Assembly: GCA_013388755.1 (NCBI GenBank) | Contig: JACAEQ010000012.1 | Coordinates: 1 to 64,000 of the forward strand | Length of the DNA stretch: 64,000 nucleotides | Reading direction: 5' to 3' | Origin: Chloroflexota bacterium | Lineage (GTDB): Bacteria > Chloroflexota > Chloroflexia > Chloroflexales > Roseiflexaceae | Shown: positions 1 through 64,000 of the stretch, piece by piece | How positions within the stretch are numbered: the stretch's first letter is position 1 | Layout: every line of letters begins with the position of its first letter | The notes under the pieces: generated by a model | Seen by the model: only the letters and a program-made list of their open reading frames with translations | The model's database searches: none | Told to the model about the DNA's origin: nothing | Position numbers and translations under genes: made by a program

Positions 1-1
1 A

Positions 2-97
2 GGCGAGCGCAAGAACCTGTTCGATTTGCGGCGGACGGCGGTGGTTCATAATCTTCACATCATCGCACGCGCGCCAGCGATGGCCAACGCAGCCTAA
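2..97 (+). CDS. C-terminal fragment of an unidentified protein
   Basis: The window opens inside a reading frame that ends at a TAA at positions 95-97. Only 31 residues are visible (starting GERKNLFDLRR, ending AMANAA), too few to assign a family. The following pentapeptide-repeat gene is in the same frame, and no stop lies between codon 98 and its GTG at 128. This could therefore be the N-terminal part of that protein cut off by a stop codon, or an independent upstream gene. The sequence does not decide between these. Confidence 0.4.
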   Translation, partial: GERKNLFDLRRTAVVHNLHIIARAPAMANAA

Positions 98-127
98 AAA
101 TACTCTACCGGCGCTCTAGAGCAAGCG

Positions 128-895
128 GTGCTTGACGGGGCCGACCTGGCGTATGCGATCCTGGTGAGTGCGCACCTTGAGGGCGCATCGTTACGCGGCG
201 CAAACCTGCAGTTCACCGACCTGCGCGGCGCCCGGTTGAAAGACGCTGTGTTTGACGACGCGGACCTGCAATTCGCCGACCTGCGCGGCACCTGCATCAC
301 ACCTGAGCAACTGGTAGCGACCCGGCGGTTTAGCGGTGCGCGTCTCAACGACGAGACGGCGGTGCTGCTGTGGGTAGGCAGACAGGGTTGGGCGGGCCCG
401 GAGTACAGAACCCTGCGCTTCGCACATCTTGATGGTGAGCACTTCTTCCTCGCGCCCGCAACTGAAGATCTTTTCGGCGCGCGGCTGGATGGCGTGTTCA
501 TTCGGGTAGACATGAGAGAAAAGGATCTCTCATACGCGCGACTCTCCGGCATCTTTGCAGGCGGAACGCTGGCGCATGCCAGGTTGCATGGCTCAAGGTT
601 GAGTGGCGTCTTCCACGGAGTCGATCTCTCGGGCGCAATACTGACTGAAGCCGATGTCAGCGACGCCAGCTTTGTCGACTGCAACCTGGCCGGCGCGACG
701 ATCGACGAGAGACAGTTACGCCGGGCAGCGCGGCTGCGCGGCACGACGCTCCCTGATGGCAAGCGCTACGACGGCACCTATGACCTTTCAGGCGATCTCG
801 AAGATGCGCGGCGTGCGGGCATCGATCCCGCCGACAGAGAGGCATTGCGCCGGCTGCTCTATGACGCGAAAGTGGTGAAGTTCAAGACCCTCTAA
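128..895 (+). CDS. pentapeptide-repeat protein (large paralogue)
   Basis: A 255-residue protein built of A(D/N)Lxx pentapeptide repeats. One block covers residues 3-57 (GADLAYA, GANLQFTDL, DADLQFADL) and a second covers about 118-195. The linker around residues 58-110 is non-repetitive, and the C-terminal tail (TTLPDGKRYDGTYDL) resembles tails seen on other bacterial pentapeptide proteins. Such proteins fold as right-handed quadrilateral beta-helices. No enzymatic residues are visible, and some family members mimic DNA (Qnr, MfpA). The start is weak: GTG at 128 has no clear Shine-Dalgarno, and the frame is open back to a TAA at 95-97, so the true N-terminus is uncertain. It heads a run of four related genes. 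Confidence 0.75.
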   Translation: MLDGADLAYAILVSAHLEGASLRGANLQFTDLRGARLKDAVFDDADLQFADLRGTCITPEQLVATRRFSGARLNDETAVLLWVGRQGWAGPEYRTLRFAHLDGEHFFLAPATEDLFGARLDGVFIRVDMREKDLSYARLSGIFAGGTLAHARLHGSRLSGVFHGVDLSGAILTEADVSDASFVDCNLAGATIDERQLRRAARLRGTTLPDGKRYDGTYDLSGDLEDARRAGIDPADREALRRLLYDAKVVKFKTL

Positions 896-914
896 CGCAC
901 GGATCTATCACAGC

Positions 915-954
915 GCGACAGTACTGCCCACCCGTGCTATAATTAGCACGGGTG
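915..954 (+). promoter_or_regulatory. promoter-like -10 box inside a perfect palindrome
   Basis: Positions 929-954 form a perfect inverted repeat with 11-bp arms (CACCCGTGCTA and its complement) around a TAAT loop. The box TATAAT (938-943) sits exactly in its centre, and GCGACA (915-920) lies 17 bp upstream as a 4/6 match to a -35 box. The element could be a promoter whose operator overlaps the -10 box, or a terminator for the gene ending at 895. It is followed only by TTT, which argues against a strong terminator. Confidence 0.45.
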
Positions 955-1030
955 TTTCTATCCTGGTGCAGTGATGGCGCACGCTTCTCCCTGGAAGCGC
1001 GGGCGGCTCGCCAGGATGATCCGGCCCGTC

Positions 1031-1080
1031 CGGCGGCGGGACGACACGTATTCCGCTTCTCAGAGGGCATCCCGCCGCCG
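1031..1080. repeat. inverted repeat in leader region
   Basis: Eleven-base GC-rich arms (CGGCGGCGGGA at 1031-1041 and its complement at 1070-1080) flank a 28-base loop. There is no T-tract. It lies between the palindromic promoter and the next promoter in the 337-base gap 896-1232, where no gene is visible on either strand. Confidence 0.4.
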
Positions 1081-1125
1081 CTCTTTGATACTGGGAATTG
1101 CCCCCGGACCTTCGTTTGCCCGTGC

Positions 1126-1160
1126 TTGACATCCGAACGTTTGTGCTGTATAGTAGCACA
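1126..1160 (+). promoter_or_regulatory. sigma70 promoter of second pentapeptide gene with inverted repeat
   Basis: TTGACA (1126-1131), a 17-bp spacer and TATAGT (1149-1154) make a near-consensus promoter about 75 bp upstream of the start codon at 1233. The -10 box lies between the arms of a GTGCT / AGCAC inverted repeat, the same arm sequence as in the palindrome at 929-954. This suggests shared control of the cluster, which is inference. Confidence 0.75.
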
Positions 1161-1232
1161 GGCGTTTTCTTTTTGTCCCCTGCTCACAGACTGTACCTGC
1201 ACCGGGCAGTGCAGGCTATGGAGGGATGGATG

Positions 1233-1478
1233 ATGGAACTGAACGGGCTCTATGCTGGCGGTAGTCTGGCCGGTGAACAGCTCTCGGGCCGGGTGCTGAG
1301 CGGGACGTTTGTCGGAGTCGATCTGAGCGATGCAGACCTGTCATACGCTGCGCTTACCGGCACATTCATTATGGTCAGCCTGCGTGGCGCCAACCTGCGC
1401 GGCGCCGACCTGACACAGGCCAGGATGATCGGGGTCGATATACGCGACGCGGTGCTGCCGGGGGACGCACCGGCCTGA
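1233..1478 (+). CDS. small pentapeptide-repeat protein
   Basis: An 81-residue protein made almost wholly of pentapeptide-type repeats (GVDLSDADLSYAALTGTF, ANLRGADLTQA), enough for about three beta-helix coils. The start is chosen because GGAGGG at 1220-1225 is 7 bases upstream of ATG 1233; ATG 1230 and ATG 1218 are in-frame alternatives. It has its own strong promoter at 1126. The rhythm of pairs such as LSGTFVGVDL and LTGTFIMVSL recurs in its neighbours and in the second half of the 255-residue paralogue. This supports duplication from one another. Function is unknown. Confidence 0.75.
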   Translation: MELNGLYAGGSLAGEQLSGRVLSGTFVGVDLSDADLSYAALTGTFIMVSLRGANLRGADLTQARMIGVDIRDAVLPGDAPA

Positions 1479-1595
1479 CCGGCGCGCCCTGCTGCACCTG
1501 CGGATTGCACAACTGCGCGGATCTGTAATCTACGTGGATGGTAGTAATCCGCACCTCGTGACTAACCTCGACAGAGGAATGCGGGAGGTGCGGTC

Positions 1596-1889
1596 ATGAT
1601 ATCACCCATAATCGGCGTGAGCTACGACGACCAAGACCTGGCTGGCGCGACGCTCGACAACGTGTATATCAACGTCTCTTTCCGGCGTACGCAGCTCACT
1701 GATGCACACCTGCCCGGAGAATTCTACAATTGCGATTTTCGGGATGCAAACCTGTGTGGCGCCAACCTCACCGGCGGGAAGTTCATCGCTGACTTCCGCG
1801 GGTCCAACCTGACTGACCATCAGAAGGCACAGGCGATCACAATGACGTTCATCGAGTTACCCGACACCAGGGGCACGCAGGCGCGATGA
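1596..1889 (+). CDS. small pentapeptide-repeat protein
   Basis: A 97-residue protein beginning MISPIIGVSYDDQDLAG, then degenerate pentapeptide repeats (DFRDANLCGANLTGG, FRGSNL). Its IGVSY...DL start matches the next gene, which has IGVSYAGADL. GGGAGGTG at 1583-1590 is well placed before ATG 1596. The repeats are more degenerate than in the neighbours (YINVSFRRTQL). It lies 117 bp after the previous member on the same strand. No catalytic or membrane features are seen. Confidence 0.7.
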   Translation: MISPIIGVSYDDQDLAGATLDNVYINVSFRRTQLTDAHLPGEFYNCDFRDANLCGANLTGGKFIADFRGSNLTDHQKAQAITMTFIELPDTRGTQAR

Positions 1890-2010
1890 GTGTGATCGCA
1901 TAGATACCGAGCGACCGGGATCACGGCGCCGGCTCGAACCGCCTGAAGGCTCGACCTCTTTGTCAATGTTGCTCGCCCTGATCACGTTCACGATAGGGAA
2001 GGAGAACGGA

Positions 2011-2247
2011 ATGGCCTCCGACAAGATGTACATCGGCGTCAGTTATGCCGGAGCAGATCTCTCCAGTGAAACACTCGATGGCATCTTCCTCAATGTCGAT
2101 TTCAGTTATGCCAACCTGCGTGGCGCCGATCTACGCGGCTGTTTCATCGGCGGCAGCTTCCGCGGCGCCGACCTGCGCGGTGCCAGCCATCGCCACGCGC
2201 GTTTTGTTGAGGTAGACTGCACGGACACGGTGTGGAACGACGAATAA
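2011..2247 (+). CDS. small pentapeptide-repeat protein
   Basis: A 78-residue protein of pentapeptide repeats (FSYANLRGADLRG, FRGADLRGA) starting MASDKMYIGVSYAG. ATG 2011 is preceded by GGAAGGAG at 1997-2004; an upstream in-frame ATG at 1960 lacks such a site. It is the last of four adjacent paralogues. The first repeat block aligns with the previous gene (IGVSY, then a T/SLD segment, then INV or LNV), so the two are sister copies. The role is unknown. Confidence 0.75.
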   Translation: MASDKMYIGVSYAGADLSSETLDGIFLNVDFSYANLRGADLRGCFIGGSFRGADLRGASHRHARFVEVDCTDTVWNDE

Positions 2248-2483
2248 CCCGCTTCGGCCTCTGTATCGGCCGGGTGATCAGTGGATGATGGGTTTGTGCT
2301 CACGGTGAGTCCTGTTCTCGCCCTCAAACCCGGAACATCCAATCGCATCTGTCTCAGGCGATACTGGCACATAGGGTAAGCAGACGTCGTGGCCCAATCA
2401 GGTCGAGATGTGTGCGGCTTCCAGGGTCATGAACTGCACAAGGTCTGGGTGGGATGGATATGGAGACTGCGGATAGATAAGTT

Positions 2484-2489
2484 TATAAT
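2484..2489 (+). promoter_or_regulatory. -10 box upstream of tiny ORF and aidB-like gene
   Basis: A perfect TATAAT is present; the best -35 candidate 17 bp upstream (TGGAGA) is poor. It precedes a Shine-Dalgarno and ATG at 2528. The stretch 2248-2483 holds no gene that I can support. Confidence 0.4.
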
Positions 2490-2527
2490 AGAGGGTGCGC
2501 AGAGGATCGCACCTGTGGAGGAACGCC

Positions 2528-2644
2528 ATGAACCTCTTCCGTGGCTTCTACTGGTCGCCTTCCGATGCGAGCAAGACGGAGGATTGGGATACGCTTGTGC
2601 AGAGCCGGGCAAATGGCGTTAATTATCAAGACGCGGCGACCTGA
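2528..2644 (+). CDS. possible 38-residue small protein
   Basis: A short frame (begins MNLFRGFYWSPSDA, ends NYQDAAT) with GTGGAGG six bases before the ATG and a TATAAT 39 bp upstream. Its translation signals are better than its length suggests. No family is recognised. It may be a genuine small gene, a leader ORF for the acyl-CoA dehydrogenase downstream, or the remnant of a longer gene, because the next 130 bases look coding in shifting frames. Confidence 0.35.
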   Translation: MNLFRGFYWSPSDASKTEDWDTLVQSRANGVNYQDAAT

Positions 2645-2688
2645 ACTTCGTCTGGAACTCTTCGCGTTGCCATCGCGGCTGACCGACT

Positions 2689-2772
2689 ATGATCTTCGAG
2701 TTAGGGACGGTCGCGCGCGATGCCGCGAAACTGGCGGCTGTGCGCGCAAGATTTGCCGCTGGTGAGCTATGA
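2689..2772 (+). CDS. possible 27-residue ORF overlapping the aidB-like start
   Basis: A tiny frame (MIFELGTVARDAAKLA..., ending FAAGEL) whose TGA overlaps the ATG of the next gene (ATGA), a classic translational-coupling layout. Its composition looks protein-like (Ala/Arg-rich helix), but an in-frame stop lies just upstream at 2680-2682 and no Shine-Dalgarno is visible. It could be the C-terminus of a decayed gene or a coupling leader. Confidence 0.25.
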   Translation: MIFELGTVARDAAKLAAVRARFAAGEL

Positions 2773-4454
2773 ACGAACTCTTTCGACAACAACCCCCGGC
2801 GCTGGGAAACCAGTATGCCGACGATCGTGTGCTCCGCTCCTATCTACGCCGCGTACTTCCGCTCGCGACCCTCGCAACCATCGAACCCGAACTGGCGACC
2901 ATGGGCGCACTGGCAGGCGGCGAACTCTACCGGCTACAACTTGCCGACCGGCACAACGAGCCGGTCCTTACCCAGTGGGACGCCTGGGGTGAGCGGGTTG
3001 ACCGGATCGCAGTATCACCGCTCTGGCAGCGCGCCGCGCGGCTCGCCGCGGAGTATGGTCTTGTCGCTCTACCCTACGAGCAACTGTACGGTGCAGCCTC
3101 GCGGATCGTTCAGTTTGCCCTGGTGTACCTCTTCCATCCCTCGACCGATGTCTACACCTGCCCGCTCGCCATGAGCGACGGCGCCGCGCGCACCCTGCGG
3201 CATGCGGGCGACGCGGCATTGATCGAACGCGCCCTGCCGCACCTGACCAGCCGCGATCCGGATCAGTGCTGGACCAGCGGCCAGTGGATGACCGAACTGA
3301 CGGGCGGTTCGGATGTCGGTCGCAGCGAGACCATCGCCCGTTGCGATTCGCGCGGGAACTGGCGCCTGTATGGGCGTAAGTGGTTCACGTCGGCGACGAC
3401 CGGGCAGATGGCCCTGGCGCTGGCGCGCCCGGAATGCGGCGCGCCCGGAGGGCGTGGGCTGGCCCTGTTCTATGTGGAACTGCGCGACGAACAGGGCCGT
3501 CTGCAGGGTATTCGCGTGAACCGGCTGAAGGATAAGCTCGGCACGCGCAAGGTGCCGACCGCCGAATTGAGCCTGGAAGGCGCTCCGGCCCACCTGGTCG
3601 GTGTGCCGGGTGGCGGGGTGCGCGCGATTGTACCGATGCTGCAGGTCACGCGCGCCTGGAACAGTGTGACGGCAGCGTCATTCATGCGCCGGGGGCTTGC
3701 CCTGGCGCGCGACTATGCCTGCCGCCGCGTGGCGTTCGATGCACCGTTGATCCGCCAGCCACTCCATGGGGAGATCCTGGCCGGGTTGCAGGCCGAGTTC
3801 GAGGGCGCGTTCCACCTGAGCTTCCTGGTGGCGGAATTGCTCGGCGCGGATGAGGCGAGCATGGCGGATGAGCGCCAGGCACATCTGTTGCGTGTTCTGA
3901 CTTCGGTTGCCAAACTGACGACCGGGCGGCAGGCGGTGGATGTGTTGAGCGAAGTGATCGAGGCCTTCGGCGGGGCGGGATACGTTGAGGATACGGGGGT
4001 GCCGGCGCTGCTACGCGATGCGCACGTGCTGCCGATCTGGGAAGGAACGACCAACGTGCTGGCGCTCGATACGCTGAAGGCGCTGGCGCAGCCGGGCGCC
4101 TGGGAGGCGATCACTGGCCTGGCGGGGACCCTCACGAGCGGCATCAGCGATGCTGCGCTTGCCGTCGCCGGGCAACAGGCACGCACAGCGCTCGAGCATG
4201 CGCGCCGCTGGCACAACGCCGGTGGCGGGCACGCACGCCTGGAGCGTGGCGCGCGCCGCCTGGCGCTGACCATCGGCCGTAGCCTTGAACTGGCGCTCCT
4301 GGTGGCACACGCCGCATGGTCGCTGGCGGAGGAGCATGATGGGCGCGCGCGCGCCGCGGCGCTCCGTTTTGCTCGTTCACCGCTTGACCTGATCGTCGAT
4401 GCGGATGACGACGATGAGGCGCTGGCCGCCGACCGGCCCCTGCCGGTCACCTGA
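2769..4454 (+). CDS. AidB-like acyl-CoA dehydrogenase
   Basis: A 561-residue flavoprotein of the acyl-CoA dehydrogenase superfamily, AidB branch. The N-terminal region with NQYADDRVLRSYL and a GALAG segment matches AidB rather than the short housekeeping enzymes. The FAD/substrate loop QWMTELTGGSDVG lies near residues 172-184. A KWFTSA segment follows, and the C-terminal helical domain holds EAFGGAGYVEDTG and LPIWEGTTNVLALD. E. coli AidB (about 540 residues) binds FAD and DNA, is induced by alkylation damage and has only weak dehydrogenase activity. Whether this protein acts on DNA or acyl-CoA cannot be read from sequence. The length is normal for the AidB type. The ATG overlaps the stop of a tiny upstream ORF. 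Confidence 0.85.
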   Translation: MNELFRQQPPALGNQYADDRVLRSYLRRVLPLATLATIEPELATMGALAGGELYRLQLADRHNEPVLTQWDAWGERVDRIAVSPLWQRAARLAAEYGLVALPYEQLYGAASRIVQFALVYLFHPSTDVYTCPLAMSDGAARTLRHAGDAALIERALPHLTSRDPDQCWTSGQWMTELTGGSDVGRSETIARCDSRGNWRLYGRKWFTSATTGQMALALARPECGAPGGRGLALFYVELRDEQGRLQGIRVNRLKDKLGTRKVPTAELSLEGAPAHLVGVPGGGVRAIVPMLQVTRAWNSVTAASFMRRGLALARDYACRRVAFDAPLIRQPLHGEILAGLQAEFEGAFHLSFLVAELLGADEASMADERQAHLLRVLTSVAKLTTGRQAVDVLSEVIEAFGGAGYVEDTGVPALLRDAHVLPIWEGTTNVLALDTLKALAQPGAWEAITGLAGTLTSGISDAALAVAGQQARTALEHARRWHNAGGGHARLERGARRLALTIGRSLELALLVAHAAWSLAEEHDGRARAAALRFARSPLDLIVDADDDDEALAADRPLPVT

Positions 4455-4824
4455 ACAACAGACTGAGCGCGTCTCCGAGCATACCGGCCCCGTTCTTGCC
4501 CGATGAGACGCCGCTTCCACAGATCGGGAAACAGGTCATCACGCCTGGCGGCTCAGAAGCATGGCCTGGGGCGCGGGGCGCGAGCCTGGCGTGCATCGGC
4601 TGTGGCGCAGCGCAATCGCATCGGTGGCTGGTGTATAATCAAGCAGACGACGTTGAACCTTTGACATGACAGAAGCGTTCCTGCCAGCACCCGCAACGTC
4701 GCATGTTCGTACCACAATCCGATGTTTCTGGCAATAGGACGCCGAATATGGTGGCGCCTCGTAGGATAGCGGACGCCGTTCGGTTTGCCACCCCGCGCTT
4801 CCTCCGCACGGCTGATGAACGTGA
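4455..4824. other. convergent intergenic gap without a gene
   Basis: This stretch of 370 bases lies between two convergent genes. It contains one TATAAT (4634-4639) without a partner -35 box. No frame has a ribosome site or recognisable protein, and no strong terminator hairpin was found. Confidence 0.5.
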
Positions 4825-6147
4825 TCAGGATGCGTCGGCCAGTGCCGGTGGTTGCCAGCCACCGGTATCCTCCTCGATCGCCGCCGCTGCCGCCAGCGCC
4901 ACATCGTCGCGCCAGGGACGAGCGACCACCTGCACACCGATCGGTAATCCATCCGGTGCGGTTCCAGCGCGCACGACCACGCACGGCCAGCCGGTGAGGC
5001 TATAGGGCAGTGTATACGGGATGCGCCCGCCTTCGCCGCCATGTGGTGTTGCGGGCCGCTCCGCTACAGGCGTCAGGATCAGATCATAGTTCGCCATGAA
5101 CGCGATCAGCGCTCGCCGGAAGCGATCCCAGACAAACAGGTGTCGTTCAACCTCGATGCTGCTGAGGTGCGCCTCACCATCGGGAACCCACTCATCCGCC
5201 GCAGACGACTCCGGGCGCTGCCAGTACTGGCGCGTAATGTCGTAGGCTTCTTCAATGCGTGGCGGAAGCGTTTGTTCGACACGTGCGCCGCGCGCTGCCA
5301 GTAGTTGCGCAACCCGGCGACAGGTGGCAGCCGTCTCAAGGGTTGGCTCCGCTTCGGCATGATGGGTGTACCAGGCGACGCGCAAGCCACACAGTTCGAC
5401 GGCGCGCCAGTCGGCCAGGGGCATGGGAACCACGCTCGGATCGTGCCAGTCGACTCCACTGAGGAGCGGCAGTACCAGCGCAAGGTCCTCAACAAAGCGC
5501 GCCATCGGGCCGATGGTGGTGCGCGGATCGTTCATGGTGCTGATAAATGGGAAATGACCCGTCAACGGAACGCGCCCGGTGGTTGGTTTCAGGCCGGCAA
5601 TACCGCAGGCGTGGGCCGGCTGGCGTATACTGCCACCCGAATCGGAACCGAGACCGAGGGGTGAACCGCCGGCAGCGATGATCGCCGCTTCGCCGCTGCT
5701 ACTACCTTCCGGGCTGTAACCGAGATGGTAAGGATTACTGGTGCGACCGTAGAGCGGATTCTCGCCAAGGACATTGGTTTTGCCGAGCAAGATCGCCCCG
5801 GCCCGGCGCAAGCGCGCAACGACGGTCGCGTCCACAAGCGGAACCCGATCGCGGAAGCGTGGATCACCGCCGGTGCACGGCAATCCTGCGGCATCGATCC
5901 AGTCCTTGACAGTGAATGGCACACCGTGTAACGGGCCAGCATCATGTCCCGCGGCAAGCCTGGCGTCGGCTGCGCGAGCTTCGGCAAGCGCCTGGTCCGC
6001 AGCAAGTTGAACCACCGCGTTGAGCCGCGGATTGAGCCGGGTGATTCGATCGAGGTGCGCCTGAACGACCATGGTCACCGAGATCTCGCGGTCGCGGATT
6101 CGACGAGCAAGGGTTACGGCCGACACGGAGCATAGTTCATTGAACAA
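4825..6147 (-). CDS. amidase-signature family amidase
   Basis: A 440-residue member of the amidase signature family (GatA/aliphatic amidase type), which hydrolyses carboxamides with a Ser-cisSer-Lys triad. Lys81 lies in GVPFTVKD, the cis-Ser in the EGSSSGE motif (about residue 150), and the nucleophile in GSDSGGSIR (about residue 173), in the family order and spacing. EGSSSGE departs slightly from the usual GGSSGG. No GatB or GatC lies nearby and the C-terminus lacks the GatA-specific extension, so a stand-alone amidase is more likely than a tRNA amidotransferase subunit. The substrate is unknown. It is convergent with the AidB-like gene and divergent from the Dna2-like gene. Confidence 0.85.
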   Translation of the reverse strand: MFNELCSVSAVTLARRIRDREISVTMVVQAHLDRITRLNPRLNAVVQLAADQALAEARAADARLAAGHDAGPLHGVPFTVKDWIDAAGLPCTGGDPRFRDRVPLVDATVVARLRRAGAILLGKTNVLGENPLYGRTSNPYHLGYSPEGSSSGEAAIIAAGGSPLGLGSDSGGSIRQPAHACGIAGLKPTTGRVPLTGHFPFISTMNDPRTTIGPMARFVEDLALVLPLLSGVDWHDPSVVPMPLADWRAVELCGLRVAWYTHHAEAEPTLETAATCRRVAQLLAARGARVEQTLPPRIEEAYDITRQYWQRPESSAADEWVPDGEAHLSSIEVERHLFVWDRFRRALIAFMANYDLILTPVAERPATPHGGEGGRIPYTLPYSLTGWPCVVVRAGTAPDGLPIGVQVVARPWRDDVALAAAAAIEEDTGGWQPPALADAS

Positions 6148-6244
6148 GTCGTTACTCCAGATGATGTCACCGGCGGTACGCTCGCGCCACGCAAATCACG
6201 TGGCACATGGTATGACGCGCGAGCCGGAGCAAGGTTACAGGCGA

Positions 6245-6278
6245 ATGGCATCCAACCAGCCACTATTCGGATAGGCAC
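6245..6278 (-). repeat. half copy of intergenic GTGCCTATCC repeat
   Basis: On the minus strand this reads GTGCCTATCCGAATA, then GGCTGG and ATGCCATT. It matches the ends of the 157-bp element at 37215-37371 and the partial copy at 26743. It lies in the 208-bp space between the divergent amidase and Dna2-like genes. Confidence 0.45.
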
Positions 6279-6355
6279 CTGGCATTGCCTGCACCGACTC
6301 GCTGTGATTGTGGACCAGTGGTGCTGATGAAGCGTAGTGGAGAACAGAGGCCCTC

Positions 6356-9300
6356 ATGGACACACTACCCGTCATTCCGATCGAAACCATTACCCCGCGC
6401 ACGATCGCGCCCACCGACATAGCGCAGTACATTCGTCTCGACCAGTGCGCGCGCTATCTTCGGCTGCGGCTACACGAACGCCGCCATGGCCGCGATTTCC
6501 TCTATGGCTTTGGCGTCGCGCCGCAGGCCATTCCGCCGATCCTGACCAAATCCGGCGCGCGTTTCGAGGAGCAGATCGAGCAGCAAGTCGCGGCCTTCGC
6601 CAGCGGGCAGGTCGTCAACTGCAAAACTGCCGCCGTCGATGATGAGCAGTTCCAGGGGCCGGACAATAATGCGATTGTTGTAGCGCTGGCCCGCGATCTA
6701 CTCCCTGGCGCGACGCTGTTTCTCTTCCAGCCGCGCCTGCGTGTGACCATCGGCGACTGGCAGCTACGCGGCGATGTTGATATTCTGCGGTTGCAGCGCG
6801 ATGCCGGCGGTGCTCTCCATGTGCTGATCGCTGATATGAAAAGCACCATCGCGGCGAAGGTCGAGCATCGCCTCCAGGTGGCGTTCTACCACGAGATGCT
6901 GGCGACGCTCTTCGCCACCGAGGGGCTTGCCTGTGCCGATATGCGCATCGCCATCCTGTATCGTGGCCTGAGCGATGGCGCGCTGTACCACTCGCCGCTC
7001 GACGAGCAGCGCCGGCAGGAACAGCAGGCGCTGGCGCGCGAGTTGTTCGGTGTGACGGACGCGCTGCTGGAGTTGACCCCGACCCCCGAGCATTACTGTG
7101 CCGAGGTGCACGACCTGGTGACCGGCCCACGTTCGGTCGCCGCACAGATTGCTGCTCAGGCATTTGCCGACGTGCCATATCACCTGACGTATAAGTGCGA
7201 TGGATGTCTCTACAATGAGTTCTGTATGAAATGGAGCGCCTCAACCGACGATCTGTCGCTCTTGCCGCATCTGACCGACTATGAGAAGAATGCGCTACGC
7301 GCCGCCGGCATCACGACCATGGCCCGGCTCGCCACGCTCAAGGAGTTTTGTGCGCCGGATACGAATGACCTGGTTGCAACCCCGGGCAATGAAGCGCTGG
7401 TGCGCCGGCTCGCTGCCATGCCGCGGATCGGTGCGCGCCTCGACGAACTGATCCATCGCGCCCGGCGTTACCGGCGCTGGCTGGGCGATGACATGCGGGC
7501 GCTCGCTTTCGTTCCCGGCAAGGGGTATGGCTCGCTGCCCTATTGCGACGCCTACCACAATCCGAACCTGGTACGGGTGTATATTGACGCCCAGCACGAC
7601 TACCTGCACGATCGCATCTATATGCTTGGCGCGCTTGTCGTGGCCTGTGAGAATGGTGTTGAAGCGCCCGAACGCCGCCGCAGCATCATTCGCATAACCG
7701 ACGGGCCGCCGGCGGAAGCCGCCCGGGAACAGGAGTTGTTCGTCGGCTGGATCAGTGCGACGCTTCGCGCAATTGCCGGGGTCGCCGCGCCGGACGCCAA
7801 CGGCGATCCGCGCGCGCCGGTTCACCTGATCTTCTATAACCGTTTTGAACAGCGCCTGCTTCTGGATGGTCTGTCACGCCATGCCGGCGCGATTGCCGCG
7901 GCGACGCCGCTGTATGATTTCATCACCCAGATCGCGGCCTACGACTCACCGCTGGTCACCTTCCTCGATCACGAAATCCGCGAACTCAAGAATTACCCGA
8001 TGGTCTGCCAGTCGCTCCAGGCGGTGGCCCGCGCGCTCCAGTTCGACTGGAACACACCGGAGCCATACGCCAGCATCTTCCGCACCCGGATGTTCGATGA
8101 CCGTGGCCGTCTGAACGAGGATATGGAAGGCCCGGCCGCATGGTATACCAGCCGCTCACGCTTCAATAGCCAGATCCCGCTCGAATATGCCTACGCTGCC
8201 TGGGGTGAATTGCCACCGCCGCCCCGCGGTCACGATGACTTCGCGGTCTACCGCGCTGCAACGGTTGATCTGCTGCGTGGCTTCCACGCCCGGCGCCTCG
8301 AGGCGATGGAACATATCGCGCGTGATTTTGACGGCAACCGGGTGACCGAGAAGACGACGTTCGATCTCGCGTCAATTCCGACCTTCAACGGCAAGGCGCG
8401 TAGCTTTGCTGACGCCCTGGCGGAGTTTCTGGCATTAGAACGCCACACGGTGCTCGGCGCATGGAAAACCGCGCGCCTTGCCGCGCCGGAACGGCGCGTC
8501 CTGGCCGGCGAGACGCTGATTGTCCGGTATGAGGAAGCCGACCAGGCGCCGGAACTGGTGGCGCTGCTGCACGAAAATGAACGCCGTCGCCTGCTGCGCG
8601 AGCAATATGTCGCGGAGTTGCAGGTGACCAGGCCAGATGCGAGCGCAAAGAACCTCCCCAGAATAAAGCAAGCCGAGACAAAACCACTCCCTGTCACACT
8701 GCCCTACCGCCTGCGCATCGATCTGACCGGTGTTGACTGCAACCTGTCCGAGGCGTTGCTGCTCACGACATTGCGCCCTGGCGATCGCCTGGTAATCGCG
8801 CCGCGCTGGACGGAGGATAGCCGGTTACCGCCAGAGCAACGAACGCCGCTGACGCCAACAGCGAAGCAATTGTTGTATGGCATGCGCGCCACGCTCCTGT
8901 CGATCGATGCGCCCGCCGGCATGGTCCTGGTCGAACTGAACGCATCCGGCGGGCAGGCGAAGACACCCGGCTATGTCTTCCCGACGATGAGTGCGGCCAA
9001 TCGCCCGCTTGTCGCGGGCGCGCGCTACACCCTCGATAGCGACCCCAACGACTGGCAAGGCGCGCACCTGGCCGATATCGTTGCTGCCTTGCAACAGGGC
9101 AAACCGAATACGGTCTATGCGCGCCTCGCGCATCCCGAACGCGAATGTGCCACCTGGCCCGCCGCGGCGATTGCCGGGCAGCAGCGCTTTATGGCCGGCC
9201 TCGACGCGCTCGGAGCGGCCGGGTTGCTCCACCCCTTCGATACGCATCAGCGCGCGGCAATCGCCGAACATGGCGCTGCGCCAACCCTGCTGGTGCAGGG

Positions 9301-10666
9301 GCCGCCCGGCACCGGCAAGAGTTATGTCGCCGCCTTCGCCTTGCTGGCGCGACTCCAGGGAGCGCTGGCGGCCAGCATGCCCTACCGGGTGCTGGTGAGT
9401 TGCAAAACGCACGCCGCCACCAATGTGCTGCTCGAGAAACTCGTGGACGTGCAGCGGTTGTTGCGCGAACGGCGTGCCATCGATCCGGTACTGGTCGATC
9501 AATATCTTGACCCGCGCCTCTTCGCTGTACCGCTGCTGCGGGTACGCCCAGACGATACCAGCGCACCTGAGGGCGTCGTGGTTCTGCCCAGAGGGGAGGA
9601 GCTTCAGCATATACTGGAGCACTCATACGTCATCGCCGGCGCGACGCCTGGCGGGATTCGCGGCTTGCTCAAGGATGCCGGCGACCTGTTCGGCCATACC
9701 TGGTGCGACTGCCTGGTGCTGGATGAGGCATCGCAGATGAATCTGCCCGAAGCCTGCATGGCCGGGTTGCCATTGCGCCCTGAAGGCCAGTTGATCGTCG
9801 TCGGCGATCATCGCCAGATGCCGCCGATTGTCGCCCATGGCTGGGCCGATGAGCGCCGGCGCACGTTCCAGGAATATCGCACCTACGAATCGCTCTTCGT
9901 CACGCTCCGCGATCGCCTGCCGCCGCCGCCGATCGTGCAGTTTGCCGAGAGCTTCCGGCTGCACACCACCATGGCAGATTTCCTGCGCAATGAGATTTAT
10001 GTCAACGACGGCATTGACTACCATTCGAAGCGAACCGGCGTCCTCAATGGTTGTGCTCACGACGATGCGTTCGTCGCGGCTGTGCTTGCGCCCGAATATC
10101 CACTGGTCGTCATCGTGCACGAGGAACAGCAAAGCCAGGTTATTAACCCGTTTGAGCAGGCGCTGGTCGAGCCGATCATCGCGGCGCTGGTGGATCCGGC
10201 GCAGTATGGGCTGAACCACACCGATGGCCTTGGCGTCGTCGTGCCACACCGGGCGCAGCGCGCCGCACTTCAGGAAGCCGTACCGGCGCTTGCACCACGC
10301 GATCCGATGACCGGTCTGATTCAGGGATCGGCCATTGACACGGTGGAACGGTTCCAGGGTGGCGAGCGGCGGGTGATTGTGGTGAGCGCAACCGAGAGCG
10401 ACCGCGACTATCTACGCGTGGCGGGTGATTTCCTGCTCGACCCGCGCCGGTTGAATGTGGCGCTCAGCCGGGCGAAGGAGAAAATGATCCTGGTGGCCGC
10501 ACGCTCCGTGTTTTCCGTCTTCAATGCCGACGAAGAGACGTTCGCCAATACGCAGATCTGGAAGAACCTGTTGCGCCGCGCCTGCACCACGCTCCTGTGG
10601 CAAGGCGAACGCGATGGCATCGGCGTCGAGGTGTGGGGCGCAATGACGACAACCATTGACCGTTGA
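6356..10666 (+). CDS. Dna2-like fusion: Fe-S RecB/Cas4-type nuclease plus SF1B helicase
   Basis: A 1,436-residue two-module protein. The N-terminal third is a TM0106/Cas4-like PD-(D/E)XK nuclease: GDVDI near residue 140, an acid-plus-lysine pair in DMKST near 160, and a QVAFYHEM helix. One Cys near residue 30 (QCARYL) and three near 281-291 (CDGC...C) are spaced as in the 4Fe-4S clusters of Cas4, AddB and Dna2. A middle region of about 500 residues is unassigned. The C-terminal part is an SF1B (Upf1/Dna2) helicase with Walker A GPPGTGKS (about 982), Walker B VLDEASQ (about 1121), GDHRQMPP (about 1149) and a C-terminal NVALSRAKEK motif (about 1370). Likely roles are DNA end processing, repair or anti-phage defence. 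It stands alone between an amidase and tRNA-Thr. Confidence 0.85.
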   Translation: MDTLPVIPIETITPRTIAPTDIAQYIRLDQCARYLRLRLHERRHGRDFLYGFGVAPQAIPPILTKSGARFEEQIEQQVAAFASGQVVNCKTAAVDDEQFQGPDNNAIVVALARDLLPGATLFLFQPRLRVTIGDWQLRGDVDILRLQRDAGGALHVLIADMKSTIAAKVEHRLQVAFYHEMLATLFATEGLACADMRIAILYRGLSDGALYHSPLDEQRRQEQQALARELFGVTDALLELTPTPEHYCAEVHDLVTGPRSVAAQIAAQAFADVPYHLTYKCDGCLYNEFCMKWSASTDDLSLLPHLTDYEKNALRAAGITTMARLATLKEFCAPDTNDLVATPGNEALVRRLAAMPRIGARLDELIHRARRYRRWLGDDMRALAFVPGKGYGSLPYCDAYHNPNLVRVYIDAQHDYLHDRIYMLGALVVACENGVEAPERRRSIIRITDGPPAEAAREQELFVGWISATLRAIAGVAAPDANGDPRAPVHLIFYNRFEQRLLLDGLSRHAGAIAAATPLYDFITQIAAYDSPLVTFLDHEIRELKNYPMVCQSLQAVARALQFDWNTPEPYASIFRTRMFDDRGRLNEDMEGPAAWYTSRSRFNSQIPLEYAYAAWGELPPPPRGHDDFAVYRAATVDLLRGFHARRLEAMEHIARDFDGNRVTEKTTFDLASIPTFNGKARSFADALAEFLALERHTVLGAWKTARLAAPERRVLAGETLIVRYEEADQAPELVALLHENERRRLLREQYVAELQVTRPDASAKNLPRIKQAETKPLPVTLPYRLRIDLTGVDCNLSEALLLTTLRPGDRLVIAPRWTEDSRLPPEQRTPLTPTAKQLLYGMRATLLSIDAPAGMVLVELNASGGQAKTPGYVFPTMSAANRPLVAGARYTLDSDPNDWQGAHLADIVAALQQGKPNTVYARLAHPERECATWPAAAIAGQQRFMAGLDALGAAGLLHPFDTHQRAAIAEHGAAPTLLVQGPPGTGKSYVAAFALLARLQGALAASMPYRVLVSCKTHAATNVLLEKLVDVQRLLRERRAIDPVLVDQYLDPRLFAVPLLRVRPDDTSAPEGVVVLPRGEELQHILEHSYVIAGATPGGIRGLLKDAGDLFGHTWCDCLVLDEASQMNLPEACMAGLPLRPEGQLIVVGDHRQMPPIVAHGWADERRRTFQEYRTYESLFVTLRDRLPPPPIVQFAESFRLHTTMADFLRNEIYVNDGIDYHSKRTGVLNGCAHDDAFVAAVLAPEYPLVVIVHEEQQSQVINPFEQALVEPIIAALVDPAQYGLNHTDGLGVVVPHRAQRAALQEAVPALAPRDPMTGLIQGSAIDTVERFQGGERRVIVVSATESDRDYLRVAGDFLLDPRRLNVALSRAKEKMILVAARSVFSVFNADEETFANTQIWKNLLRRACTTLLWQGERDGIGVEVWGAMTTTIDR

Positions 10667-10830
10667 ACGCTGCTGCGACACATACACTGGAGGATATGAT
10701 GGCAGGGGCGCAGCCATCGCTGACGCCAGTGGCGGTTCCCGAGCAGACCCTGCGGATGTGGGCCTGATAGAGGCGATACGTCTGGCGCAACCGTTCCGCA
10801 TCCAGGAGCAGCGTGAGCAGGTGCGTCTGG

Positions 10831-10903
10831 AGCCGGTGGTCGGATTCGAACCGACGACCTACTGTTTACAAGACAGTTGCTCTGCCAGCTGAGCTACACC
10901 GGC
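10831..10903 (-). tRNA. tRNA-Thr(UGU)
   Basis: Complete cloverleaf on the minus strand: acceptor GCCGGTG / CACCGGC, D-stem GCTC/GAGC, anticodon stem ACTGT/ACAGT with loop CTTGTAA (anticodon TGT) and a TTCGAAT T-loop. It is 73 nt with discriminator T and no encoded CCA. It lies between the Dna2-like gene and glnA. Confidence 0.95.
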
Positions 10904-10911
10904 CTGCGCTC

Positions 10912-10941
10912 ATTGTAGCACGCGAGCGCCGCGCGCGTCAA
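10912..10941 (-). promoter_or_regulatory. promoter of tRNA-Thr
   Basis: On the minus strand, TTGACG (10941-10936), an 18-bp spacer and TACAAT (10917-10912) lie immediately before the tRNA 5' end at 10903. Each box matches consensus at 5 of 6 bases. Confidence 0.75.
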
Positions 10942-11238
10942 TCAGACGGACTCTCCTTCGGCGTTCATCTGAATGTTATCAACGACCTCACTCCCGGCCT
11001 GACGGCATGATGAGAAAACGTCGTTGACAGACCAGTTAGTTATTCCATCCAAATCATTTACTACCATCTTCGTACCGAATTGCCCTACCTGGAACCGGGT
11101 TTTTACCATACGATAACAGAACATTGAACACTCGTAGCACGTGCCATGCAACGATGCAGCGTGGGCGACCAGGTTCGTCGCCCGCGTTTGTGTGTTGTAT
11201 GCGACATGGCGCACTGCAACCCGTGGAGGTTGGCTCGT

Positions 11239-12663
11239 ATGGCGATGACCCCAAAAGATGTGATTGCGCTGATCAAGGAAAAGGGCATCCAGATGGTGGA
11301 TGTTCGCTTTACCGACATGCCCGGCACCTGGCAGCACTTCTCGGTACCGGCAAGCATGTTCAGCGAGGATGATTTCGAGCACGGCCTGGGTTTCGACGGT
11401 TCATCGATTCGCGGTTTTCAAGCAATCAATGAGAGCGACATGCTGGTCTTCCCGGATCCGGAGACCGCGTTCATCGATCCCATGCTCAAGGTTCCAACCC
11501 TGGCGTTGATCTGCGATATAAAGGACCCACTGACCGGTGAGAATTACAGTCGCGATCCGCGCTACATTGCCAGGAAGGCTGAGGACTACCTGAAAACCAC
11601 CGGCATTGCCGATACCGCCTATTTCGGCCCTGAAGCGGAGTTTTTCCTGTTCAGCGACGTCCGTTTCGATCAGACAAGCCACGCAGGCTACTATTTCCTT
11701 GATAGCGACGAAGGTATCTGGAACAGCGGCGCTGATCGCGGCGGCGGCAACCTGGCCTACCGGCCACGCTACAAGGAAGGGTACTTCCCCGTTCCGCCGC
11801 TTGACTCGCTGCAGGACGTGCGATCCCAGATGACCCTGAACATGATGGCCTGCGGCATTGCCGTTGAGGTCCATCACCACGAGGTTGCAACCGCCGGGCA
11901 ATGCGAGATTGATATGCGGTTCGACTCGCTTGTGCGCATGGCCGACAGCCTGATCAAGTACAAGTATATCGTCAAGAATACGGCCAGAGAATATGGCCTG
12001 GCAGCAACGTTTATGCCCAAGCCGCTGTTCGGCGACAATGGTAGCGGTATGCACTGCCACCAGAGCCTCTGGAAAGATGGCCAGCCACTGTTCTATGATG
12101 CCAATGGCTATGCGTTGCTTTCCGATATCGCTCGCTGGTACATTGGCGGCATCCTGACGCACGCCCCGGCGTTGCTGGCGATCTGCGCGCCAACAACAAA
12201 TTCCTACCGCCGCCTGGTGCCCGGGTTCGAAGCGCCAATCAACCTGGTTTACTCGCAGCGCAACCGCTCGGCTGCCGTGCGTATTCCTACGTATTCCAGT
12301 TCGCCGAAAGCGCGCCGCATTGAGTTCCGCGCACCTGACCCGACCTGCAACCCGTATATGGCCTTCGCGGCGATGCTGATGGCCGGCATTGACGGCATCA
12401 AGAACAAGATGGAGCCGCCACCGCCGCTCGATGTCGATATCTACGAACTGTCGGCTGAGGAAAAGGCGCATATCCGTGGCACCCCCGGTTCGCTCGCCGA
12501 ATCGCTCGACGCGCTGGAGCAGGATCACGCGTTCTTGCTCGAAGGCGGGGTCTTTACGCCGGATGTGATTGAAACGTATCTGGACTACAAGCGCTCGCGC
12601 GAACTCATCCAGGTCGCCATCCGGCCGCATCCCTACGAGTTCTTTATGTACTTTGACGCCTGA
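11239..12663 (+). CDS. glnA: glutamine synthetase type I
   Basis: A 474-residue GS-I that makes glutamine from glutamate, ammonium and ATP as a cytoplasmic dodecamer. The N-terminal beta-grasp contains [14 protein letters not shown] and the conserved [10 protein letters not shown] (about 53-62). The catalytic domain holds the EAEFFLF metal ligands, the HHHEV segment, [11 protein letters not shown] and the [12 protein letters not shown] site. The C-terminal IYELSAEE places a Tyr where adenylylated enzymes have the NLYDLP tyrosine, so adenylylation is possible but unproven. GGAGG at 11225-11229 precedes ATG 11239; ATG 11245 is an alternative. It is followed by amt and gltB on the same strand, a nitrogen-assimilation block of separate transcription units. 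Confidence 0.97.
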
Positions 12664-12856
12664 CATCCATCCGGCTCGCGAGCCCCCGTGCCGCTCGCGA
12701 GCCGCCCTTCCACGGGGATAGCGCGCTGCCACAGGCAAAGGCGAAACCAGATATGCGCCACCACGCATGGCCTGTAAATCGGTCATATCATCTAATGTAC
12801 CCCTGGTTCGGCACGGCAGATATTGCTCAGCCGGGTGCCTGACCCTGGTATGTGGT

Positions 12857-12885
12857 TTGATCGCATGTACCAGGTTGTATAAAAT
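12857..12885 (+). promoter_or_regulatory. candidate promoter for amt
   Basis: TTGATC (12857-12862), 17 bp, then TAAAAT (12880-12885; an overlapping TATAAA lies 2 bp upstream). It is the best promoter-like pair in the 436-bp gap 12664-13099 between glnA and amt, which otherwise holds no gene I can support. Confidence 0.4.
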
Positions 12886-13099
12886 ATCTAAAACTAAACC
12901 GGATATTTCATACGAACTGGCCGTAGTCACGCCATCGCTTCTATCGTACTCTTCAGCATACCGATACCACACGCTCTTAACCTGATGCAATGAAGCGATA
13001 CCCTGCGTCCACGCGCGCCGCGGGTTATCTTTGTGATCTTCGGGGAGAGGCGTCAGGCGTACATGACCGCCACAACAAACGAATGGAGAAAGGGACACA

Positions 13100-14536
13100 A
13101 TGGTCAAGCGACGAATGAAACTGATGCTCGGAGTCGGGGCGCTCGCCGGTTTGCTGATCGGAACGACCGGCACATCCTTCGCCCAGGAGATCGATCCGGC
13201 GATTGCCGAGATGGGCGTCGTTACCGACACCATGTGGCTGCTGCTTACGGCGTTCCTCGTTTTCTTCATGCAGGCCGGTTTCGCACTCATCGAGGCCGGG
13301 TCCACCCGCTCGAAGAACATGATCAACATCATGTTCAAGAATCTGATTGACTTCTGTATTGCGGCCCTGGTCTTCTGGATGATCGGCTGGGGTTTTGCCT
13401 ACGGCGCATCGGCAGGCGGCTTCATCGGCACTGACCAGTTCTTCATCGGCGATATGCGTGAGGCGGGCAGTGTGCCAACCCTTGCGAGCTGGCTGTTCCA
13501 GGTGGTGTTTGCCGGGACGGCCGCGACCATCGTCTCCGGCGCGATGGCGGAGCGCACGAGATTCAGCGCCTATCTGATCTATAGTGTCGTCATATCGTTG
13601 ATCATCTATCCGGTGGTGGTTCACTGGGTCTGGAGCGGCGCCGGCTGGCTCAACGATTATGATCCGGCCACAACGGGCGATTTCGGCTTCACTGACTTTG
13701 CCGGCTCGACGATTGTTCACAGCGTCGGCGGCTGGGCCGCGCTGATCGGTGCCTGGCTCCTTGGCCCGCGTATGGGCAGGTTTGGCCCGGACGGCAAACC
13801 TCGTGAGATTCCTGGCCACAGCGCAGCCCTTGCTACCCTCGGCGTGTTCACTCTCTGGCTTGGCTGGTATGGCTTTAACCCCGGCAGCCAGCTGGCCTTC
13901 AAATCACAGGGCGATGCCGATGCGATCGCGCTCGTGGCGGTAACCACGACACTGGCTGCGGCCGCTGGCGCGGTGAGTGCCATGATCGCCAGCTGGATCA
14001 AGACCGGCAAGCCTGAACTCGGCGTCACCCTCAATGGCGTCCTCGCTGGCCTGGTGGCAATTACAGCTGGCTGCGCCTACATGCGCCCGATCGACGCGGT
14101 GATTGTCGGCCTGGTCGCCGGCCCGCTCTACCTGATTTCTACCGGCTGGATGGAGTCGTTGAAGATTGACGACCCGGTCGGCGCGGTGCCGGTGCACCTG
14201 GTCAATGGCGTGTGGGGCACGCTCGCGGTCGGCCTGTTTGCAACCATTCCCGGTAACACGGGAACCGTTGGTCTGTTCGCCGGCGGCGGTGCACAATTGT
14301 TGATTGCCCAGATCGTCGGTGTGCTGGCGATTGGCGCCTGGTGTGCCGTTACAAGCTTCATCCTCTTCTTCTCCATCAAGCGAACGATTGGCCTGCGCGT
14401 CAGCGCCGAAGAAGAGGAACTCGGCCTCGATATCGGCGAGCACGGCGCAGTGGCCTACCCGGACATCCACAAGATGCCTGAGCCCGAGATGATCCGCGCC
14501 GCTACCGGCAAACCGGTTACTGGAACTGCCAAATAA
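13100..14536 (+). CDS. amt: ammonium transporter
   Basis: A 478-residue Amt/Mep/Rh channel protein that conducts ammonium across the cytoplasmic membrane. It begins with a cleavable signal peptide ending near SFAQ (residue 27), as in many Amt proteins. Then come about eleven transmembrane segments, including AFLVFFMQAGFALIEAG, the VVVHWVWSGAGWL region and DFAGSTIVHSVGGW with the conserved pore histidine (VHSVGG). A second pore histidine lies in PVHLVNGVWG. AGAAAGGGACACA before ATG 13100 supplies the ribosome site. Unlike most amtB genes it has no glnK/PII gene beside it. The cytoplasmic tail ends with PEMIRAATGK. Confidence 0.95.
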   Translation: MVKRRMKLMLGVGALAGLLIGTTGTSFAQEIDPAIAEMGVVTDTMWLLLTAFLVFFMQAGFALIEAGSTRSKNMINIMFKNLIDFCIAALVFWMIGWGFAYGASAGGFIGTDQFFIGDMREAGSVPTLASWLFQVVFAGTAATIVSGAMAERTRFSAYLIYSVVISLIIYPVVVHWVWSGAGWLNDYDPATTGDFGFTDFAGSTIVHSVGGWAALIGAWLLGPRMGRFGPDGKPREIPGHSAALATLGVFTLWLGWYGFNPGSQLAFKSQGDADAIALVAVTTTLAAAAGAVSAMIASWIKTGKPELGVTLNGVLAGLVAITAGCAYMRPIDAVIVGLVAGPLYLISTGWMESLKIDDPVGAVPVHLVNGVWGTLAVGLFATIPGNTGTVGLFAGGGAQLLIAQIVGVLAIGAWCAVTSFILFFSIKRTIGLRVSAEEEELGLDIGEHGAVAYPDIHKMPEPEMIRAATGKPVTGTAK

Positions 14537-14566
14537 TGGGATTGTCCATCCGGCGAATTATACGAC

Positions 14567-14591
14567 GGGGGTGGATCGATGATCCGCCCCC
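14567..14591 (+). terminator. hairpin after amt
   Basis: Eleven-base-pair stem (GGGGG-T-GGATC against GATCC-G-CCCCC, one G-U pair) with a 3-base loop, 31 bases after the amt stop. It is followed by TATGGTTATAT rather than a clean T-run. Confidence 0.55.
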
Positions 14592-14624
14592 TATGGTTAT
14601 ATCGTACAAATCTTGCATAACAGC

Positions 14625-14653
14625 TTGACAAAGTGCGTCTGTACCTTTATAGT
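14625..14653 (+). promoter_or_regulatory. near-consensus promoter of gltB
   Basis: TTGACA (14625-14630), a 17-bp spacer and TATAGT (14648-14653). Transcription should start near 14660, leaving a leader of about 277 nt before gltB that begins with a terminator-like hairpin. Confidence 0.8.
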
Positions 14654-14687
14654 ACCCTTTAACCTGATTTTGCGGATTGCAGTGACG

Positions 14688-14734
14688 CCCGCGGCCTGCT
14701 CGTAGTGATGCGAGCAAGTGCTGTGGGTCTTTTT
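14688..14734 (+). terminator. terminator-like hairpin in the gltB leader (attenuator candidate)
   Basis: A two-part stem-loop: CCCGCGGC pairs with GCTGTGGG (two G-U pairs) and inside it TGCTCG pairs with CGAGCA, followed at once by TCTTTTTG. It begins about 28 nt after the predicted start site and well before gltB, so it fits an attenuator or a short terminated RNA. A 70-codon frame starting at ATG 14708 within the hairpin loop runs to 14920 but has no Shine-Dalgarno. No known riboswitch or T-box consensus was recognised. Confidence 0.55.
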
Positions 14735-14936
14735 GTGTCGGACGCAGCGGCCCCGCGAGCGTTCTCCCTTCTGCCGGCGTGGTCCATCATGATGAGACGC
14801 GCCGCTCGCTGTACCTTCCGCAGGTCCGGGTTATCCCAGTGTATGCCGGTCCCCAACGATAGCAGCGCCGCTCCCCCGGGTATCGTGGAGCGCATGGTTT
14901 GTGTTCGCCGTGGCTGGTAGCGAGGTAGCAGACGAC

Positions 14937-19631
<4,695 letters not shown>

Positions 19632-19690
19632 GGTGCAAGCTGGAAGTAGTTAGCACGCTGAAGGGTCGTTGTTGCGCCATCACGCGCTGC

Positions 19691-19718
19691 GTTCAGACGG
19701 GCTCAGGCCCGTCTGAAC
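19691..19718. terminator. bidirectional hairpin between gltB and hom
   Basis: Perfect 12-bp stem (GTTCAGACGGGC and complement) with loop TCAG between two convergent genes; no T-run on either side. Confidence 0.6.
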
Positions 19719-19834
19719 CTCCTGGCGAACGTTCACCGCTGTATGCCGGCCAGGGCGCCGCCAGCGTGAAGGCGCGTCTATGGGCGTGCTCGCACCATTC
19801 GCCACATGTCGGAACGTTCTAAACATGCCCATGT

Positions 19835-20866
19835 TCATGACCCCTTGCGGTGCAACGCCAGCAGATCGGCAACAATCGCATACCCGGTGGCAAGGCTCCC
19901 CGCGCCCGGCCCGATCAGCGTCACATCGCCAAGTAGGTCGGTCGTGATGGTCAGCGCATTGGTTGCGCCACTCACACCGGCAAGTGGGTGATCAAGCGCC
20001 AGGCGCATGGGACGCACCGCGGCGCGAACCGTGCGCCCATCGCGCCACACCCGCGCAATAAGCTTCCACCGCTCGCTGGCGGCAGCGGCGGCCGCAACCA
20101 TATCGCGCGTGACACCGGTGATCCCTTCGCGCTCCACCTCCGCCGGCACGAGAGCAGCATCCATCAGGACATTCGCAAGAATCGCCGCCTTGCCGGCTGC
20201 ATCATGCCCTTCCACATCTCCTGCCGGATCAGTCTCGGCATATCCCAACCGCTGCGCTTCTGCCAGCGCATCGCCGTAATCCATGCCTCGTTCCATCCGG
20301 GTCAGGATGTAGTTCGTCGTCCCATTCACAATACCGCGCACTTCCTGAATCTCACAACCTGCGAGGTCACTCCATCCCAGGCGCAACGCCGGTGTACCGG
20401 ACATCACCGTCGCCTCGAAGCCAAGCGTCACACCCTGTTCACCCGCCAGTCGCCGCAATTCGGCCAGATGCAACGCAACCGGCCCTTTATTTGCAGTAAT
20501 CACATGCATCCCACGCGCAATCGCCGCCCGCAAATGGCTCATGGCAGGCTCGCCCGTCGTCATATCGGTGGGCGATGCCTCGACCAGCACATCCGCAGCG
20601 ACTGATCCGATCATCTCGGTAGCGCTCCAGCGGCATGCACCCGGGAGGCCAGCTGTGTCGCCTGAAGCGGCGGCGCGCAGCACACTGGCGGCATCGAGTC
20701 CTGCTGCATCGTATGCGCCCCACCGGCGCGTACAGATTGCGACAATGCGTACATCGGCGCCATACCGCTCAACCAGGCGGCGATGATGGTGTGCCAGAAT
20801 CTCGGCAACGCCACGACCTACCGCGCCGAACCCGACAAGTGCCAGACGATAGATAGACGACTGCAT
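19835..20866 (-). CDS. hom: homoserine dehydrogenase
   Basis: A 343-residue NAD(P)-dependent enzyme converting aspartate semialdehyde to homoserine for threonine and methionine synthesis. The Rossmann motif GFGAVGRGVAE is at the N-terminus. VITANKGPVA and the catalytic-domain signature GIVNGTTNYIL...AQRLGYAETDPAGDVEGHDAAGK are intact. It lacks the C-terminal ACT domain of the approximately 430-residue enzymes, so threonine feedback through ACT is not expected. AGAGGG six bases before ATG 20866 decides the start over an ATG five codons upstream. It is divergent from a GNAT gene. Its product feeds the metX-metY pair at 32.8-35.3 kb. Confidence 0.93.
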   Translation of the reverse strand: MQSSIYRLALVGFGAVGRGVAEILAHHHRRLVERYGADVRIVAICTRRWGAYDAAGLDAASVLRAAASGDTAGLPGACRWSATEMIGSVAADVLVEASPTDMTTGEPAMSHLRAAIARGMHVITANKGPVALHLAELRRLAGEQGVTLGFEATVMSGTPALRLGWSDLAGCEIQEVRGIVNGTTNYILTRMERGMDYGDALAEAQRLGYAETDPAGDVEGHDAAGKAAILANVLMDAALVPAEVEREGITGVTRDMVAAAAAASERWKLIARVWRDGRTVRAAVRPMRLALDHPLAGVSGATNALTITTDLLGDVTLIGPGAGSLATGYAIVADLLALHRKGS

Positions 20867-20937
20867 GATGACCCTCTGCATACTCTGACCGTACGATAGA
20901 CCGCAGTCACCAGGAACACACAGCTATCCCCTGATGC

Positions 20938-20954
20938 ATGATAAGGTGTATCAT
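20938..20954. promoter_or_regulatory. short inverted repeat between divergent genes
   Basis: ATGATA-AGGTG-TATCAT, 6-bp arms, lies between hom and the GNAT gene and could be an operator. No protein partner can be named. Confidence 0.3.
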
Positions 20955-21056
20955 ACCATTGACCGCGCCCAATCATCGAGGATCGATCGATTGGTGCCAT
21001 ACCAGGAGCAGTACTCGGCAGCGATCTCCCGCCAGATACTGCCGGAGGAGCAGATA

Positions 21057-21680
21057 ATGACACGAACCGACTCACGCCGCTTTGTTCGCGGCCATGGAAC
21101 CGTTACGGTCACGACGCGCAAAGGTCGCAAGGTGCGGGTGCGCCATATTCGACCGACGGACGCGCCGCTCTTGATTGACATGTTTCACCGCCTCTCGCCC
21201 GAGACGCGGCGCTTCCGCTTTTTCACCTCGATCCCCGATCTGCCCGAAGACATTCTGTGGCGCGAAGTGCGCCGCTACACCGAGTTCAATGAGCGGCGCC
21301 AGGCCGCGCTGATCGCCGTGGTGCGCGAAGATAGGCAGGATCGCGCGGTCGGCGTGGTGCGCCTCGTGGTTGAGAAGGCCGACCCTGATATTGCTGAAGT
21401 GGCAATTGTTCTGCGCGACGACTACCAGCGGGAAGGGCTGGGAACAGCCATGTTCGACCTGCTGATTCAGCTCGCGCTGGTGCGCGGTATCAAGCGATTA
21501 CGCGCCGTGTCGCTCGCCGAGAATGAAGGGGTCCAGCGCCTCATCCAGCACGCTGGCTTCCGTGTCGCCAGCCAGACATCACATGGCGAGACGACGCAGA
21601 TCATGTACCTTGAGGAACAAGACGGGGAACAGCATGGCCCCGGCAGTACCGCGGCCTGCGAGAGCCTCACGAGTGGCTGA
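21057..21680 (+). CDS. GNAT family N-acetyltransferase
   Basis: A 207-residue acetyltransferase. The GNAT fold runs from about residue 25 (VRVRHIRPTDAPLL) to 185, with the acetyl-CoA loop in RDDYQREGLGTAMFDLL (about 120-137) and the C-terminal LAENEGVQRLIQHAGF motif. The MFHRLSPETRRFRFF segment is characteristic of the acetyltransferase domain of Pat/PatZ-type protein lysine acetyltransferases and related stand-alone proteins, which may point to protein acetylation. GGAGGAG six bases before ATG 21057 sets the start. It lies divergent from hom. Confidence 0.85.
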   Translation: MTRTDSRRFVRGHGTVTVTTRKGRKVRVRHIRPTDAPLLIDMFHRLSPETRRFRFFTSIPDLPEDILWREVRRYTEFNERRQAALIAVVREDRQDRAVGVVRLVVEKADPDIAEVAIVLRDDYQREGLGTAMFDLLIQLALVRGIKRLRAVSLAENEGVQRLIQHAGFRVASQTSHGETTQIMYLEEQDGEQHGPGSTAACESLTSG

Positions 21681-22082
21681 ACATCTGTCAGGTATTTCGC
21701 CAGCCGATCAGGGTAAGACGCTGAGCGAAGTATGACCGGCAGGGAACAATGTACTGAACAATGACCGGGCCGACTGGCGAACCTGACTGCCTGTGTGGGC
21801 CATCGCTGCAACGTCGGGGATGATCTGGCCCGTGCCGCAGCCTGACTCTACCATGCTGCCCCCCCCCCACAATCGCCCGCGAGTCGCAGCCAGACTTCGA
21901 CAGATGTACCAGCCGCGACAAAGGTAAAAGTACTATTAACGGCAGGCAATTGCGACAGAATCGCTACACATCCGCAACCATTTCATGCGTTGATCCGTGC
22001 GCTGTCGCAAGCTATAGTAAACCTGCCTCTCCGGCGCGTGTGCGCTGCCGTAAAGAGCCCGCATGATAGGGAGCATGCCAGC
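21681..22082. other. 402-base gap with C-tract and promoter, no gene
   Basis: This intergenic stretch holds a run of ten C residues at 21859-21868 and, near its end, the promoter for the STAS gene. No frame on either strand has both a ribosome site and recognisable content. Confidence 0.5.
21990..22018 (+). promoter_or_regulatory. promoter of the STAS-domain gene
   Basis: TTGATC (21990-21995), 17-bp spacer, TATAGT (22013-22018), about 65 bp before the start codon. Confidence 0.65.
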
Positions 22083-22667
22083 ATGAGCAACATTGAACCA
22101 GATGGCGCAGCATTGATCGCCGAACTCGCTGTGCTACGCACTCGCGTCGCCGAGCTTGAAGAACAGGCAACAAAGGTGCAGCACCTTGAAGCAGCGCTGC
22201 GTGAGCGCGCCGAAGAACACGAACAACTCGTGGCAACGATACGCGCCATCTCGACACCAGTGATCCCGGTGTTCGACGAGATTATTGTGCTCCCACTGGT
22301 CGGAACGGTCGATAGTGCCCGAAGCGCTCAGATCATGGAAACGCTACTTACCGGCGTCCAGGAGTTCAGCGCCGAGTTCGTGATCATTGACATTACCGGC
22401 GTTCCAATCGTTGATACATCGGTCGCAAACCATCTGTTGCAGGCAGCCCGCGCCGCGACATTGCTCGGCGCACAGTGCGTGCTTGTCGGCATCTCGGCTG
22501 ACGTGGCACAGACGATCGTTCAACTCGGCGTCAACCTGTCGAACATCACAACCTGCAGTAACCTTCAGGCCGGCATTACCTTTGCGCTCCAACGCCAGGG
22601 TCGCTCAGTGTCGGAGCGCGGCGACGTTCAGCACGATGCCGTGACATTCGCCGATCTGCGACGCTGA
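22083..22667 (+). CDS. RsbR-type STAS-domain protein
   Basis: A 194-residue protein with an N-terminal coiled coil (residues 10-55, LRTRVAELEEQ) and a C-terminal STAS domain (about 60-165). The motif DITGVPIVDTSVANHLLQAARA matches the RsbR/RsbS co-antagonist family, in which a Thr or Ser near IVDT is phosphorylated by RsbT in stressosomes. The N-terminal sensory globin-like domain of full RsbR is missing, replaced by the coiled coil. No RsbS, RsbT or RsbU gene is adjacent. ATG 22083 is preceded by an AGGGAGC site. A role in a partner-switching or stress signalling module is inferred. Confidence 0.8.
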   Translation: MSNIEPDGAALIAELAVLRTRVAELEEQATKVQHLEAALRERAEEHEQLVATIRAISTPVIPVFDEIIVLPLVGTVDSARSAQIMETLLTGVQEFSAEFVIIDITGVPIVDTSVANHLLQAARAATLLGAQCVLVGISADVAQTIVQLGVNLSNITTCSNLQAGITFALQRQGRSVSERGDVQHDAVTFADLRR

Positions 22668-22672
22668 TGGAG

Positions 22673-23137
22673 CTAGACTGACCGGAAGAGCGGGCGCGGA
22701 TCGGCACTGATGGCTGGCCAGGGAATGGCCAGCAGTACCGCCAGCATGGCCAGACCGGCAAATACCGCGTAGCGCTGATATCGCTTCCCTTCGGGCATGC
22801 GCCTGGCCGTCACATGGCCAACATGCGCGAGCACAACGGCCACCACCATGAGGAGAATGTGCTCGATTACCCAGAAACGTAACACCGATTCGCGCATAGC
22901 ACCGCCGAAATCGGTAAACGCGCGCTGCACCGCCGGGCTGAAGACGCCGTACAGGAGCAATCCGAGGAGTAACTGAATATCCATCGCGATAGTGAAATAC
23001 GAGCCTACGCGAGCAACGGTGGGATCCCACCTGCGCCGGCCCAGCCACCCGACCAGAGCGCGCAGAACAATTAACACGCCAAGGATCACCACAGCCCAGC
23101 GCATATATGAATGCGCAAAAAGCAGAACGTTATACAC
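22673..23137 (-). CDS. four-helix integral membrane protein of unknown function
   Basis: A 154-residue protein with four predicted membrane spans (about 5-27, 45-67, 85-107 and 122-142) and short loops. Histidines fall in or near helices (FAHSYMRW, IEHILLM, LAHVGH), which might bind heme as in small cytochrome b-like proteins, but this is a guess. GTG 23137 is chosen because GGAGGAG lies eight bases upstream. Unusually, it is driven by a perfect consensus promoter with a palindromic operator 190 bp upstream, so expression is probably strong and repressible. It ends convergently 5 bp from the STAS gene. Confidence 0.7.
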   Translation of the reverse strand: MYNVLLFAHSYMRWAVVILGVLIVLRALVGWLGRRRWDPTVARVGSYFTIAMDIQLLLGLLLYGVFSPAVQRAFTDFGGAMRESVLRFWVIEHILLMVVAVVLAHVGHVTARRMPEGKRYQRYAVFAGLAMLAVLLAIPWPAISADPRPLFRSV

Positions 23138-23323
23138 GGACCGTCTCCTCCAGAATCAATTCACGTCAGCACGTGAGGCCTTATCCCGAAGCTGCCACTC
23201 CATTGCCGCTGCAGCTTCCCAGAGGTTCGCACATTGCTGCCACCCTGTCACAAGCATGACGGCGTTCCATCTGCGCCAATCGCAAGGCCCGGCATGCGGT
23301 AGCGCGCAACCAGGAAAGGGTTT

Positions 23324-23370
23324 CCTTACCGGTAGGTAAGGATTATAACTCGTTTGATGCGCCGTGTCAA
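23324..23370 (-). promoter_or_regulatory. perfect sigma70 promoter with palindromic operator
   Basis: On the minus strand TTGACA (23370-23365), exactly 17 bp, TATAAT (23347-23342), then directly downstream the palindrome CCTTACC-TACC-GGTAAGG (23341-23324) covering the expected start site. Seven-base arms and position suggest a TetR-like repressor site, which is inference. It serves the 4-TM protein gene. The 186-nt leader between them contains an 8-bp stem (GAAGCTGC/GCAGCTTC) and a 33-codon frame ending at 23156. The rest of the gap to 23584 holds only the rpe promoter. Confidence 0.75.
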
Positions 23371-23542
23371 TTACAGCACGTGAGGAGCGCGAGCGACAGG
23401 TACGAGTTACGCGGTGGCACGTTTCTGAGTTTCGCCATAGCCTGCGATGGAGCAATCGATCCCGCGACAGCGCCCCGGCCGGGGCGCCGCAACACACTGG
23501 CAAGACGCCCACGCTTCCAGGAGTGGTGTGACCGTCACGAAT

Positions 23543-23550
23543 GGTATAAT
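23543..23550 (+). promoter_or_regulatory. extended -10 promoter of rpe
   Basis: TG-G-TATAAT (TATAAT at 23545-23550) 35 bp before the rpe start; no good -35 box, consistent with an extended -10 type. Confidence 0.5.
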
Positions 23551-23584
23551 GGTGCTCAGAGTCGATCATTGTCCGGAGTCATCC

Positions 23585-24280
23585 GTGTCTGAATCTCGTA
23601 CGAACGCTCGTCCTGTTCGCCTTGCGCCATCCATCCTGGCCGCTGATTTTACGCGCCTCGGCGAGCAAGTGCGTCAAGCCGCCGACGCAGGCGCCGACGC
23701 TCTGCACATTGATGTGATGGATGGCATGTTCGTACCGAATATCAGCATCGGCATACCGATCGTTGCTGCGCTCCGCCGCACCATTGACCTTCCGCTCGAC
23801 TGCCACCTCATGATCGTTGATCCGGAGCGATATCTCGAGGCATTCGTCACTGCCGGTGCCAACCATATCACGGTGCATGTCGAGGCATGCCGCCACCTGC
23901 ATCGCACGGTGCAACAGATTCACGATCTCGGCGTCACTGCCGGCGTTGCGCTCAACCCTGCCACACCGCTCGCTGCGGTTGAAGAGATCCTGCCGGACCT
24001 TGACCTGGTGCTCCTCATGAGTGTGAACCCTGGATTCGGTGGCCAGACCTATATCTCAGGCAGCACTGCGAAGATCGCCCGGCTTCGCCGCATGCTGGAA
24101 GATCAGCATCTGCAGCGGATTGAACTCCAGGTGGATGGGGGTATCGATCGAGCCAATATTGCCGAGGTTGTGACCGCCGGCGCAACCAGTATCGTCGCCG
24201 GCACCGGTGTCTTCAACACACGGCCCGTCGCTGAAACAATGCGGGCATTGCGCCACGCCATCCAGCGTGCACAACCATGA
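23585..24280 (+). CDS. rpe: ribulose-phosphate 3-epimerase
   Basis: A 231-residue TIM-barrel enzyme interconverting ribulose 5-phosphate and xylulose 5-phosphate in the pentose phosphate or Calvin pathways. Family motifs are intact: LAPSILAADF at the N-terminus, HIDVMDGMFVPN (catalytic Asp and metal His), CHLMIVDPERY, LLMSVNPGFGGQ (about 145-156) and the second catalytic Asp in QVDGGI (about 182). GTG 23585 with GGAG ten bases upstream is preferred to an ATG far upstream that would add 46 non-homologous residues. Length is typical. Confidence 0.95.
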   Translation: MSESRTNARPVRLAPSILAADFTRLGEQVRQAADAGADALHIDVMDGMFVPNISIGIPIVAALRRTIDLPLDCHLMIVDPERYLEAFVTAGANHITVHVEACRHLHRTVQQIHDLGVTAGVALNPATPLAAVEEILPDLDLVLLMSVNPGFGGQTYISGSTAKIARLRRMLEDQHLQRIELQVDGGIDRANIAEVVTAGATSIVAGTGVFNTRPVAETMRALRHAIQRAQP

Positions 24281-24359
24281 CATGAGGGCACCGCGCATGT
24301 TAGCGACAGCATCACGTGTGACAATAACGAGAGAGAATCCGTGAGATGAACAGATTGCG

Positions 24360-25133
24360 ATGCGACTGAACACCACCCTGGCGTGCGTTCATCATGATCC
24401 TGAGGGGCGCCTGCGTGCCCAGGCAGAGCGTGCGTTGCCGGTGTTGTGGCGCACCTTTGCCACTATCGTTGTGCGTGTGACCGATGTGACGCCAGAGGCT
24501 GCGCTGGCACCGCTGCGCCAGGCAGGCGCGCTGATCAGTCGCGCTCCTTCGGAGGGGCATCTCCACCTCGGCCGGGCTCGCCGCGAGGCGCTACGCCTCG
24601 GCGCCGACGCAGGCGCAAGCCATGTCCTGTTCTGTGATTTCGATCGCATACTGCACTGGGCCGAGTTTCATCCAGCGGAACTGGTTTCTGTTGCCGGCCT
24701 GATTGCCGCCTACGATTTCACCATCCTCGGGCGCACTGCACGCGCCTTTGACAGCCATCCGCGCGCGCAGCGCGACACCGAGGCAATCGTCAATCGGGTC
24801 TTCGCCCGGGTCAGCGGGCAGCACTGGGATGTGACCGCCGCCGCGCGCGGTGCCTCGGTCCGCGCCGCCAGAGCCATCCTCGCCGGCTGCCCTGACGAAA
24901 CCATCGGTACCGATGTCTCGTGGCCACTCTTCCTGCAACGCACCGGCGGCTTCGCGCTCGGCGCCATTGATACCGAGGGTCTGGAATACGAGACCGCTGA
25001 CCGCTTTCCTGCTGAAGTCGCCGCGGCCGGCGGGCTGGCCGCCTGGATGGAGCGCATAGATGCCGATCCGCGCGAATGGGCACTACGGCTTGAGATTGCA
25101 CGGCTCGAGGTGGAAGCGATGATGGATAGATGA
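24360..25133 (+). CDS. conserved protein with glycosyltransferase-like features
   Basis: A 257-residue soluble protein that I cannot place firmly. Residues 70-100 contain GRARREALRLGADAGASHVLFCDFDR, which reads like the second half of a GT-A nucleotide-sugar fold with a DxD-type acid pair (DFD). A later segment with TIGTDVSWPLFLQ and the AWMERI tail has no clear match. No membrane segments or signal peptide are seen. It lies 79 bp after rpe on the same strand and 145 bp before proS, with only a weak ribosome site. A sugar or nucleotide-sugar role is speculative. Confidence 0.6.
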   Translation: MRLNTTLACVHHDPEGRLRAQAERALPVLWRTFATIVVRVTDVTPEAALAPLRQAGALISRAPSEGHLHLGRARREALRLGADAGASHVLFCDFDRILHWAEFHPAELVSVAGLIAAYDFTILGRTARAFDSHPRAQRDTEAIVNRVFARVSGQHWDVTAAARGASVRAARAILAGCPDETIGTDVSWPLFLQRTGGFALGAIDTEGLEYETADRFPAEVAAAGGLAAWMERIDADPREWALRLEIARLEVEAMMDR

Positions 25134-25278
25134 AGCCTATGGTACAATAGCAGTTCTGCGGGGCGTTTTGCGTTCGCTGCTCCGAAATCGCGCCACGCCA
25201 TTCATATGCGCCAGATCCGTCGCTGCTGATGGCGTTGATTGTGCCAGCTCATCTGCAACCAAGAAAGGTTCGACCGAC

Positions 25279-26721
25279 GTGCCCAAGGATGGAATTACTC
25301 CCCGTGCACACGATTACTCCCAGTGGTACCTTGACATTGTGCAGCAGGCCGACCTGGCCGACTATGCCGAGGTGGTCAAAGGGTGCATTGTGTTTAAGCC
25401 GACCGGCTATGCCATCTGGGAGGCGATTCAGCGCGGGCTTGATGAGCGGATCAAGGCGACCGGCCATGTAAACGCCTACTTCCCATTGCTCATTCCCAAG
25501 AGCTTTCTGATGAAGGAAGCCGAGCATGTCGAAGGGTTTGCGCCTGAGGTTGCAGAAGTAACGCGCGCCAGTGGTGAAGAGCTTGCTGAACCATACGTTA
25601 TTCGCCCGACATCGGAGACGATTATCGGCTATTTCTACTCAAAATGGGTGCGGAGCTATCGCGACCTGCCCTTGCTGATCAACCAGTGGGCCAATGTGAT
25701 GCGCTGGGAAATGCGTACCCGCCCGTTCCTGCGCACCGCCGAGTTCCTCTGGCAGGAGGGCCATACCGTCCACGCCTCCGAAGAAGACGCCGAACGCGAG
25801 ACGTTGATGATCCTCCACGACGTCTATGCCGACTTCGTCGAGAAGGATATGGCCGTTCCGGTGATCAAGGGGCTGAAGAGCGAAAAAGAGAAGTTCCCTG
25901 GCGCGCTCCGCTCGTATTGCATCGAGGCCATGATGCAGGATGGCCGTGCGCTGCAGGCCGGTACATCGCATAACCTGGGGCAGAACTTTGCCAGAGCATT
26001 TGACATCACCTATACCGACCAGAATAATACCATTCAGCTCGCCTGGACGACGAGCTGGGGCGTCAGTACCCGCCTGATCGGCGCGCTGATCATGTCACAC
26101 TCGGATGACGAGGGCCTGGTCGTACCGCCGCGCCTCGCGCCAACGCAGGTGGTCGTCGTCCCGATCTATAAGAACGACACCGAGCGTAGCGCCGTCCTGG
26201 CGGCGATCCAGCAGATCACGGCGGATTGGAAGGGCCGGCTGCGCTTCAAAATTGATGACCGCGATAATCTGACGCCAGGGTTCAAGTTCAATGAGTGGGA
26301 ATTGAAAGGTGTACCGATACGCCTGGAGGTTGGCCCGAAAGATGTGGCGAATAGAAGTGTCGCGATTGCGCGCCGCGATCAGCCGGGGCGTGAGGGGAAA
26401 GTGATCGCGCCGCAAGCCGGCCTCACGGAACGGCTGACGGCACTCCTTGATGCCATCCAGCAGACGCTGTACGATCGTGCACTCGCCTTCCGCAACGCAC
26501 GCACGGCTGATGTGACAACCTACGACGATCTGAAGCAGCAGGTGGAACGCGGCTTTGCACGGTGCTACTGGGCCGGCAGCACCGAGGATGAAAAACGCAT
26601 CCAGGACGAAACGCGCGCAACGATCCGCTGCATCCCGCTTGAGCAACCGCAGCAATCCGGACGTTGCGTCTACACCGGCAAGGAGACTACCCGGCAGGTC
26701 ATCTTCGCGCGCGCCTATTGA
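25279..26721 (+). CDS. proS: prolyl-tRNA synthetase, archaeal/eukaryotic type
   Basis: A 480-residue class II synthetase charging tRNA-Pro. It belongs to the short ProRS form without the approximately 180-residue editing insertion found in E. coli. Motif 2 (VMRWEMRTRPFLRTAEFLWQEGHT) and motif 3 (STRLIGALIMSH) are present. An anticodon-binding domain (VVVVPIYKND) precedes a C-terminal zinc-like domain with Cys in RCYWAG, IRCIP and RCVYTG, and the chain ends in Tyr, all typical of this form. GTG 25279 starts at VPKDGITPRAHDYSQWY; the longer reading frame upstream is not conserved in character. A TACAAT lies near 25142. Confidence 0.95.
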   Translation: MPKDGITPRAHDYSQWYLDIVQQADLADYAEVVKGCIVFKPTGYAIWEAIQRGLDERIKATGHVNAYFPLLIPKSFLMKEAEHVEGFAPEVAEVTRASGEELAEPYVIRPTSETIIGYFYSKWVRSYRDLPLLINQWANVMRWEMRTRPFLRTAEFLWQEGHTVHASEEDAERETLMILHDVYADFVEKDMAVPVIKGLKSEKEKFPGALRSYCIEAMMQDGRALQAGTSHNLGQNFARAFDITYTDQNNTIQLAWTTSWGVSTRLIGALIMSHSDDEGLVVPPRLAPTQVVVVPIYKNDTERSAVLAAIQQITADWKGRLRFKIDDRDNLTPGFKFNEWELKGVPIRLEVGPKDVANRSVAIARRDQPGREGKVIAPQAGLTERLTALLDAIQQTLYDRALAFRNARTADVTTYDDLKQQVERGFARCYWAGSTEDEKRIQDETRATIRCIPLEQPQQSGRCVYTGKETTRQVIFARAY

Positions 26722-27133
26722 ACCACGCGGTATCGTGCCTTACGTGCCTATCCGAACAACGGATGGCTGAATGTCAGTGCGCCCGAAGCGAAGCAATCGC
26801 TGTAGCAAACGCCGCGATGGCTTATGAAGATGAACAATGAACACCGGCATATCCTCGCCGGCAATTGAAACCGCGTCTGGAGGCGCTGCGCGCCGGGCGT
26901 TGGCCTGCGCCGACGCTTCCCCACCCGCGAAGGCGGGTGGCTGGCCGAAGGTTCAGAGGGCCGACTTCAGTCGCCGGCGCACAGCGCATAAGCCGCTAAG
27001 CACCGCACGGCCTCCCTCCCAACCTCCTCCCACCCGGAGGCAACGCCGGGCTTCCTCCCCTGGCGGGGTAGGGCTGGGGTGGGGGCAACGGGCTTACGTG
27101 AAAAGTATTGGCCCTCAGGCCAGCAGCCAGGTA
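26722..27133. other. gap with repeats, no gene
   Basis: This 412-base gap holds a partial copy of the intergenic repeat (26743-26803), a CCACCCGC-GAAG-GCGGGTGG hairpin (26929-26948) and a run of low-complexity C/G text around 27010-27090. No frame with a ribosome site or recognisable product was found. Confidence 0.5.
26743..26803 (+). repeat. partial copy of the GTGCCTATCC...CATTGCGAG repeat
   Basis: It reads GTGCCTATCCGAACAACGGA, then TGAATGTCAGTGCG and CGAAGCGAAGCAATC. It matches the left half of the element at 37215 (CGAATAACGGA, ATGTCATTGCG, CGAAGCGAAACAATC). The right inverted half is absent. Confidence 0.55.
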
Positions 27134-27760
27134 TCAGGCGTTCAATGGTATTTCAGTCAGCACCCGCAGCGCAGCCCGTACCCCGCTATACATGGTCTCC
27201 AGCGCCATTGTCGGTCGCGGGCGATGGTCGCCGTTAGCCTGCGCCGGCAATGATGGCAGGTGGATAAACACGCAGCGTGTCGCAAGATTGTGCAGCGAAC
27301 AGACGTGCAGCGCCGTATAGTAGACCATGTTGCACAGATAGGCGCCCGCCGACAGAGAAAGCTCGGCGGGGACATCGGCGGCGCGTGCCGCCTGAACGAT
27401 ATCGCTCACCGGCGCAGTGGCGAAATAAGCGGCCGGCCCGCCGGGAACAATGGGTTCATCGATCCGCTGCACGCCCGCATTGTCGGGGATCGTAAAATCG
27501 CATAGATTGACCGCAACGCGTTCAACCGCCAGCGCGGCATAGCCATCCGCCTGGCCCAGCATCATGCACGCATCGGGCCGCAGATCGAGCAATGACTCGC
27601 TCAACAGGCGTGGTGCGGCCAGGGCGTCAACAGGGAGGATCGCCGTCACTATCTCGAGGGCATCACTGCCGTCAATCGCGAAGCGACGCACGACCTCCGC
27701 CGATGGATTGATCGAGGCGCCGCCAAACGGCTCAAAACCGGTCAATAACAGGGTTGGCAT
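27134..27760 (-). CDS. pcp: pyrrolidone-carboxylate peptidase
   Basis: A 208-residue cysteine peptidase of family C15 that removes N-terminal pyroglutamate from peptides. The N-terminal LLLTGFEPFGGASINPS is diagnostic. The catalytic triad can be seen: Glu in VERVAVN (about residue 80), Cys in GAYLCNMVYY (about 143) and His in FIHLP (about 167). Length is normal for the family. It is divergent from the dsbB-like gene, with 84 bp between the starts. Confidence 0.93.
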   Translation of the reverse strand: MPTLLLTGFEPFGGASINPSAEVVRRFAIDGSDALEIVTAILPVDALAAPRLLSESLLDLRPDACMMLGQADGYAALAVERVAVNLCDFTIPDNAGVQRIDEPIVPGGPAAYFATAPVSDIVQAARAADVPAELSLSAGAYLCNMVYYTALHVCSLHNLATRCVFIHLPSLPAQANGDHRPRPTMALETMYSGVRAALRVLTEIPLNA

Positions 27761-27844
27761 ACCGATCCTTAGCAGCCTGCGATAAACAGTCGTAGAGCGA
27801 CAGTATACAGCATAAAAAGCTTCAGCCTGACGAGGAACCGCCTT

Positions 27845-28456
27845 ATGGATACTCAGGATATCAAGCCGGCCATCGTCACCGGCAACCTAACCGATGAAGA
27901 CAACAACCTGGCCAGCGAGTTGAGCGAAGATCGCATAACCGCATTTCTGGGCCGCTATGGTCGTCATCTTGCATTGTTACAGGCGTGCGTCGCAATGAGC
28001 GGCAGCCTGTTCATGAGCGAAGCGCTCGGCTGGCCGCCATGCGTCCTCTGCTGGTACCAGCGCATCTTGATGTACCCGCTCACGCTCCTCATCCTCGTTG
28101 GCATTCTGCGGCGCGATCGCGGGTTGCATCTCTATGTGCTGCCGTTGTCGCTCGCGGGTGCGTGCGTCTCGCTCTATCACTACTTGCTCGTCAAAACCGA
28201 CTGGCTCCCCCCCCCACCGTGCCGCGACGGCATTCCATGCACCGTTGACTACCTGGACATCTTCGGTTTTATCAATGTGCCATTCATGGCGCTGACCGCG
28301 TTTCTGGTGATCAGCTTCTTGGCAGGTGCCACAGCGATCGGCGGGGCGACGGAGAACGAGCAATCTCCGTCACTCCGCGATAGCCAGGCGATTGCCGCTT
28401 ACGCAATCATCGCAGTCGTCGTGGCTGCCTTCATCGGCTGGGGCATGGTCATCTGA
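27845..28456 (+). CDS. DsbB/BdbC-family disulfide bond formation protein
   Basis: A 203-residue membrane oxidoreductase that passes electrons from a DsbA-like thiol oxidase to quinone. An unusual hydrophilic N-terminal 40 residues precede four main spans; PPCVLCWYQR (CxxC, about 61-70) and the second pair CRDGIPC (about 124-130), followed by TVDYLDIFGF, are the redox cysteines of the BdbC branch. A fifth hydrophobic stretch closes the protein (AYAIIAVVVAAFIGWG). No DsbA/BdbD gene is adjacent, so its partner lies elsewhere. Confidence 0.88.
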   Translation: MDTQDIKPAIVTGNLTDEDNNLASELSEDRITAFLGRYGRHLALLQACVAMSGSLFMSEALGWPPCVLCWYQRILMYPLTLLILVGILRRDRGLHLYVLPLSLAGACVSLYHYLLVKTDWLPPPPCRDGIPCTVDYLDIFGFINVPFMALTAFLVISFLAGATAIGGATENEQSPSLRDSQAIAAYAIIAVVVAAFIGWGMVI

Positions 28457-28757
28457 CGTGAAAAACCGATAGCCGATAGCGTAAGACCCCTGTGCCGTTG
28501 TCATCCACAGTCTGGTGCGTACACACCTGATGGATGGCGTCGTTGCGGCCTGGCGCAAGCCATTTCCGGACCTGTTTGCAGGGTATTGCATCTCCAGCGG
28601 CGCGCAGCAACGGTGATCCGCGGATGCGCCACCGTTCCTGCACGCCGCGCGCCCCATCGGGGCGCAAGGTTGTTGTACGTTGCTATCGTGAAGCTTTCCA
28701 GCGGAGCCAGCAGTCTACGAACGTCCGTGGAGCTATCCTGGCGGCGCGCCGCCAGGA
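28457..28757. other. intergenic gap with hairpins
   Basis: This 301-base gap holds a 7-bp hairpin GCGCCCC-ATC-GGGGCGC at 28649-28665 and, at its end, the 24-bp palindrome listed separately. No gene is supported. Confidence 0.5.
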
Positions 28758-28758
28758 T
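28735..28758. terminator. 24-bp perfect palindrome at the 3' end of the M42 peptidase gene
   Basis: ATCCTGGCGGCG followed by its exact complement, ending on the last base of the peptidase stop codon. It is a likely terminator hairpin between convergent genes, though without a T-run; a perfect palindrome could also be a protein-binding site. Confidence 0.5.
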
Positions 28759-29849
28759 CATGCCTTCAGCGCCTGCACGGTCTCGGCATCCAGTCGCCTG
28801 ATCACTGCAACCAGCAGTCGTACTGCCTGTTCGAAATCGTCGCGGTGCATGATCGAGGCATGGGTATGAATATAGCGCACCGGAACGCCAATCACCAGTG
28901 ACGGGACGCCGGCGCCAAACAGGTGCATCCGCCCGGCATCGGTACCGCCTCCGGCAATATGGTCTGTCTGAACCGGGATCTGCTCCTCTGCAGCAGTATC
29001 CAGCACCAGGTCGCGCAGGCCCACATGCGGGATCATGCTCCCATCATAGATCAGCACCACCGGACCGTGCGCCAGTTTCCCCTGCGCCTCATCAGGCGTA
29101 ATCCCCGGCGTATCGCCAGCAACGCCTGTATCGAGCGCAAAACCAATATCAGGCGCAATTGCGTAGGTCGTCGTTTGCGCTCCGCGCAACCCGACCTCCT
29201 CCTGAACATTCCCAACAGCATACACTTCGTTCGGATGGCTCTCCTGATGCAGCCGGCGCACAACCTCGATAGCCGCCGCACAGCCAAAGCGATTGTCCCA
29301 TGCCTTGGCCAGCAACAGCTTCTCGTTCTTCATCACGGTAAACGGGCACACCGGCACAACCGGATCGCCCGGGCGCACGCCAAACGACTCGGCTTCAGCT
29401 CGCGATCCGGCGCCAATGTCAATGAACATATTCTTTTTCTCATACACCCTGGTACGTTCATCTTGCGCCAGAACATGGGGTGGCTTGGAGCCGATCACGC
29501 CAATCACCGGCCCCTGGCGCGTCCAGATCTCGACTCGCTGGGCCAGCATCACCTGCTCCCACCAGCCGCCAAGAGTCTGGAACTTCAGAAACCCTTCATC
29601 GGTAATACGCGTCACCATAAAGCCAATCTCGTCGAGATGCCCGGCAAGCGCGATCTTTGGCCCACCCACGCGCCCGACCTTGCGCCCGATAATTGACCCG
29701 AGATTGTCGGTGGAAACGTCGGCGATCGGCTCCAGATAGCGCCGCATAACGCGCCGAACCGGTTCTTCCTGACCAGGTACACCCGGAGCATCGGTCAGTT
29801 CTTTCAGCATCAGTAGCAGATCATCCACATGGTCCTCTTTCTGCATCAT
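28758..29849 (-). CDS. M42 family metallo-aminopeptidase (glutamyl aminopeptidase/endoglucanase M type)
   Basis: A 363-residue cytosolic di-zinc aminopeptidase of the M42/TET family. Metal and catalytic residues are visible: [10 protein letters not shown] (His and Asp), [22 protein letters not shown] (catalytic Glu pair), [13 protein letters not shown] and the final [11 protein letters not shown]. The start is uncertain. ATG 29849 has no close Shine-Dalgarno, and an in-frame GTG at 29828 with AAAGAGG five bases upstream is equally good. It lies directly downstream of the tRNA terminator on the same strand, so it probably has its own promoter or is read through from the tRNAs. Confidence 0.92.
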
Positions 29850-29891
29850 GCAATAGTAGACACCTATGACACCTCCCGCAGCAGTGTGTAC

Positions 29892-29933
29892 AAAAAACCA
29901 GACTACCGCCAGTTGTTGACCGGCGGTAGTCTG
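29892..29933 (-). terminator. terminator of the tRNA-Leu/tRNA-Pro unit
   Basis: On the minus strand a perfect 12-bp stem (CAGACTACCGCC and complement, 11-base loop) is followed by a GG pair and then TTTTTT (29897-29892). It is a textbook intrinsic terminator 10 bp past tRNA-Pro. Confidence 0.85.
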
Positions 29934-29942
29934 CTGTGTGAC

Positions 29943-30019
29943 TGGTCGGGGCGAGTGGATTTGAACCACCGACCTCAGCGACCCGAACGCTGCGCTCTAC
30001 CAGGCTGAGCCACGCCCCG
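29943..30019 (-). tRNA. tRNA-Pro(CGG)
   Basis: Cloverleaf with acceptor CGGGGCG/CGCCCCG, anticodon stem CAGCG/CGCTG and loop TTCGGGT (anticodon CGG), T-loop TTCAAAT and an encoded 3' CCA; 77 nt. It is cotranscribed with tRNA-Leu 21 bp upstream. Confidence 0.95.
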
Positions 30020-30040
30020 ACAGCATGCTCCTGAGCGGAA

Positions 30041-30126
30041 TGGTGCCGAAGGTGGGAGTCGAACCCACACGGAGTCACCTCCAACGGTTTTTGAGACCGT
30101 CGCGTCTGCCATTCCGCCACTTCGGC
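30041..30126 (-). tRNA. tRNA-Leu(CAA)
   Basis: A type II tRNA of 86 nt including the encoded CCA: acceptor GCCGAAG/CTTCGGC, anticodon stem ACGGT/ACCGT with loop CTCAAAA (anticodon CAA), a long variable arm (TGGAGGTGACTCC) and TTCGACT T-loop. Confidence 0.95.
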
Positions 30127-30138
30127 GCTCTACGTGGC

Positions 30139-30167
30139 AGTATAGCGCAAGCCACACAGACTGTCAA
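30139..30167 (-). promoter_or_regulatory. promoter of tRNA-Leu/tRNA-Pro
   Basis: On the minus strand TTGACA (30167-30162), 17 bp, TATACT (30144-30139), 13 bp before the tRNA-Leu 5' end. Confidence 0.85.
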
Positions 30168-30198
30168 ACAGAAGGAACGCGAACCACATCGTTCATGC

Positions 30199-30227
30199 TT
30201 GCATATATTGAACACATGTGCTATACT
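30199..30227 (+). promoter_or_regulatory. promoter of the two-module protein gene
   Basis: TTGCAT (30199-30204), 17 bp, TATACT (30222-30227), preceded by TGTGC (extended -10). It is divergent from the tRNA promoter, with only 31 bp between the two -35 boxes. Confidence 0.7.
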
Positions 30228-30311
30228 GATGGCGGGCATGAGATGGTTCGGCGAATACGAGAAACAGCCTTTGCGCGCAGCGCCCACGGCGGCAAGGCAG
30301 GAGGTACGAGC

Positions 30312-31019
30312 ATGGCATCCCCCCGCAAGAGTAGTGACACCACCCGCAGTGAGCCGGTAGTATCGCGCACCTACCGTGCAGCGATTCGTATCGGCGAAGA
30401 TTTCGTCACCCTCGAAGAGACGATCACACTGCCAATCGACGCGACGGACGATGAAGTTGCCCAGGCGGTGGATCTTGGCTGGCGTATCTACCGCGCTCAA
30501 CGCGCAGCCATTGAAGAACAGGTCGCTGGCGTGCGCGAAACCCAACCCGCGCCGCAACCGCCGACAGTGCGCGACCCGGATGCGCCAGCAAGCGACAAGC
30601 AGCGGCATTACATCACCGTGCTACAGGATGATCTGGCCTGGTCGCATGAGCAACTGGCAGCGTACGCGCACGAACAGCAGGTCGACCTCGTCACCATGAC
30701 CAAAGGGCAGGCCAGCGCATTCATCGACACTCTGAAGAAACTCGCCGAGGAACGAACAACGTACACGACCGCCAGCCGTTCCACGGGTCGCAGCGATGAA
30801 GGGGGTGCGCCGGTGCGGCCAGCCGATACAGGGCCGGCCAACGAGAAACAGTTGATCGCGCTTGAGCGGCTGGCGCAGCAACACGGATTCGACCTCGACG
30901 CAGAAGTGCGACGGCGTTTTGACGTCGCCTGCAACGAACTGACCGGCGCCCAGGCATCCGCACTCCTCCGTGAGTGGCAACGCGCCACACGACGAGCCGT
31001 CGGCGAACCGGCGCTGTAG
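30312..31019 (+). CDS. uncharacterised two-module protein next to ssb
   Basis: A 235-residue soluble protein with an N-terminal beta-rich part (RTYRAAIRIGEDFVTLEETITLP) and a Pro-rich linker. Two related helical modules follow: residues about 97-150 (SDKQRHYITVLQ ... MTKGQASAFIDTL) and about 180-228 (NEKQLIALERLAQ ... LTGAQASALLREW). Each has the pattern xEKQ-20/30-LTxxQASxLI. Similar EKQ/AS modules occur in phage and bacterial proteins associated with single-strand DNA handling, which fits ssb lying 237 bp downstream, but the function is not established. GGAGG eight bases before ATG 30312 sets the start; longer frames begin before the TATACT box. Confidence 0.65.
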   Translation: MASPRKSSDTTRSEPVVSRTYRAAIRIGEDFVTLEETITLPIDATDDEVAQAVDLGWRIYRAQRAAIEEQVAGVRETQPAPQPPTVRDPDAPASDKQRHYITVLQDDLAWSHEQLAAYAHEQQVDLVTMTKGQASAFIDTLKKLAEERTTYTTASRSTGRSDEGGAPVRPADTGPANEKQLIALERLAQQHGFDLDAEVRRRFDVACNELTGAQASALLREWQRATRRAVGEPAL

Positions 31020-31256
31020 GAATATCACCGCTGTCAGTTCGCACAATACTACGAATGGCCGTATCTTTTTGCTCCTCTGTACGGTAGAGAAGGTGTGCAG
31101 AGGGAGTCACAGCCGGAAGCACAATGTACTCTTACAGCAGCCTATCTGAGCACTCGGTCCGGCCATCAGCAGGCGTCCCTTATGACCTGCGCGCAACCTG
31201 TTCAGGTGTTTAGCCGCCTCGGATAGGCATCGCAGTACCATCACAAGGAGACGATC

Positions 31257-31667
31257 ATGCGCCAGGTCAGAGGGACAGTCAACTCGGTCGAGCTGATTGG
31301 TTGGATCGGCGACGCGCCCGAACAGCGCGTCTTTTCGTCGGGAGCGAAGGTCTGCACGTTCAATGTCGCCACCAAGCACTGGGGCGCGCGCACCGACGCT
31401 GGCGACCGCACAGTCGAAACGGACTGGACGCCGGTTGAGGCGTGGGAGAAGCTGAGCGAACAGTGCATGCGATCCCTGCACAAAGGTAGTCGTGTGCGCG
31501 TCGTCGGCAGCCTGCGCACCCAGAGCTGGGACGACAAAGAGAGCGGCCAGCGGCGCTACAAGACGTTTGTGCGCGCCGATGAAGTACTGTTCCTCGATAA
31601 CCGCTCCGAGGGCAATGGGCAGGAGATGCCGGAGGCCACCGAGGAAACCGAGGAAGTGCCGTTCTAA
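31257..31667 (+). CDS. ssb: single-stranded DNA-binding protein
   Basis: A 136-residue OB-fold protein coating single-stranded DNA. The fold runs from residue 2 to about 112 (NSVELIGWIGDAPEQRVFSSGAKVCTFNVAT, then WTPVEAWEKLSEQ, VRVVGSLRTQSWDD and YKTFVRADEVLFLD). A short acidic tail ends EEVPF, the tip that docks repair and replication partners (DDIPF in E. coli). The first strand is less canonical than in housekeeping SSBs, so it could be a second, specialised SSB. AAGGAG is well placed before ATG 31257. Confidence 0.9.
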   Translation: MRQVRGTVNSVELIGWIGDAPEQRVFSSGAKVCTFNVATKHWGARTDAGDRTVETDWTPVEAWEKLSEQCMRSLHKGSRVRVVGSLRTQSWDDKESGQRRYKTFVRADEVLFLDNRSEGNGQEMPEATEETEEVPF

Positions 31668-31693
31668 CCTGATGACAACCGGTTCAAGAACGA

Positions 31694-31722
31694 ACAGGCC
31701 CCTACCAGTGGTAGGGGCCTGT
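31694..31722. terminator. hairpin between ssb and the zinc-ribbon gene
   Basis: Perfect 13-bp stem (ACAGGCCCCTACC and complement) with loop AGT between convergent genes; no T-run, so it probably acts in both directions. Confidence 0.65.
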
Positions 31723-31750
31723 GTGCTAACAGATGTACGCTGCCTCGGGC

Positions 31751-32134
31751 TTACCAGCGGCTGCGCCCGCCGCCACTGCTGCGGCGCTGCTCCTGGAAGC
31801 AGTCCGAACAGTAAACGGGCTTATCACCACGCGGAACAAACGGCACCAGCGCCTCGCGGCCACACGATGCGCAGGTTGTACTGTGCATCTGCCGCTCGCC
31901 GCCACCATAACCGCCGCGCCCGCCACCGTAGCTGTCGCGCCCGCCACCGTAGCTGTCACGATCGCCGTAACTGCTGCGGCCACCGCCCGACGCTTTCCGC
32001 TGCTGCCGGCATGACGGGCAGCGGGTCGGTTCGTTGGTGAAACCCTTCTGTGCGTAAAACTCCTGTTCGCCGGCCGTAAAAATGAAATCCACGCCACAAT
32101 CCCGACAGGTGAGTGTCTTGTCTGCGAAGCTCAT
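31751..32134 (-). CDS. zinc-ribbon protein with Gly-rich linker
   Basis: A 127-residue protein made of two zinc-binding ends joined by low-complexity sequence. The N-terminal module has CRDCGVDFIFTAGEQEFYAQKGF and CPSCR (CxxC-CxxC, residues 10-42). The linker (about 48-80) repeats DSYGGGR/GYGGG units. The C-terminal module has CASCG...CSDC (about 88-111). The N-terminal module matches the widespread bacterial zinc-ribbon family beginning F.DK.L.C.DCG..F.FT. Its function is unknown; RNA or ssDNA binding is suggested only by the Gly/Tyr/Arg linker and the convergent ssb gene. Confidence 0.8.
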   Translation of the reverse strand: MSFADKTLTCRDCGVDFIFTAGEQEFYAQKGFTNEPTRCPSCRQQRKASGGGRSSYGDRDSYGGGRDSYGGGRGGYGGGERQMHSTTCASCGREALVPFVPRGDKPVYCSDCFQEQRRSSGGGRSRW

Positions 32135-32330
32135 CGCTCGCCAACTCCTTTGGTAACAACGATGCCATGTCTTGGGGTTTGGGGGACAATGAGCTAGAGG
32201 ACACGGTACCTGCGGACACCAGGACAGTGCAGAGGCAGCTCGTAATGACCAAACCTTGTAAAGACGTGCTTAGTATAGCACATCTTGCTCCGTCGCGCTA
32301 GAGGGTTCGATAGTTATGCGACGTTGCTAC

Positions 32331-32359
32331 TTGACAATCCTGCGTAACTCGTATACTAT
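32331..32359 (+). promoter_or_regulatory. promoter of the SAM-riboswitch/metYX unit
   Basis: TTGACA (32331-32336), then TATACT at 15 bp or TACTAT (32354-32359) at 17 bp. Transcription would start about 15-20 nt before the riboswitch. Confidence 0.7.
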
Positions 32360-32382
32360 CTCAGCAACAAGTGAATAGCGCA

Positions 32383-32566
<184 letters not shown>

Positions 32567-32621
32567 GCGTGCGCTGCGGGAGCAGATGCCCCGGCCGTAT
32601 CTCCCAAAGCTCACACACAAA

Positions 32622-32644
32622 GCCCTCATCGTACAGATGAGGGC
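32622..32644 (+). terminator. riboswitch-controlled terminator
   Basis: GCCCTCATC-GTACA-GATGAGGGC (9-bp stem) then GATTTCGTT. Its 5' arm CTCATC is complementary to GATGAG in the 3' strand of P1 (32559-32564), which supplies the antiterminator expected of an OFF switch. Confidence 0.8.
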
Positions 32645-32807
32645 GATTTCGTTGCCCTCACGCTGCACGAGAGCATGGAACATGCGCAGAACGATGCGCC
32701 CTGGCCAACGTCAGGGATGTATCGTCGGCTTTGCTGTCGCCTGCACCATGCAACAGGTCACCCCTTGTGATGGCGGGATACATGCTAGAGAGGAGTTCAC
32801 GCTACCA

Positions 32808-34094
32808 ATGACAGCCGACGCGCGATTTACCGGTTTTGAGACTCTGGCGCTCCATGCAGGCCAGCAACCCGATCCCACAACTGGCGCACGGGCAGTACCG
32901 ATCTACCAGACGACATCGTACCAGTTCAAAGACACGGGCCACGCCGCTCGCCTTTTTGGCTTGCAGGAGTTCGGCAATATCTATACACGTATCATGAACC
33001 CGACGACTGATGTCCTCGAGCAACGCATCGCCGCACTCGAAGGCGGCGTCGGCGCGCTCGCGCTCGCGTCGGGCCAGGCGGCAGAAACACTCGGTATCCT
33101 GAACGTTGCCGGCACCGGGGACAATATCGTTTCCTCCAGCGATCTCTACGGTGGCACCTACAACCTGTTCCGCCATACGCTACCAAAACTCGGCATTACC
33201 ACCCGTTTCGTTGATGCGCGCGACCACGAAGGCTTTCGCGCAGCCATTGACGATCGGACGAAGCTGGTGTTCCTCGAACTGGTCGGTAATCCGCGCCTCG
33301 ATGTCGTTGATCTGCAAGCCATTGCAGCCATTGCTCACGAACGTGGCGTGGCGGTCATGGTTGACGCAACGACCGCCACACCCTACCTGTGCCGGCCATT
33401 CGCATGGGGCGCTGACATCATCGTGCATTCCGGTACCAAGTATCTCGGCGGGCATGGCACCAGTATCGCCGGTCTCCTGGTGGACAGCGGCACCTTCGAC
33501 TGGACCAACGGGCGCTACCCGGAGTTTACCACGCCAGATCCTTCGTATCACGGCCTGGTCTACAGCCAGGCGTTCGGCAACCTCGCCTATATCCTCAAGG
33601 CGCGTGTGCAGGGGCTGCGCGACATTGGCGCATGCCTCAGCCCGTTCAATTCCTTCCTCCTGCTGCAAGGCATCGAGACCCTCGGGCTACGCATGGAGCG
33701 TCATAGCCAGAATGCGCTGGCAGTTGCCACGTTCCTCAAGGAGCATGCGAAGGTCAACTGGGTACTCTACCCCGGCTTGCCCGATCATCCCAGTTACGCG
33801 CTGGCCCAGAAGTACATGCCGAAAGGCCAGAGCGGCATTGTCGGGTTTGGTATCAAGGGCGGGCGTTCAGCAGGCGCAGCGTTCATTGAGAACCTGCGAC
33901 TTTTCTCGCACCTGGCGAACATTGGCGACGCCAGGAGCCTCGCGATTCACCCTGCCAGCACAACCCACAGCCAGCTCACGCCCGATGAACAACGACTTAC
34001 CGGCGTCACCGATGATTTCGTGCGTCTTTCAATCGGCATTGAGACCATTGACGACATCATTGCCGATCTCGACCAGGCGCTGGCACGGATCTGA
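32808..34094 (+). CDS. metY: O-acetylhomoserine sulfhydrylase
   Basis: A 428-residue PLP enzyme of the Cys/Met metabolism family that makes homocysteine from O-acetylhomoserine and sulfide. The N-terminal [14 protein letters not shown] and [10 protein letters not shown] are typical of MetY rather than Met[14 protein letters not shown] supplies phosphate contacts, and the PLP lysine lies in [13 protein letters not shown] (about residue 211). The C-terminal [15 protein letters not shown] is conserved. GAGAGGAG precedes ATG 32808. It sits under SAM-riboswitch control and 21 bp before metX. Confidence 0.95.
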
Positions 34095-34115
34095 ATGCTT
34101 GATTGAAGGCAGACC

Positions 34116-35267
34116 ATGACCGCACTTGCCACTGAACGTGTATCACCTGGCATCGGCCTGGTCCAGCGGCGTTATGCCACCTGGCTTGAGCCGCTTGCGC
34201 TCGATAGCGGCGCATCGCTTGCGCCGGTCACCCTGGCATACGAAACGTATGGCGAACTGAATGCCGCGCGCGATAATGCCGTGCTCCTTCTGCACGCCCT
34301 TTCGGGCGATGCGCATGTCGCCGGACGGTACAGCCTGACTGATGCCAGACCCGGCTGGTGGGACGATATGGTCGGCCCGGGACGCCCATTTGATACGGAC
34401 CGCTATTTCATTATCTGCGCAAATGTGATTGGCGGCTGTAAGGGCAGCACAGGGCCATCGAGCACGAACCCGGTAACCGGAAAGCCATACGGCTTGAGCT
34501 TTCCGGTCATTACGATTGGTGACATGGTGCGAGCACAGGTACGGCTCATTGACCGGCTAGAGATCAATCGCCTGCTGGCCGTGGTGGGGGGATCGATGGG
34601 CGGCTTTCAGGCGCTCGAGTGGGCCACGGCCTATCCCGAGCGGGTACATGGCGCCATATTGCTGGCGACCAGCGCCCGTTCGTCGGCACAGACCGTGGCA
34701 TGGAACGCAATTGGCCGGCGCGCGATTATGTCTGACCCGCGCTGGCGTGGTGGCGATTATTATGAGCACGAGCCGCCGGTCGACGGCCTGGCAACGGCGC
34801 GCATGATCGGCCATATTACCTACCTGAGCGAACCGGCGCTCGAGCGCAAGTTTGGCCGCGCATTTCAGGCCGGCGGCGGCCCGGCCTTTACACTGGCCCA
34901 GGAGTTTGCGATCGAAAGCTACCTTGAGTATCAGGGTGCCAGCTTCAACGCGCGCTTTGATGCCAACTCATATCTCTATATCACTAAAGCAATGGATTAC
35001 TGGGATCTGCCGGCGCGCCATGGATCGCTGGAGACGGCCTTCGCCCGATCACAGGCGCGCTTTCTTGTCCTCTCCTACAGCAGTGACTGGTTGTACCCGA
35101 CCTCAGAGTCGCGCCTGATTGCCAGTGCATTGCATCGTGTCGGGCGACCGGTCGCACACCTCGAAATCGCGTCAACCGCCGGGCACGATGCCTTCCTGGT
35201 TGATATCGAACAGCAATCACCAATCATTGAGGAGTTTCTGGCGCGCCTCGCGGAAGAGAACGGGTAG
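34116..35267 (+). CDS. metX: homoserine O-acetyltransferase
   Basis: A 383-residue alpha/beta-hydrolase-fold enzyme that activates homoserine with acetyl-CoA. The oxyanion/nucleophile elbow is [13 protein letters not shown] (Ser about 157). The third-strand signature [14 protein letters not shown] is near 105-118. The acid lies in [10 protein letters not shown] (about 328) and the histidine in AGHDAFL (about 359). Some members of the family are succinyltransferases, and specificity cannot be settled by eye. It is encoded directly after metY and shares its riboswitch. Confidence 0.93.
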
Positions 35268-35621
35268 CGCCAGGCAGTACACGGTCGTCCCTGCCGGCGG
35301 TGCGTATCGCGGCGTTCTTGCCCTGGCGGCAGGGGACCCTGCCTCGGTAGATAATGCGCGATAGACGGCGCGCGGCGCCAATGGCGGTCTCGAGGGCATC
35401 ATCATGGTGCGGCTGGTTTCGGCGGCAGAGCCGTCGAGATCAGCCGCATTTTTCGTCTGCGCCACAGATCCACACTGTGCACGAACACCATCCCCTGTCG
35501 ATCTTCCGGGCCGCGTGAATGACCGGGTTGTGCTTTTGCTATAATGGACCCGCCATCCAATTGTAGGTGTCATCCGTATGACTACACAGAAGATCATACA
35601 ACAGCAGCGTGGAGCCGTCCG
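35268..35621. other. gap before the sigma factor gene
   Basis: The gap of 354 bases holds a TGCTATAAT extended -10 box (TATAAT at 35540-35545, no good -35) about 75 bp before the sigma factor start. No other gene or strong hairpin is supported. Confidence 0.5.
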
Positions 35622-36239
35622 ATGAGCCGGCTCAGCTCTCCAGCTACAGGCCTGTCTACGGCGGAGGACGAAGCGCTGCTTGCACGTGTCGCACGAAGCG
35701 ACAGCAACGCACTCGAGGTGCTGTATGAGCGCCACGCGCGTATCGTCTATGCTACGGCGCTGCGCATGCTCGGTAATGCCGAACTTGCGGAAGATATCGT
35801 ACAGGAGACGTTCTGGCGCGTATGGCGTCGAAGCGGGTCATTCGCCGCAGGGCGCGGCCAGGTGGCAGGGTGGATCTTCGGCATTGCTCACAATCTGTGT
35901 ATTGATGAACTACGGCGCCAGCGTTCGCGTCCTATGTATGCACACGGCGAGCAAGAACAGCAGGCCCTGATTGAGCAAACTGACGATCGTGGTGACGTCA
36001 CCAGTACAGCTATTGAGCGTGAACGTCGCCGGGTGATTGTAGCCGCGCTTGCGCAGATCCCGCCCGAACAGCGCGAAGTTCTCGAACTGGCGTATTTTGG
36101 GGGATTCTCGCAGAGCGAGATCGCCCAGCGCCTGAATAGTCCGGTAGGAACAATAAAAACACGCACCAGGCTTGCGTTACAGAAAATGCGAGACTTATTA
36201 CACGCACAGCAAATGAGCGCCGAAGATCTGCACGACTGA
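35622..36239 (+). CDS. ECF-type RNA polymerase sigma factor (SigK-like)
   Basis: A 205-residue extracytoplasmic-function sigma factor. Region 2 spans about 30-95 (LEVLYERHARIVYATALRML, AEDIVQETFWRVWRR). Region 4 spans about 140-195 (IPPEQREVLELAYFGGFSQSEIAQRL, VGTIKTRTRLALQKMR). The next gene, 24 bp downstream, encodes a membrane anti-sigma factor, so the two form a standard signalling pair; the RskA-like partner suggests the SigK/ECF19 class. ATG 35622 with GTGGAG upstream is preferred over an ATG 26 codons earlier that overlaps the -10 box. Confidence 0.92.
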   Translation: MSRLSSPATGLSTAEDEALLARVARSDSNALEVLYERHARIVYATALRMLGNAELAEDIVQETFWRVWRRSGSFAAGRGQVAGWIFGIAHNLCIDELRRQRSRPMYAHGEQEQQALIEQTDDRGDVTSTAIERERRRVIVAALAQIPPEQREVLELAYFGGFSQSEIAQRLNSPVGTIKTRTRLALQKMRDLLHAQQMSAEDLHD

Positions 36240-36263
36240 CCCGGTTATCACCCGGTACTCACC

Positions 36264-37202
36264 ATGTTGAATAACGATCATCCAATCGAGTCGATCCCCG
36301 CGTTTGTGCTGGGCGCGCTTGACGCTGATGAGGCGGCGCGCGTTGCTGCACATCTTGCGGCGTGTCCATCATGCCGTGCCGAAGCTGAGTCTTTTCGGAC
36401 AGTCGTTGGCATGCTGCCATATGCGGCAGGCGCTGCCGAGCCACCAGCGCGCGTTAAGCGCCAGCTGTTTGCCCGTATCGCCGCCACAAGCGCCGAAAGC
36501 GCCGTACCGGCAGCACCAGAACGGCCCGTTACGCCGCCATCACACAGCGCAAAGCCAGTTCGCTGGGCTGTCCCCGTCATGGCGCTATCGCTCGCGCTTG
36601 CGCTGGGCTTTGGCGCGGCAACGTTCGAGGCTCGTGCGCAAGCGGATCGGCTGGCAATGGAGCTTGCCACCAGTCGCCAGACGCTTGGCCTGGTTGAGAC
36701 ACAACTTGCCGAGAGTCGTCAATCAGGCGCAGAGGTTGCAGCCCGCCTCATGGCAAGCCAGCAACAACTGGCGCACACGCAAGCACAGCTTGCCGAAAGC
36801 CAGCGTGAAGTGCTTGCATTGCAGGAGGCCGGGCAGCAAGGTGAGCAATTCGTCTCGTTTATTGCCGCACCGCAGACGGTATCACGCACACTGGGGACCA
36901 CCGGGCAAGCTCCAGACAAAGCCAGCGCGCGCGTATTCATGCAACCGGGCCATAATCGCCTGGTTGTGCTTATCCACGGGTTGCATACGGCTGAACCTGG
37001 TAAGGTGTACCGGCTGTGGCTGGCGCGAGATAATCAGGCAGTGGCCATCGGCACAATCACCGTTGATGAGGATGGAATCGCAGAACTTGCGGTTGATGCC
37101 CCTGAACCGATGGATACCTATGACCAGGTCATGATTACGCTGGATGCAATGGATATGACCACACGCCCCAGCGATGAGGTAATCTTCGAAGCGAACCTGT
37201 AA
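36264..37202 (+). CDS. RskA-like membrane anti-sigma factor
   Basis: A 312-residue single-pass anti-sigma protein. The N-terminal zinc-binding anti-sigma domain has the H-x3-C-x2-C motif in HLAACPSC (about 29-36). A linker leads to one transmembrane helix (about 97-117, VPVMALSLALALGFG). An extracytoplasmic coiled coil follows (about 120-190, repeated QLAESQ units), then an RskA C-terminal domain (about 225-312) with YRLWLARDNQAVAIGTI. It should hold the upstream sigma factor at the membrane and release it after regulated proteolysis. The signal is unknown. Confidence 0.9.
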   Translation: MLNNDHPIESIPAFVLGALDADEAARVAAHLAACPSCRAEAESFRTVVGMLPYAAGAAEPPARVKRQLFARIAATSAESAVPAAPERPVTPPSHSAKPVRWAVPVMALSLALALGFGAATFEARAQADRLAMELATSRQTLGLVETQLAESRQSGAEVAARLMASQQQLAHTQAQLAESQREVLALQEAGQQGEQFVSFIAAPQTVSRTLGTTGQAPDKASARVFMQPGHNRLVVLIHGLHTAEPGKVYRLWLARDNQAVAIGTITVDEDGIAELAVDAPEPMDTYDQVMITLDAMDMTTRPSDEVIFEANL

Positions 37203-37214
37203 TTAACAGAGTTC

Positions 37215-37371
37215 AGTGCCTACCCGAATAACGGACTGGATGTCATTGCGAGCGAAGCGAAACAATCTACCAGCGCGAGCGGAGAGTACTTCAGCTACAC
37301 TACACTCGCTGCAGGCGGTCGCTTGCGCCCCTCGCAATGACGAAAGACGCATTGTTTTCTGGATAGGCACT
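37215..37371. repeat. MITE-like inverted-repeat element
   Basis: A 157-bp element whose two ends both read inward AGTGCCTA(C/T)CC and then, 17-20 bp in, GTCATTGCGAG (37242-37252, with its complement at 37331-37341). The centre is unrelated. It lies between the anti-sigma factor and lectin genes. It carries no coding sequence. Partial copies are at 6245 and 26743, so it is a dispersed family. The CATTGCGAGCGAAGCG core resembles intergenic repeats common in bacterial genomes. Confidence 0.65.
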
Positions 37372-37445
37372 TCTACCAGGCAGCAGTCGATTCTGCCGAA
37401 GGCAACAAGGACACATTGCGCTTCAGCATGGCGCTGCTACTCCGA

Positions 37446-38474
37446 TCAGCCCCGCCAGAAGCGCCGGATCAAACCTTGATCCGTGTTGAACACCGGATCC
37501 ACGGTGCGTGCGAAGCAGTCGAGACGGTTGGCCCCCCACGACACGCACGCCGGTGACGAGGCGATGTTACCACCCAGATCCTCCCAGCCAATCCAGCGGC
37601 TGCCGTCCCAGTAACGATGGAGCATGTTGCCATTGTCGCCGCGGGCAAACACGCTGATCCGGTTCGGGCCCCACGAGGCTGCTGTCGGGGCAGAGGTAAT
37701 GCCACCGCCCAGTTCTTCCCAGATGGCCCACTGCTTGCCGTCCCAGACGCGCCGATAGAGACGATTGTCGCTGCCACGCACGAAGCAGTCGATCCGGTTG
37801 TCGCCTGCAGAGGTGCAGGCCGGCGCCGACGTCAGAATACCCTCATGGCTGATCCAGCCGATCCAGCGCTGGCCGTTGTACCACGACTGGTACATCTTAC
37901 TGTCGGTTCCACGTACGAAGACGCTCACCAGGCCAGGCCCCCACGACACGGCGGCCGGCGCTGATGTGGCGACGCCACCCAGGTTTTGCCATTCGCTCCA
38001 GCGCTCACCGTTCCACCACATATGCCAGACGGCACCACTCCCCTGGCGGATGGCGAAACAACTCATACGGTTCGATCCCCAGGCTGCACACGCCGGCGCC
38101 GAGGCAAGACCCCCGCCAAGATTGCGCCAACCCGACCAGTTGCCGCCAGCAAATGTCTGCCAGAGCAAGTTGCCACCATCGCCGCGTACAAACACCTCCA
38201 GCCGATCGCGACTCCACGTCGTGACGCTAGGCGCCGATGTGGCAAGCACTGCGCCTGGAACACCTTCCCATGCACCCCAGCCAGTCTGCGCCAGCGGCGC
38301 CAGCGGCGCCGGATTTTCCACGCTCGCGACCATCATCTGCGCCGGCAACAACCCCATGTCCTCTGCCGACTGAACCGGCGTGGCTCCGGCACGCGCCGTT
38401 GTCAATGTTGCGACCATGAGCCAGACAACCACCAGCACCACGAAGCCGGCTGCCACTCGATAGGATTGCTTCAT
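37446..38474 (-). CDS. secreted PLL-type beta-propeller lectin
   Basis: A 342-residue exported protein: signal peptide (residues 1-32, hydrophobic FVVLVVVWLMVATL), a short linker, then six repeats of about 46 residues. Each repeat reads SAP-x-SWG-x-N/R-x-VFVRG ... W(D/N)G-x-WxxWxxLGG. This is the pattern of the PLL/PHL fucose-binding lectin family, where each blade contributes Trp-based sugar sites. Repeats 2, 4 and 6 each carry a Cys pair (SAPAC ... CF) that repeats 1, 3 and 5 lack. GGAGGG before ATG 38474 fixes the start; 35 extra upstream codons lack a signal-peptide context. Glycan binding at the cell surface is inferred. Confidence 0.8.
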   Translation of the reverse strand: MKQSYRVAAGFVVLVVVWLMVATLTTARAGATPVQSAEDMGLLPAQMMVASVENPAPLAPLAQTGWGAWEGVPGAVLATSAPSVTTWSRDRLEVFVRGDGGNLLWQTFAGGNWSGWRNLGGGLASAPACAAWGSNRMSCFAIRQGSGAVWHMWWNGERWSEWQNLGGVATSAPAAVSWGPGLVSVFVRGTDSKMYQSWYNGQRWIGWISHEGILTSAPACTSAGDNRIDCFVRGSDNRLYRRVWDGKQWAIWEELGGGITSAPTAASWGPNRISVFARGDNGNMLHRYWDGSRWIGWEDLGGNIASSPACVSWGANRLDCFARTVDPVFNTDQGLIRRFWRG

Positions 38475-38718
38475 TCCTGTACCCTCCAACTCACCCACGC
38501 AAGCCGCGCCATGACACGATGCCCCAGGAACCCGCCGGTCAGGTGACGATAACCAGAGGTCCATGTTGCGGTGGATCAACCTGGTGTCATCGTACTATAC
38601 ACGGGCGTTTGTTTCAAGGACGTTTCACGAACATACGAGGTTACGGCGCGTGAGCGGGAGAGTGTGCGCATCCGGGAAGCAATGGCGCGTCACGATGAAC
38701 AACGAGCGATGATGAGCG

Positions 38719-40014
38719 TCAACCAGCCGGGAGGATAGCGCGAAACGCATCGGTAGCCGCATCAATCGTCGTACGAATGATACCGTCATCATGCGCCAGC
38801 GAGAGGAAGGCCGCTTCGAACTGGGCCGGCGCAAGGTACACGCCACGTTCCAGCATGGCGTGGAAGAAACGGGCAAAACAGCGAGTGTCGGATGTTTTCG
38901 CCGACGCATAATCGTATACTGGCTCGCCCGTACAGAAGAAGCCCCACATACTGCCGGCATATGTTGCGCGCAGTGGAACACTGGCAGCGGCGGCGGCTCG
39001 CTCGAAGCCGGTGCACAGGGTGGTGGCGGCGGCTTCCAGTCGCTCGAACACGCCTGGCGCACTGATTGCCCGCAATGTGACGATCCCGGCCGCCATTGCC
39101 AGCGGATTGCCAGAGAGCGTACCTGCCTGATAGACCGGCCCTGCCGGCGCGATCAGTTCCATCAGTTCGCGCCGGCCACCATACGCCGCTGCGGGCAATC
39201 CACCGCCTATGACTTTACCGAGACATGTCAGATCAGGACTGACGCCGTACCGTCCCTGGGCTCCGCCAGGCGCCACACGAAAGCCGGTCATCACCTCGTC
39301 GAAGATCAGCAACGCACCGTGCTCGTCGGCCAGGCGACGCAACCCTTCCAGAAAGCCGGATTGCGGCAGCACGAGCCCCATGTTGCCGGCGACCGGCTCA
39401 ACCATGATAGCCGCAACTTCGCCTGGATTGGCCTTGAGCAACGTCTCCACCGCATCGAGATCGTTGTACGGCGCAGTCAGCGTGCCTGCGGCCGTTGCCG
39501 CAGTAACGCCCGGGCTGTCCGGCAGGCCAAGGGTTGCCACACCTGAGCCAGCCTGAACAAGAAAGCCATCAAAGTGCCCATGGTAGCATCCGGCAAACTT
39601 GATGACCTTATCACGCCGGGTCGCGGCACGCGCCAGGCGTAGCGCACTCATAGCCGCTTCCGTGCCTGACGAAACAAAACGCACCATTTCGACCGCCGGC
39701 ATCGCCTGTACAATCAGGCGAGCCAGTTCATTCTCAAGTTCCGTCGGTGCACCAAATGACGTGCCGCGCGCTGCCTGCTCAGCAACCGCCGCTACAACAT
39801 CCGGATGGGCATGACCAAGGATGAGTGGACCCCACGATAAGACGTAATCGATATAGCGATTGCCGTCCACATCGATGAGAAAGGCACCCTCACCGCGTGC
39901 AATGAAACGCGGTACGCCGCCCACGGCACGAAAGGCACGCACCGGACTATTGACGCCGCCAGGGATCAGCGACTGAGCCTCGGCGAATAATTCCTCGGAG
40001 CAGGTGGTTTTCAT
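38719..40014 (-). CDS. hemL: glutamate-1-semialdehyde 2,1-aminomutase
   Basis: A 431-residue PLP enzyme converting glutamate 1-semialdehyde to 5-aminolevulinate. Motifs: [19 protein letters not shown] at the N-terminus, [15 protein letters not shown] (about 121-135), the cofactor Asp in [12 protein letters not shown], and the PLP Lys in CLGKVIGGG (about 265). GGAGGG seven bases before ATG 40014 sets the start over an ATG ten codons upstream. It is the last gene of the heme operon, 44 bp after hemB. Confidence 0.96.
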
Positions 40015-40058
40015 ACTGGTCCCTCCGGAAGCAGGCACGCGCAAGTCGATCGGCGATA

Positions 40059-41045
40059 TTATGCGCCGCCGGCGATCCAGCGCGCTGCATCTCTGGCAAA
40101 GTAGGTAATGATCATATCGGCTCCGGCGCGCCGAATAGCGGTCAGGCTTTCGAGCGCCGCACGGCGTTCGTCGATCCAGCCCTGCTGCGCCGCGGCTTTT
40201 ATCATGGCATACTCGCCGCTTACCTGGTATGCCGCCAGCGGTAGATCGTACCGTTGCCGCACGGCGCTGATGACGTCAAGGTATGCGCCTGCTGGCTTAA
40301 CCATCAGCATATCGGCCCCTTCGGCAACATCGAGCGCCACCTCGCGCATCGCCTCGCGTCCGTTGGCCGGGTCCATCTGGTAGGCGCGGCGGTCGCCGAA
40401 TGCCGGGGTAGACTCGGCTGCCTCACGGAAGGGACCGTAAAACGCCGACGCAAACTTGGCGGCGTATGACAGGATTGCCACCTGATCGTGACCGGCGGCG
40501 TCAAGCGCGGCACGAATCGCTGCAACCTGGCCGTCCATCATAGCGCTGGGCGCGACAATATCTGCGCCGGCATCGGCGTAGGCCACGGCACAGCGCGCAA
40601 GCAATTCGAGCGTCGGGTCATTCAGCACATCACCGCTGCCGGGCGCATCGGCCAGGACACCACAGTGACCATGGCTTGTATACTCGCACAGGCAGACATC
40701 AGCAATAACGGCCAGATCCGGCGCATACTGCTTGATTGCACGGATCGCCTGCGGCACGGGCCCGGTTGCATCCCAGCCGCTGCTGCCGGTTACATCTTTG
40801 TGCGCTGGAATGCCGAACAGCAACACCGCCGGTATCTTGAGTTCCATCAATGCATCGAGCTCGCTGGTGAGCCGGTCAACCGAGCGCTGCGCCTGGCCGG
40901 GCATCGAGCCAATGGGACGGACGATTCCGCTGCCGTCGGCGACAAACAACGGCGCTATCAGATCATCAACGGTGAGTGTCGTCTCGCGCACCATCTGGCG
41001 CAGGGCTGGTGTACGGCGCAACCGTCGCGGTCGCCGGGTAAGCAT
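40059..41045 (-). CDS. hemB: porphobilinogen synthase (delta-aminolevulinate dehydratase)
   Basis: A 328-residue TIM-barrel enzyme condensing two aminolevulinates to porphobilinogen. The Schiff-base lysines lie in [17 protein letters not shown] (about 199) and [12 protein letters not shown] (about 251). The metal site [16 protein letters not shown] has three cysteines, the zinc-dependent form, unlike the magnesium-only enzymes of many phototrophs. It is the second-last gene of the operon, 22 bp after hemD. Confidence 0.96.
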
Positions 41046-41067
41046 GGAGGGGTTCCTTTCGTAAACA

Positions 41068-41856
41068 TCAGTGAAGCAACCGCCGCTGCAGCGCCTCTAC
41101 CAGCGCTGCGATCATACCTTCCGCCGTCGGCACCGGTGCACGGGCGCTAACGACCAGGCCTTCTTTTTCCAGCGCACGCGCCGTTGCAGGACCGATCGCT
41201 ACAAGTGCGGCGCCGGCGAGCAAATCACGTGCTGTCTGCCGGTCAATGCCGAGGCGTTCACATCCATCGAGCATATAGCGCAATGTTGACGGGCTACTGA
41301 AGACCACCGCATCCAGCGCGCGCGCGCGGAGCGGCGCGAGCAGGCGTTGCACACCGGGGCCGGGAACCGTCCGGTAGGCAATGACGACATCAACCACCGC
41401 TCCGCGCGCGCGCAGGCCGGCCGCCAGCGTCTCACGCGCAATGTCGGCCAACGGGAGGAGTACGCGCGCCCCGGCCATCTCTCCCAGTTCAGCGAGCAAC
41501 CCTTCCGCGTGCTGTTCCGCCGGCAGAAGGTCCACGCAACCACCACAGGCCTCAATGGCAGCGGCGGTTGCCTTCCCGACCGCTGCCACGCGCATATGCG
41601 TAGGCAGTGGCCACGCCTTCCGGGCCGACAGCGCCTCAACTGCTGCGGCGCTGGTGATCATGAGCCAGTCATACCGATCAAGATCGCGCAGCGCCGCGTC
41701 AAGCGGTGCCGGGTCATCCGGCGGGGCATAGGCGATGGTGGGGCATACCAGCACCTCGGCGCCACACGCACGTATTGCCGCTGCAAATCCCTCGGCGCGC
41801 TCGGCAGCGCGAGTAATGGCAATCCGTTTACCCTGTAATGAGCCGGTCGGTTCCAC
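41068..41856 (-). CDS. hemD: uroporphyrinogen-III synthase
   Basis: A 262-residue two-lobed enzyme that cyclises hydroxymethylbilane with inversion of ring D. The family diverges widely. Recognisable parts are [16 protein letters not shown] at the start, [40 protein letters not shown] and [16 protein letters not shown] in the second lobe. The start is GTG 41856 with GAGGAAG upstream. Its position between hemC and hemB supports the call. Confidence 0.92.
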
Positions 41857-41891
41857 GGTGCTTCCTCGGCGAGTGGCAGCGTTCCTGGAGC

Positions 41892-42806
41892 TTACGCTAC
41901 AGCCAGCAGCGCCCGCCCGCCAGAATCAAGCAGTTCATCAGCCAGCGCCGCCCCGAGTCTGGATGGTTCGGAAGCCGGGCCGCGGCGCCGGCCACGCACC
42001 AGACGCCCATCACGCGTCCCGATCATGCCGTCGAGGATGAGTTCCTCGCCTTCGAGACGCGCCAGCGCGCCAACCGGTACCTGGCAGCCACCACCGATCC
42101 GCGCAAGAAACGCGCGTTCAACAGTGATTGCCAGGCGGGCCGCCGGATCCTCCAGCGGCGCCAGCCGTTGCAGCACGCGATTGTCACCGGCGCGTGCCTC
42201 AATGCCGATCACCCCCTGCCCGACTGCCGGGATCATGACATCTGGTTCGATCAACTCGGTGATGACACTCTCAAGACCCAGGCGTACCAGCCCGGCGGCT
42301 GCCAGCACAATAGCATCATACTGACCATCGTGCAATTTGCGCAGGCGCGTGTCAACGTTGCCGCGCAGATCCAGAATATCGAGGTCGGGACGCATCGAAC
42401 GCAGCTGGCACGCGCGGCGCAGGCTACTGGTGCCGATGCGTGCGCCGCGCGGCAGCGTCGCGAGGGTTGCGCCGGAACGCGCAACCAGTGCATCGCGCGG
42501 ATCAGCGCGACGCGGACACGCAGCCAGCGTCATGTCGGGTGGCAACTCCGACGGGAGATCCTTTGCGCTATGTACCGCCAGGTCAACCCTCCCTGCGCGC
42601 ATCGCTTCTTCGATCTCAACCACAAACAACCCTTTGTCACCAATCGCGTTCAGCGGGCGGTCGAGAATGATGTCGCCCCTGGTCGTAATGTGCTCCACGG
42701 CGACAGTGAGGTCAGGATGCACAACCTGCAACCTGTCGCGGATCATGTGAGTCTGAACCAGCGCGAGCTTGCTGGATCGCGTGCCGATGGTCAGTATCGC
42801 CTTCAT
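41892..42806 (-). CDS. hemC: porphobilinogen deaminase (hydroxymethylbilane synthase)
   Basis: A 304-residue enzyme assembling four porphobilinogens. ILTIGTRSSKLALVQT opens the protein. The catalytic Asp lies in VDLAVHSAKDLPSEL (Asp about 82), the substrate-binding arginines in IGTSSLRRACQL, and the dipyrromethane cofactor is attached to Cys in GGGCQVPVGA (about 240). Its start overlaps the hemH stop by 4 bp, indicating translational coupling. Confidence 0.96.
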   Translation of the reverse strand: MKAILTIGTRSSKLALVQTHMIRDRLQVVHPDLTVAVEHITTRGDIILDRPLNAIGDKGLFVVEIEEAMRAGRVDLAVHSAKDLPSELPPDMTLAACPRRADPRDALVARSGATLATLPRGARIGTSSLRRACQLRSMRPDLDILDLRGNVDTRLRKLHDGQYDAIVLAAAGLVRLGLESVITELIEPDVMIPAVGQGVIGIEARAGDNRVLQRLAPLEDPAARLAITVERAFLARIGGGCQVPVGALARLEGEELILDGMIGTRDGRLVRGRRRGPASEPSRLGAALADELLDSGGRALLAVA

Positions 42807-43738
42807 GCTTTTTTCGCGGCGCCGATAATATCGGCCAGGACGGCCACAAACTCGTCGTCCGCATTCGGCATACGGATGCGACGCAGTTCGATTCCCAGTT
42901 CAGCGGCCTTCTCCTGCGCCTCATGGTCAATGTCCCACAACACTTCGAGATGATCGGCAACGAAGCCAAACGGCGCGCTGACCACGGCGCGCACGCCTTC
43001 GCCGTGCAACTCCTCCAGGTAATCGAGAATATCGGGGCCGAGCCAGGGTTCACCGCTCATACCGGCGCTCTGATAGCACAGACGCCAGTCGGCCAGTCCG
43101 AGCAGACTGGCGATACCCATCGCACTCTCGCGGAGCTCTGCAGGGTACGGGTCGCTCCACGCAAGGATGCGCTCGGGAAGGCTATGGGCACTGAACAGCA
43201 CCAGCGCCACGTTGTGCATATCTGGCGGAAGTTCTGCACGCGCCGCAACGATCCGGTCAGCAATGAGCCGGCGGAAACCCGGGTGATCGTGCCAGCGCTC
43301 GATGAATGTCACCTGAAGCGGCTGGTCAAGCGCCGCATTCGCCTGGTCAAGGTAGGCACGGTAACCACCTACGCTCATCTTCGAGTAGTGCGGCGCCAGC
43401 ACCAGTGCGACGACATCCCGGATGCCTGCAGCAGCGATCTGTGGGACGGTCTCGGCAATGAACGGATGCCAGTGTTTCATGCCGACGAAGAGGCGATACT
43501 GCCCTGGCGCTTCAGCATCGAGGCGCGCCTGGAGCCTGTCGGCTGTGGCAAAGGTCAGGTCCTTCAGCGGCGTGCGGCCACCAACCAGCCGGTAGCGCTC
43601 ACGCAGGTTTGCCAGCGCTTCAGGTGATGGCGGTCGGCCACCGCGAATGTGCGTGAAATATGGCTCAATATCATCAAGGCTCTCAGGCGTGCCATAGGCA
43701 AGCAAGAGGATGCCAGTCGGAGGCGAAGAACTGGTCAT
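42803..43738 (-). CDS. hemH: ferrochelatase, probably coproporphyrin type
   Basis: A 311-residue enzyme inserting iron into the porphyrin. [22 protein letters not shown] and the metal-site histidine region [12 protein letters not shown] (about 180) are typical, followed by [15 protein letters not shown] and [17 protein letters not shown] with the catalytic Glu. Because HemQ is encoded in the same operon, the substrate is expected to be coproporphyrin III (CpfC role) rather than protoporphyrin IX; that is inference from pathway logic. It overlaps hemE by 4 bp. Confidence 0.94.
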
Positions 43739-44787
43739 ATCGTTCGTTCCACTGAATACTCATGCACAAACTCGGCGAGACGGCGCACGGTATCAACCGG
43801 CGTTTCCGGAACGATGCCATGGCCCAGGTTGAAGATGTGCCCGGCGCGACCTGCGGCACGATCGAGAATATCGGCGGCGCGGCGACGCACCTCGGGCCAG
43901 GGGGCCAGGAGCACGTGCGGATCAAGATTGCCCTGTACTGCGACTCCCGGGCCGAGCTGTGCCCATCCCTCATCCAGCGTAATGCGCCAGTCGAGGCCGA
44001 TGACGTCTGCGCCGGTCTGGCGCAGCAGGCCGGACATTCCCCCAAGATCGACGCCGAAATAGATCATCGGCGGTGCCGGATCGCGGGCGAACCCTGCCCG
44101 CACCGTGGCAATGCACCGTTGCACGAACGGCAGCACATACTCGGCATAATCACCTGGTGCCAGCGCACCGGCCCAGCTGTCGAAGATCTGCACCGCGTCG
44201 GCACCAGCCTCGATCTGAGCGATCAGGTATGCACTCACGAGGCCCGTCAGGCGGTCCATCAGGGCGCGCCACGCCTCCGGCTCGGTATACATCAGCACCT
44301 TGGTGCGGCGGTAGTCACGCGACGACCCTCCTTCGATCGCATAGGCCGCAAGGGTAAATGGCGCACCGCTGAAGCCAATCAATGGAACCTTTCCCGACAG
44401 GTCACGTTTGACCAGGCGAATGGCATCAAGCGTGTAAGCAACCGTCTCTCGCGGATCGGCATCGTGCAATGCGGCAATGTCGCCCGGAGCACGCAACGGG
44501 TTGTGGATGACCGGTCCCTCACCGTGCTCATACGTCAGGCGGAGACCAGCTCCTTCCAGCAGCGGCAGAATGTCGGCGAAAACAATGGCGGCATCAACCG
44601 CAAACGCGCGCACCGGTTGCAGTGTTACTTCAGCCGCCAGTTCAGGCGTCTTGACCATCTGGAGAAAGCCGTAGCGCTCGCGCACCGCCCGGTATTCCGG
44701 CATATAACGCCCCGCCTGGCGCATGAACCAGACCGGCGTCACATCGGTACGCTCACGGCGGCATGCCGCCAGAAAACGATAATGCAT
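43735..44787 (-). CDS. hemE: uroporphyrinogen decarboxylase
   Basis: A 350-residue TIM-barrel enzyme removing four carboxyls to give coproporphyrinogen III. The signature [16 protein letters not shown] (about 18-33) is intact, as are [12 protein letters not shown] (catalytic Asp), [18 protein letters not shown] and the [14 protein letters not shown] motif near the C-terminus. It lies 6 bp after hemQ and overlaps hemH. Confidence 0.96.
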
Positions 44788-44793
44788 CGTAAC

Positions 44794-45489
44794 TCATCCA
44801 ATCAGGGCCAGCGCCTCGCGCAACGGCCGGTGAATCGCGGTAATGATCGGTGTGTCGCGCAACGTGTAGCGGCGCGCTTCGGTGGCGCGGAGATCGGTCA
44901 CCAGCTGGCTGAAGCGCGGCAGGTCTTCGGTCTCATACGCCACGACAAACTCCTGGTCATCAATGCCGGTGGCATACAGCAGCACCTGGCGAATGTCGGC
45001 ATACTCATGGCCGACGCGCATATGTTCGTTCATCATGCCCTGGCGCGCGTCGCGGCTCATCAGATACCAGTCGGTCGTCTTGCTGAACGGGTAGACAATC
45101 AGGTATGTCTGGCGATCATCAAGATCGATCGCCTGCTCCTGGGTGGTCGGTCGGCGGGTGTAGGTGGATGGACGGGTGTAGCCGAAGAGCTGGTACGTAA
45201 TTTCACAGTAGCTACCCATACCACTCGTGAGCAGGCGCGCCGTCATCTCCTGCATGCCTTTTGGATCGATGCCACGCCGCCAGAGAAGCAGATCGACACC
45301 GATCTTCATGCCGATACCGCTGTAGGCCCAGGTGGTAATATCCGGAGCATAGTTGTCGAGCACACCGGCGAATATCTCTCGTCCATCGGCGCGCCCGGCC
45401 TGCGCCATGCGACGCCAGGCAGGGTCGACTTTGAAAGCCGTGAACTGGACAAACCACGGAACGGCAGGTGCTTCGTACTGCGCCTGCAT
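44794..45489 (-). CDS. hemQ: coproheme decarboxylase (HemQ/ChdC), chlorite-dismutase family
   Basis: A 231-residue member of the chlorite dismutase family. It carries YLIVYPFSKTTDWYLMS (conserved Tyr and Lys of HemQ, about 128-144) and RQGMMNEHMRVGHEY with the proximal heme-ligand histidine (about 155-162). HemQ oxidatively decarboxylates coproheme to heme b, the final step of the coproporphyrin-dependent route. The distal arginine that marks true chlorite dismutases was not recognised. Its place between hemA and hemE in a heme operon strongly favours HemQ. Confidence 0.9.
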   Translation of the reverse strand: MQAQYEAPAVPWFVQFTAFKVDPAWRRMAQAGRADGREIFAGVLDNYAPDITTWAYSGIGMKIGVDLLLWRRGIDPKGMQEMTARLLTSGMGSYCEITYQLFGYTRPSTYTRRPTTQEQAIDLDDRQTYLIVYPFSKTTDWYLMSRDARQGMMNEHMRVGHEYADIRQVLLYATGIDDQEFVVAYETEDLPRFSQLVTDLRATEARRYTLRDTPIITAIHRPLREALALIG

Positions 45490-45621
45490 GGGCGTGGACT
45501 CCTTTCTATCGTGCGATCAGGGCAGGCTCGCGAATCAGGTGCTCCTTTTCAGGTAGCACGAGTTACATGGTTGCCATCTCTCGCGGCGCGCACCTGGCTC
45601 GTTTGCCTTCGGCAGAGCAAT

Positions 45622-46908
45622 TCAATGGGAATTGGCATAACCGGTATACGTGTCTTCCGGCAACGGCGCGATATTAAACAGGCGCCGCACTGCGGTCAGC
45701 AGTTCGCCTCCGCCGTCTGGATCGCGTAGCGCAACGATAGGCTCATGCAGCAACTTGTTGATGATAGCCGAGCTGAGCGCCACAACCGTATCGCGCTGTT
45801 GGGACGACAGTTCGGGGCAGCGCGCCAGCGCCCGTCGAATCTCGGCGTCACGGATCGCCTCGGCGCGTTCACGCAGGGCGCGGATCGTTGGCACCACCTG
45901 CTGGATGGCCCACCATTCCATAAACTTTGCCACCGCCTCATCGACCAGCGCCTCGGCGCGTTGCATTTCTGCCGCGCGAGTCGCACGGTTTGCGCTGCAT
46001 ACTGGTTCGAGCGCATCAACATCAAATAGTTGTACGCCGGGGATGCCGGCTACCTCCTGGTCAATGTCCCGCGGAACCGCCAGATCGAAGAGCAACAGCG
46101 GTGTGGCGCGTCCTGCCGCGGCGTGCACCACGGCATGCATTGGGATGACGATGCCCGGCGCGGCAGTGCAACTCAACACCATATCGCTGCCCGCCAGTGC
46201 GCCTTCCAGTTCGCTGAACGGTCGCCAGGCAACACCATAGCGTTGCGCCAGGGTCGCCGCCCGTTCATCGGTGCGATTCACCACCGTGATCGCGGCGCCC
46301 GCCTCGACGTGCAGATGCTTCAATGCCAGTTCGGCCATGCGACCCGCGCCCACGATCAGGATGCGCCCGCGCGCCAGCAAGCCAGGGAAGTGGCGCGCCA
46401 GATCGATTGCCACCGACACGACCGATACACGTCCGGCGGCAATACCCGTCTGCGTGCGCACATGTTTGCCGGCAGCCAGTGCGCCATGAAGCACGCGGTG
46501 CAGCACCGGGCCAACCGTCCCGGCCGCGTGCGCAATCGCGAGGGCTTCTTTCAACTGGCCGACGATCTGGTTTTCACCCAGCACCATCGAATCAAGGCCA
46601 GCTGCCAGGCGGTAGAGGTGACGCACCACCGCAGCATCCTGATGAACATACAGCGACGAGGCGAAAGCCGTCTCACTTATGCCACGCTGAGCTGCCAGAA
46701 AGGATGAAAGCGCGCCCTCGCCGGAGACCCTATCGTGCGTCACGGCACAGACCTCGACCCGGTTACACGTCGAAAGAATGAACCCCTCATCGACGCGCGC
46801 GTGGAGCGCAAGCAGCGCTTCGGGCAATTCGCCCAGCCCAAAGGCCAGGCGCTCACGCACGGTCACTGGCGTGTTGCGCTGGTGAACACCGATCAGGGTG
46901 AGCTGCAT
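45622..46908 (-). CDS. hemA: glutamyl-tRNA reductase
   Basis: A 428-residue enzyme reducing glutamyl-tRNA(Glu) to glutamate 1-semialdehyde, the committed step of C5-pathway tetrapyrrole synthesis. The catalytic Cys is in ILSTCNRVEVCA (about 48), GLDSMVLGENQIVGQ follows, the NADPH Rossmann motif is ILIVGAGRMAELALKHL (about 184-200), and a C-terminal dimerisation helix bundle closes the chain. It lies 15 bp after the regulator and 132 bp before hemQ, the longest gap within the operon. Confidence 0.96.
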   Translation of the reverse strand: MQLTLIGVHQRNTPVTVRERLAFGLGELPEALLALHARVDEGFILSTCNRVEVCAVTHDRVSGEGALSSFLAAQRGISETAFASSLYVHQDAAVVRHLYRLAAGLDSMVLGENQIVGQLKEALAIAHAAGTVGPVLHRVLHGALAAGKHVRTQTGIAAGRVSVVSVAIDLARHFPGLLARGRILIVGAGRMAELALKHLHVEAGAAITVVNRTDERAATLAQRYGVAWRPFSELEGALAGSDMVLSCTAAPGIVIPMHAVVHAAAGRATPLLLFDLAVPRDIDQEVAGIPGVQLFDVDALEPVCSANRATRAAEMQRAEALVDEAVAKFMEWWAIQQVVPTIRALRERAEAIRDAEIRRALARCPELSSQQRDTVVALSSAIINKLLHEPIVALRDPDGGGELLTAVRRLFNIAPLPEDTYTGYANSH

Positions 46909-46923
46909 ACCTGAATTCCTCGA

Positions 46924-47538
46924 CTACTGTTGCTCATAACCGTCAATCGCGCCGAGCAGTATGGCGTCCATAAAGCGATCAATGCGCATATGGAGTGAGG
47001 CTGCCTGGTCAATGTCGTTCGGTTGCGCGATCCCGGGAACCGGGAGAGCCAGGCGCGAAAACGAACGACGAAAGAACAGAAACGCCTCGACTGTATCGTG
47101 CATGCTCAGGCCGGCCTCGCGGGTCTCACGGCCGTAGCTGCTGCCGACGGTTCGCGCTTCATTGAGGAAGCGGGCATCCTCTTCGTGACGATTGATATAC
47201 TGAATGAGCAAGCCGAGCAGGCGCTGCCCAAGGCCACGCATGCGGTCGGTATCGGAACGGGTCACGAAGCGCGTATGCCAGTTGGCGCGCGACATTGCAT
47301 GGGCATCGAACTGGAGCAGTGGGGATGCAGGCGCAGGTGTGCTTCCGTGGATCTGTGCAGCATCAAGGTGCTGCAGACCGGCGCGTGAAAAGCGCCGGTG
47401 TCCACCGAGGGTGCGCTTCATCGGCACCTTGCCGGCATCGCCCCAGCGCCGCAAAGTTGAGGCCGCGACCCCGAGCAGTGCACTGGCCTCGGCCAGTGAG
47501 AGCCAGTCGTCTGACGTTGGATCAGAATTGGTGATCAT
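46924..47538 (-). CDS. MerR/excisionase-type HTH regulator with helical sensor-like domain, inside the heme operon
   Basis: A 204-residue regulator. The N-terminal winged HTH has LSLAEASALLGVAASTLRRWGDAGKVPM and TLGGHRRFSRAGLQHL (residues 13-60). After a linker, residues about 100-200 are predicted helical (RMRGLGQRLLGLLIQYIN, then YGRETREAGLSMHDTVEAFLFFRRSF) and resemble the N-terminal helical domain of RsbRD/PucR-type sensors. ATG 47538 overlaps the hemY stop (ATGA) and hemA follows at 15 bp, so it is cotranscribed with heme genes. It is an attractive candidate for a heme- or precursor-responsive regulator of this operon, which is inference. Confidence 0.75.
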   Translation of the reverse strand: MITNSDPTSDDWLSLAEASALLGVAASTLRRWGDAGKVPMKRTLGGHRRFSRAGLQHLDAAQIHGSTPAPASPLLQFDAHAMSRANWHTRFVTRSDTDRMRGLGQRLLGLLIQYINRHEEDARFLNEARTVGSSYGRETREAGLSMHDTVEAFLFFRRSFSRLALPVPGIAQPNDIDQAASLHMRIDRFMDAILLGAIDGYEQQ

Positions 47539-49013
47539 AATGATGATCCAGCTACAGCATGGGCCGCAGACACCACCATCAGCGCCTTGCGTGCCGCCTC
47601 GCGCCCCTGTTTGATGCAATCAGGAACGCCAACGCCGCGATATGCCGCGCCAGCCAGGAACAACCCTTCGGGACAGAGTCGCTCGAGAGCCTCGATGTGC
47701 CCCAGATGACCCACATCATACTGGGGGTTACCATTAGGCCAGCGATAGACTCGCGACAGCACCGGCTCGGCAGAAACGCCAAATATCTCGCGAATCTCGG
47801 TTCGCGCCAGTGCCACCAGTTCGTCGTCCTCGCGCGCCGGCAATTCCGGACGGCGCGATCCGCCAACGAAGCAACGCAACAGGAGAAACTCATCGGGAGC
47901 GCGGTGGCGAAACTTGACCGACGACAACGTGCAGGCATTGATCTGGCGTTGCTCACCACGTGGAATCACGAGCCCGTAGCCATCCAGCAGATTGCCGGTA
48001 TCGGCGCGCCGGTATACGAACGAGACAGTAGCCGTCGAAACATAGCGAATGGCGCGCAAGGCAGCCGCCAGCTCAGGAAAGCCCGGCGCAGTCAGGTCGG
48101 CTGCGACAAAGGACGGAGTGGCAAGAATGACCGCATCGGCATCCAGCGCCGTACCATCATCGAGGCACAGATGATACGGTCGAGCGGCAGCCGGCCGGTG
48201 CGCCAGGGTCACCACCGTGGAGCCGGTGAAGATACGCGCGGTCAGGCGTTGCTCAAGGCGTTCAACGAGCGCACTCATCCCGTTGCGCAAGGTCATGAAT
48301 GGCGACTGGTGGGCGGATGGCTCCCTGGGCGCATTGCGCCGCGCAGCGAGCATGCCGCGGATCAGGCTGCCGTAACGCTTCTCGAGGTCGCGGAAGCGCG
48401 GAAACGTCGCCATGATACTCTGGCGTTCGCACTCGGCGCTATGGATGCCGGAGAGGATCGGTTCGGCCAGGCGATCGAGCGCCTCAGTGCCCAGGCGGCG
48501 CCGGATGAAATCCGCCAGCGTCTCATCACCATCATCGCGGCGCGCCGGTACAACCAGATCGAGCACCATGCGCAATTTACCAAGTGGCGAGATCAGGGGC
48601 GAAAACGCAAAGGGAGCAATGCGTGTCGGGACAATGAGCAGCATCCCTTCGGGGAGTGGCTGCGGTCGGCCACGTACCAGCACCCAGGTGGTACGTCGCA
48701 TTGGCGAGGCAACCATCAACTCGTCACCCAGGCCAAGCTCGCGCGCCAGTTCAGCGGCCCATGGCTTTTGCGCCATAAATGAATCTGGCCCACCCTCGAT
48801 CAGAAACGGCCCGCTATGTTCCGTGACAATCTTTCCCCCCAGACGCGGTTCGCGCTCGATCAGCGTTACCGCTACCGGCGGCGCGGCAGAGTGCGTACTA
48901 CGACCGAGTTCATAAGCCGCGCTCAGACCGCTGATCCCACCGCCAACCACCACAATGTGCGGCAGAGCGTCAGGGGGCATCGTCGCCACCGACGATGGAG
49001 GCGTCGTGATCAT
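47535..49013 (-). CDS. hemY: (copro)porphyrinogen oxidase, HemY/CgoX type
   Basis: A 492-residue FAD enzyme. The dinucleotide motif VVVGGGISGLSAAYELGR is near residue 21-38, LIEREPRLGGKIVTE follows, and the chain closes with LFLAGAAYRGVGVPDCIKQGREAA, the second FAD signature. GGPDSFM and the ILSGIHSAE segment are typical of oxygen-dependent HemY. Given HemQ, coproporphyrinogen III is its likely substrate (CgoX). ATG 49013 lacks a close Shine-Dalgarno (GAGGAG is about 24 bases away), so ATG at codon 12 may be used. It is the first gene of the heme operon. Confidence 0.93.
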   Translation of the reverse strand: MITTPPSSVATMPPDALPHIVVVGGGISGLSAAYELGRSTHSAAPPVAVTLIEREPRLGGKIVTEHSGPFLIEGGPDSFMAQKPWAAELARELGLGDELMVASPMRRTTWVLVRGRPQPLPEGMLLIVPTRIAPFAFSPLISPLGKLRMVLDLVVPARRDDGDETLADFIRRRLGTEALDRLAEPILSGIHSAECERQSIMATFPRFRDLEKRYGSLIRGMLAARRNAPREPSAHQSPFMTLRNGMSALVERLEQRLTARIFTGSTVVTLAHRPAAARPYHLCLDDGTALDADAVILATPSFVAADLTAPGFPELAAALRAIRYVSTATVSFVYRRADTGNLLDGYGLVIPRGEQRQINACTLSSVKFRHRAPDEFLLLRCFVGGSRRPELPAREDDELVALARTEIREIFGVSAEPVLSRVYRWPNGNPQYDVGHLGHIEALERLCPEGLFLAGAAYRGVGVPDCIKQGREAARKALMVVSAAHAVAGSSL

Positions 49014-49029
49014 GGACGCACCAGATTCT

Positions 49030-49084
49030 AGTCAAATCTCCTCAAATCTGCGCTAACTATAGTAGATTCAAAAGGTAAAGTCAA
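49030..49084 (-). promoter_or_regulatory. heme operon promoter with tandem-repeat operator candidate
   Basis: On the minus strand TTGACT (49084-49079), 17 bp, TATAGT (49061-49056). From the expected start site onwards lie two direct repeats AGATTTGA spaced 10 bp apart (within 49049-49030), one helical turn, which suggests a dimer-binding operator. A GTAAA...TTTAC inverted repeat overlaps the -35 box. All are candidate sites for the cotranscribed MerR-type regulator. Confidence 0.75.
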
Positions 49085-49119
49085 GGTTTACAAAAGTGAT
49101 GCATGCAGTACACAAAGCA

Positions 49120-49146
49120 TACAGGGCGAGGAAGCCTCACCCTGTA
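49120..49146 (-). terminator. terminator after tyrS
   Basis: Twelve-base stem TACAGGGTGAGG-CTT-CCTCGCCCTGTA read on the minus strand (one G-U pair, mispaired on the other strand), followed by TGCTTTGTG. It separates tyrS from the heme operon promoter. Confidence 0.6.
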
Positions 49147-49175
49147 CAACAGATCACCTGCACCTATGTGAGGGA

Positions 49176-50450
49176 TTACGCCAGCCGCATCAGGTGATAG
49201 TTCTTCCGCCCTTTGCGCAACACAATGAACTGACCATCAATGCTGTCATTCAGCGTCAGGCGACGCCCGGCATCGGCATGCTGAAGATTATTGACATAGA
49301 TGCCGCCCCCTTCGATCGCACGTCGCGCATCACTCTTCGAGGTTGCAATGCCACAACGCAGCAGCGCATCAACCAGTGCCAGGCCATCTCCCTCCAGGTC
49401 GTGGCGCGGCACCGTTATAGACGGCACATCGTCGAAGATATCCTGCACATCACTGGCAGTCAGACTGCTCAACACACCACCGAACAGCGCCCGGGCCGCC
49501 TCTTCGGCGCGTGCCAGCGCTGCATCACCATGCACCAGGCGTGTGACCTCGCGCGCCAGGTGCAGTTGCGCGGCCCGGCGCTCCGGCTGCGCTGCCGTTT
49601 CCTGCTCCAGTCCCTGAATCTCGGCAGCGGTCAACGATGTGAAATACTTGAGGTAACGCACCGCATCGGTATCGTCGGTGTTGTACCAGAACTGGTAGAA
49701 ACGGTACGGCGATGTTCGTTGTGCATCGAGCCATACGGTACCTGTCTCGCTCTTGCCAAACTTCGTGCCATCCGCCTTTGTCACCAGCGGGTACACGACG
49801 CCATAGGCTTTCTTGCCATGGACACGGCGGATTAACTCAATCCCCGCTGTAATGTTCCCCCACTGATCACTGCCGCCGGCCTGCAACGTGCAGCCATGGT
49901 GCTCGAAAAGATAGGCGAAATCATAGGCCTGGAGCAACATATAGCTAAACTCGGTAAACGAGATTCCAGTTTCGCTGGACAGGCGCGAGCGCACTGAGTC
50001 TTTCGCCAGCATGTAGTTGACCGTCAGGTGCTTGCCGGTATCACGCAGGAAATCCATCAACGACAGGCGCGTCAGCCAGTCGGCATTGTTGATCAACCTG
50101 GCAGGATTCGCCTGCGCATTAAAATCAATGAACCGGGCAAGCTGGCGTTTAATCGCCTCAACATTCTCTTCGACCTGCGCTTTGCTCAGGAGCTGGCGTT
50201 CCTGTGTTCTGCCGCTCGGGTCGCCGATCAGGCCGGTGCCACCGCCCGCCAGCGCAATTGGCGTATGGCCGAAACGTTGAAAGCGGGCAAGCGTGAGCAG
50301 CGGCACCAGGTGGCCAATATGCAAGCTGCTGGCGCTGGGATCGAAGCCAATGTACAGCGTGACATGCTCGCGTGTCAGCACCTCGGCGAGGCCATCGCTA
50401 CTATCGTACAGCAGGCCACGCCAGTGGAGTTCATCCAGGATCGTTGCCAT
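49176..50450 (-). CDS. tyrS: tyrosyl-tRNA synthetase
   Basis: A 424-residue class I synthetase. The HIGH motif is [11 protein letters not shown] (about 42-52) and the KMSKS equivalent is [13 protein letters not shown] (about 231). [10 protein letters not shown] binds the substrate, and a C-terminal S4 RNA-binding domain (about 355-424; [22 protein letters not shown]) completes the bacterial TyrRS architecture. KFGKS is the usual TyrRS-1 variant. Transcription comes from the promoter at 50487-50515. Confidence 0.96.
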
Positions 50451-50486
50451 AGATCATCATCCATACAGGTTTCGCGAATGCTTCAA

Positions 50487-50515
50487 AGCATACCAGTAAT
50501 GCCGGTCGTCGTCAA
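50487..50515 (-). promoter_or_regulatory. promoter of tyrS
   Basis: On the minus strand TTGACG (50515-50510), 17 bp, TATGCT (50492-50487), about 37 bp before the start codon. No T-box elements were recognised. Confidence 0.65.
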
Positions 50516-50651
50516 AAGTAGGAAGGAGGGTATCTGTGCACGGTCGAGGGTTTTGGGGAGGCCCCCGAAATAGAGAACCGGCGGCTGGAAGGCTTGCGCC
50601 AGCGCCAGATCACGTCGCCCCGCCGGCGGAAAACACCATGTTCAGGGATGG

Positions 50652-50683
50652 GTGAACAGTGATGACCAGGCGTCACTGTTCAC
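50652..50683. terminator. hairpin after the secreted-protein gene
   Basis: Perfect 11-bp stem (GTGAACAGTGA and complement, 10-base loop) located 56 bp past the stop at 50739 on the minus strand. TTTT follows on the plus strand only. Confidence 0.5.
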
Positions 50684-50738
50684 GCTTTTCCTCAGAATGG
50701 TTCTATTCCATCGGTGGGGTGTATCATCAATCTGTCGC

Positions 50739-51158
50739 TCACTGCCGCAACACAATCGGCAGGTAGAGAGAATAGGTGGAGGGCCGTACTTCTTCGACAA
50801 CGATGTCGAGCTGATCGGCGGATCGTACCGCGATCCCTGGAAGCGGGCAGATCCACTGATCCGACGGCGAATCCGTCCGGCGGCAGGGAACATAACTCGC
50901 GCTGCTACGAACCACTCTGGCACGGATGGTGTAATTTCCGGCGGTTGCAGGTGTAAAGCGGAAGCGGACCGAGAGGAGCCGCGAAGGATCTGCCGGATCC
51001 AGCCCATACGAGATCCGATCGACGCGGTATCCTCCAGCATACGCCGGCAGGGAACTGGTGGCAGGGTTCAGGTGAGAGCGAACCACCCCCGCGCTAAGAA
51101 GTATGATGGCGGCGGCTGCACATATAGCAATGATATTCTGTGTCGCACCTCGCATCAT
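50739..51158 (-). CDS. exported or membrane-anchored protein with beta-sandwich-like domain
   Basis: A 139-residue protein. An N-terminal hydrophobic stretch (about 10-25, IIAICAAAAIILLSAGVV) acts as signal peptide or anchor. The rest has alternating strands with a Cys pair (YVPCRRTD...WICPLPG) and conserved VRFRFTPATAGNYTIRARVV. It ends YSLYLPIVLRQ, a tail of the LPLVLR kind that I have seen at the ends of Chloroflexia exported proteins; its role is unknown. AAGGAG before ATG 51158 sets the start. No family is recognised. Confidence 0.6.
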   Translation of the reverse strand: MMRGATQNIIAICAAAAIILLSAGVVRSHLNPATSSLPAYAGGYRVDRISYGLDPADPSRLLSVRFRFTPATAGNYTIRARVVRSSASYVPCRRTDSPSDQWICPLPGIAVRSADQLDIVVEEVRPSTYSLYLPIVLRQ

Positions 51159-51432
51159 TGCTCCTTCAGGCCGCACAGCAACACCAGCCCGGCAATGGCG
51201 ACCCGTTGACATATCGTACGAATGCCCGGGCAGGTCAGACAATCCACCAGCGGTCCTGTTTGCGGAGAGCTGCGAGGTATGGTGTCCAGCAGATCAGGTG
51301 GGATCGAAGTACTACGCCCTCACCGACGTACTTTCGGTGAATGAACATTCTCTCCAGGTCACTGCTTCTGCCCTGGTATACCGCGTAGTCTCCTGTACAT
51401 TAAGGGATGAATGAGCACAAGGAGGTGCTACG

Positions 51433-51924
51433 ATGACGTGTATCGAACGACTTGGCGCATTTCTGCGCGAGCACCACGTATCGTACACGACCTACCATCA
51501 TCCCACCGCGTATACCGCTCACGATGTCGCCGCTTACGAACACGTTCCACCCCACACATTCGCGAAAGTTGTCATCGTGTTCATTGATGGGCACATGGCG
51601 ATGCTCATGCTGCCCGCCGACACACGCGCTGACCTGGCACGCCTGACCGAGGCGATCGGTGCGCGCGAGATCTGCCTTGCTGACGAGCGTGAGTTTGCCA
51701 CGGTCTTCACCGATTGCGAGCCCGGAGCCATGCCGCCGTTTGGCAACCTCTACGGCATGCCCGTCTACATGGATCGCGCGCTGACCGAATCTGAAACGAT
51801 CATGTTCCAGGCGGGAACGCATCAAGATGCCATCAGCATGCGTTGCGACGACTTTATCCGGCTGGTGCGGCCGATTGTGACCGAGTTCGAGCGCGATGCC
51901 GGCATGCTGGCAGGGCGCTTCTGA
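51433..51924 (+). CDS. YbaK/ProX-family aminoacyl-tRNA deacylase
   Basis: A 163-residue stand-alone editing domain of the YbaK/EbsC superfamily, which hydrolyses mischarged tRNAs such as Cys- or Ala-tRNA(Pro). LREHHVSYTTYHHPTAYTAHDVAA opens the domain, the essential Lys lies in FAKVVIVFIDGH (about 45), LADEREFATVFTDCEPGAMPPFG gives the conserved GxxPPfG loop, and VYMDRAL follows. It may compensate for the absent editing insertion in the archaeal-type ProRS at 25.3 kb, which is inference. GGAGG precedes ATG 51433. Confidence 0.88.
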   Translation: MTCIERLGAFLREHHVSYTTYHHPTAYTAHDVAAYEHVPPHTFAKVVIVFIDGHMAMLMLPADTRADLARLTEAIGAREICLADEREFATVFTDCEPGAMPPFGNLYGMPVYMDRALTESETIMFQAGTHQDAISMRCDDFIRLVRPIVTEFERDAGMLAGRF

Positions 51925-51962
51925 ATCACAGTTAGCGGCATCTTTGAACAAAGGAGGGTACC

Positions 51963-52178
51963 ATGTCCGAGAGCGTGTACAAGGTGATCGAGTTGGTTGG
52001 AACGAGCCACGAGTCGTGGGAGAAGGCGGCCGCCACCGCAATTGAAACAGCCTCGCACAGCCTGCGCGACCTGCGGGTCGGAGAAGTTGTCGCTATGGAC
52101 ATCCACCTGGAGGACGGCAAGACTATCATGTTCCGCACCAAACTGAAAGTATCCTTCAAGTATCACGGCGACGACTAA
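51963..52178 (+). CDS. dodecin
   Basis: A 71-residue dodecin, a small protein that assembles into hollow dodecamers storing flavin or coenzyme A. The family pattern VYKVIELVGTSHESWEKAAATAIETAS (strand-helix) followed by LRVGEVVAMDIHLEDGKTIMFRTKLKVSFKY is complete. AAGGAGG is ideally placed before ATG 51963. It follows the YbaK gene by 38 bp and probably shares its transcript. Confidence 0.95.
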   Translation: MSESVYKVIELVGTSHESWEKAAATAIETASHSLRDLRVGEVVAMDIHLEDGKTIMFRTKLKVSFKYHGDD

Positions 52179-52215
52179 TGGCAAGCAGTCGCCCGCCACC
52201 AGGGCGAGGCACTGT

Positions 52216-52244
52216 AGCGGTGTGCGGCTGAGCCGCACACCGCT
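52216..52244 (+). terminator. terminator after dodecin
   Basis: Perfect 13-bp stem (AGCGGTGTGCGGC, loop TGA, complement) 37 bp after the dodecin stop, followed by GCTTGTTG. Confidence 0.7.
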
Positions 52245-52435
52245 GCTTGTTGCGTTGAACATCTCGCTGGTGATGCTGGAAGATGACTCAATTGTCACAG
52301 TTTGCCACACGAGGCGCCGGCAGGCTGGATGTTTCCCAGGAGTGTGCTACAATAGAGACCTGATAAATACCTGACAAGCATGCATTGCCTGCTAAAATCG
52401 TGCCATGAATCGCACCCACAACAAGGGGTAGCCTC

Positions 52436-52675
52436 ATGTCTACTGCCGAGCTTGATGCATTGATTGACCGTCTACTCCCCCGCGTGCTCGCCGATCGCGA
52501 TCTTGGCGACGGTCGCGTATTCACCCGGCTGCATCTGAGCCATCTCTGGGCTCTCAGCTGCCTCTACGCCGAGCGGTGTTATGATGAGAACCTCCTGGTC
52601 AGTCGTGTGACTGCGCGGCTACCGCGTCATGTGGCGGTTGGAGGTGATATCGGCGTAGCGCCGCCGATCAGGTAG
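52436..52675 (+). CDS. small protein of unknown function
   Basis: A 79-residue protein beginning MSTAELDALIDRLLPRVLADR, probably helical in its first half, with no recognised family. AAGGGG lies eight bases before the ATG and a TGTGCTACAAT extended -10 box (TACAAT at 52348-52353) lies 83 bp upstream, so it has plausible expression signals. Its 3' end overlaps the sensor kinase tail-to-tail by 8 bp. Confidence 0.5.
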   Translation: MSTAELDALIDRLLPRVLADRDLGDGRVFTRLHLSHLWALSCLYAERCYDENLLVSRVTARLPRHVAVGGDIGVAPPIR

Positions 52676-54140
52676 CGCCGATTTCTTCACACGACAATGC
52701 AACTGCGGGCAGCGCCACACACATGGCCGAACCTTCAAAGCTGGTACGTTCCAGCCAGATCTGACCACCAAGCGCTTCGATGTCGCGCCGCGCCAGGCTC
52801 AAGCCGAGCCCGGCGCCTGGCTTCTCTGCGAGTGCGCGTGTTCGCCGCCCACGGTAGAAGGCGTTGAACAGCAGATCGCGTTCATCAGCCGGAATGCCCG
52901 GCCCCTGATCCTCGACCGTAATGACGGCCAGGCCATCGCGAACCTGGGCGGCGAGGGTCACCGTTCCCGCATCGCTGTAACGAATGGCATTGTCGATGAC
53001 CTCATGCAGCGCACGCCGCAGTGTGGCGGCTTCACCCCACGCCGCCAGGCCCTCAGGCGACTGAATGCGAAGGTGCAGCCCTTTCGCATGCGCCATGGGA
53101 GCAAACGCATCGGCGATCTCTTCCAGCAACGGCAGCAACTCAATGGATGCTGATGCCCGTCGTAAGCCTGCCGCCGGATCCTCAAGGTAGTGGTCCAGCA
53201 GCAACACTCGATCAGCCAGCACCTCGAGTTGCGCAATACTGCTGTGCACAACCTGGCTGAGCTCGCGTACCAGTTCGGGCTGCCGCGTGAGCAACTGGAG
53301 CGCCAGCGACAGGCTGGTCACCGGTGTGCGCAATTCGTGGCCCACATGCTCAATGAACTCATCCTTGAGCTTGTCGAGCGCATGGAGTTGCGCGTTCAGG
53401 CGCGCAATTTCCGTGTAGGCGCGTGCGTTTTCCAGCGCGCTGGCCACCGCAGGTGCAAGCATCACCAGCAGGCTGGTGACATGCCGTGGATAATCGCGCC
53501 GGTTGATCGGCGGGCCGCAGCCGTAGATACCAACCAGGCGATTGCTCACCCGCAGGGGGATGACCAGGTGAACACCCTGGGACACAAACGGCGCCATCCA
53601 TTCGGCGTCGGCGAGAGCAGGTATGCGTACATACTCGGTGCAGACTCGCACCTTGCTGGCACTCGCACCCTGGGCGAGCAAGGTTGCTCCGGGTATGTGC
53701 GCGTCCTGGCCGATAGCGCTGAAGATGCGGTCATCAGGAGGTTCGAGCATCCAGAGAGTGGCGCCACGCAATCGCAACCGTTGCGGCAAGTCTTCCACCA
53801 GCAAGGTACGCAATGCTTCCGGCTCGATGGTACGGCTGAGCGCCGCGCCGAATTCGCGCAGTATCTCTTCGCTATCTTGCCAGCGCAGCCGTAGCATGCG
53901 ATTACTGATCGCCACCAGCCGGCGCCGTAACGGGATGACCGCAACCGCCAGGCTGACCGACGCGACCATATGGACGGTTGCCCGATCGCGCATCCCGAAC
54001 CATGGCAAGACGACGAGACAGCCAAGATAGAGCATGGCCAGCAGCAACGCCGTGCTGACGTTCACCAGCACCATGCCCAGGAGCCGCGCACGTGAATCGG
54101 TGCCAACCAGCGTGGCATTGTCACCCACGGCTATCTCCAA
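52668..54140 (-). CDS. orphan sensor histidine kinase with GAF domain
   Basis: A 490-residue membrane kinase. Two N-terminal transmembrane helices (about 20-48 and 55-72) are followed by a GAF-like domain (about 95-235). The HisKA helix carries the phospho-acceptor in EHVGHELRTPVTSL (about 267), and the HATPase has the N box HEVIDNAIRYSD, G1 VEDQGPGIP and G2 GAGLGLSLARRDI. No response regulator gene is adjacent, so the target is unknown. Short external loops argue for sensing within the membrane or the cytosol. Confidence 0.88.
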   Translation of the reverse strand: MEIAVGDNATLVGTDSRARLLGMVLVNVSTALLLAMLYLGCLVVLPWFGMRDRATVHMVASVSLAVAVIPLRRRLVAISNRMLRLRWQDSEEILREFGAALSRTIEPEALRTLLVEDLPQRLRLRGATLWMLEPPDDRIFSAIGQDAHIPGATLLAQGASASKVRVCTEYVRIPALADAEWMAPFVSQGVHLVIPLRVSNRLVGIYGCGPPINRRDYPRHVTSLLVMLAPAVASALENARAYTEIARLNAQLHALDKLKDEFIEHVGHELRTPVTSLSLALQLLTRQPELVRELSQVVHSSIAQLEVLADRVLLLDHYLEDPAAGLRRASASIELLPLLEEIADAFAPMAHAKGLHLRIQSPEGLAAWGEAATLRRALHEVIDNAIRYSDAGTVTLAAQVRDGLAVITVEDQGPGIPADERDLLFNAFYRGRRTRALAEKPGAGLGLSLARRDIEALGGQIWLERTSFEGSAMCVALPAVALSCEEIGAT

Positions 54141-54236
54141 TGCGCAATCATTCGCATAGGAGATACCGCTACTATCGTGCTGCGGAGATACGTCGCCAGC
54201 AGGCGCCAGACGATCGTCCGGCCCGAGATTGCCGAT

Positions 54237-55403
54237 CTACCAGGCAGCACGAAGGAGAGCAAGTGCGTCGTCATACTCGACTGGACGTGGATTGCTCATG
54301 ATCGCGCCATCCATCAGCGTGCCTTCCGCGAGGGCCGGCAGGGCATCCTGAGAAATACCGACATCGCGCAGGCGGGTTGGCAGGCCGCAATCTTCCGCAA
54401 GCTTGGCAACTGCAGCTATTCCGTCAGCGATGACCGCCTCTTCAGGTCGCCCACCTGCGTTGACCCCCATGGCGCGGGCAATGCGCACAAGCCGGTTTGG
54501 CACAACTGCTGCATTGAAGCGCATGCCATGCGGCAGCATGATTGAGTTGGCCGTGCCGTGATGAATGTGATGCGCCGCACCAACGGTGTGTGAAACAGCA
54601 TGAACAATACCGGTATTGACGCCAATACCTGTGGTTGAGAATGCAATACCTGCGATCGTTGCTGCAACCAGCATCTGTCCGCGCGCTTCGAGGTCGTTGC
54701 CGCTATGGGTCGCCGCACGCAGATAGTTCGAGATCATATCAATCGCCTGCAATGCCAGACTGTCCGTGATCGGGTTGGCGCCGATGCCGACAAAGGTTTC
54801 GATTGCGTGGCTGAGTGCATCCATGCCGGTGGCGGCCGTCAGGCGCGGAGGCAGCGTGCGCGTCATTTCAGGATCAAGCACGGCCATCTCCGGGCCAATG
54901 TACGGGCTGACAAAGAACAGTTTTTGCTCCGACTGCTCATCACGAATGACGGCCACTGGCGTCACTTCGCTCCCGGTACCGGCCGTGGTCGGAATCGCAA
55001 TCATCGGAAAGAGGGGACGATTGAGCAGGTTGGCGCCCTGGTAGTCGTAGAGCGTCCCCCCTTCCGTCAGGAGAATACGCATCGCCTTCGCCGTATCAAG
55101 CGCTGAGCCGCCACCGACCGCAACCAGAAGATCCGCCCCGGAATCGCGTACAGCGGCGGCGCCGCGTTCGACGGTCGCAACCGACGAGTCGGATGGCACG
55201 TCGGTGAACGTACCGACCACCGTCACTGCGCCCCCCAGGCCCTGGCGCACCCTGTCGAGCAAGCCGGCCTGTACAACACCAGGATCAGCCACCAGCAGGG
55301 CGCGAGACCGTCCGAGTTGAGCCACTTCATCGGCAAGTTCACCTGCCAGACCAGTTTTGTAGAGCAACCGCGTGCGCATCTGAAATTCAAAGAACTCGAT
55401 CAT
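54237..55403 (-). CDS. iron-containing (group III) alcohol dehydrogenase
   Basis: A 388-residue NAD(P)-dependent dehydrogenase. The N-terminal domain has the cofactor motif LLVAVGGGSALDTAKAM (about 92-108) and IAIPTTAGTGSEVTPVAVI. The metal ligands are in TAATGMDALSHAIETFVG (Asp and His, about 190-200) and HAVSHTVGAAHHIHHGTANSIMLPHGMRFN. The substrate is unknown. Its start overlaps the stop of the upstream CpXC-domain gene by 4 bp, so the two are translationally coupled. Confidence 0.92.
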   Translation of the reverse strand: MIEFFEFQMRTRLLYKTGLAGELADEVAQLGRSRALLVADPGVVQAGLLDRVRQGLGGAVTVVGTFTDVPSDSSVATVERGAAAVRDSGADLLVAVGGGSALDTAKAMRILLTEGGTLYDYQGANLLNRPLFPMIAIPTTAGTGSEVTPVAVIRDEQSEQKLFFVSPYIGPEMAVLDPEMTRTLPPRLTAATGMDALSHAIETFVGIGANPITDSLALQAIDMISNYLRAATHSGNDLEARGQMLVAATIAGIAFSTTGIGVNTGIVHAVSHTVGAAHHIHHGTANSIMLPHGMRFNAAVVPNRLVRIARAMGVNAGGRPEEAVIADGIAAVAKLAEDCGLPTRLRDVGISQDALPALAEGTLMDGAIMSNPRPVEYDDALALLRAAW

Positions 55404-56653
55404 AGCTCCTCCTGAAGGCCCTCACGAACACTACGGAGCATGGCGCGGCATTCAATGGCATGTTCCGCCAGCGCGGCATCACCGCGCATACGGGCACCCG
55501 CCGCAAGTTCGAACAGTGCATCCTGCGCCGCTTCAGTAAGTAGTGCAGGATATTCGCCGATCACAGCAAGGAGCATCTCGGCTGCATGACCCGCGCGGAG
55601 CAGCGCGTCGATCGCGCGCCCTAACTCATCGGCACTGGTGAGTTCGGCGCGCATCTGTGCCAGAGCGTCACGGTACGCCTCAATCAGTTGCGCAAGTCGC
55701 TCGTTGCCGTCATCAAGCGCATGATCCACCCGCCAGGCAAGCTCATCGTCAACCCAGGGCTCCAGCAACACAGGGTAATCACACACGGCATCATGCAGTG
55801 AGTCAGGCCCATCAGTAAGCAGCAACGCTTGATAGGCGGCCTCCGCGAGGTGCGGCATCGCGGGGGCAGTTGGTGGCGGCCTGACTGCCACGCCAGTGCC
55901 AATCATCCCATCCTCGCCGGTATGCACGCGCCTTGTACCGGCCTCGGCGCTCTGGCCGGCGCGCAAATCACGCAGCACGAGGCGCGCCTCAACCAGGGCG
56001 TGCGCCACGTCATGCTCACCCTGCGCGCGAGCGGTCACGATGAGTTGCTCAAACACCTCATCGGCATGGATGGTCGTCACTTCCGGGCGCCGGGCGGCGA
56101 TCGCGATCAGTTCGGCGGGCGTATCTGCGCTGAGCAATTCCTCAATGGCGGCAACGCCCGATCCAGCCTCAGGAACCGGCAGAGATGGAGCGGCAGGCAC
56201 AGGCGGCACACTCATCTGCTCCGGCGCGAGTGGCTCCTCTGGCAGGCGTGGTGCAAAGCGCCGCCCGCGACGCGCCATGGCGCGACGGACGCCATCCATG
56301 TCCACTTCCACCTGCACATCACCCAGGTACGGCTGGCGCGCCTCCTCAGGTAAGCTGCCAATGAGGACATAGAGCAGCGCCTGGGCCTGTTCGCGCCAGA
56401 GATGCTCCGCCGCACCCGCAGGTGCAGCGAAATAGACCCTGCGCCCGCCGGGATCGTGAATGAGCAGTGGCCCACCAGCCGTATCGCTGTAACGGCAGTT
56501 CGGGCAGGTCACGACATTCAGCGTTCCTTCCAGCAAGTTCTCAGCAAGATCCGGACGCTCACCCGTATCGAGCAGCATCCAGATGGTCGCATCGAACTGC
56601 GTCGCACAGTTCGGGCATGTGAGCGGTGTCTGTTCTGCGTATGAGACCGGCAT
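55400..56653 (-). CDS. CpXC zinc-ribbon domain protein
   Basis: A 417-residue protein. The N-terminal CpXC domain (about 8-120) has the two zinc knuckles LTCPNCATQFDATIW and VTCPNCRYSDTAGG. A Pro-rich linker follows, then a mostly helical C-terminal half rich in Ala, Leu and Glu with repeats reminiscent of TPR-like helices (AHALVEARLVLRDL, EMLLAVIGEYPALL). Its role is unknown. It is coupled to the Fe-type alcohol dehydrogenase (ATGA overlap). ATG 56653 is used; an ATG ten codons upstream is also possible and neither has a good ribosome site. Confidence 0.7.
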   Translation of the reverse strand: MPVSYAEQTPLTCPNCATQFDATIWMLLDTGERPDLAENLLEGTLNVVTCPNCRYSDTAGGPLLIHDPGGRRVYFAAPAGAAEHLWREQAQALLYVLIGSLPEEARQPYLGDVQVEVDMDGVRRAMARRGRRFAPRLPEEPLAPEQMSVPPVPAAPSLPVPEAGSGVAAIEELLSADTPAELIAIAARRPEVTTIHADEVFEQLIVTARAQGEHDVAHALVEARLVLRDLRAGQSAEAGTRRVHTGEDGMIGTGVAVRPPPTAPAMPHLAEAAYQALLLTDGPDSLHDAVCDYPVLLEPWVDDELAWRVDHALDDGNERLAQLIEAYRDALAQMRAELTSADELGRAIDALLRAGHAAEMLLAVIGEYPALLTEAAQDALFELAAGARMRGDAALAEHAIECRAMLRSVREGLQEEL

Positions 56654-56807
56654 GGCACTGACACAGGTTATACCCGGTTGCATTCAGCCATTCAACGATC
56701 AGGAGCGACGACATGCACCCTTCGATATGCCGCTGCACGCCTCCTCAGGGTCCGGTCATTCCGTACGATCGAAGGCTACCCGGTATTGCAAAGAAGCCAG
56801 ATGATGC

Positions 56808-56857
56808 ATTGATAGGCGACAGGCCTGCAGAAAAACGCTTGCCTGTCGCCTATCAAT
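56808..56857. terminator. strong 17-bp hairpin downstream of fadD
   Basis: Perfect 17-bp arms (ATTGATAGGCGACAGGC and complement) around a 16-base loop; no T-run. It lies between the fadD stop (56946, minus strand) and the start of the CpXC gene, so it probably ends fadD transcription. Confidence 0.6.
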
Positions 56858-56945
56858 CGAGAGCCGTTGCACGAATGCCCGTTCCATCGTGGCACAGGCT
56901 CACGGCAGGCATCCGGACACCAACAACTGCGCGCCGGTATTGATA

Positions 56946-58724
56946 CTATGTTCCGGCAACTTTTGCCCCGACTGCCTCCACCTTCGGCTCGCCTGCCACA
57001 GCAAGTTTCGCCTTCTCTTCATCAATCAACACGCGGCGCAACACCTTGCCGACCATTGTTTTCGGCAGTTCGTCGCGGAACTCCACTTCGCGCGGCACCT
57101 TGTAGGGAGCCAGTTGCTGTTTGCAGAAGTCGCGGATCTCATCGGCAGTAGCCGTGACACCCGGTTTGAGGACGATGAACGCCTTGACGGTATCATCGCC
57201 GCGTGTCGGATGAGGAATGCCCACAACCACCGCCTCAAGCACCTTGGGATGCGTAAACAGCACCTCTTCAACATCGCGCGGCAGCACCTTGTACCCTGAG
57301 GCGATCATCATATCTTTCTTGCGATCGACAATATAGAAGTAGCCATCACTGTCAACTTTGCAGATGTCGCCGGTACGCAGCCAGCCATCAGGCGTGATCG
57401 TCACAGCTGTCTCATCGGGGCGATTCCAGTACCCCTGCATCACCATCGGGCCACGAACGAGCAATTCACCTTCCTTATCAGAGCCAAAGGGAATATCCTC
57501 GCCCGTCTCCAGGTCCACGATCTTGGCATCAACATCCGGCAGCGGGATGCCGATCGACCCTTTCTTGCGCGTACCGAATACGGGATTACAATGCGAGACC
57601 GGCGACAACTCGGTCATACCGAAGCCCTCAACCAGCCGGCCACCAGTGATCTGGCCAAACTGCTCCTGCACCTCAATCGGCAGCGGTGCAGAACCGCTAA
57701 TGCAGGCCTTGACCGACTTCAGATCATACTCGCTGATGCGCGGATGGTTGACAATGCGAATATACATCGCCGGCACGCCAGGGAACAAGGAAGAGCGCTC
57801 GTGTTGAATCACATCCATCACGTGATCAAGCTCGCGCGGATTGGGAACAATCGTCAACTCGCCGCCCAGGTACAGGCCAAAGATCATCGCGACGGTCATA
57901 CCATACACGTGAAAGAAGGGGATGGCGCACATCATCTTCTCGGCGCCGGGGTTGGTATCAGTGAGCCAGGAAGCCACCTGCAATGTATTGGCCACCAGGT
58001 TGCGATGTGAGAGCATCGCCGCCTTCGGCAGGCCGGTCGTACCGCCGGTATACTGGAGCAAGGCGGTGTCATCGGGGACGACCTCGACCGCGGGCGGATT
58101 CGGGCCATAGCGTTCAAGCAGATGCTGAAACAGATAGATACTTTTATCCTGGCTGACATCCACCCACTCGGGCTGTTTGCTCTGCTTGGCGTGGACAAGG
58201 AAGCGGGAGAGCGGGCCAAGGGTATCGAACACGTGAGCCACGATCACCCGTTTGAGGGGCGTTTCGGCGCGGATCTCCTGCAAGCGCGGGTAGAACAGGT
58301 TCAGCAGAATGATCGTCTCAGCGCCGCTGTCGACCAGTTGATGCTTCAGTTCGCGAGCAGTATACGTCGGGTTATTATTGACGATAATCGCACCGATACG
58401 CATCGCGGCGAAGAATGCAATGACATAGTGAGGCGAATTGGGCAACATCAACGCAACGCGATCGCCTTTACGCACCCCTAATTGATAGAGTGCATTTGCG
58501 AAACGATCAACCATCTCGTTGAGCTTCTGGTAAGTCATCTTCCCGCCGACGGTCAGCAAACGGCGCGCCAGGTAGCTCAAGACAAAGTTGGTTGCCGTGT
58601 TGTACGGATACTTGCGGGTGCTTTCTGCCAGAAAGTAGTTGAGAGTAACGTCGGGGATCTCGATCGATCGCGGCACACGCGGTTCATAACTCGTAAACCA
58701 GGGTCTGTCCATTGCTTCATCCAT
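56946..58724 (-). CDS. fadD: long-chain fatty acid-CoA ligase
   Basis: A 592-residue adenylate-forming enzyme activating fatty acids. The P-loop is LLQYTGGTTGLPKAAMLSH (about 216-234). EGFGMTELSPVSHCNP and the hinge DGWLRTGDICKVDSDGYFYIVDRKKDMM follow, and the A10-type lysine is in LPKTMVGKVLRR (about 560). Features such as NPTYTARELKHQL favour the FadD/long-chain class. The last approximately 20 residues are Ala/Val/Lys-rich. AAGGAG lies nine bases before ATG 58724. Confidence 0.93.
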   Translation of the reverse strand: MDEAMDRPWFTSYEPRVPRSIEIPDVTLNYFLAESTRKYPYNTATNFVLSYLARRLLTVGGKMTYQKLNEMVDRFANALYQLGVRKGDRVALMLPNSPHYVIAFFAAMRIGAIIVNNNPTYTARELKHQLVDSGAETIILLNLFYPRLQEIRAETPLKRVIVAHVFDTLGPLSRFLVHAKQSKQPEWVDVSQDKSIYLFQHLLERYGPNPPAVEVVPDDTALLQYTGGTTGLPKAAMLSHRNLVANTLQVASWLTDTNPGAEKMMCAIPFFHVYGMTVAMIFGLYLGGELTIVPNPRELDHVMDVIQHERSSLFPGVPAMYIRIVNHPRISEYDLKSVKACISGSAPLPIEVQEQFGQITGGRLVEGFGMTELSPVSHCNPVFGTRKKGSIGIPLPDVDAKIVDLETGEDIPFGSDKEGELLVRGPMVMQGYWNRPDETAVTITPDGWLRTGDICKVDSDGYFYIVDRKKDMMIASGYKVLPRDVEEVLFTHPKVLEAVVVGIPHPTRGDDTVKAFIVLKPGVTATADEIRDFCKQQLAPYKVPREVEFRDELPKTMVGKVLRRVLIDEEKAKLAVAGEPKVEAVGAKVAGT

Positions 58725-58836
58725 TGCTCCATGCTCCTTCGCATGCGCTCAGGTCATACACAAACCCGGCTGAAGGGTTCGCGCATCGAGCGATGCAGCA
58801 GCGCCCTATAACGGGCGGCTCGCTCCTATCACACCA

Positions 58837-58860
58837 CCGGGTACATCGTACGGCACCCGG
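58837..58860. repeat. short inverted repeat upstream of fadD
   Basis: CCGGGT...ACCCGG arms lie in the 265-bp space between the 56-residue membrane-protein gene and fadD. It is a weak hairpin of possible terminator function. Confidence 0.3.
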
Positions 58861-58989
58861 CGGCAGCGACCAGTATTCCCGGCGGCAACGATACCCGTAC
58901 AGTTTCCTGGAAGGCCGTATCCGGTTCTCTGCAGGCTTCAGCCCACCACGCCGCGGTGTCACCCGCAGGCGAATCTGCGCTTCAGCGTA

Positions 58990-59160
58990 CTAGACGTCGT
59001 CACGTAGCCAGCCACGCTCACGCGCGATGAACTTGATCGTGGCATCATCAGGTGGATAGAGACCGGCGGCCTGGTAGGCATACGCCAGCAACGCTGCTCC
59101 ACCAATCATGCCGATGCCCAGGCCGATCAGAAATGCCAGCGCGCCCAGTATATTGCGCAT
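58990..59160 (-). CDS. small single-pass membrane protein
   Basis: A 56-residue protein (starts MRNILGALAFLIGLGIG, ends ERGWLRDDV) with one transmembrane helix at residues 5-28 and a short charged C-terminal tail. GAGAGGAGCC is well placed before ATG 59160. No family is recognised; it may be a peptide subunit or a regulator of a membrane partner. It lies 265 bp upstream of fadD on the same strand. Confidence 0.6.
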   Translation of the reverse strand: MRNILGALAFLIGLGIGMIGGAALLAYAYQAAGLYPPDDATIKFIARERGWLRDDV

Positions 59161-59576
59161 GGTCGAGGCTCCTCTCGAAGTGTCGTCGACATCACCTGCC
59201 GGCGCTCAGCGAGCGCACGCTCGTATGATACCGCAGAGCAAGCATCGGCGTCAACTGCGCCAGATGCGCTGCGTCATTCCTTCATCCGGCACCATGCGCA
59301 TTGCGTCATTACGTATCGTCAGAACCAGGCTGCTCTGTGCTATAATAGTGTATGTATGGAGTGCTGCCCCAGCAGGATGGAACAGCGAATCACACGCTCA
59401 GCAGAGACCCGGCATGTAACGGTGGCGTACCGTTCGCGACGTACCGCACGGCGCTGCGGGTGGCCTTGTGACTTCGAACTTCGCTGAACGCTCTGCACGG
59501 GTAGCTTCCTGCATTGCGCATTACATAGCGTTCCAGCATCCACAACGCGTAGTTGTGTTCAGGGCGGAGGTGCGTC
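59161..59576. other. gap with extended -10 promoter
   Basis: This 416-base gap holds TGTGC-TATAAT (TATAAT at 59341-59346), probably the promoter for the RAM-domain gene 230 bp downstream. No other gene is supported in the stretch. Confidence 0.5.
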
Positions 59577-59807
59577 ATGCTTGCTCGAGCTTATGTTTTG
59601 ATTGAAGCCGAGGCTGGCCAGGTCGGCTCCGTTATCGCAACCTTGCGCTCGATTAAAGGGATATCAGTTGCTGACCCGGTCACGGGGCCGTACGACATTA
59701 TCGTCACGATCGAGACGCCGGATCAGCGCGACATCGGGCGCCTGGTGATGAACGAACTGCACGGCATTCCCGGAATCAAGCGCACGGTCACATGCCTCGC
59801 AATCTGA
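59577..59807 (+). CDS. stand-alone Lrp/AsnC-type RAM ligand-binding domain protein
   Basis: A 76-residue protein consisting only of the RAM domain of Lrp/AsnC regulators (AYVLIEAEAGQVGSVIATLRSIKGI, DPVTGPYDIIVTIETPD, GIPGIKRTVTCLAI), without an HTH. Such proteins bind amino acids or other small ligands and form dimers or higher rings. Several are encoded near potassium-uptake genes; here KtrA-KtrB follow at 122 bp. GGAGG precedes ATG 59577. Confidence 0.85.
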   Translation: MLARAYVLIEAEAGQVGSVIATLRSIKGISVADPVTGPYDIIVTIETPDQRDIGRLVMNELHGIPGIKRTVTCLAI

Positions 59808-59827
59808 ACGTGTTCGTCGCTCGCTGA

Positions 59828-59849
59828 GGGCGCACATACCGGTGCGCCC
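59828..59849 (+). terminator. hairpin after the RAM-domain gene
   Basis: GGGCGCAC-ATACCG-GTGCGCCC then TTATGCTGATCT, 21 bp after the stop. Confidence 0.55.
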
Positions 59850-59929
59850 TTATGCTGATCTATCCGGCCATCGTTCAATGACTACCGCCTGACACACATG
59901 GAACCGTCACTGGTGAGCAGGGCGTCATT

Positions 59930-60598
59930 GTGCCTCGTCTGAATGGAAAACCGGAATTCGCCGTCATCGGCCTGGGGCGTTTTGGCAGCAGCCTGGCACG
60001 CACCCTCGCTGAACGCGGCTTTAGTGTTCTCGGGATCGACCGCGACCGCGCGATTGTCCAGTCACTTGCGGATCAACTCACGCAGACCGTTGCGCTGGAC
60101 TCGACCGATGAACAGGCGCTGCGCGCGGTGGATATCCCGTCGTTCGACACGGTCGTCATTGCGATCGGTTCCAACTTCGAGGCGAATCTCCTCACAACCG
60201 TGGCTGTCAAGGCGCTCGGCGTTCCCCACGTGATCTGCAAGGCGACGACCGATCGCCAGCGCACGATCCTGCTGCGGGTCGGCGCCGATCGCGTCATTCT
60301 GCCGGAACACGAAGCGGGTTGCCGCCTGGCGCAGGAGCTCGCCGCACCCGGGATGGTTGACCAGATCGCCCTGGGCGTTGAGCATAGCATTACCGAACTG
60401 CGTGCACCGTCGTCGCTCGTGGGGCATACCCTGCGCGAATGTGACCTGCGCCGGCGCTTCGGCGTGACGGTGCTGGCAGTCAAACGTGGCGAGCATCTGA
60501 CAGTCTTTCCGGCACCGGATTACACCTTCTCCCAGGGAGATCTGCTGGCGGTCATCGGCGAGAATAGCGGTATTACACGCATCTCTGAGCTCAAATGA
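59930..60598 (+). CDS. ktrA: KtrA/TrkA-type potassium uptake regulatory subunit
   Basis: A 222-residue cytoplasmic RCK protein gating the membrane subunit encoded next. The RCK_N Rossmann domain has FAVIGLGRFGSSLARTL (GxGxxG, about 10-26) with Asp in GIDRDR, and an RCK_C domain occupies about 140-222 (LVGHTLRECDLRRRFGVTVLAVKRG). A single RCK_N/RCK_C pair and the length match KtrA rather than the double TrkA of E. coli. The start is GTG 59930. Its stop overlaps the ATG of the next gene by 4 bp. Confidence 0.9.
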   Translation: MPRLNGKPEFAVIGLGRFGSSLARTLAERGFSVLGIDRDRAIVQSLADQLTQTVALDSTDEQALRAVDIPSFDTVVIAIGSNFEANLLTTVAVKALGVPHVICKATTDRQRTILLRVGADRVILPEHEAGCRLAQELAAPGMVDQIALGVEHSITELRAPSSLVGHTLRECDLRRRFGVTVLAVKRGEHLTVFPAPDYTFSQGDLLAVIGENSGITRISELK

Positions 60599-61959
60599 TA
60601 TACCCCTCGCGCACCTCAGTGCGGATGCCTTCCCGGCGACGCCAGGCACCGATCGCCTTGCGCCTTGTGATTGGCCTGGCGCTCCTGATCACCATCGGCA
60701 CCCTGACATTGATGTTGCCCTGGATGGCCACCAGCGAGCCACTGACCTGGAATGAGGCGTTGTTCACCGCCGTGTCGGCCCTGAGTGTGACAGGTCTCTC
60801 CATCATTACACCGGTGAGCGACCTGAGCCTGGCCGGAAAGATCGTCCTGCTGGCGTTGATCCAGACCGGTGGCGTCGGTTTTATGGTTGTGGCAGTGATC
60901 GCCTTTCAGCTGCTCGGGCGCCGCGTGTCGCTCACAGACCGGCTGGCGCTGACCGACTCGATGGGGTTACTGGTGCCCGGCGCTATTGTGCAACTCGTGC
61001 GGCGCGTGCTCCTGACGGTCGTGCTCATTGAGGCCGTCGGCGCAGGATTCCTATGGATTCACTGGCACAACGAGCTCGGAACACAACGCGCCTTGCTCTA
61101 CGCACTCTTCCATGCTGTATCGGCATTCTGCAACGCAGGTTTTGATCTCTTCAGCGGATTACCACAATATCCGTATGGCATTCCCAACGACAGTGTCACA
61201 CTTGCCATCCTGGGCGCGCTCATCTTTCTTGGCGGGCTTGGCATTCCGGTGCTGGCCGAATTGCTCGCTTTCTGGCGTGCCCGCACGTTCTCGCTCCACA
61301 CACGAATTACGCTGGTTGTTGTTGTCGTGCTCGTACTGGTTGGCGCGCTTGGCCTGTTCCTTGCCGAGCGCCAGCCGGGCCGTGTGATAGCCAGTGAACC
61401 GCTACACCGGCAGGCAATTCTGGCGATCTTCCAGTCAATCTCAACGCGCACTGCCGGATTTGGTGGTTTGCAGCCATTCAGCGCTCTCTCACCGGCCAGC
61501 CAGATCCTCACAATCACGCTCATGTTTATCGGGTGCGCGCCCGCGTCGATGGGTGGCGGGATCACAACCGGTACTTTCGCCGTACTCATGCTGGCGGTTG
61601 GCGCCTATGCGCGCGGGCTGCCGTCACCACAGATCGGTGGCCGTACCCTGGCACCACAGACGGTGCGTAAGGCCGCCGCAATCCTCACCGTTTCCCTGCT
61701 GGTGGTCCTCCTGGCAACCTGGTTGATCCTGATCACCCACGACGCATCGCTCGACGAGGCGCTGTTCGAAGTCGCCTCAGCATTCGCAACATGTGGCCTG
61801 TCGCTGGCATTTACCGGCAAACTTAACCTGTTCGGCCAGCTTATCATCTGCATTATGATGTTCTGGGGGCGCCTGGGCGCACTGACACTCGTACTGGCGC
61901 TGGCGAACCAGCGCCCCCAGCTCGTTGCTTACCCTGAGGAACAGGTGCTGATCGGCTAA
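60595..61959 (+). CDS. ktrB: KtrB/TrkH-type potassium channel subunit
   Basis: A 454-residue membrane protein of the TrkH/KtrB family, an ion-conducting subunit with four M1-P-M2 repeats. The filter glycines appear in FTAVSALSVTGLSI, FHAVSAFCNAGFDLF, FQSISTRTAGFGG and FEVASAFATCGLS. The third repeat is followed by FIGCAPASMGGGITTGTFAV, the loop-helix region of the gate. It is coupled to KtrA, so it should form a Na+-dependent K+ uptake system. Confidence 0.93.
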   Translation: MIYPSRTSVRMPSRRRQAPIALRLVIGLALLITIGTLTLMLPWMATSEPLTWNEALFTAVSALSVTGLSIITPVSDLSLAGKIVLLALIQTGGVGFMVVAVIAFQLLGRRVSLTDRLALTDSMGLLVPGAIVQLVRRVLLTVVLIEAVGAGFLWIHWHNELGTQRALLYALFHAVSAFCNAGFDLFSGLPQYPYGIPNDSVTLAILGALIFLGGLGIPVLAELLAFWRARTFSLHTRITLVVVVVLVLVGALGLFLAERQPGRVIASEPLHRQAILAIFQSISTRTAGFGGLQPFSALSPASQILTITLMFIGCAPASMGGGITTGTFAVLMLAVGAYARGLPSPQIGGRTLAPQTVRKAAAILTVSLLVVLLATWLILITHDASLDEALFEVASAFATCGLSLAFTGKLNLFGQLIICIMMFWGRLGALTLVLALANQRPQLVAYPEEQVLIG

Positions 61960-61963
61960 TTGC

Positions 61964-62125
61964 TCAGGCGCTGAAAATCAGCATATTGAGCATGATCGTC
62001 ACGCCGATCAGCACGCCGGACGTGATCAGAACGGCAATAACTTGCGCCAGCTTGAGCGGCAACTCGTGCGCTGCCGACTGCGCCATGGCGCGGTTGGTAT
62101 GGGTCTCGGGAACTGATTGCAGCAT
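61964..62125 (-). CDS. small single-pass membrane protein
   Basis: A 53-residue protein (starts MLQSVPETHTNRAMA) with one C-terminal transmembrane helix (about 28-52, VIAVLITSGVLIGVTIMLNML). AGGAGGGGCC immediately before ATG 62125 is a strong ribosome site. No family is recognised. Positioned between ktrB and the mrp genes, on the mrp strand, it may be an accessory peptide of one of these cation transporters. Confidence 0.6.
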   Translation of the reverse strand: MLQSVPETHTNRAMAQSAAHELPLKLAQVIAVLITSGVLIGVTIMLNMLIFSA

Positions 62126-62252
62126 GGCCCCTCCTCATTTTTCTTCTACCATAGCCGCATGCGCCAGAGACGGGAAGGGACGGCAATCCCGAGACGAGGG
62201 GGGAAAACTACCTGCTCGACGCTGTATGAGCCGGCGTGCGCCCATGTTCCAC

Positions 62253-62678
62253 TCAGGCGCCCGGCTCATCACCCAGCGGGCCGGTACCGCGCTGCATACG
62301 GGGTTTCACATGCTCAACGCTGCTGAGCGTATGGCGGCGTGTATCATAATGCCCACGAAGATCGTCAACCACCGTACCCTTCCAGAGCGGCACACCGATC
62401 ATATAGGCAGCACGACCGATCATATGCGCTGCAACCGGCGTCGTGAGAAAGAGGAACAGCACACCGGCAATGGCCCGCACCGTGATGGCAATCTCCGCAG
62501 CGGAAACCGCGACGGCCAGCAAGATACATCCCGCCCCCAGTGACGATGCTTTTGAGGCAGCCGACATGCGCAAGAAGATATCGGGCATGCGCACAATGCC
62601 GATACCGGCCAGCACCAGGAGCAATGTGCCGATGATCAACAACGCGGCGCTTGCAAGTTCCTGAACAATACTCATCAT
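62253..62678 (-). CDS. mnhG: Na+/H+ antiporter subunit MrpG/MnhG
   Basis: A 141-residue small subunit of the multisubunit Mrp cation/proton antiporter. Three transmembrane helices (about 9-29, 42-62, 67-87) carry the conserved IGIVRMPDIFLRMSAASKASSLG loop and FLTTPVAAHMIGRAAY. The last 40 residues are a hydrophilic extension. It is the final gene of the visible operon and overlaps mnhF by 4 bp. Confidence 0.92.
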   Translation of the reverse strand: MMSIVQELASAALLIIGTLLLVLAGIGIVRMPDIFLRMSAASKASSLGAGCILLAVAVSAAEIAITVRAIAGVLFLFLTTPVAAHMIGRAAYMIGVPLWKGTVVDDLRGHYDTRRHTLSSVEHVKPRMQRGTGPLGDEPGA

Positions 62679-62941
62679 ATGCGTCGCTGCGTGTAATATG
62701 CGAAGGCCACCGTACCGATGAACCCGATCAACCCGACGACGATCGCAACATCAAGAAATGCCGGCTGCGCGTTCAGCAGCGCGTACGCGGCAAAAATCGC
62801 GATGGCGACCGTGCCCATGACGTCGAGCGCCACGACCCGATCCGGCAGGCTTGGCCCGCGCACCAGCCGTACCAGCGTCAATGCCACCGTCAGGCTTAAC
62901 AATGGCAGCACAATCCAGGACACAATCGTCTGCAGAATCAA
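62675..62941 (-). CDS. mnhF: Na+/H+ antiporter subunit MrpF/MnhF
   Basis: An 88-residue three-helix subunit. The family core LVRLVRGPSLPDRVVALDVMG (about 24-44) with its conserved Asp is intact, followed by LDVAIVVGLIGFIGTVAFA. It overlaps both mnhE and mnhG by 4 bp, so the three are translationally coupled. Confidence 0.93.
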   Translation of the reverse strand: MILQTIVSWIVLPLLSLTVALTLVRLVRGPSLPDRVVALDVMGTVAIAIFAAYALLNAQPAFLDVAIVVGLIGFIGTVAFAYYTQRRI

Positions 62942-63408
62942 TGGAACACCTCATAGACCAGGCGCTCGAAACCATCTTTGATCGATTGGCGAAACTCGTG
63001 CGGATCGCCAATCTCCATTGCATGGACATACAGGCAGCGCCGGTCAGTCGAAACATCCAGACTCAACGTGCCAGGGGTCAGCGTAATCAAGTTGGCCAGC
63101 ATGGTAATCTCAGCATCCGATCGGATATCGAGCGGCAGGGCCACAATACCCGGGCGCAACCGCTCTTTCGGTGTCAACAGCACCGCCTTTGCAACATTGA
63201 GATTCGCCAGGATAATTTCCCACAGCACATACACGACAAAGCGAATGATCATGGGCACCTTGGTATAGTATCGTTCGCCATTCAGCCAGTGACGAAACGG
63301 CCAGAGGATGAGATAGCCGAGGGCGAATCCGAAGGCCAGATCGATCGGGCCGAACTGCCCGCTGAGCGCGCTCCAGGCGATAGCAAGCAGGATATTCAAC
63401 AGAAACAT
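62938..63408 (-). CDS. mnhE: Na+/H+ antiporter subunit MrpE/MnhE
   Basis: A 156-residue subunit with two or three N-terminal membrane helices and a cytoplasmic C-terminal domain. The conserved LANLITLTPGTLSLDVSTDRRCLYVHAM (about 104-131) and VLWEIILANLNVAKAVL are diagnostic. It starts 12 bp after mnhD. Confidence 0.92.
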   Translation of the reverse strand: MFLLNILLAIAWSALSGQFGPIDLAFGFALGYLILWPFRHWLNGERYYTKVPMIIRFVVYVLWEIILANLNVAKAVLLTPKERLRPGIVALPLDIRSDAEITMLANLITLTPGTLSLDVSTDRRCLYVHAMEIGDPHEFRQSIKDGFERLVYEVFH

Positions 63409-63420
63409 CTAACGCCCCTT

Positions 63421-64000
63421 TCAGCGCACCGCGAGCGACGCGCCCCGCACCGCCTCGACATACTCGGCCGGATTGAGCAACTGATCCGCGGCGCGCAGTG
63501 CAAGATCGTAGAACGGCTGGGTTGCCAGCCCGATCACGACCGTCACCAGCGCCAGGCCGACCACGGGTACGACCATCAGCGCAAGATTCTGCGTCTTCGG
63601 CTCCAATGGTACCGGCGCCTGCTTCCAGAATGCTTCGGCCCAGATCTTGGTCATTGAAAAGACCGTCAGCAGACTCACCGCCAGCGAGACGCCAACGATC
63701 AGATATTGCTCAACCTGCAACCCGGCCTGAACCAGCATCAGTTTGGCCCAGAATCCGGAGAGCGGGGGAAAACCGGCCAGCGAGAAAGCCGGGATCAGAA
63801 AGAGCACCGCCAGCAGCGGGTAGGCCTTATAGATGCCGCCGAGATCCTTCAACTCATACGACCCGCGCAGCCGGTGCACAATACCGCTCACCAGAAACAG
63901 GTTGGTTTTGACGATGATATGATGCATGATATAGAACACGGCGCCAGCCAGCGCCAGCTGGGTGAACAGGCCAAGCCCCATCAACATGTAGCCGATCTGG
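63421..64000 (-). CDS. mnhD: Na+/H+ antiporter subunit MrpD/MnhD, C-terminal part
   Basis: The last approximately 193 residues of a NuoM/MrpD-like proton-pumping subunit; its N-terminus lies beyond the window edge. HHIIVKTNLFLVSGIVHRL carries the conserved Lys of the half-channel, and FSLAGFPPLSGFWAKLMLV is the classic NuoM/MrpD helix break. MrpD rather than MrpA is favoured because mnhE, F and G follow directly. The upstream A, B and C genes would lie outside the window. Confidence 0.9.
   Translation of the reverse strand, partial: QIGYMLMGLGLFTQLALAGAVFYIMHHIIVKTNLFLVSGIVHRLRGSYELKDLGGIYKAYPLLAVLFLIPAFSLAGFPPLSGFWAKLMLVQAGLQVEQYLIVGVSLAVSLLTVFSMTKIWAEAFWKQAPVPLEPKTQNLALMVVPVVGLALVTVVIGLATQPFYDLALRAADQLLNPAEYVEAVRGASLAVR

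Follow-up and report, generated by a model that had tools for sequence, protein, structure and literature searches.

A candidate heme-synthesis regulator in the hem operon of a Chloroflexota bacterium, with a BldC-like winged helix-turn-helix and a predicted non-heme globin-type domain

The regulator gene and its operon

The window, by which we mean the whole 64,000-nucleotide stretch of a Roseiflexaceae contig that was analysed, holds ten genes on the minus strand in the order hemY, regulator, hemA, hemQ, hemE, hemH, hemC, hemD, hemB and hemL. The regulator gene, of which the source genome has one copy, is an intact open reading frame of 204 amino acids, and its coordinates verify the tight packing described in the first-pass annotation: the hemY stop and the regulator ATG share 4 bp (ATGA, 47538-47535), and 15 bp separate the regulator stop from the hemA ATG at 46908. 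The reading frame is not a chance one, since full-length orthologs, down to about 30% identity, are present in more than half of 400 Chloroflexota genomes. A near-consensus sigma-70-type promoter precedes hemY, with TTGACT at 49084-49079, a 17-nt spacer and TATAGT at 49061-49056. The features are listed here in the direction of transcription.

49118..49148, minus strand: terminator-like hairpin behind tyrS, upstream border of the operon (consensus scan only)
49079..49084, minus strand: -35 element TTGACT, 17-nt spacer to the -10
49056..49061, minus strand: -10 element TATAGT of the hem operon promoter, conserved in relatives
49021..49050, minus strand: predicted operator, three 10-bp direct-repeat units CAGATTTGAG GAGATTTGAC TAGAATCTGG, from repeat comparison
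47535..49013, minus strand: hemY/cgoX (protoporphyrinogen/coproporphyrinogen oxidase), first gene of the operon
46924..47538, minus strand: regulator gene, BldC-like winged HTH plus C-terminal globin-like domain, 204 aa (ORF, domain matches, family alignments)
47359..47505, minus strand: winged HTH, residues 12-60 (domain match and BldC alignment)
46927..47346, minus strand: helical C-terminal domain (residues 65-204) with a predicted sensor fold of the non-heme globin type (structure models)
45622..46908, minus strand: hemA (glutamyl-tRNA reductase)
44794..45489, minus strand: hemQ-like (chlorite dismutase family)
43735..44787, minus strand: hemE
42803..43738, minus strand: hemH
41892..42806, minus strand: hemC
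41068..41856, minus strand: hemD
40059..41045, minus strand: hemB
38719..40044, minus strand: hemL (aminotransferase class III), named by operon context

The DNA-binding half

Residues 12-60 match the MerR/HTH_17 domain (E 8e-9), and the top NCBIfam match is BldC (HTH_BldC, 3e-11), under the curated cut-off. The solved structures nearest to the HTH are those of BldC (6ama, 6amk), followed by MerR-type B12 regulators; against 6ama, phmmer gave an E-value of 8.5e-7 and the family profile one of 2.1e-13. The likeness to Streptomyces BldC extends to the RTLGGHRR signature, which is retained, and to R31, which aligns with BldC Arg30, the residue just before the Trp that contacts a C-G pair in DNA (PMC5859096). 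The DNA sites of BldC are direct repeats, among them GATTTCCCC and CATTTGCAC, at 9 bp per protomer (PMC5859096), and the sites at which binding by the regulator is predicted are likewise direct repeats of about 9 bp per protomer, with an AT-rich core and a C-G pair downstream. The two proteins differ in that BldC, a developmental regulator, consists of a 68-residue HTH only, whereas the regulator adds a C-terminal domain of 140 residues, and so departs from the description of the BldC family as HTH only with no effector domain, and has heme genes as its predicted targets.

Classical MerR proteins use a palindrome within a promoter spacer of 19-20 bp, whereas the hemY promoter has a 17-bp spacer and direct repeats downstream of it, which rules out a classical MerR palindrome inside the spacer. 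The model gives a globin-like helical region behind the HTH and no coiled coil of the MerR kind, although its confidence is low across the HTH and linker. On sequence comparison, then, the HTH is of the BldC kind and not of the classical MerR kind: of the original description as a MerR- or excisionase-type winged HTH, the winged HTH stands, but the excisionase and classical MerR parts do not. Short HTH-only BldC-like matches are common in the searched genomes, and viral contigs resemble the regulator at the level of the HTH only. The same kind of BldC/MerR HTH also occurs, in an unrelated use, in IS607-type resolvase-like proteins (L053:9668-10363 and L263).

The C-terminal half

For residues 65-204 of the window protein no Pfam family was above threshold, and Pfam, NCBIfam and the family profile run against PDB sequences detected only the HTH confidently, not the C-terminal domain. 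RsbRD_N (PF14361) was absent from the window protein and gave a weak match in 4 of 54 orthologs (best E 0.0044, under the gathering score). The structure prediction that the first-pass annotation had called for was run as two AlphaFold2 models, one of the full length (mean pLDDT 60) and one of the C-terminal domain alone (72). The best match of both was pXO2-61, a non-heme globin (VIA-align Z 12.3 and 11.3), behind which Foldseek and VIA-align placed pXO1-118, RsbR_N (Z 9.1 and 7.7), a stressosome protein, globin-coupled sensors and phycobiliproteins; Z values for helical domains and bundles need caution, but both models nonetheless point to the same superfamily, and a non-heme globin-type sensor fold is predicted. 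The initial reading of an RsbRD/PucR-like helical domain was therefore right at the level of the fold, which pXO2-61 and RsbR_N share with the N-domain of MabR, a PucR-type lipid-synthesis regulator in which that domain is a non-heme globin (PMC11617747).

In the 54-member alignment the conserved C-terminal residues are W87, R101, G104, G132, Y135, F156 and R157, with no invariant or nearly invariant His and no conserved Cys or Met in the domain. Because conserved His and Cys are lacking, ordinary heme-iron ligation is unlikely; a tetrapyrrole could possibly be gripped via its carboxylates. The N-domains of RsbR/RsbRD and MabR, together with pXO2-61 and pXO1-118, have the same predicted fold over about 120 residues and no heme-ligating His, but they are fused to STAS domains, fused in PucR-type GGDEF-HTH proteins, or standalone, and none is known here for the control of heme synthesis. 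The heme-binding globin-coupled sensors, in contrast, have a conserved proximal His, which has no conserved counterpart in the regulator alignment. CarH and the photocobilins (PDB 8jbs, 8j2w; PMC10979010) come close in other respects: CarH has a MerR-like HTH, 8jbs matches the regulator in the sequence of the HTH region, and the globin-like tetrapyrrole-binding domain of photocobilins has its counterpart in the predicted globin-like fold. The B12-binding domain is missing from the regulator, however; its Pfam family was found neither in the window protein nor among the 25 commonest families in the orthologs.

Distribution and linkage to heme genes

Orthologs, mostly one per genome, were found in 216 of 400 Chloroflexota genomes (E up to 1e-18) and, at E up to 1e-6 and with some HTH-only, in 119 of the 158 genomes of the window's class. 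A search for hemY-HTH-hemA synteny across the phylum had also been proposed, with a family scattered without heme-gene linkage named as the outcome that would count against a role in the pathway; linkage to heme genes instead proved to be conserved across many families. The exact hemY-regulator-hemA order is confined to the window's own family, Roseiflexaceae, and elsewhere HTH-hemA or HTH-Met8-hemA prevails. Herpetosiphonaceae have regulator-hemA-hemQ and onward, another Chloroflexales family has regulator-Met8-hemA-hemC-hemD-hemB, and a further taxonomic order has regulator-hemH-hemQ or regulator-Met8-hemC and onward; in other classes the regulator precedes hemA, Met8-hemA, or the siroheme-pathway genes ahbA/B, ahbC/nirJ1 and ahbD. 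Outside the window's class, a tetrapyrrole gene lies no more than 6 kb away at 17 of 39 loci (binomial 4e-16 if 3% is assumed). In roughly half of these loci the regulator stands away from heme genes, many such promoters being without a clear repeat, and there it may have other targets. Within Chloroflexales, 65 genomes have both the regulator and hemA, 0 the regulator only, 2 hemA only and 15 neither, so that, as far as gene content tells, the two are lost together.

The linkage spans lineages with the coproporphyrin route and lineages with the siroheme (Ahb) route of heme synthesis. Since these two terminal routes share only the early intermediates to uroporphyrinogen III and heme itself, the likely effector would be narrowed.

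Several neighbourhoods hold other genes. In Chloroflexaceae (L038:6909-9780, L083 and L084) the regulator's neighbours are a PucC-family MFS transporter and a DsbA-like protein, and in L125 and L139, from another class, PucC-like genes precede it; these PucC-like neighbours may transport tetrapyrroles. Small, related-looking polytopic membrane proteins lie behind the regulator in three families (L118, L125, L129), the L118 protein having no Pfam match. Genomes of family f14 (G126-G130, G133, G137, G140, G141 and others) have the regulator and no GlutR_N (hemA) match, some of them with a hemC operon, and represent either incomplete assemblies or another route to 5-aminolevulinate.

The predicted operator

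The predicted operator is a series of TAGRTTTG direct repeats, in steps of 9-11 bp, just downstream of the -10; the three units of the window (49050-49021) follow the -10 directly. In the 5.1-Mb source genome (G000) the only perfect match to AGRTTTGNNNAGRTTTG is at 49033-49049, in the hemY promoter, and the reversed-pattern control gave 0 matches there. The 9-bp-step pattern had one 2-mismatch match elsewhere in the source genome, equal to the control, and a 1-mismatch match to the 10-bp-step form (G000:C36) was rejected as an extra site, being within an ORF. Repeats stand at the same place in the hemY promoters of all readable relatives in the window's family (11 loci, two from the same genome, with one further, truncated relative left out), and G001 has the 9-bp-step form in both its hemY promoter and the regulator's own promoter.

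When promoters were compared more widely, taking the regulator's own or hemY's where hemY leads, 23 of 71 reached a shuffle p <=0.02 against about 1.4 expected, in a test that is partly circular because some of these promoters also supplied the repeat unit. Chloroflexus hemA promoters have weak repeats only. The short pattern gives chance matches in AT-rich genomes, and exact matches in one Ktedonobacter-like genome (L236) were discarded, being located in 16S rRNA-like sequence. The original suggestion, that the gene is expressed together with a pathway under its probable control, is well supported by the linkage across many families and by the predicted operator in the 49030-49084 promoter that the first-pass annotation named.

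Further sites were seen. On the minus strand of the window, TTTGTAAACCTTGAC (49081-49095) overlaps the -35; the closest relatives conserve it, and its opposite strand includes an AGGTTTA-like half site. In three Chloroflexus species (L248:7068, L249:6734, L250:7070) a small gene for a DUF4491 membrane protein has the operator pattern about 30 nt ahead of it, which suggests, at the level of sequence, that the DUF4491 protein is in the same regulon as the heme genes.

Families f11 to f14, whose regulator gene mostly lies away from heme genes, served as an independent test of the operator, the pattern having been set in advance and matches counted at <=1 mismatch. It was present ahead of hemC or hemA in 18 of the 34 genomes that carry the regulator: at hemC in 17 (G113, G118, G125, G099, G105-G111, G114, G115, G120, G124, G130 and G140), at upstream distances reaching about 215 nt, and immediately upstream of hemA in G149. 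Many of the hemC promoters have four units in 10-bp steps directly behind the -10. Among hemA-bearing relatives without a full-length regulator the pattern occurred in 1 of 18, a difference with a Fisher p of 7e-4 that is only indicative because genomes within a family are related; for AT-rich control genomes part of the matches were examined as loci and the others compared with hemA coordinates only. The one relative of this group that shows the motif has it at hemA, is an incomplete genome, and has sister genomes that carry the regulator.

A proposed mechanism and its alternatives

Read jointly, these results make it probable, in our estimation, that the gene encodes a dedicated repressor of Chloroflexota tetrapyrrole synthesis, acting on repeats in the manner of BldC and equipped with a tetrapyrrole-reporting sensor. 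The gene, its linkage, the operator with its promoter position and the predicted fold are covered by evidence from sequence. We infer that the regulator binds the predicted operator and represses from it, and likewise what it senses. The BldC-like winged HTH would bind head to tail on a run of two to four direct repeats (TAGRTTTG, 9-11 bp steps), an assembly suggested, by analogy, by the fit of the repeat geometry to the roughly 9 bp per protomer of BldC. The repeats lie downstream of the -10, which suggests steric repression or a roadblock: when occupied, just past the -10, they would block transcription of the hem operon, and the regulator, being located in that operon, would limit its own synthesis. 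The non-heme-globin-type domain would be the sensor and oligomerisation part, probably setting oligomerisation, and would most likely report heme or an early shared tetrapyrrole intermediate, with enough product leading to tighter repression. The most economical reading is end-product co-repression, with heme or a precursor as the effector.

The signal might instead be something other than a tetrapyrrole, such as a fatty acid, redox state, oxygen or light, which would tie heme synthesis to stress or energy state, and we regard this as the lesser but still substantial prospect. The best fold matches (pXO2-61, pXO1-118, RsbR_N and stressosome globins) speak for it, as RsbR- or pXO-type non-heme globins may couple to stress or energy state likewise, and so do the lack of a conserved His anywhere in the domain and the service of a non-heme globin in the lipid-synthesis regulator MabR. 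In many lineages, however, the linkage is specific to tetrapyrrole genes, and it is seen with the coproporphyrin route as well as the siroheme route, as would suit an end product or a precursor common to both; related globin-fold domains, those of phycobiliproteins and photocobilins, do bind tetrapyrroles (PMC10979010, PMC10151467). A more detailed form of the tetrapyrrole reading, with a one-component sensor widespread in the phylum whose His-less globin fold directly binds heme or a shared porphyrinogen precursor and thereby drives a BldC-type filament to form head to tail on the direct repeats, controlling heme synthesis with either late pathway and with PucC-type transporters in the regulon, is one that we put forward tentatively, as somewhat unlikely in all its parts.

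Rather improbable, in our view, is that the same operator serves an activator, or a repressor relieved by its ligand (a precursor such as 5-aminolevulinate). BldC can act at unusual positions (PMC5859096), and the conserved sensor Arg residues (R101, R157) would suit any carboxylated ligand; the repeats, though, are downstream of the -10 in the compared hemY and hemC promoters, as is typical of repression, and the near-consensus -35 and -10 at 17-bp spacing leave no need for an activator. That the HTH protein is a chance member of the operon with another target, the repeats being bound by one of the other BldC-like proteins common in these genomes, is very improbable even though roughly every second locus outside the class is unlinked to heme genes, and this reading and the excisionase one are rejected in view of the phylum-wide, recurrent and independently arranged linkage and the operator, along with the joint loss of regulator and hemA in Chloroflexales, the repeats in the regulator's own promoter and the dependence of the hemC/hemA motifs on its presence.

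Relation to known heme regulators

Regulators of the HrtR and Fur types also control heme systems. HrrA, ChrA and HemX are known heme-control systems as well (PMC10991733). The likeness of all of these to the repressor proposed here lies in controlling hemA and heme genes, at or after transcription, in response to heme or iron; they are, however, of two-component, TetR, Fur or membrane-protein types, with architectures unrelated to that of the regulator. The openly accessible literature yielded no described regulator that combines a BldC-type HTH with a non-heme globin, in agreement with the first-pass annotation, which knew of no heme regulator with such an architecture. The protein is best filed as a one-component heme-pathway regulator with a BldC-type HTH and a non-heme-globin-type sensor, and would be a type of heme regulator new to the literature, made from two known modules.

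For a large and little-studied phylum that includes phototrophs, the locus offers a candidate regulator of heme synthesis and a DNA site at exact coordinates. If the proposal is true, DNA binding of the BldC type and sensing by a non-heme globin would be joined in a new architecture for heme control, and the sensor fold of the non-heme globins, for which few ligands are known, would gain a tractable pathway and read-out.
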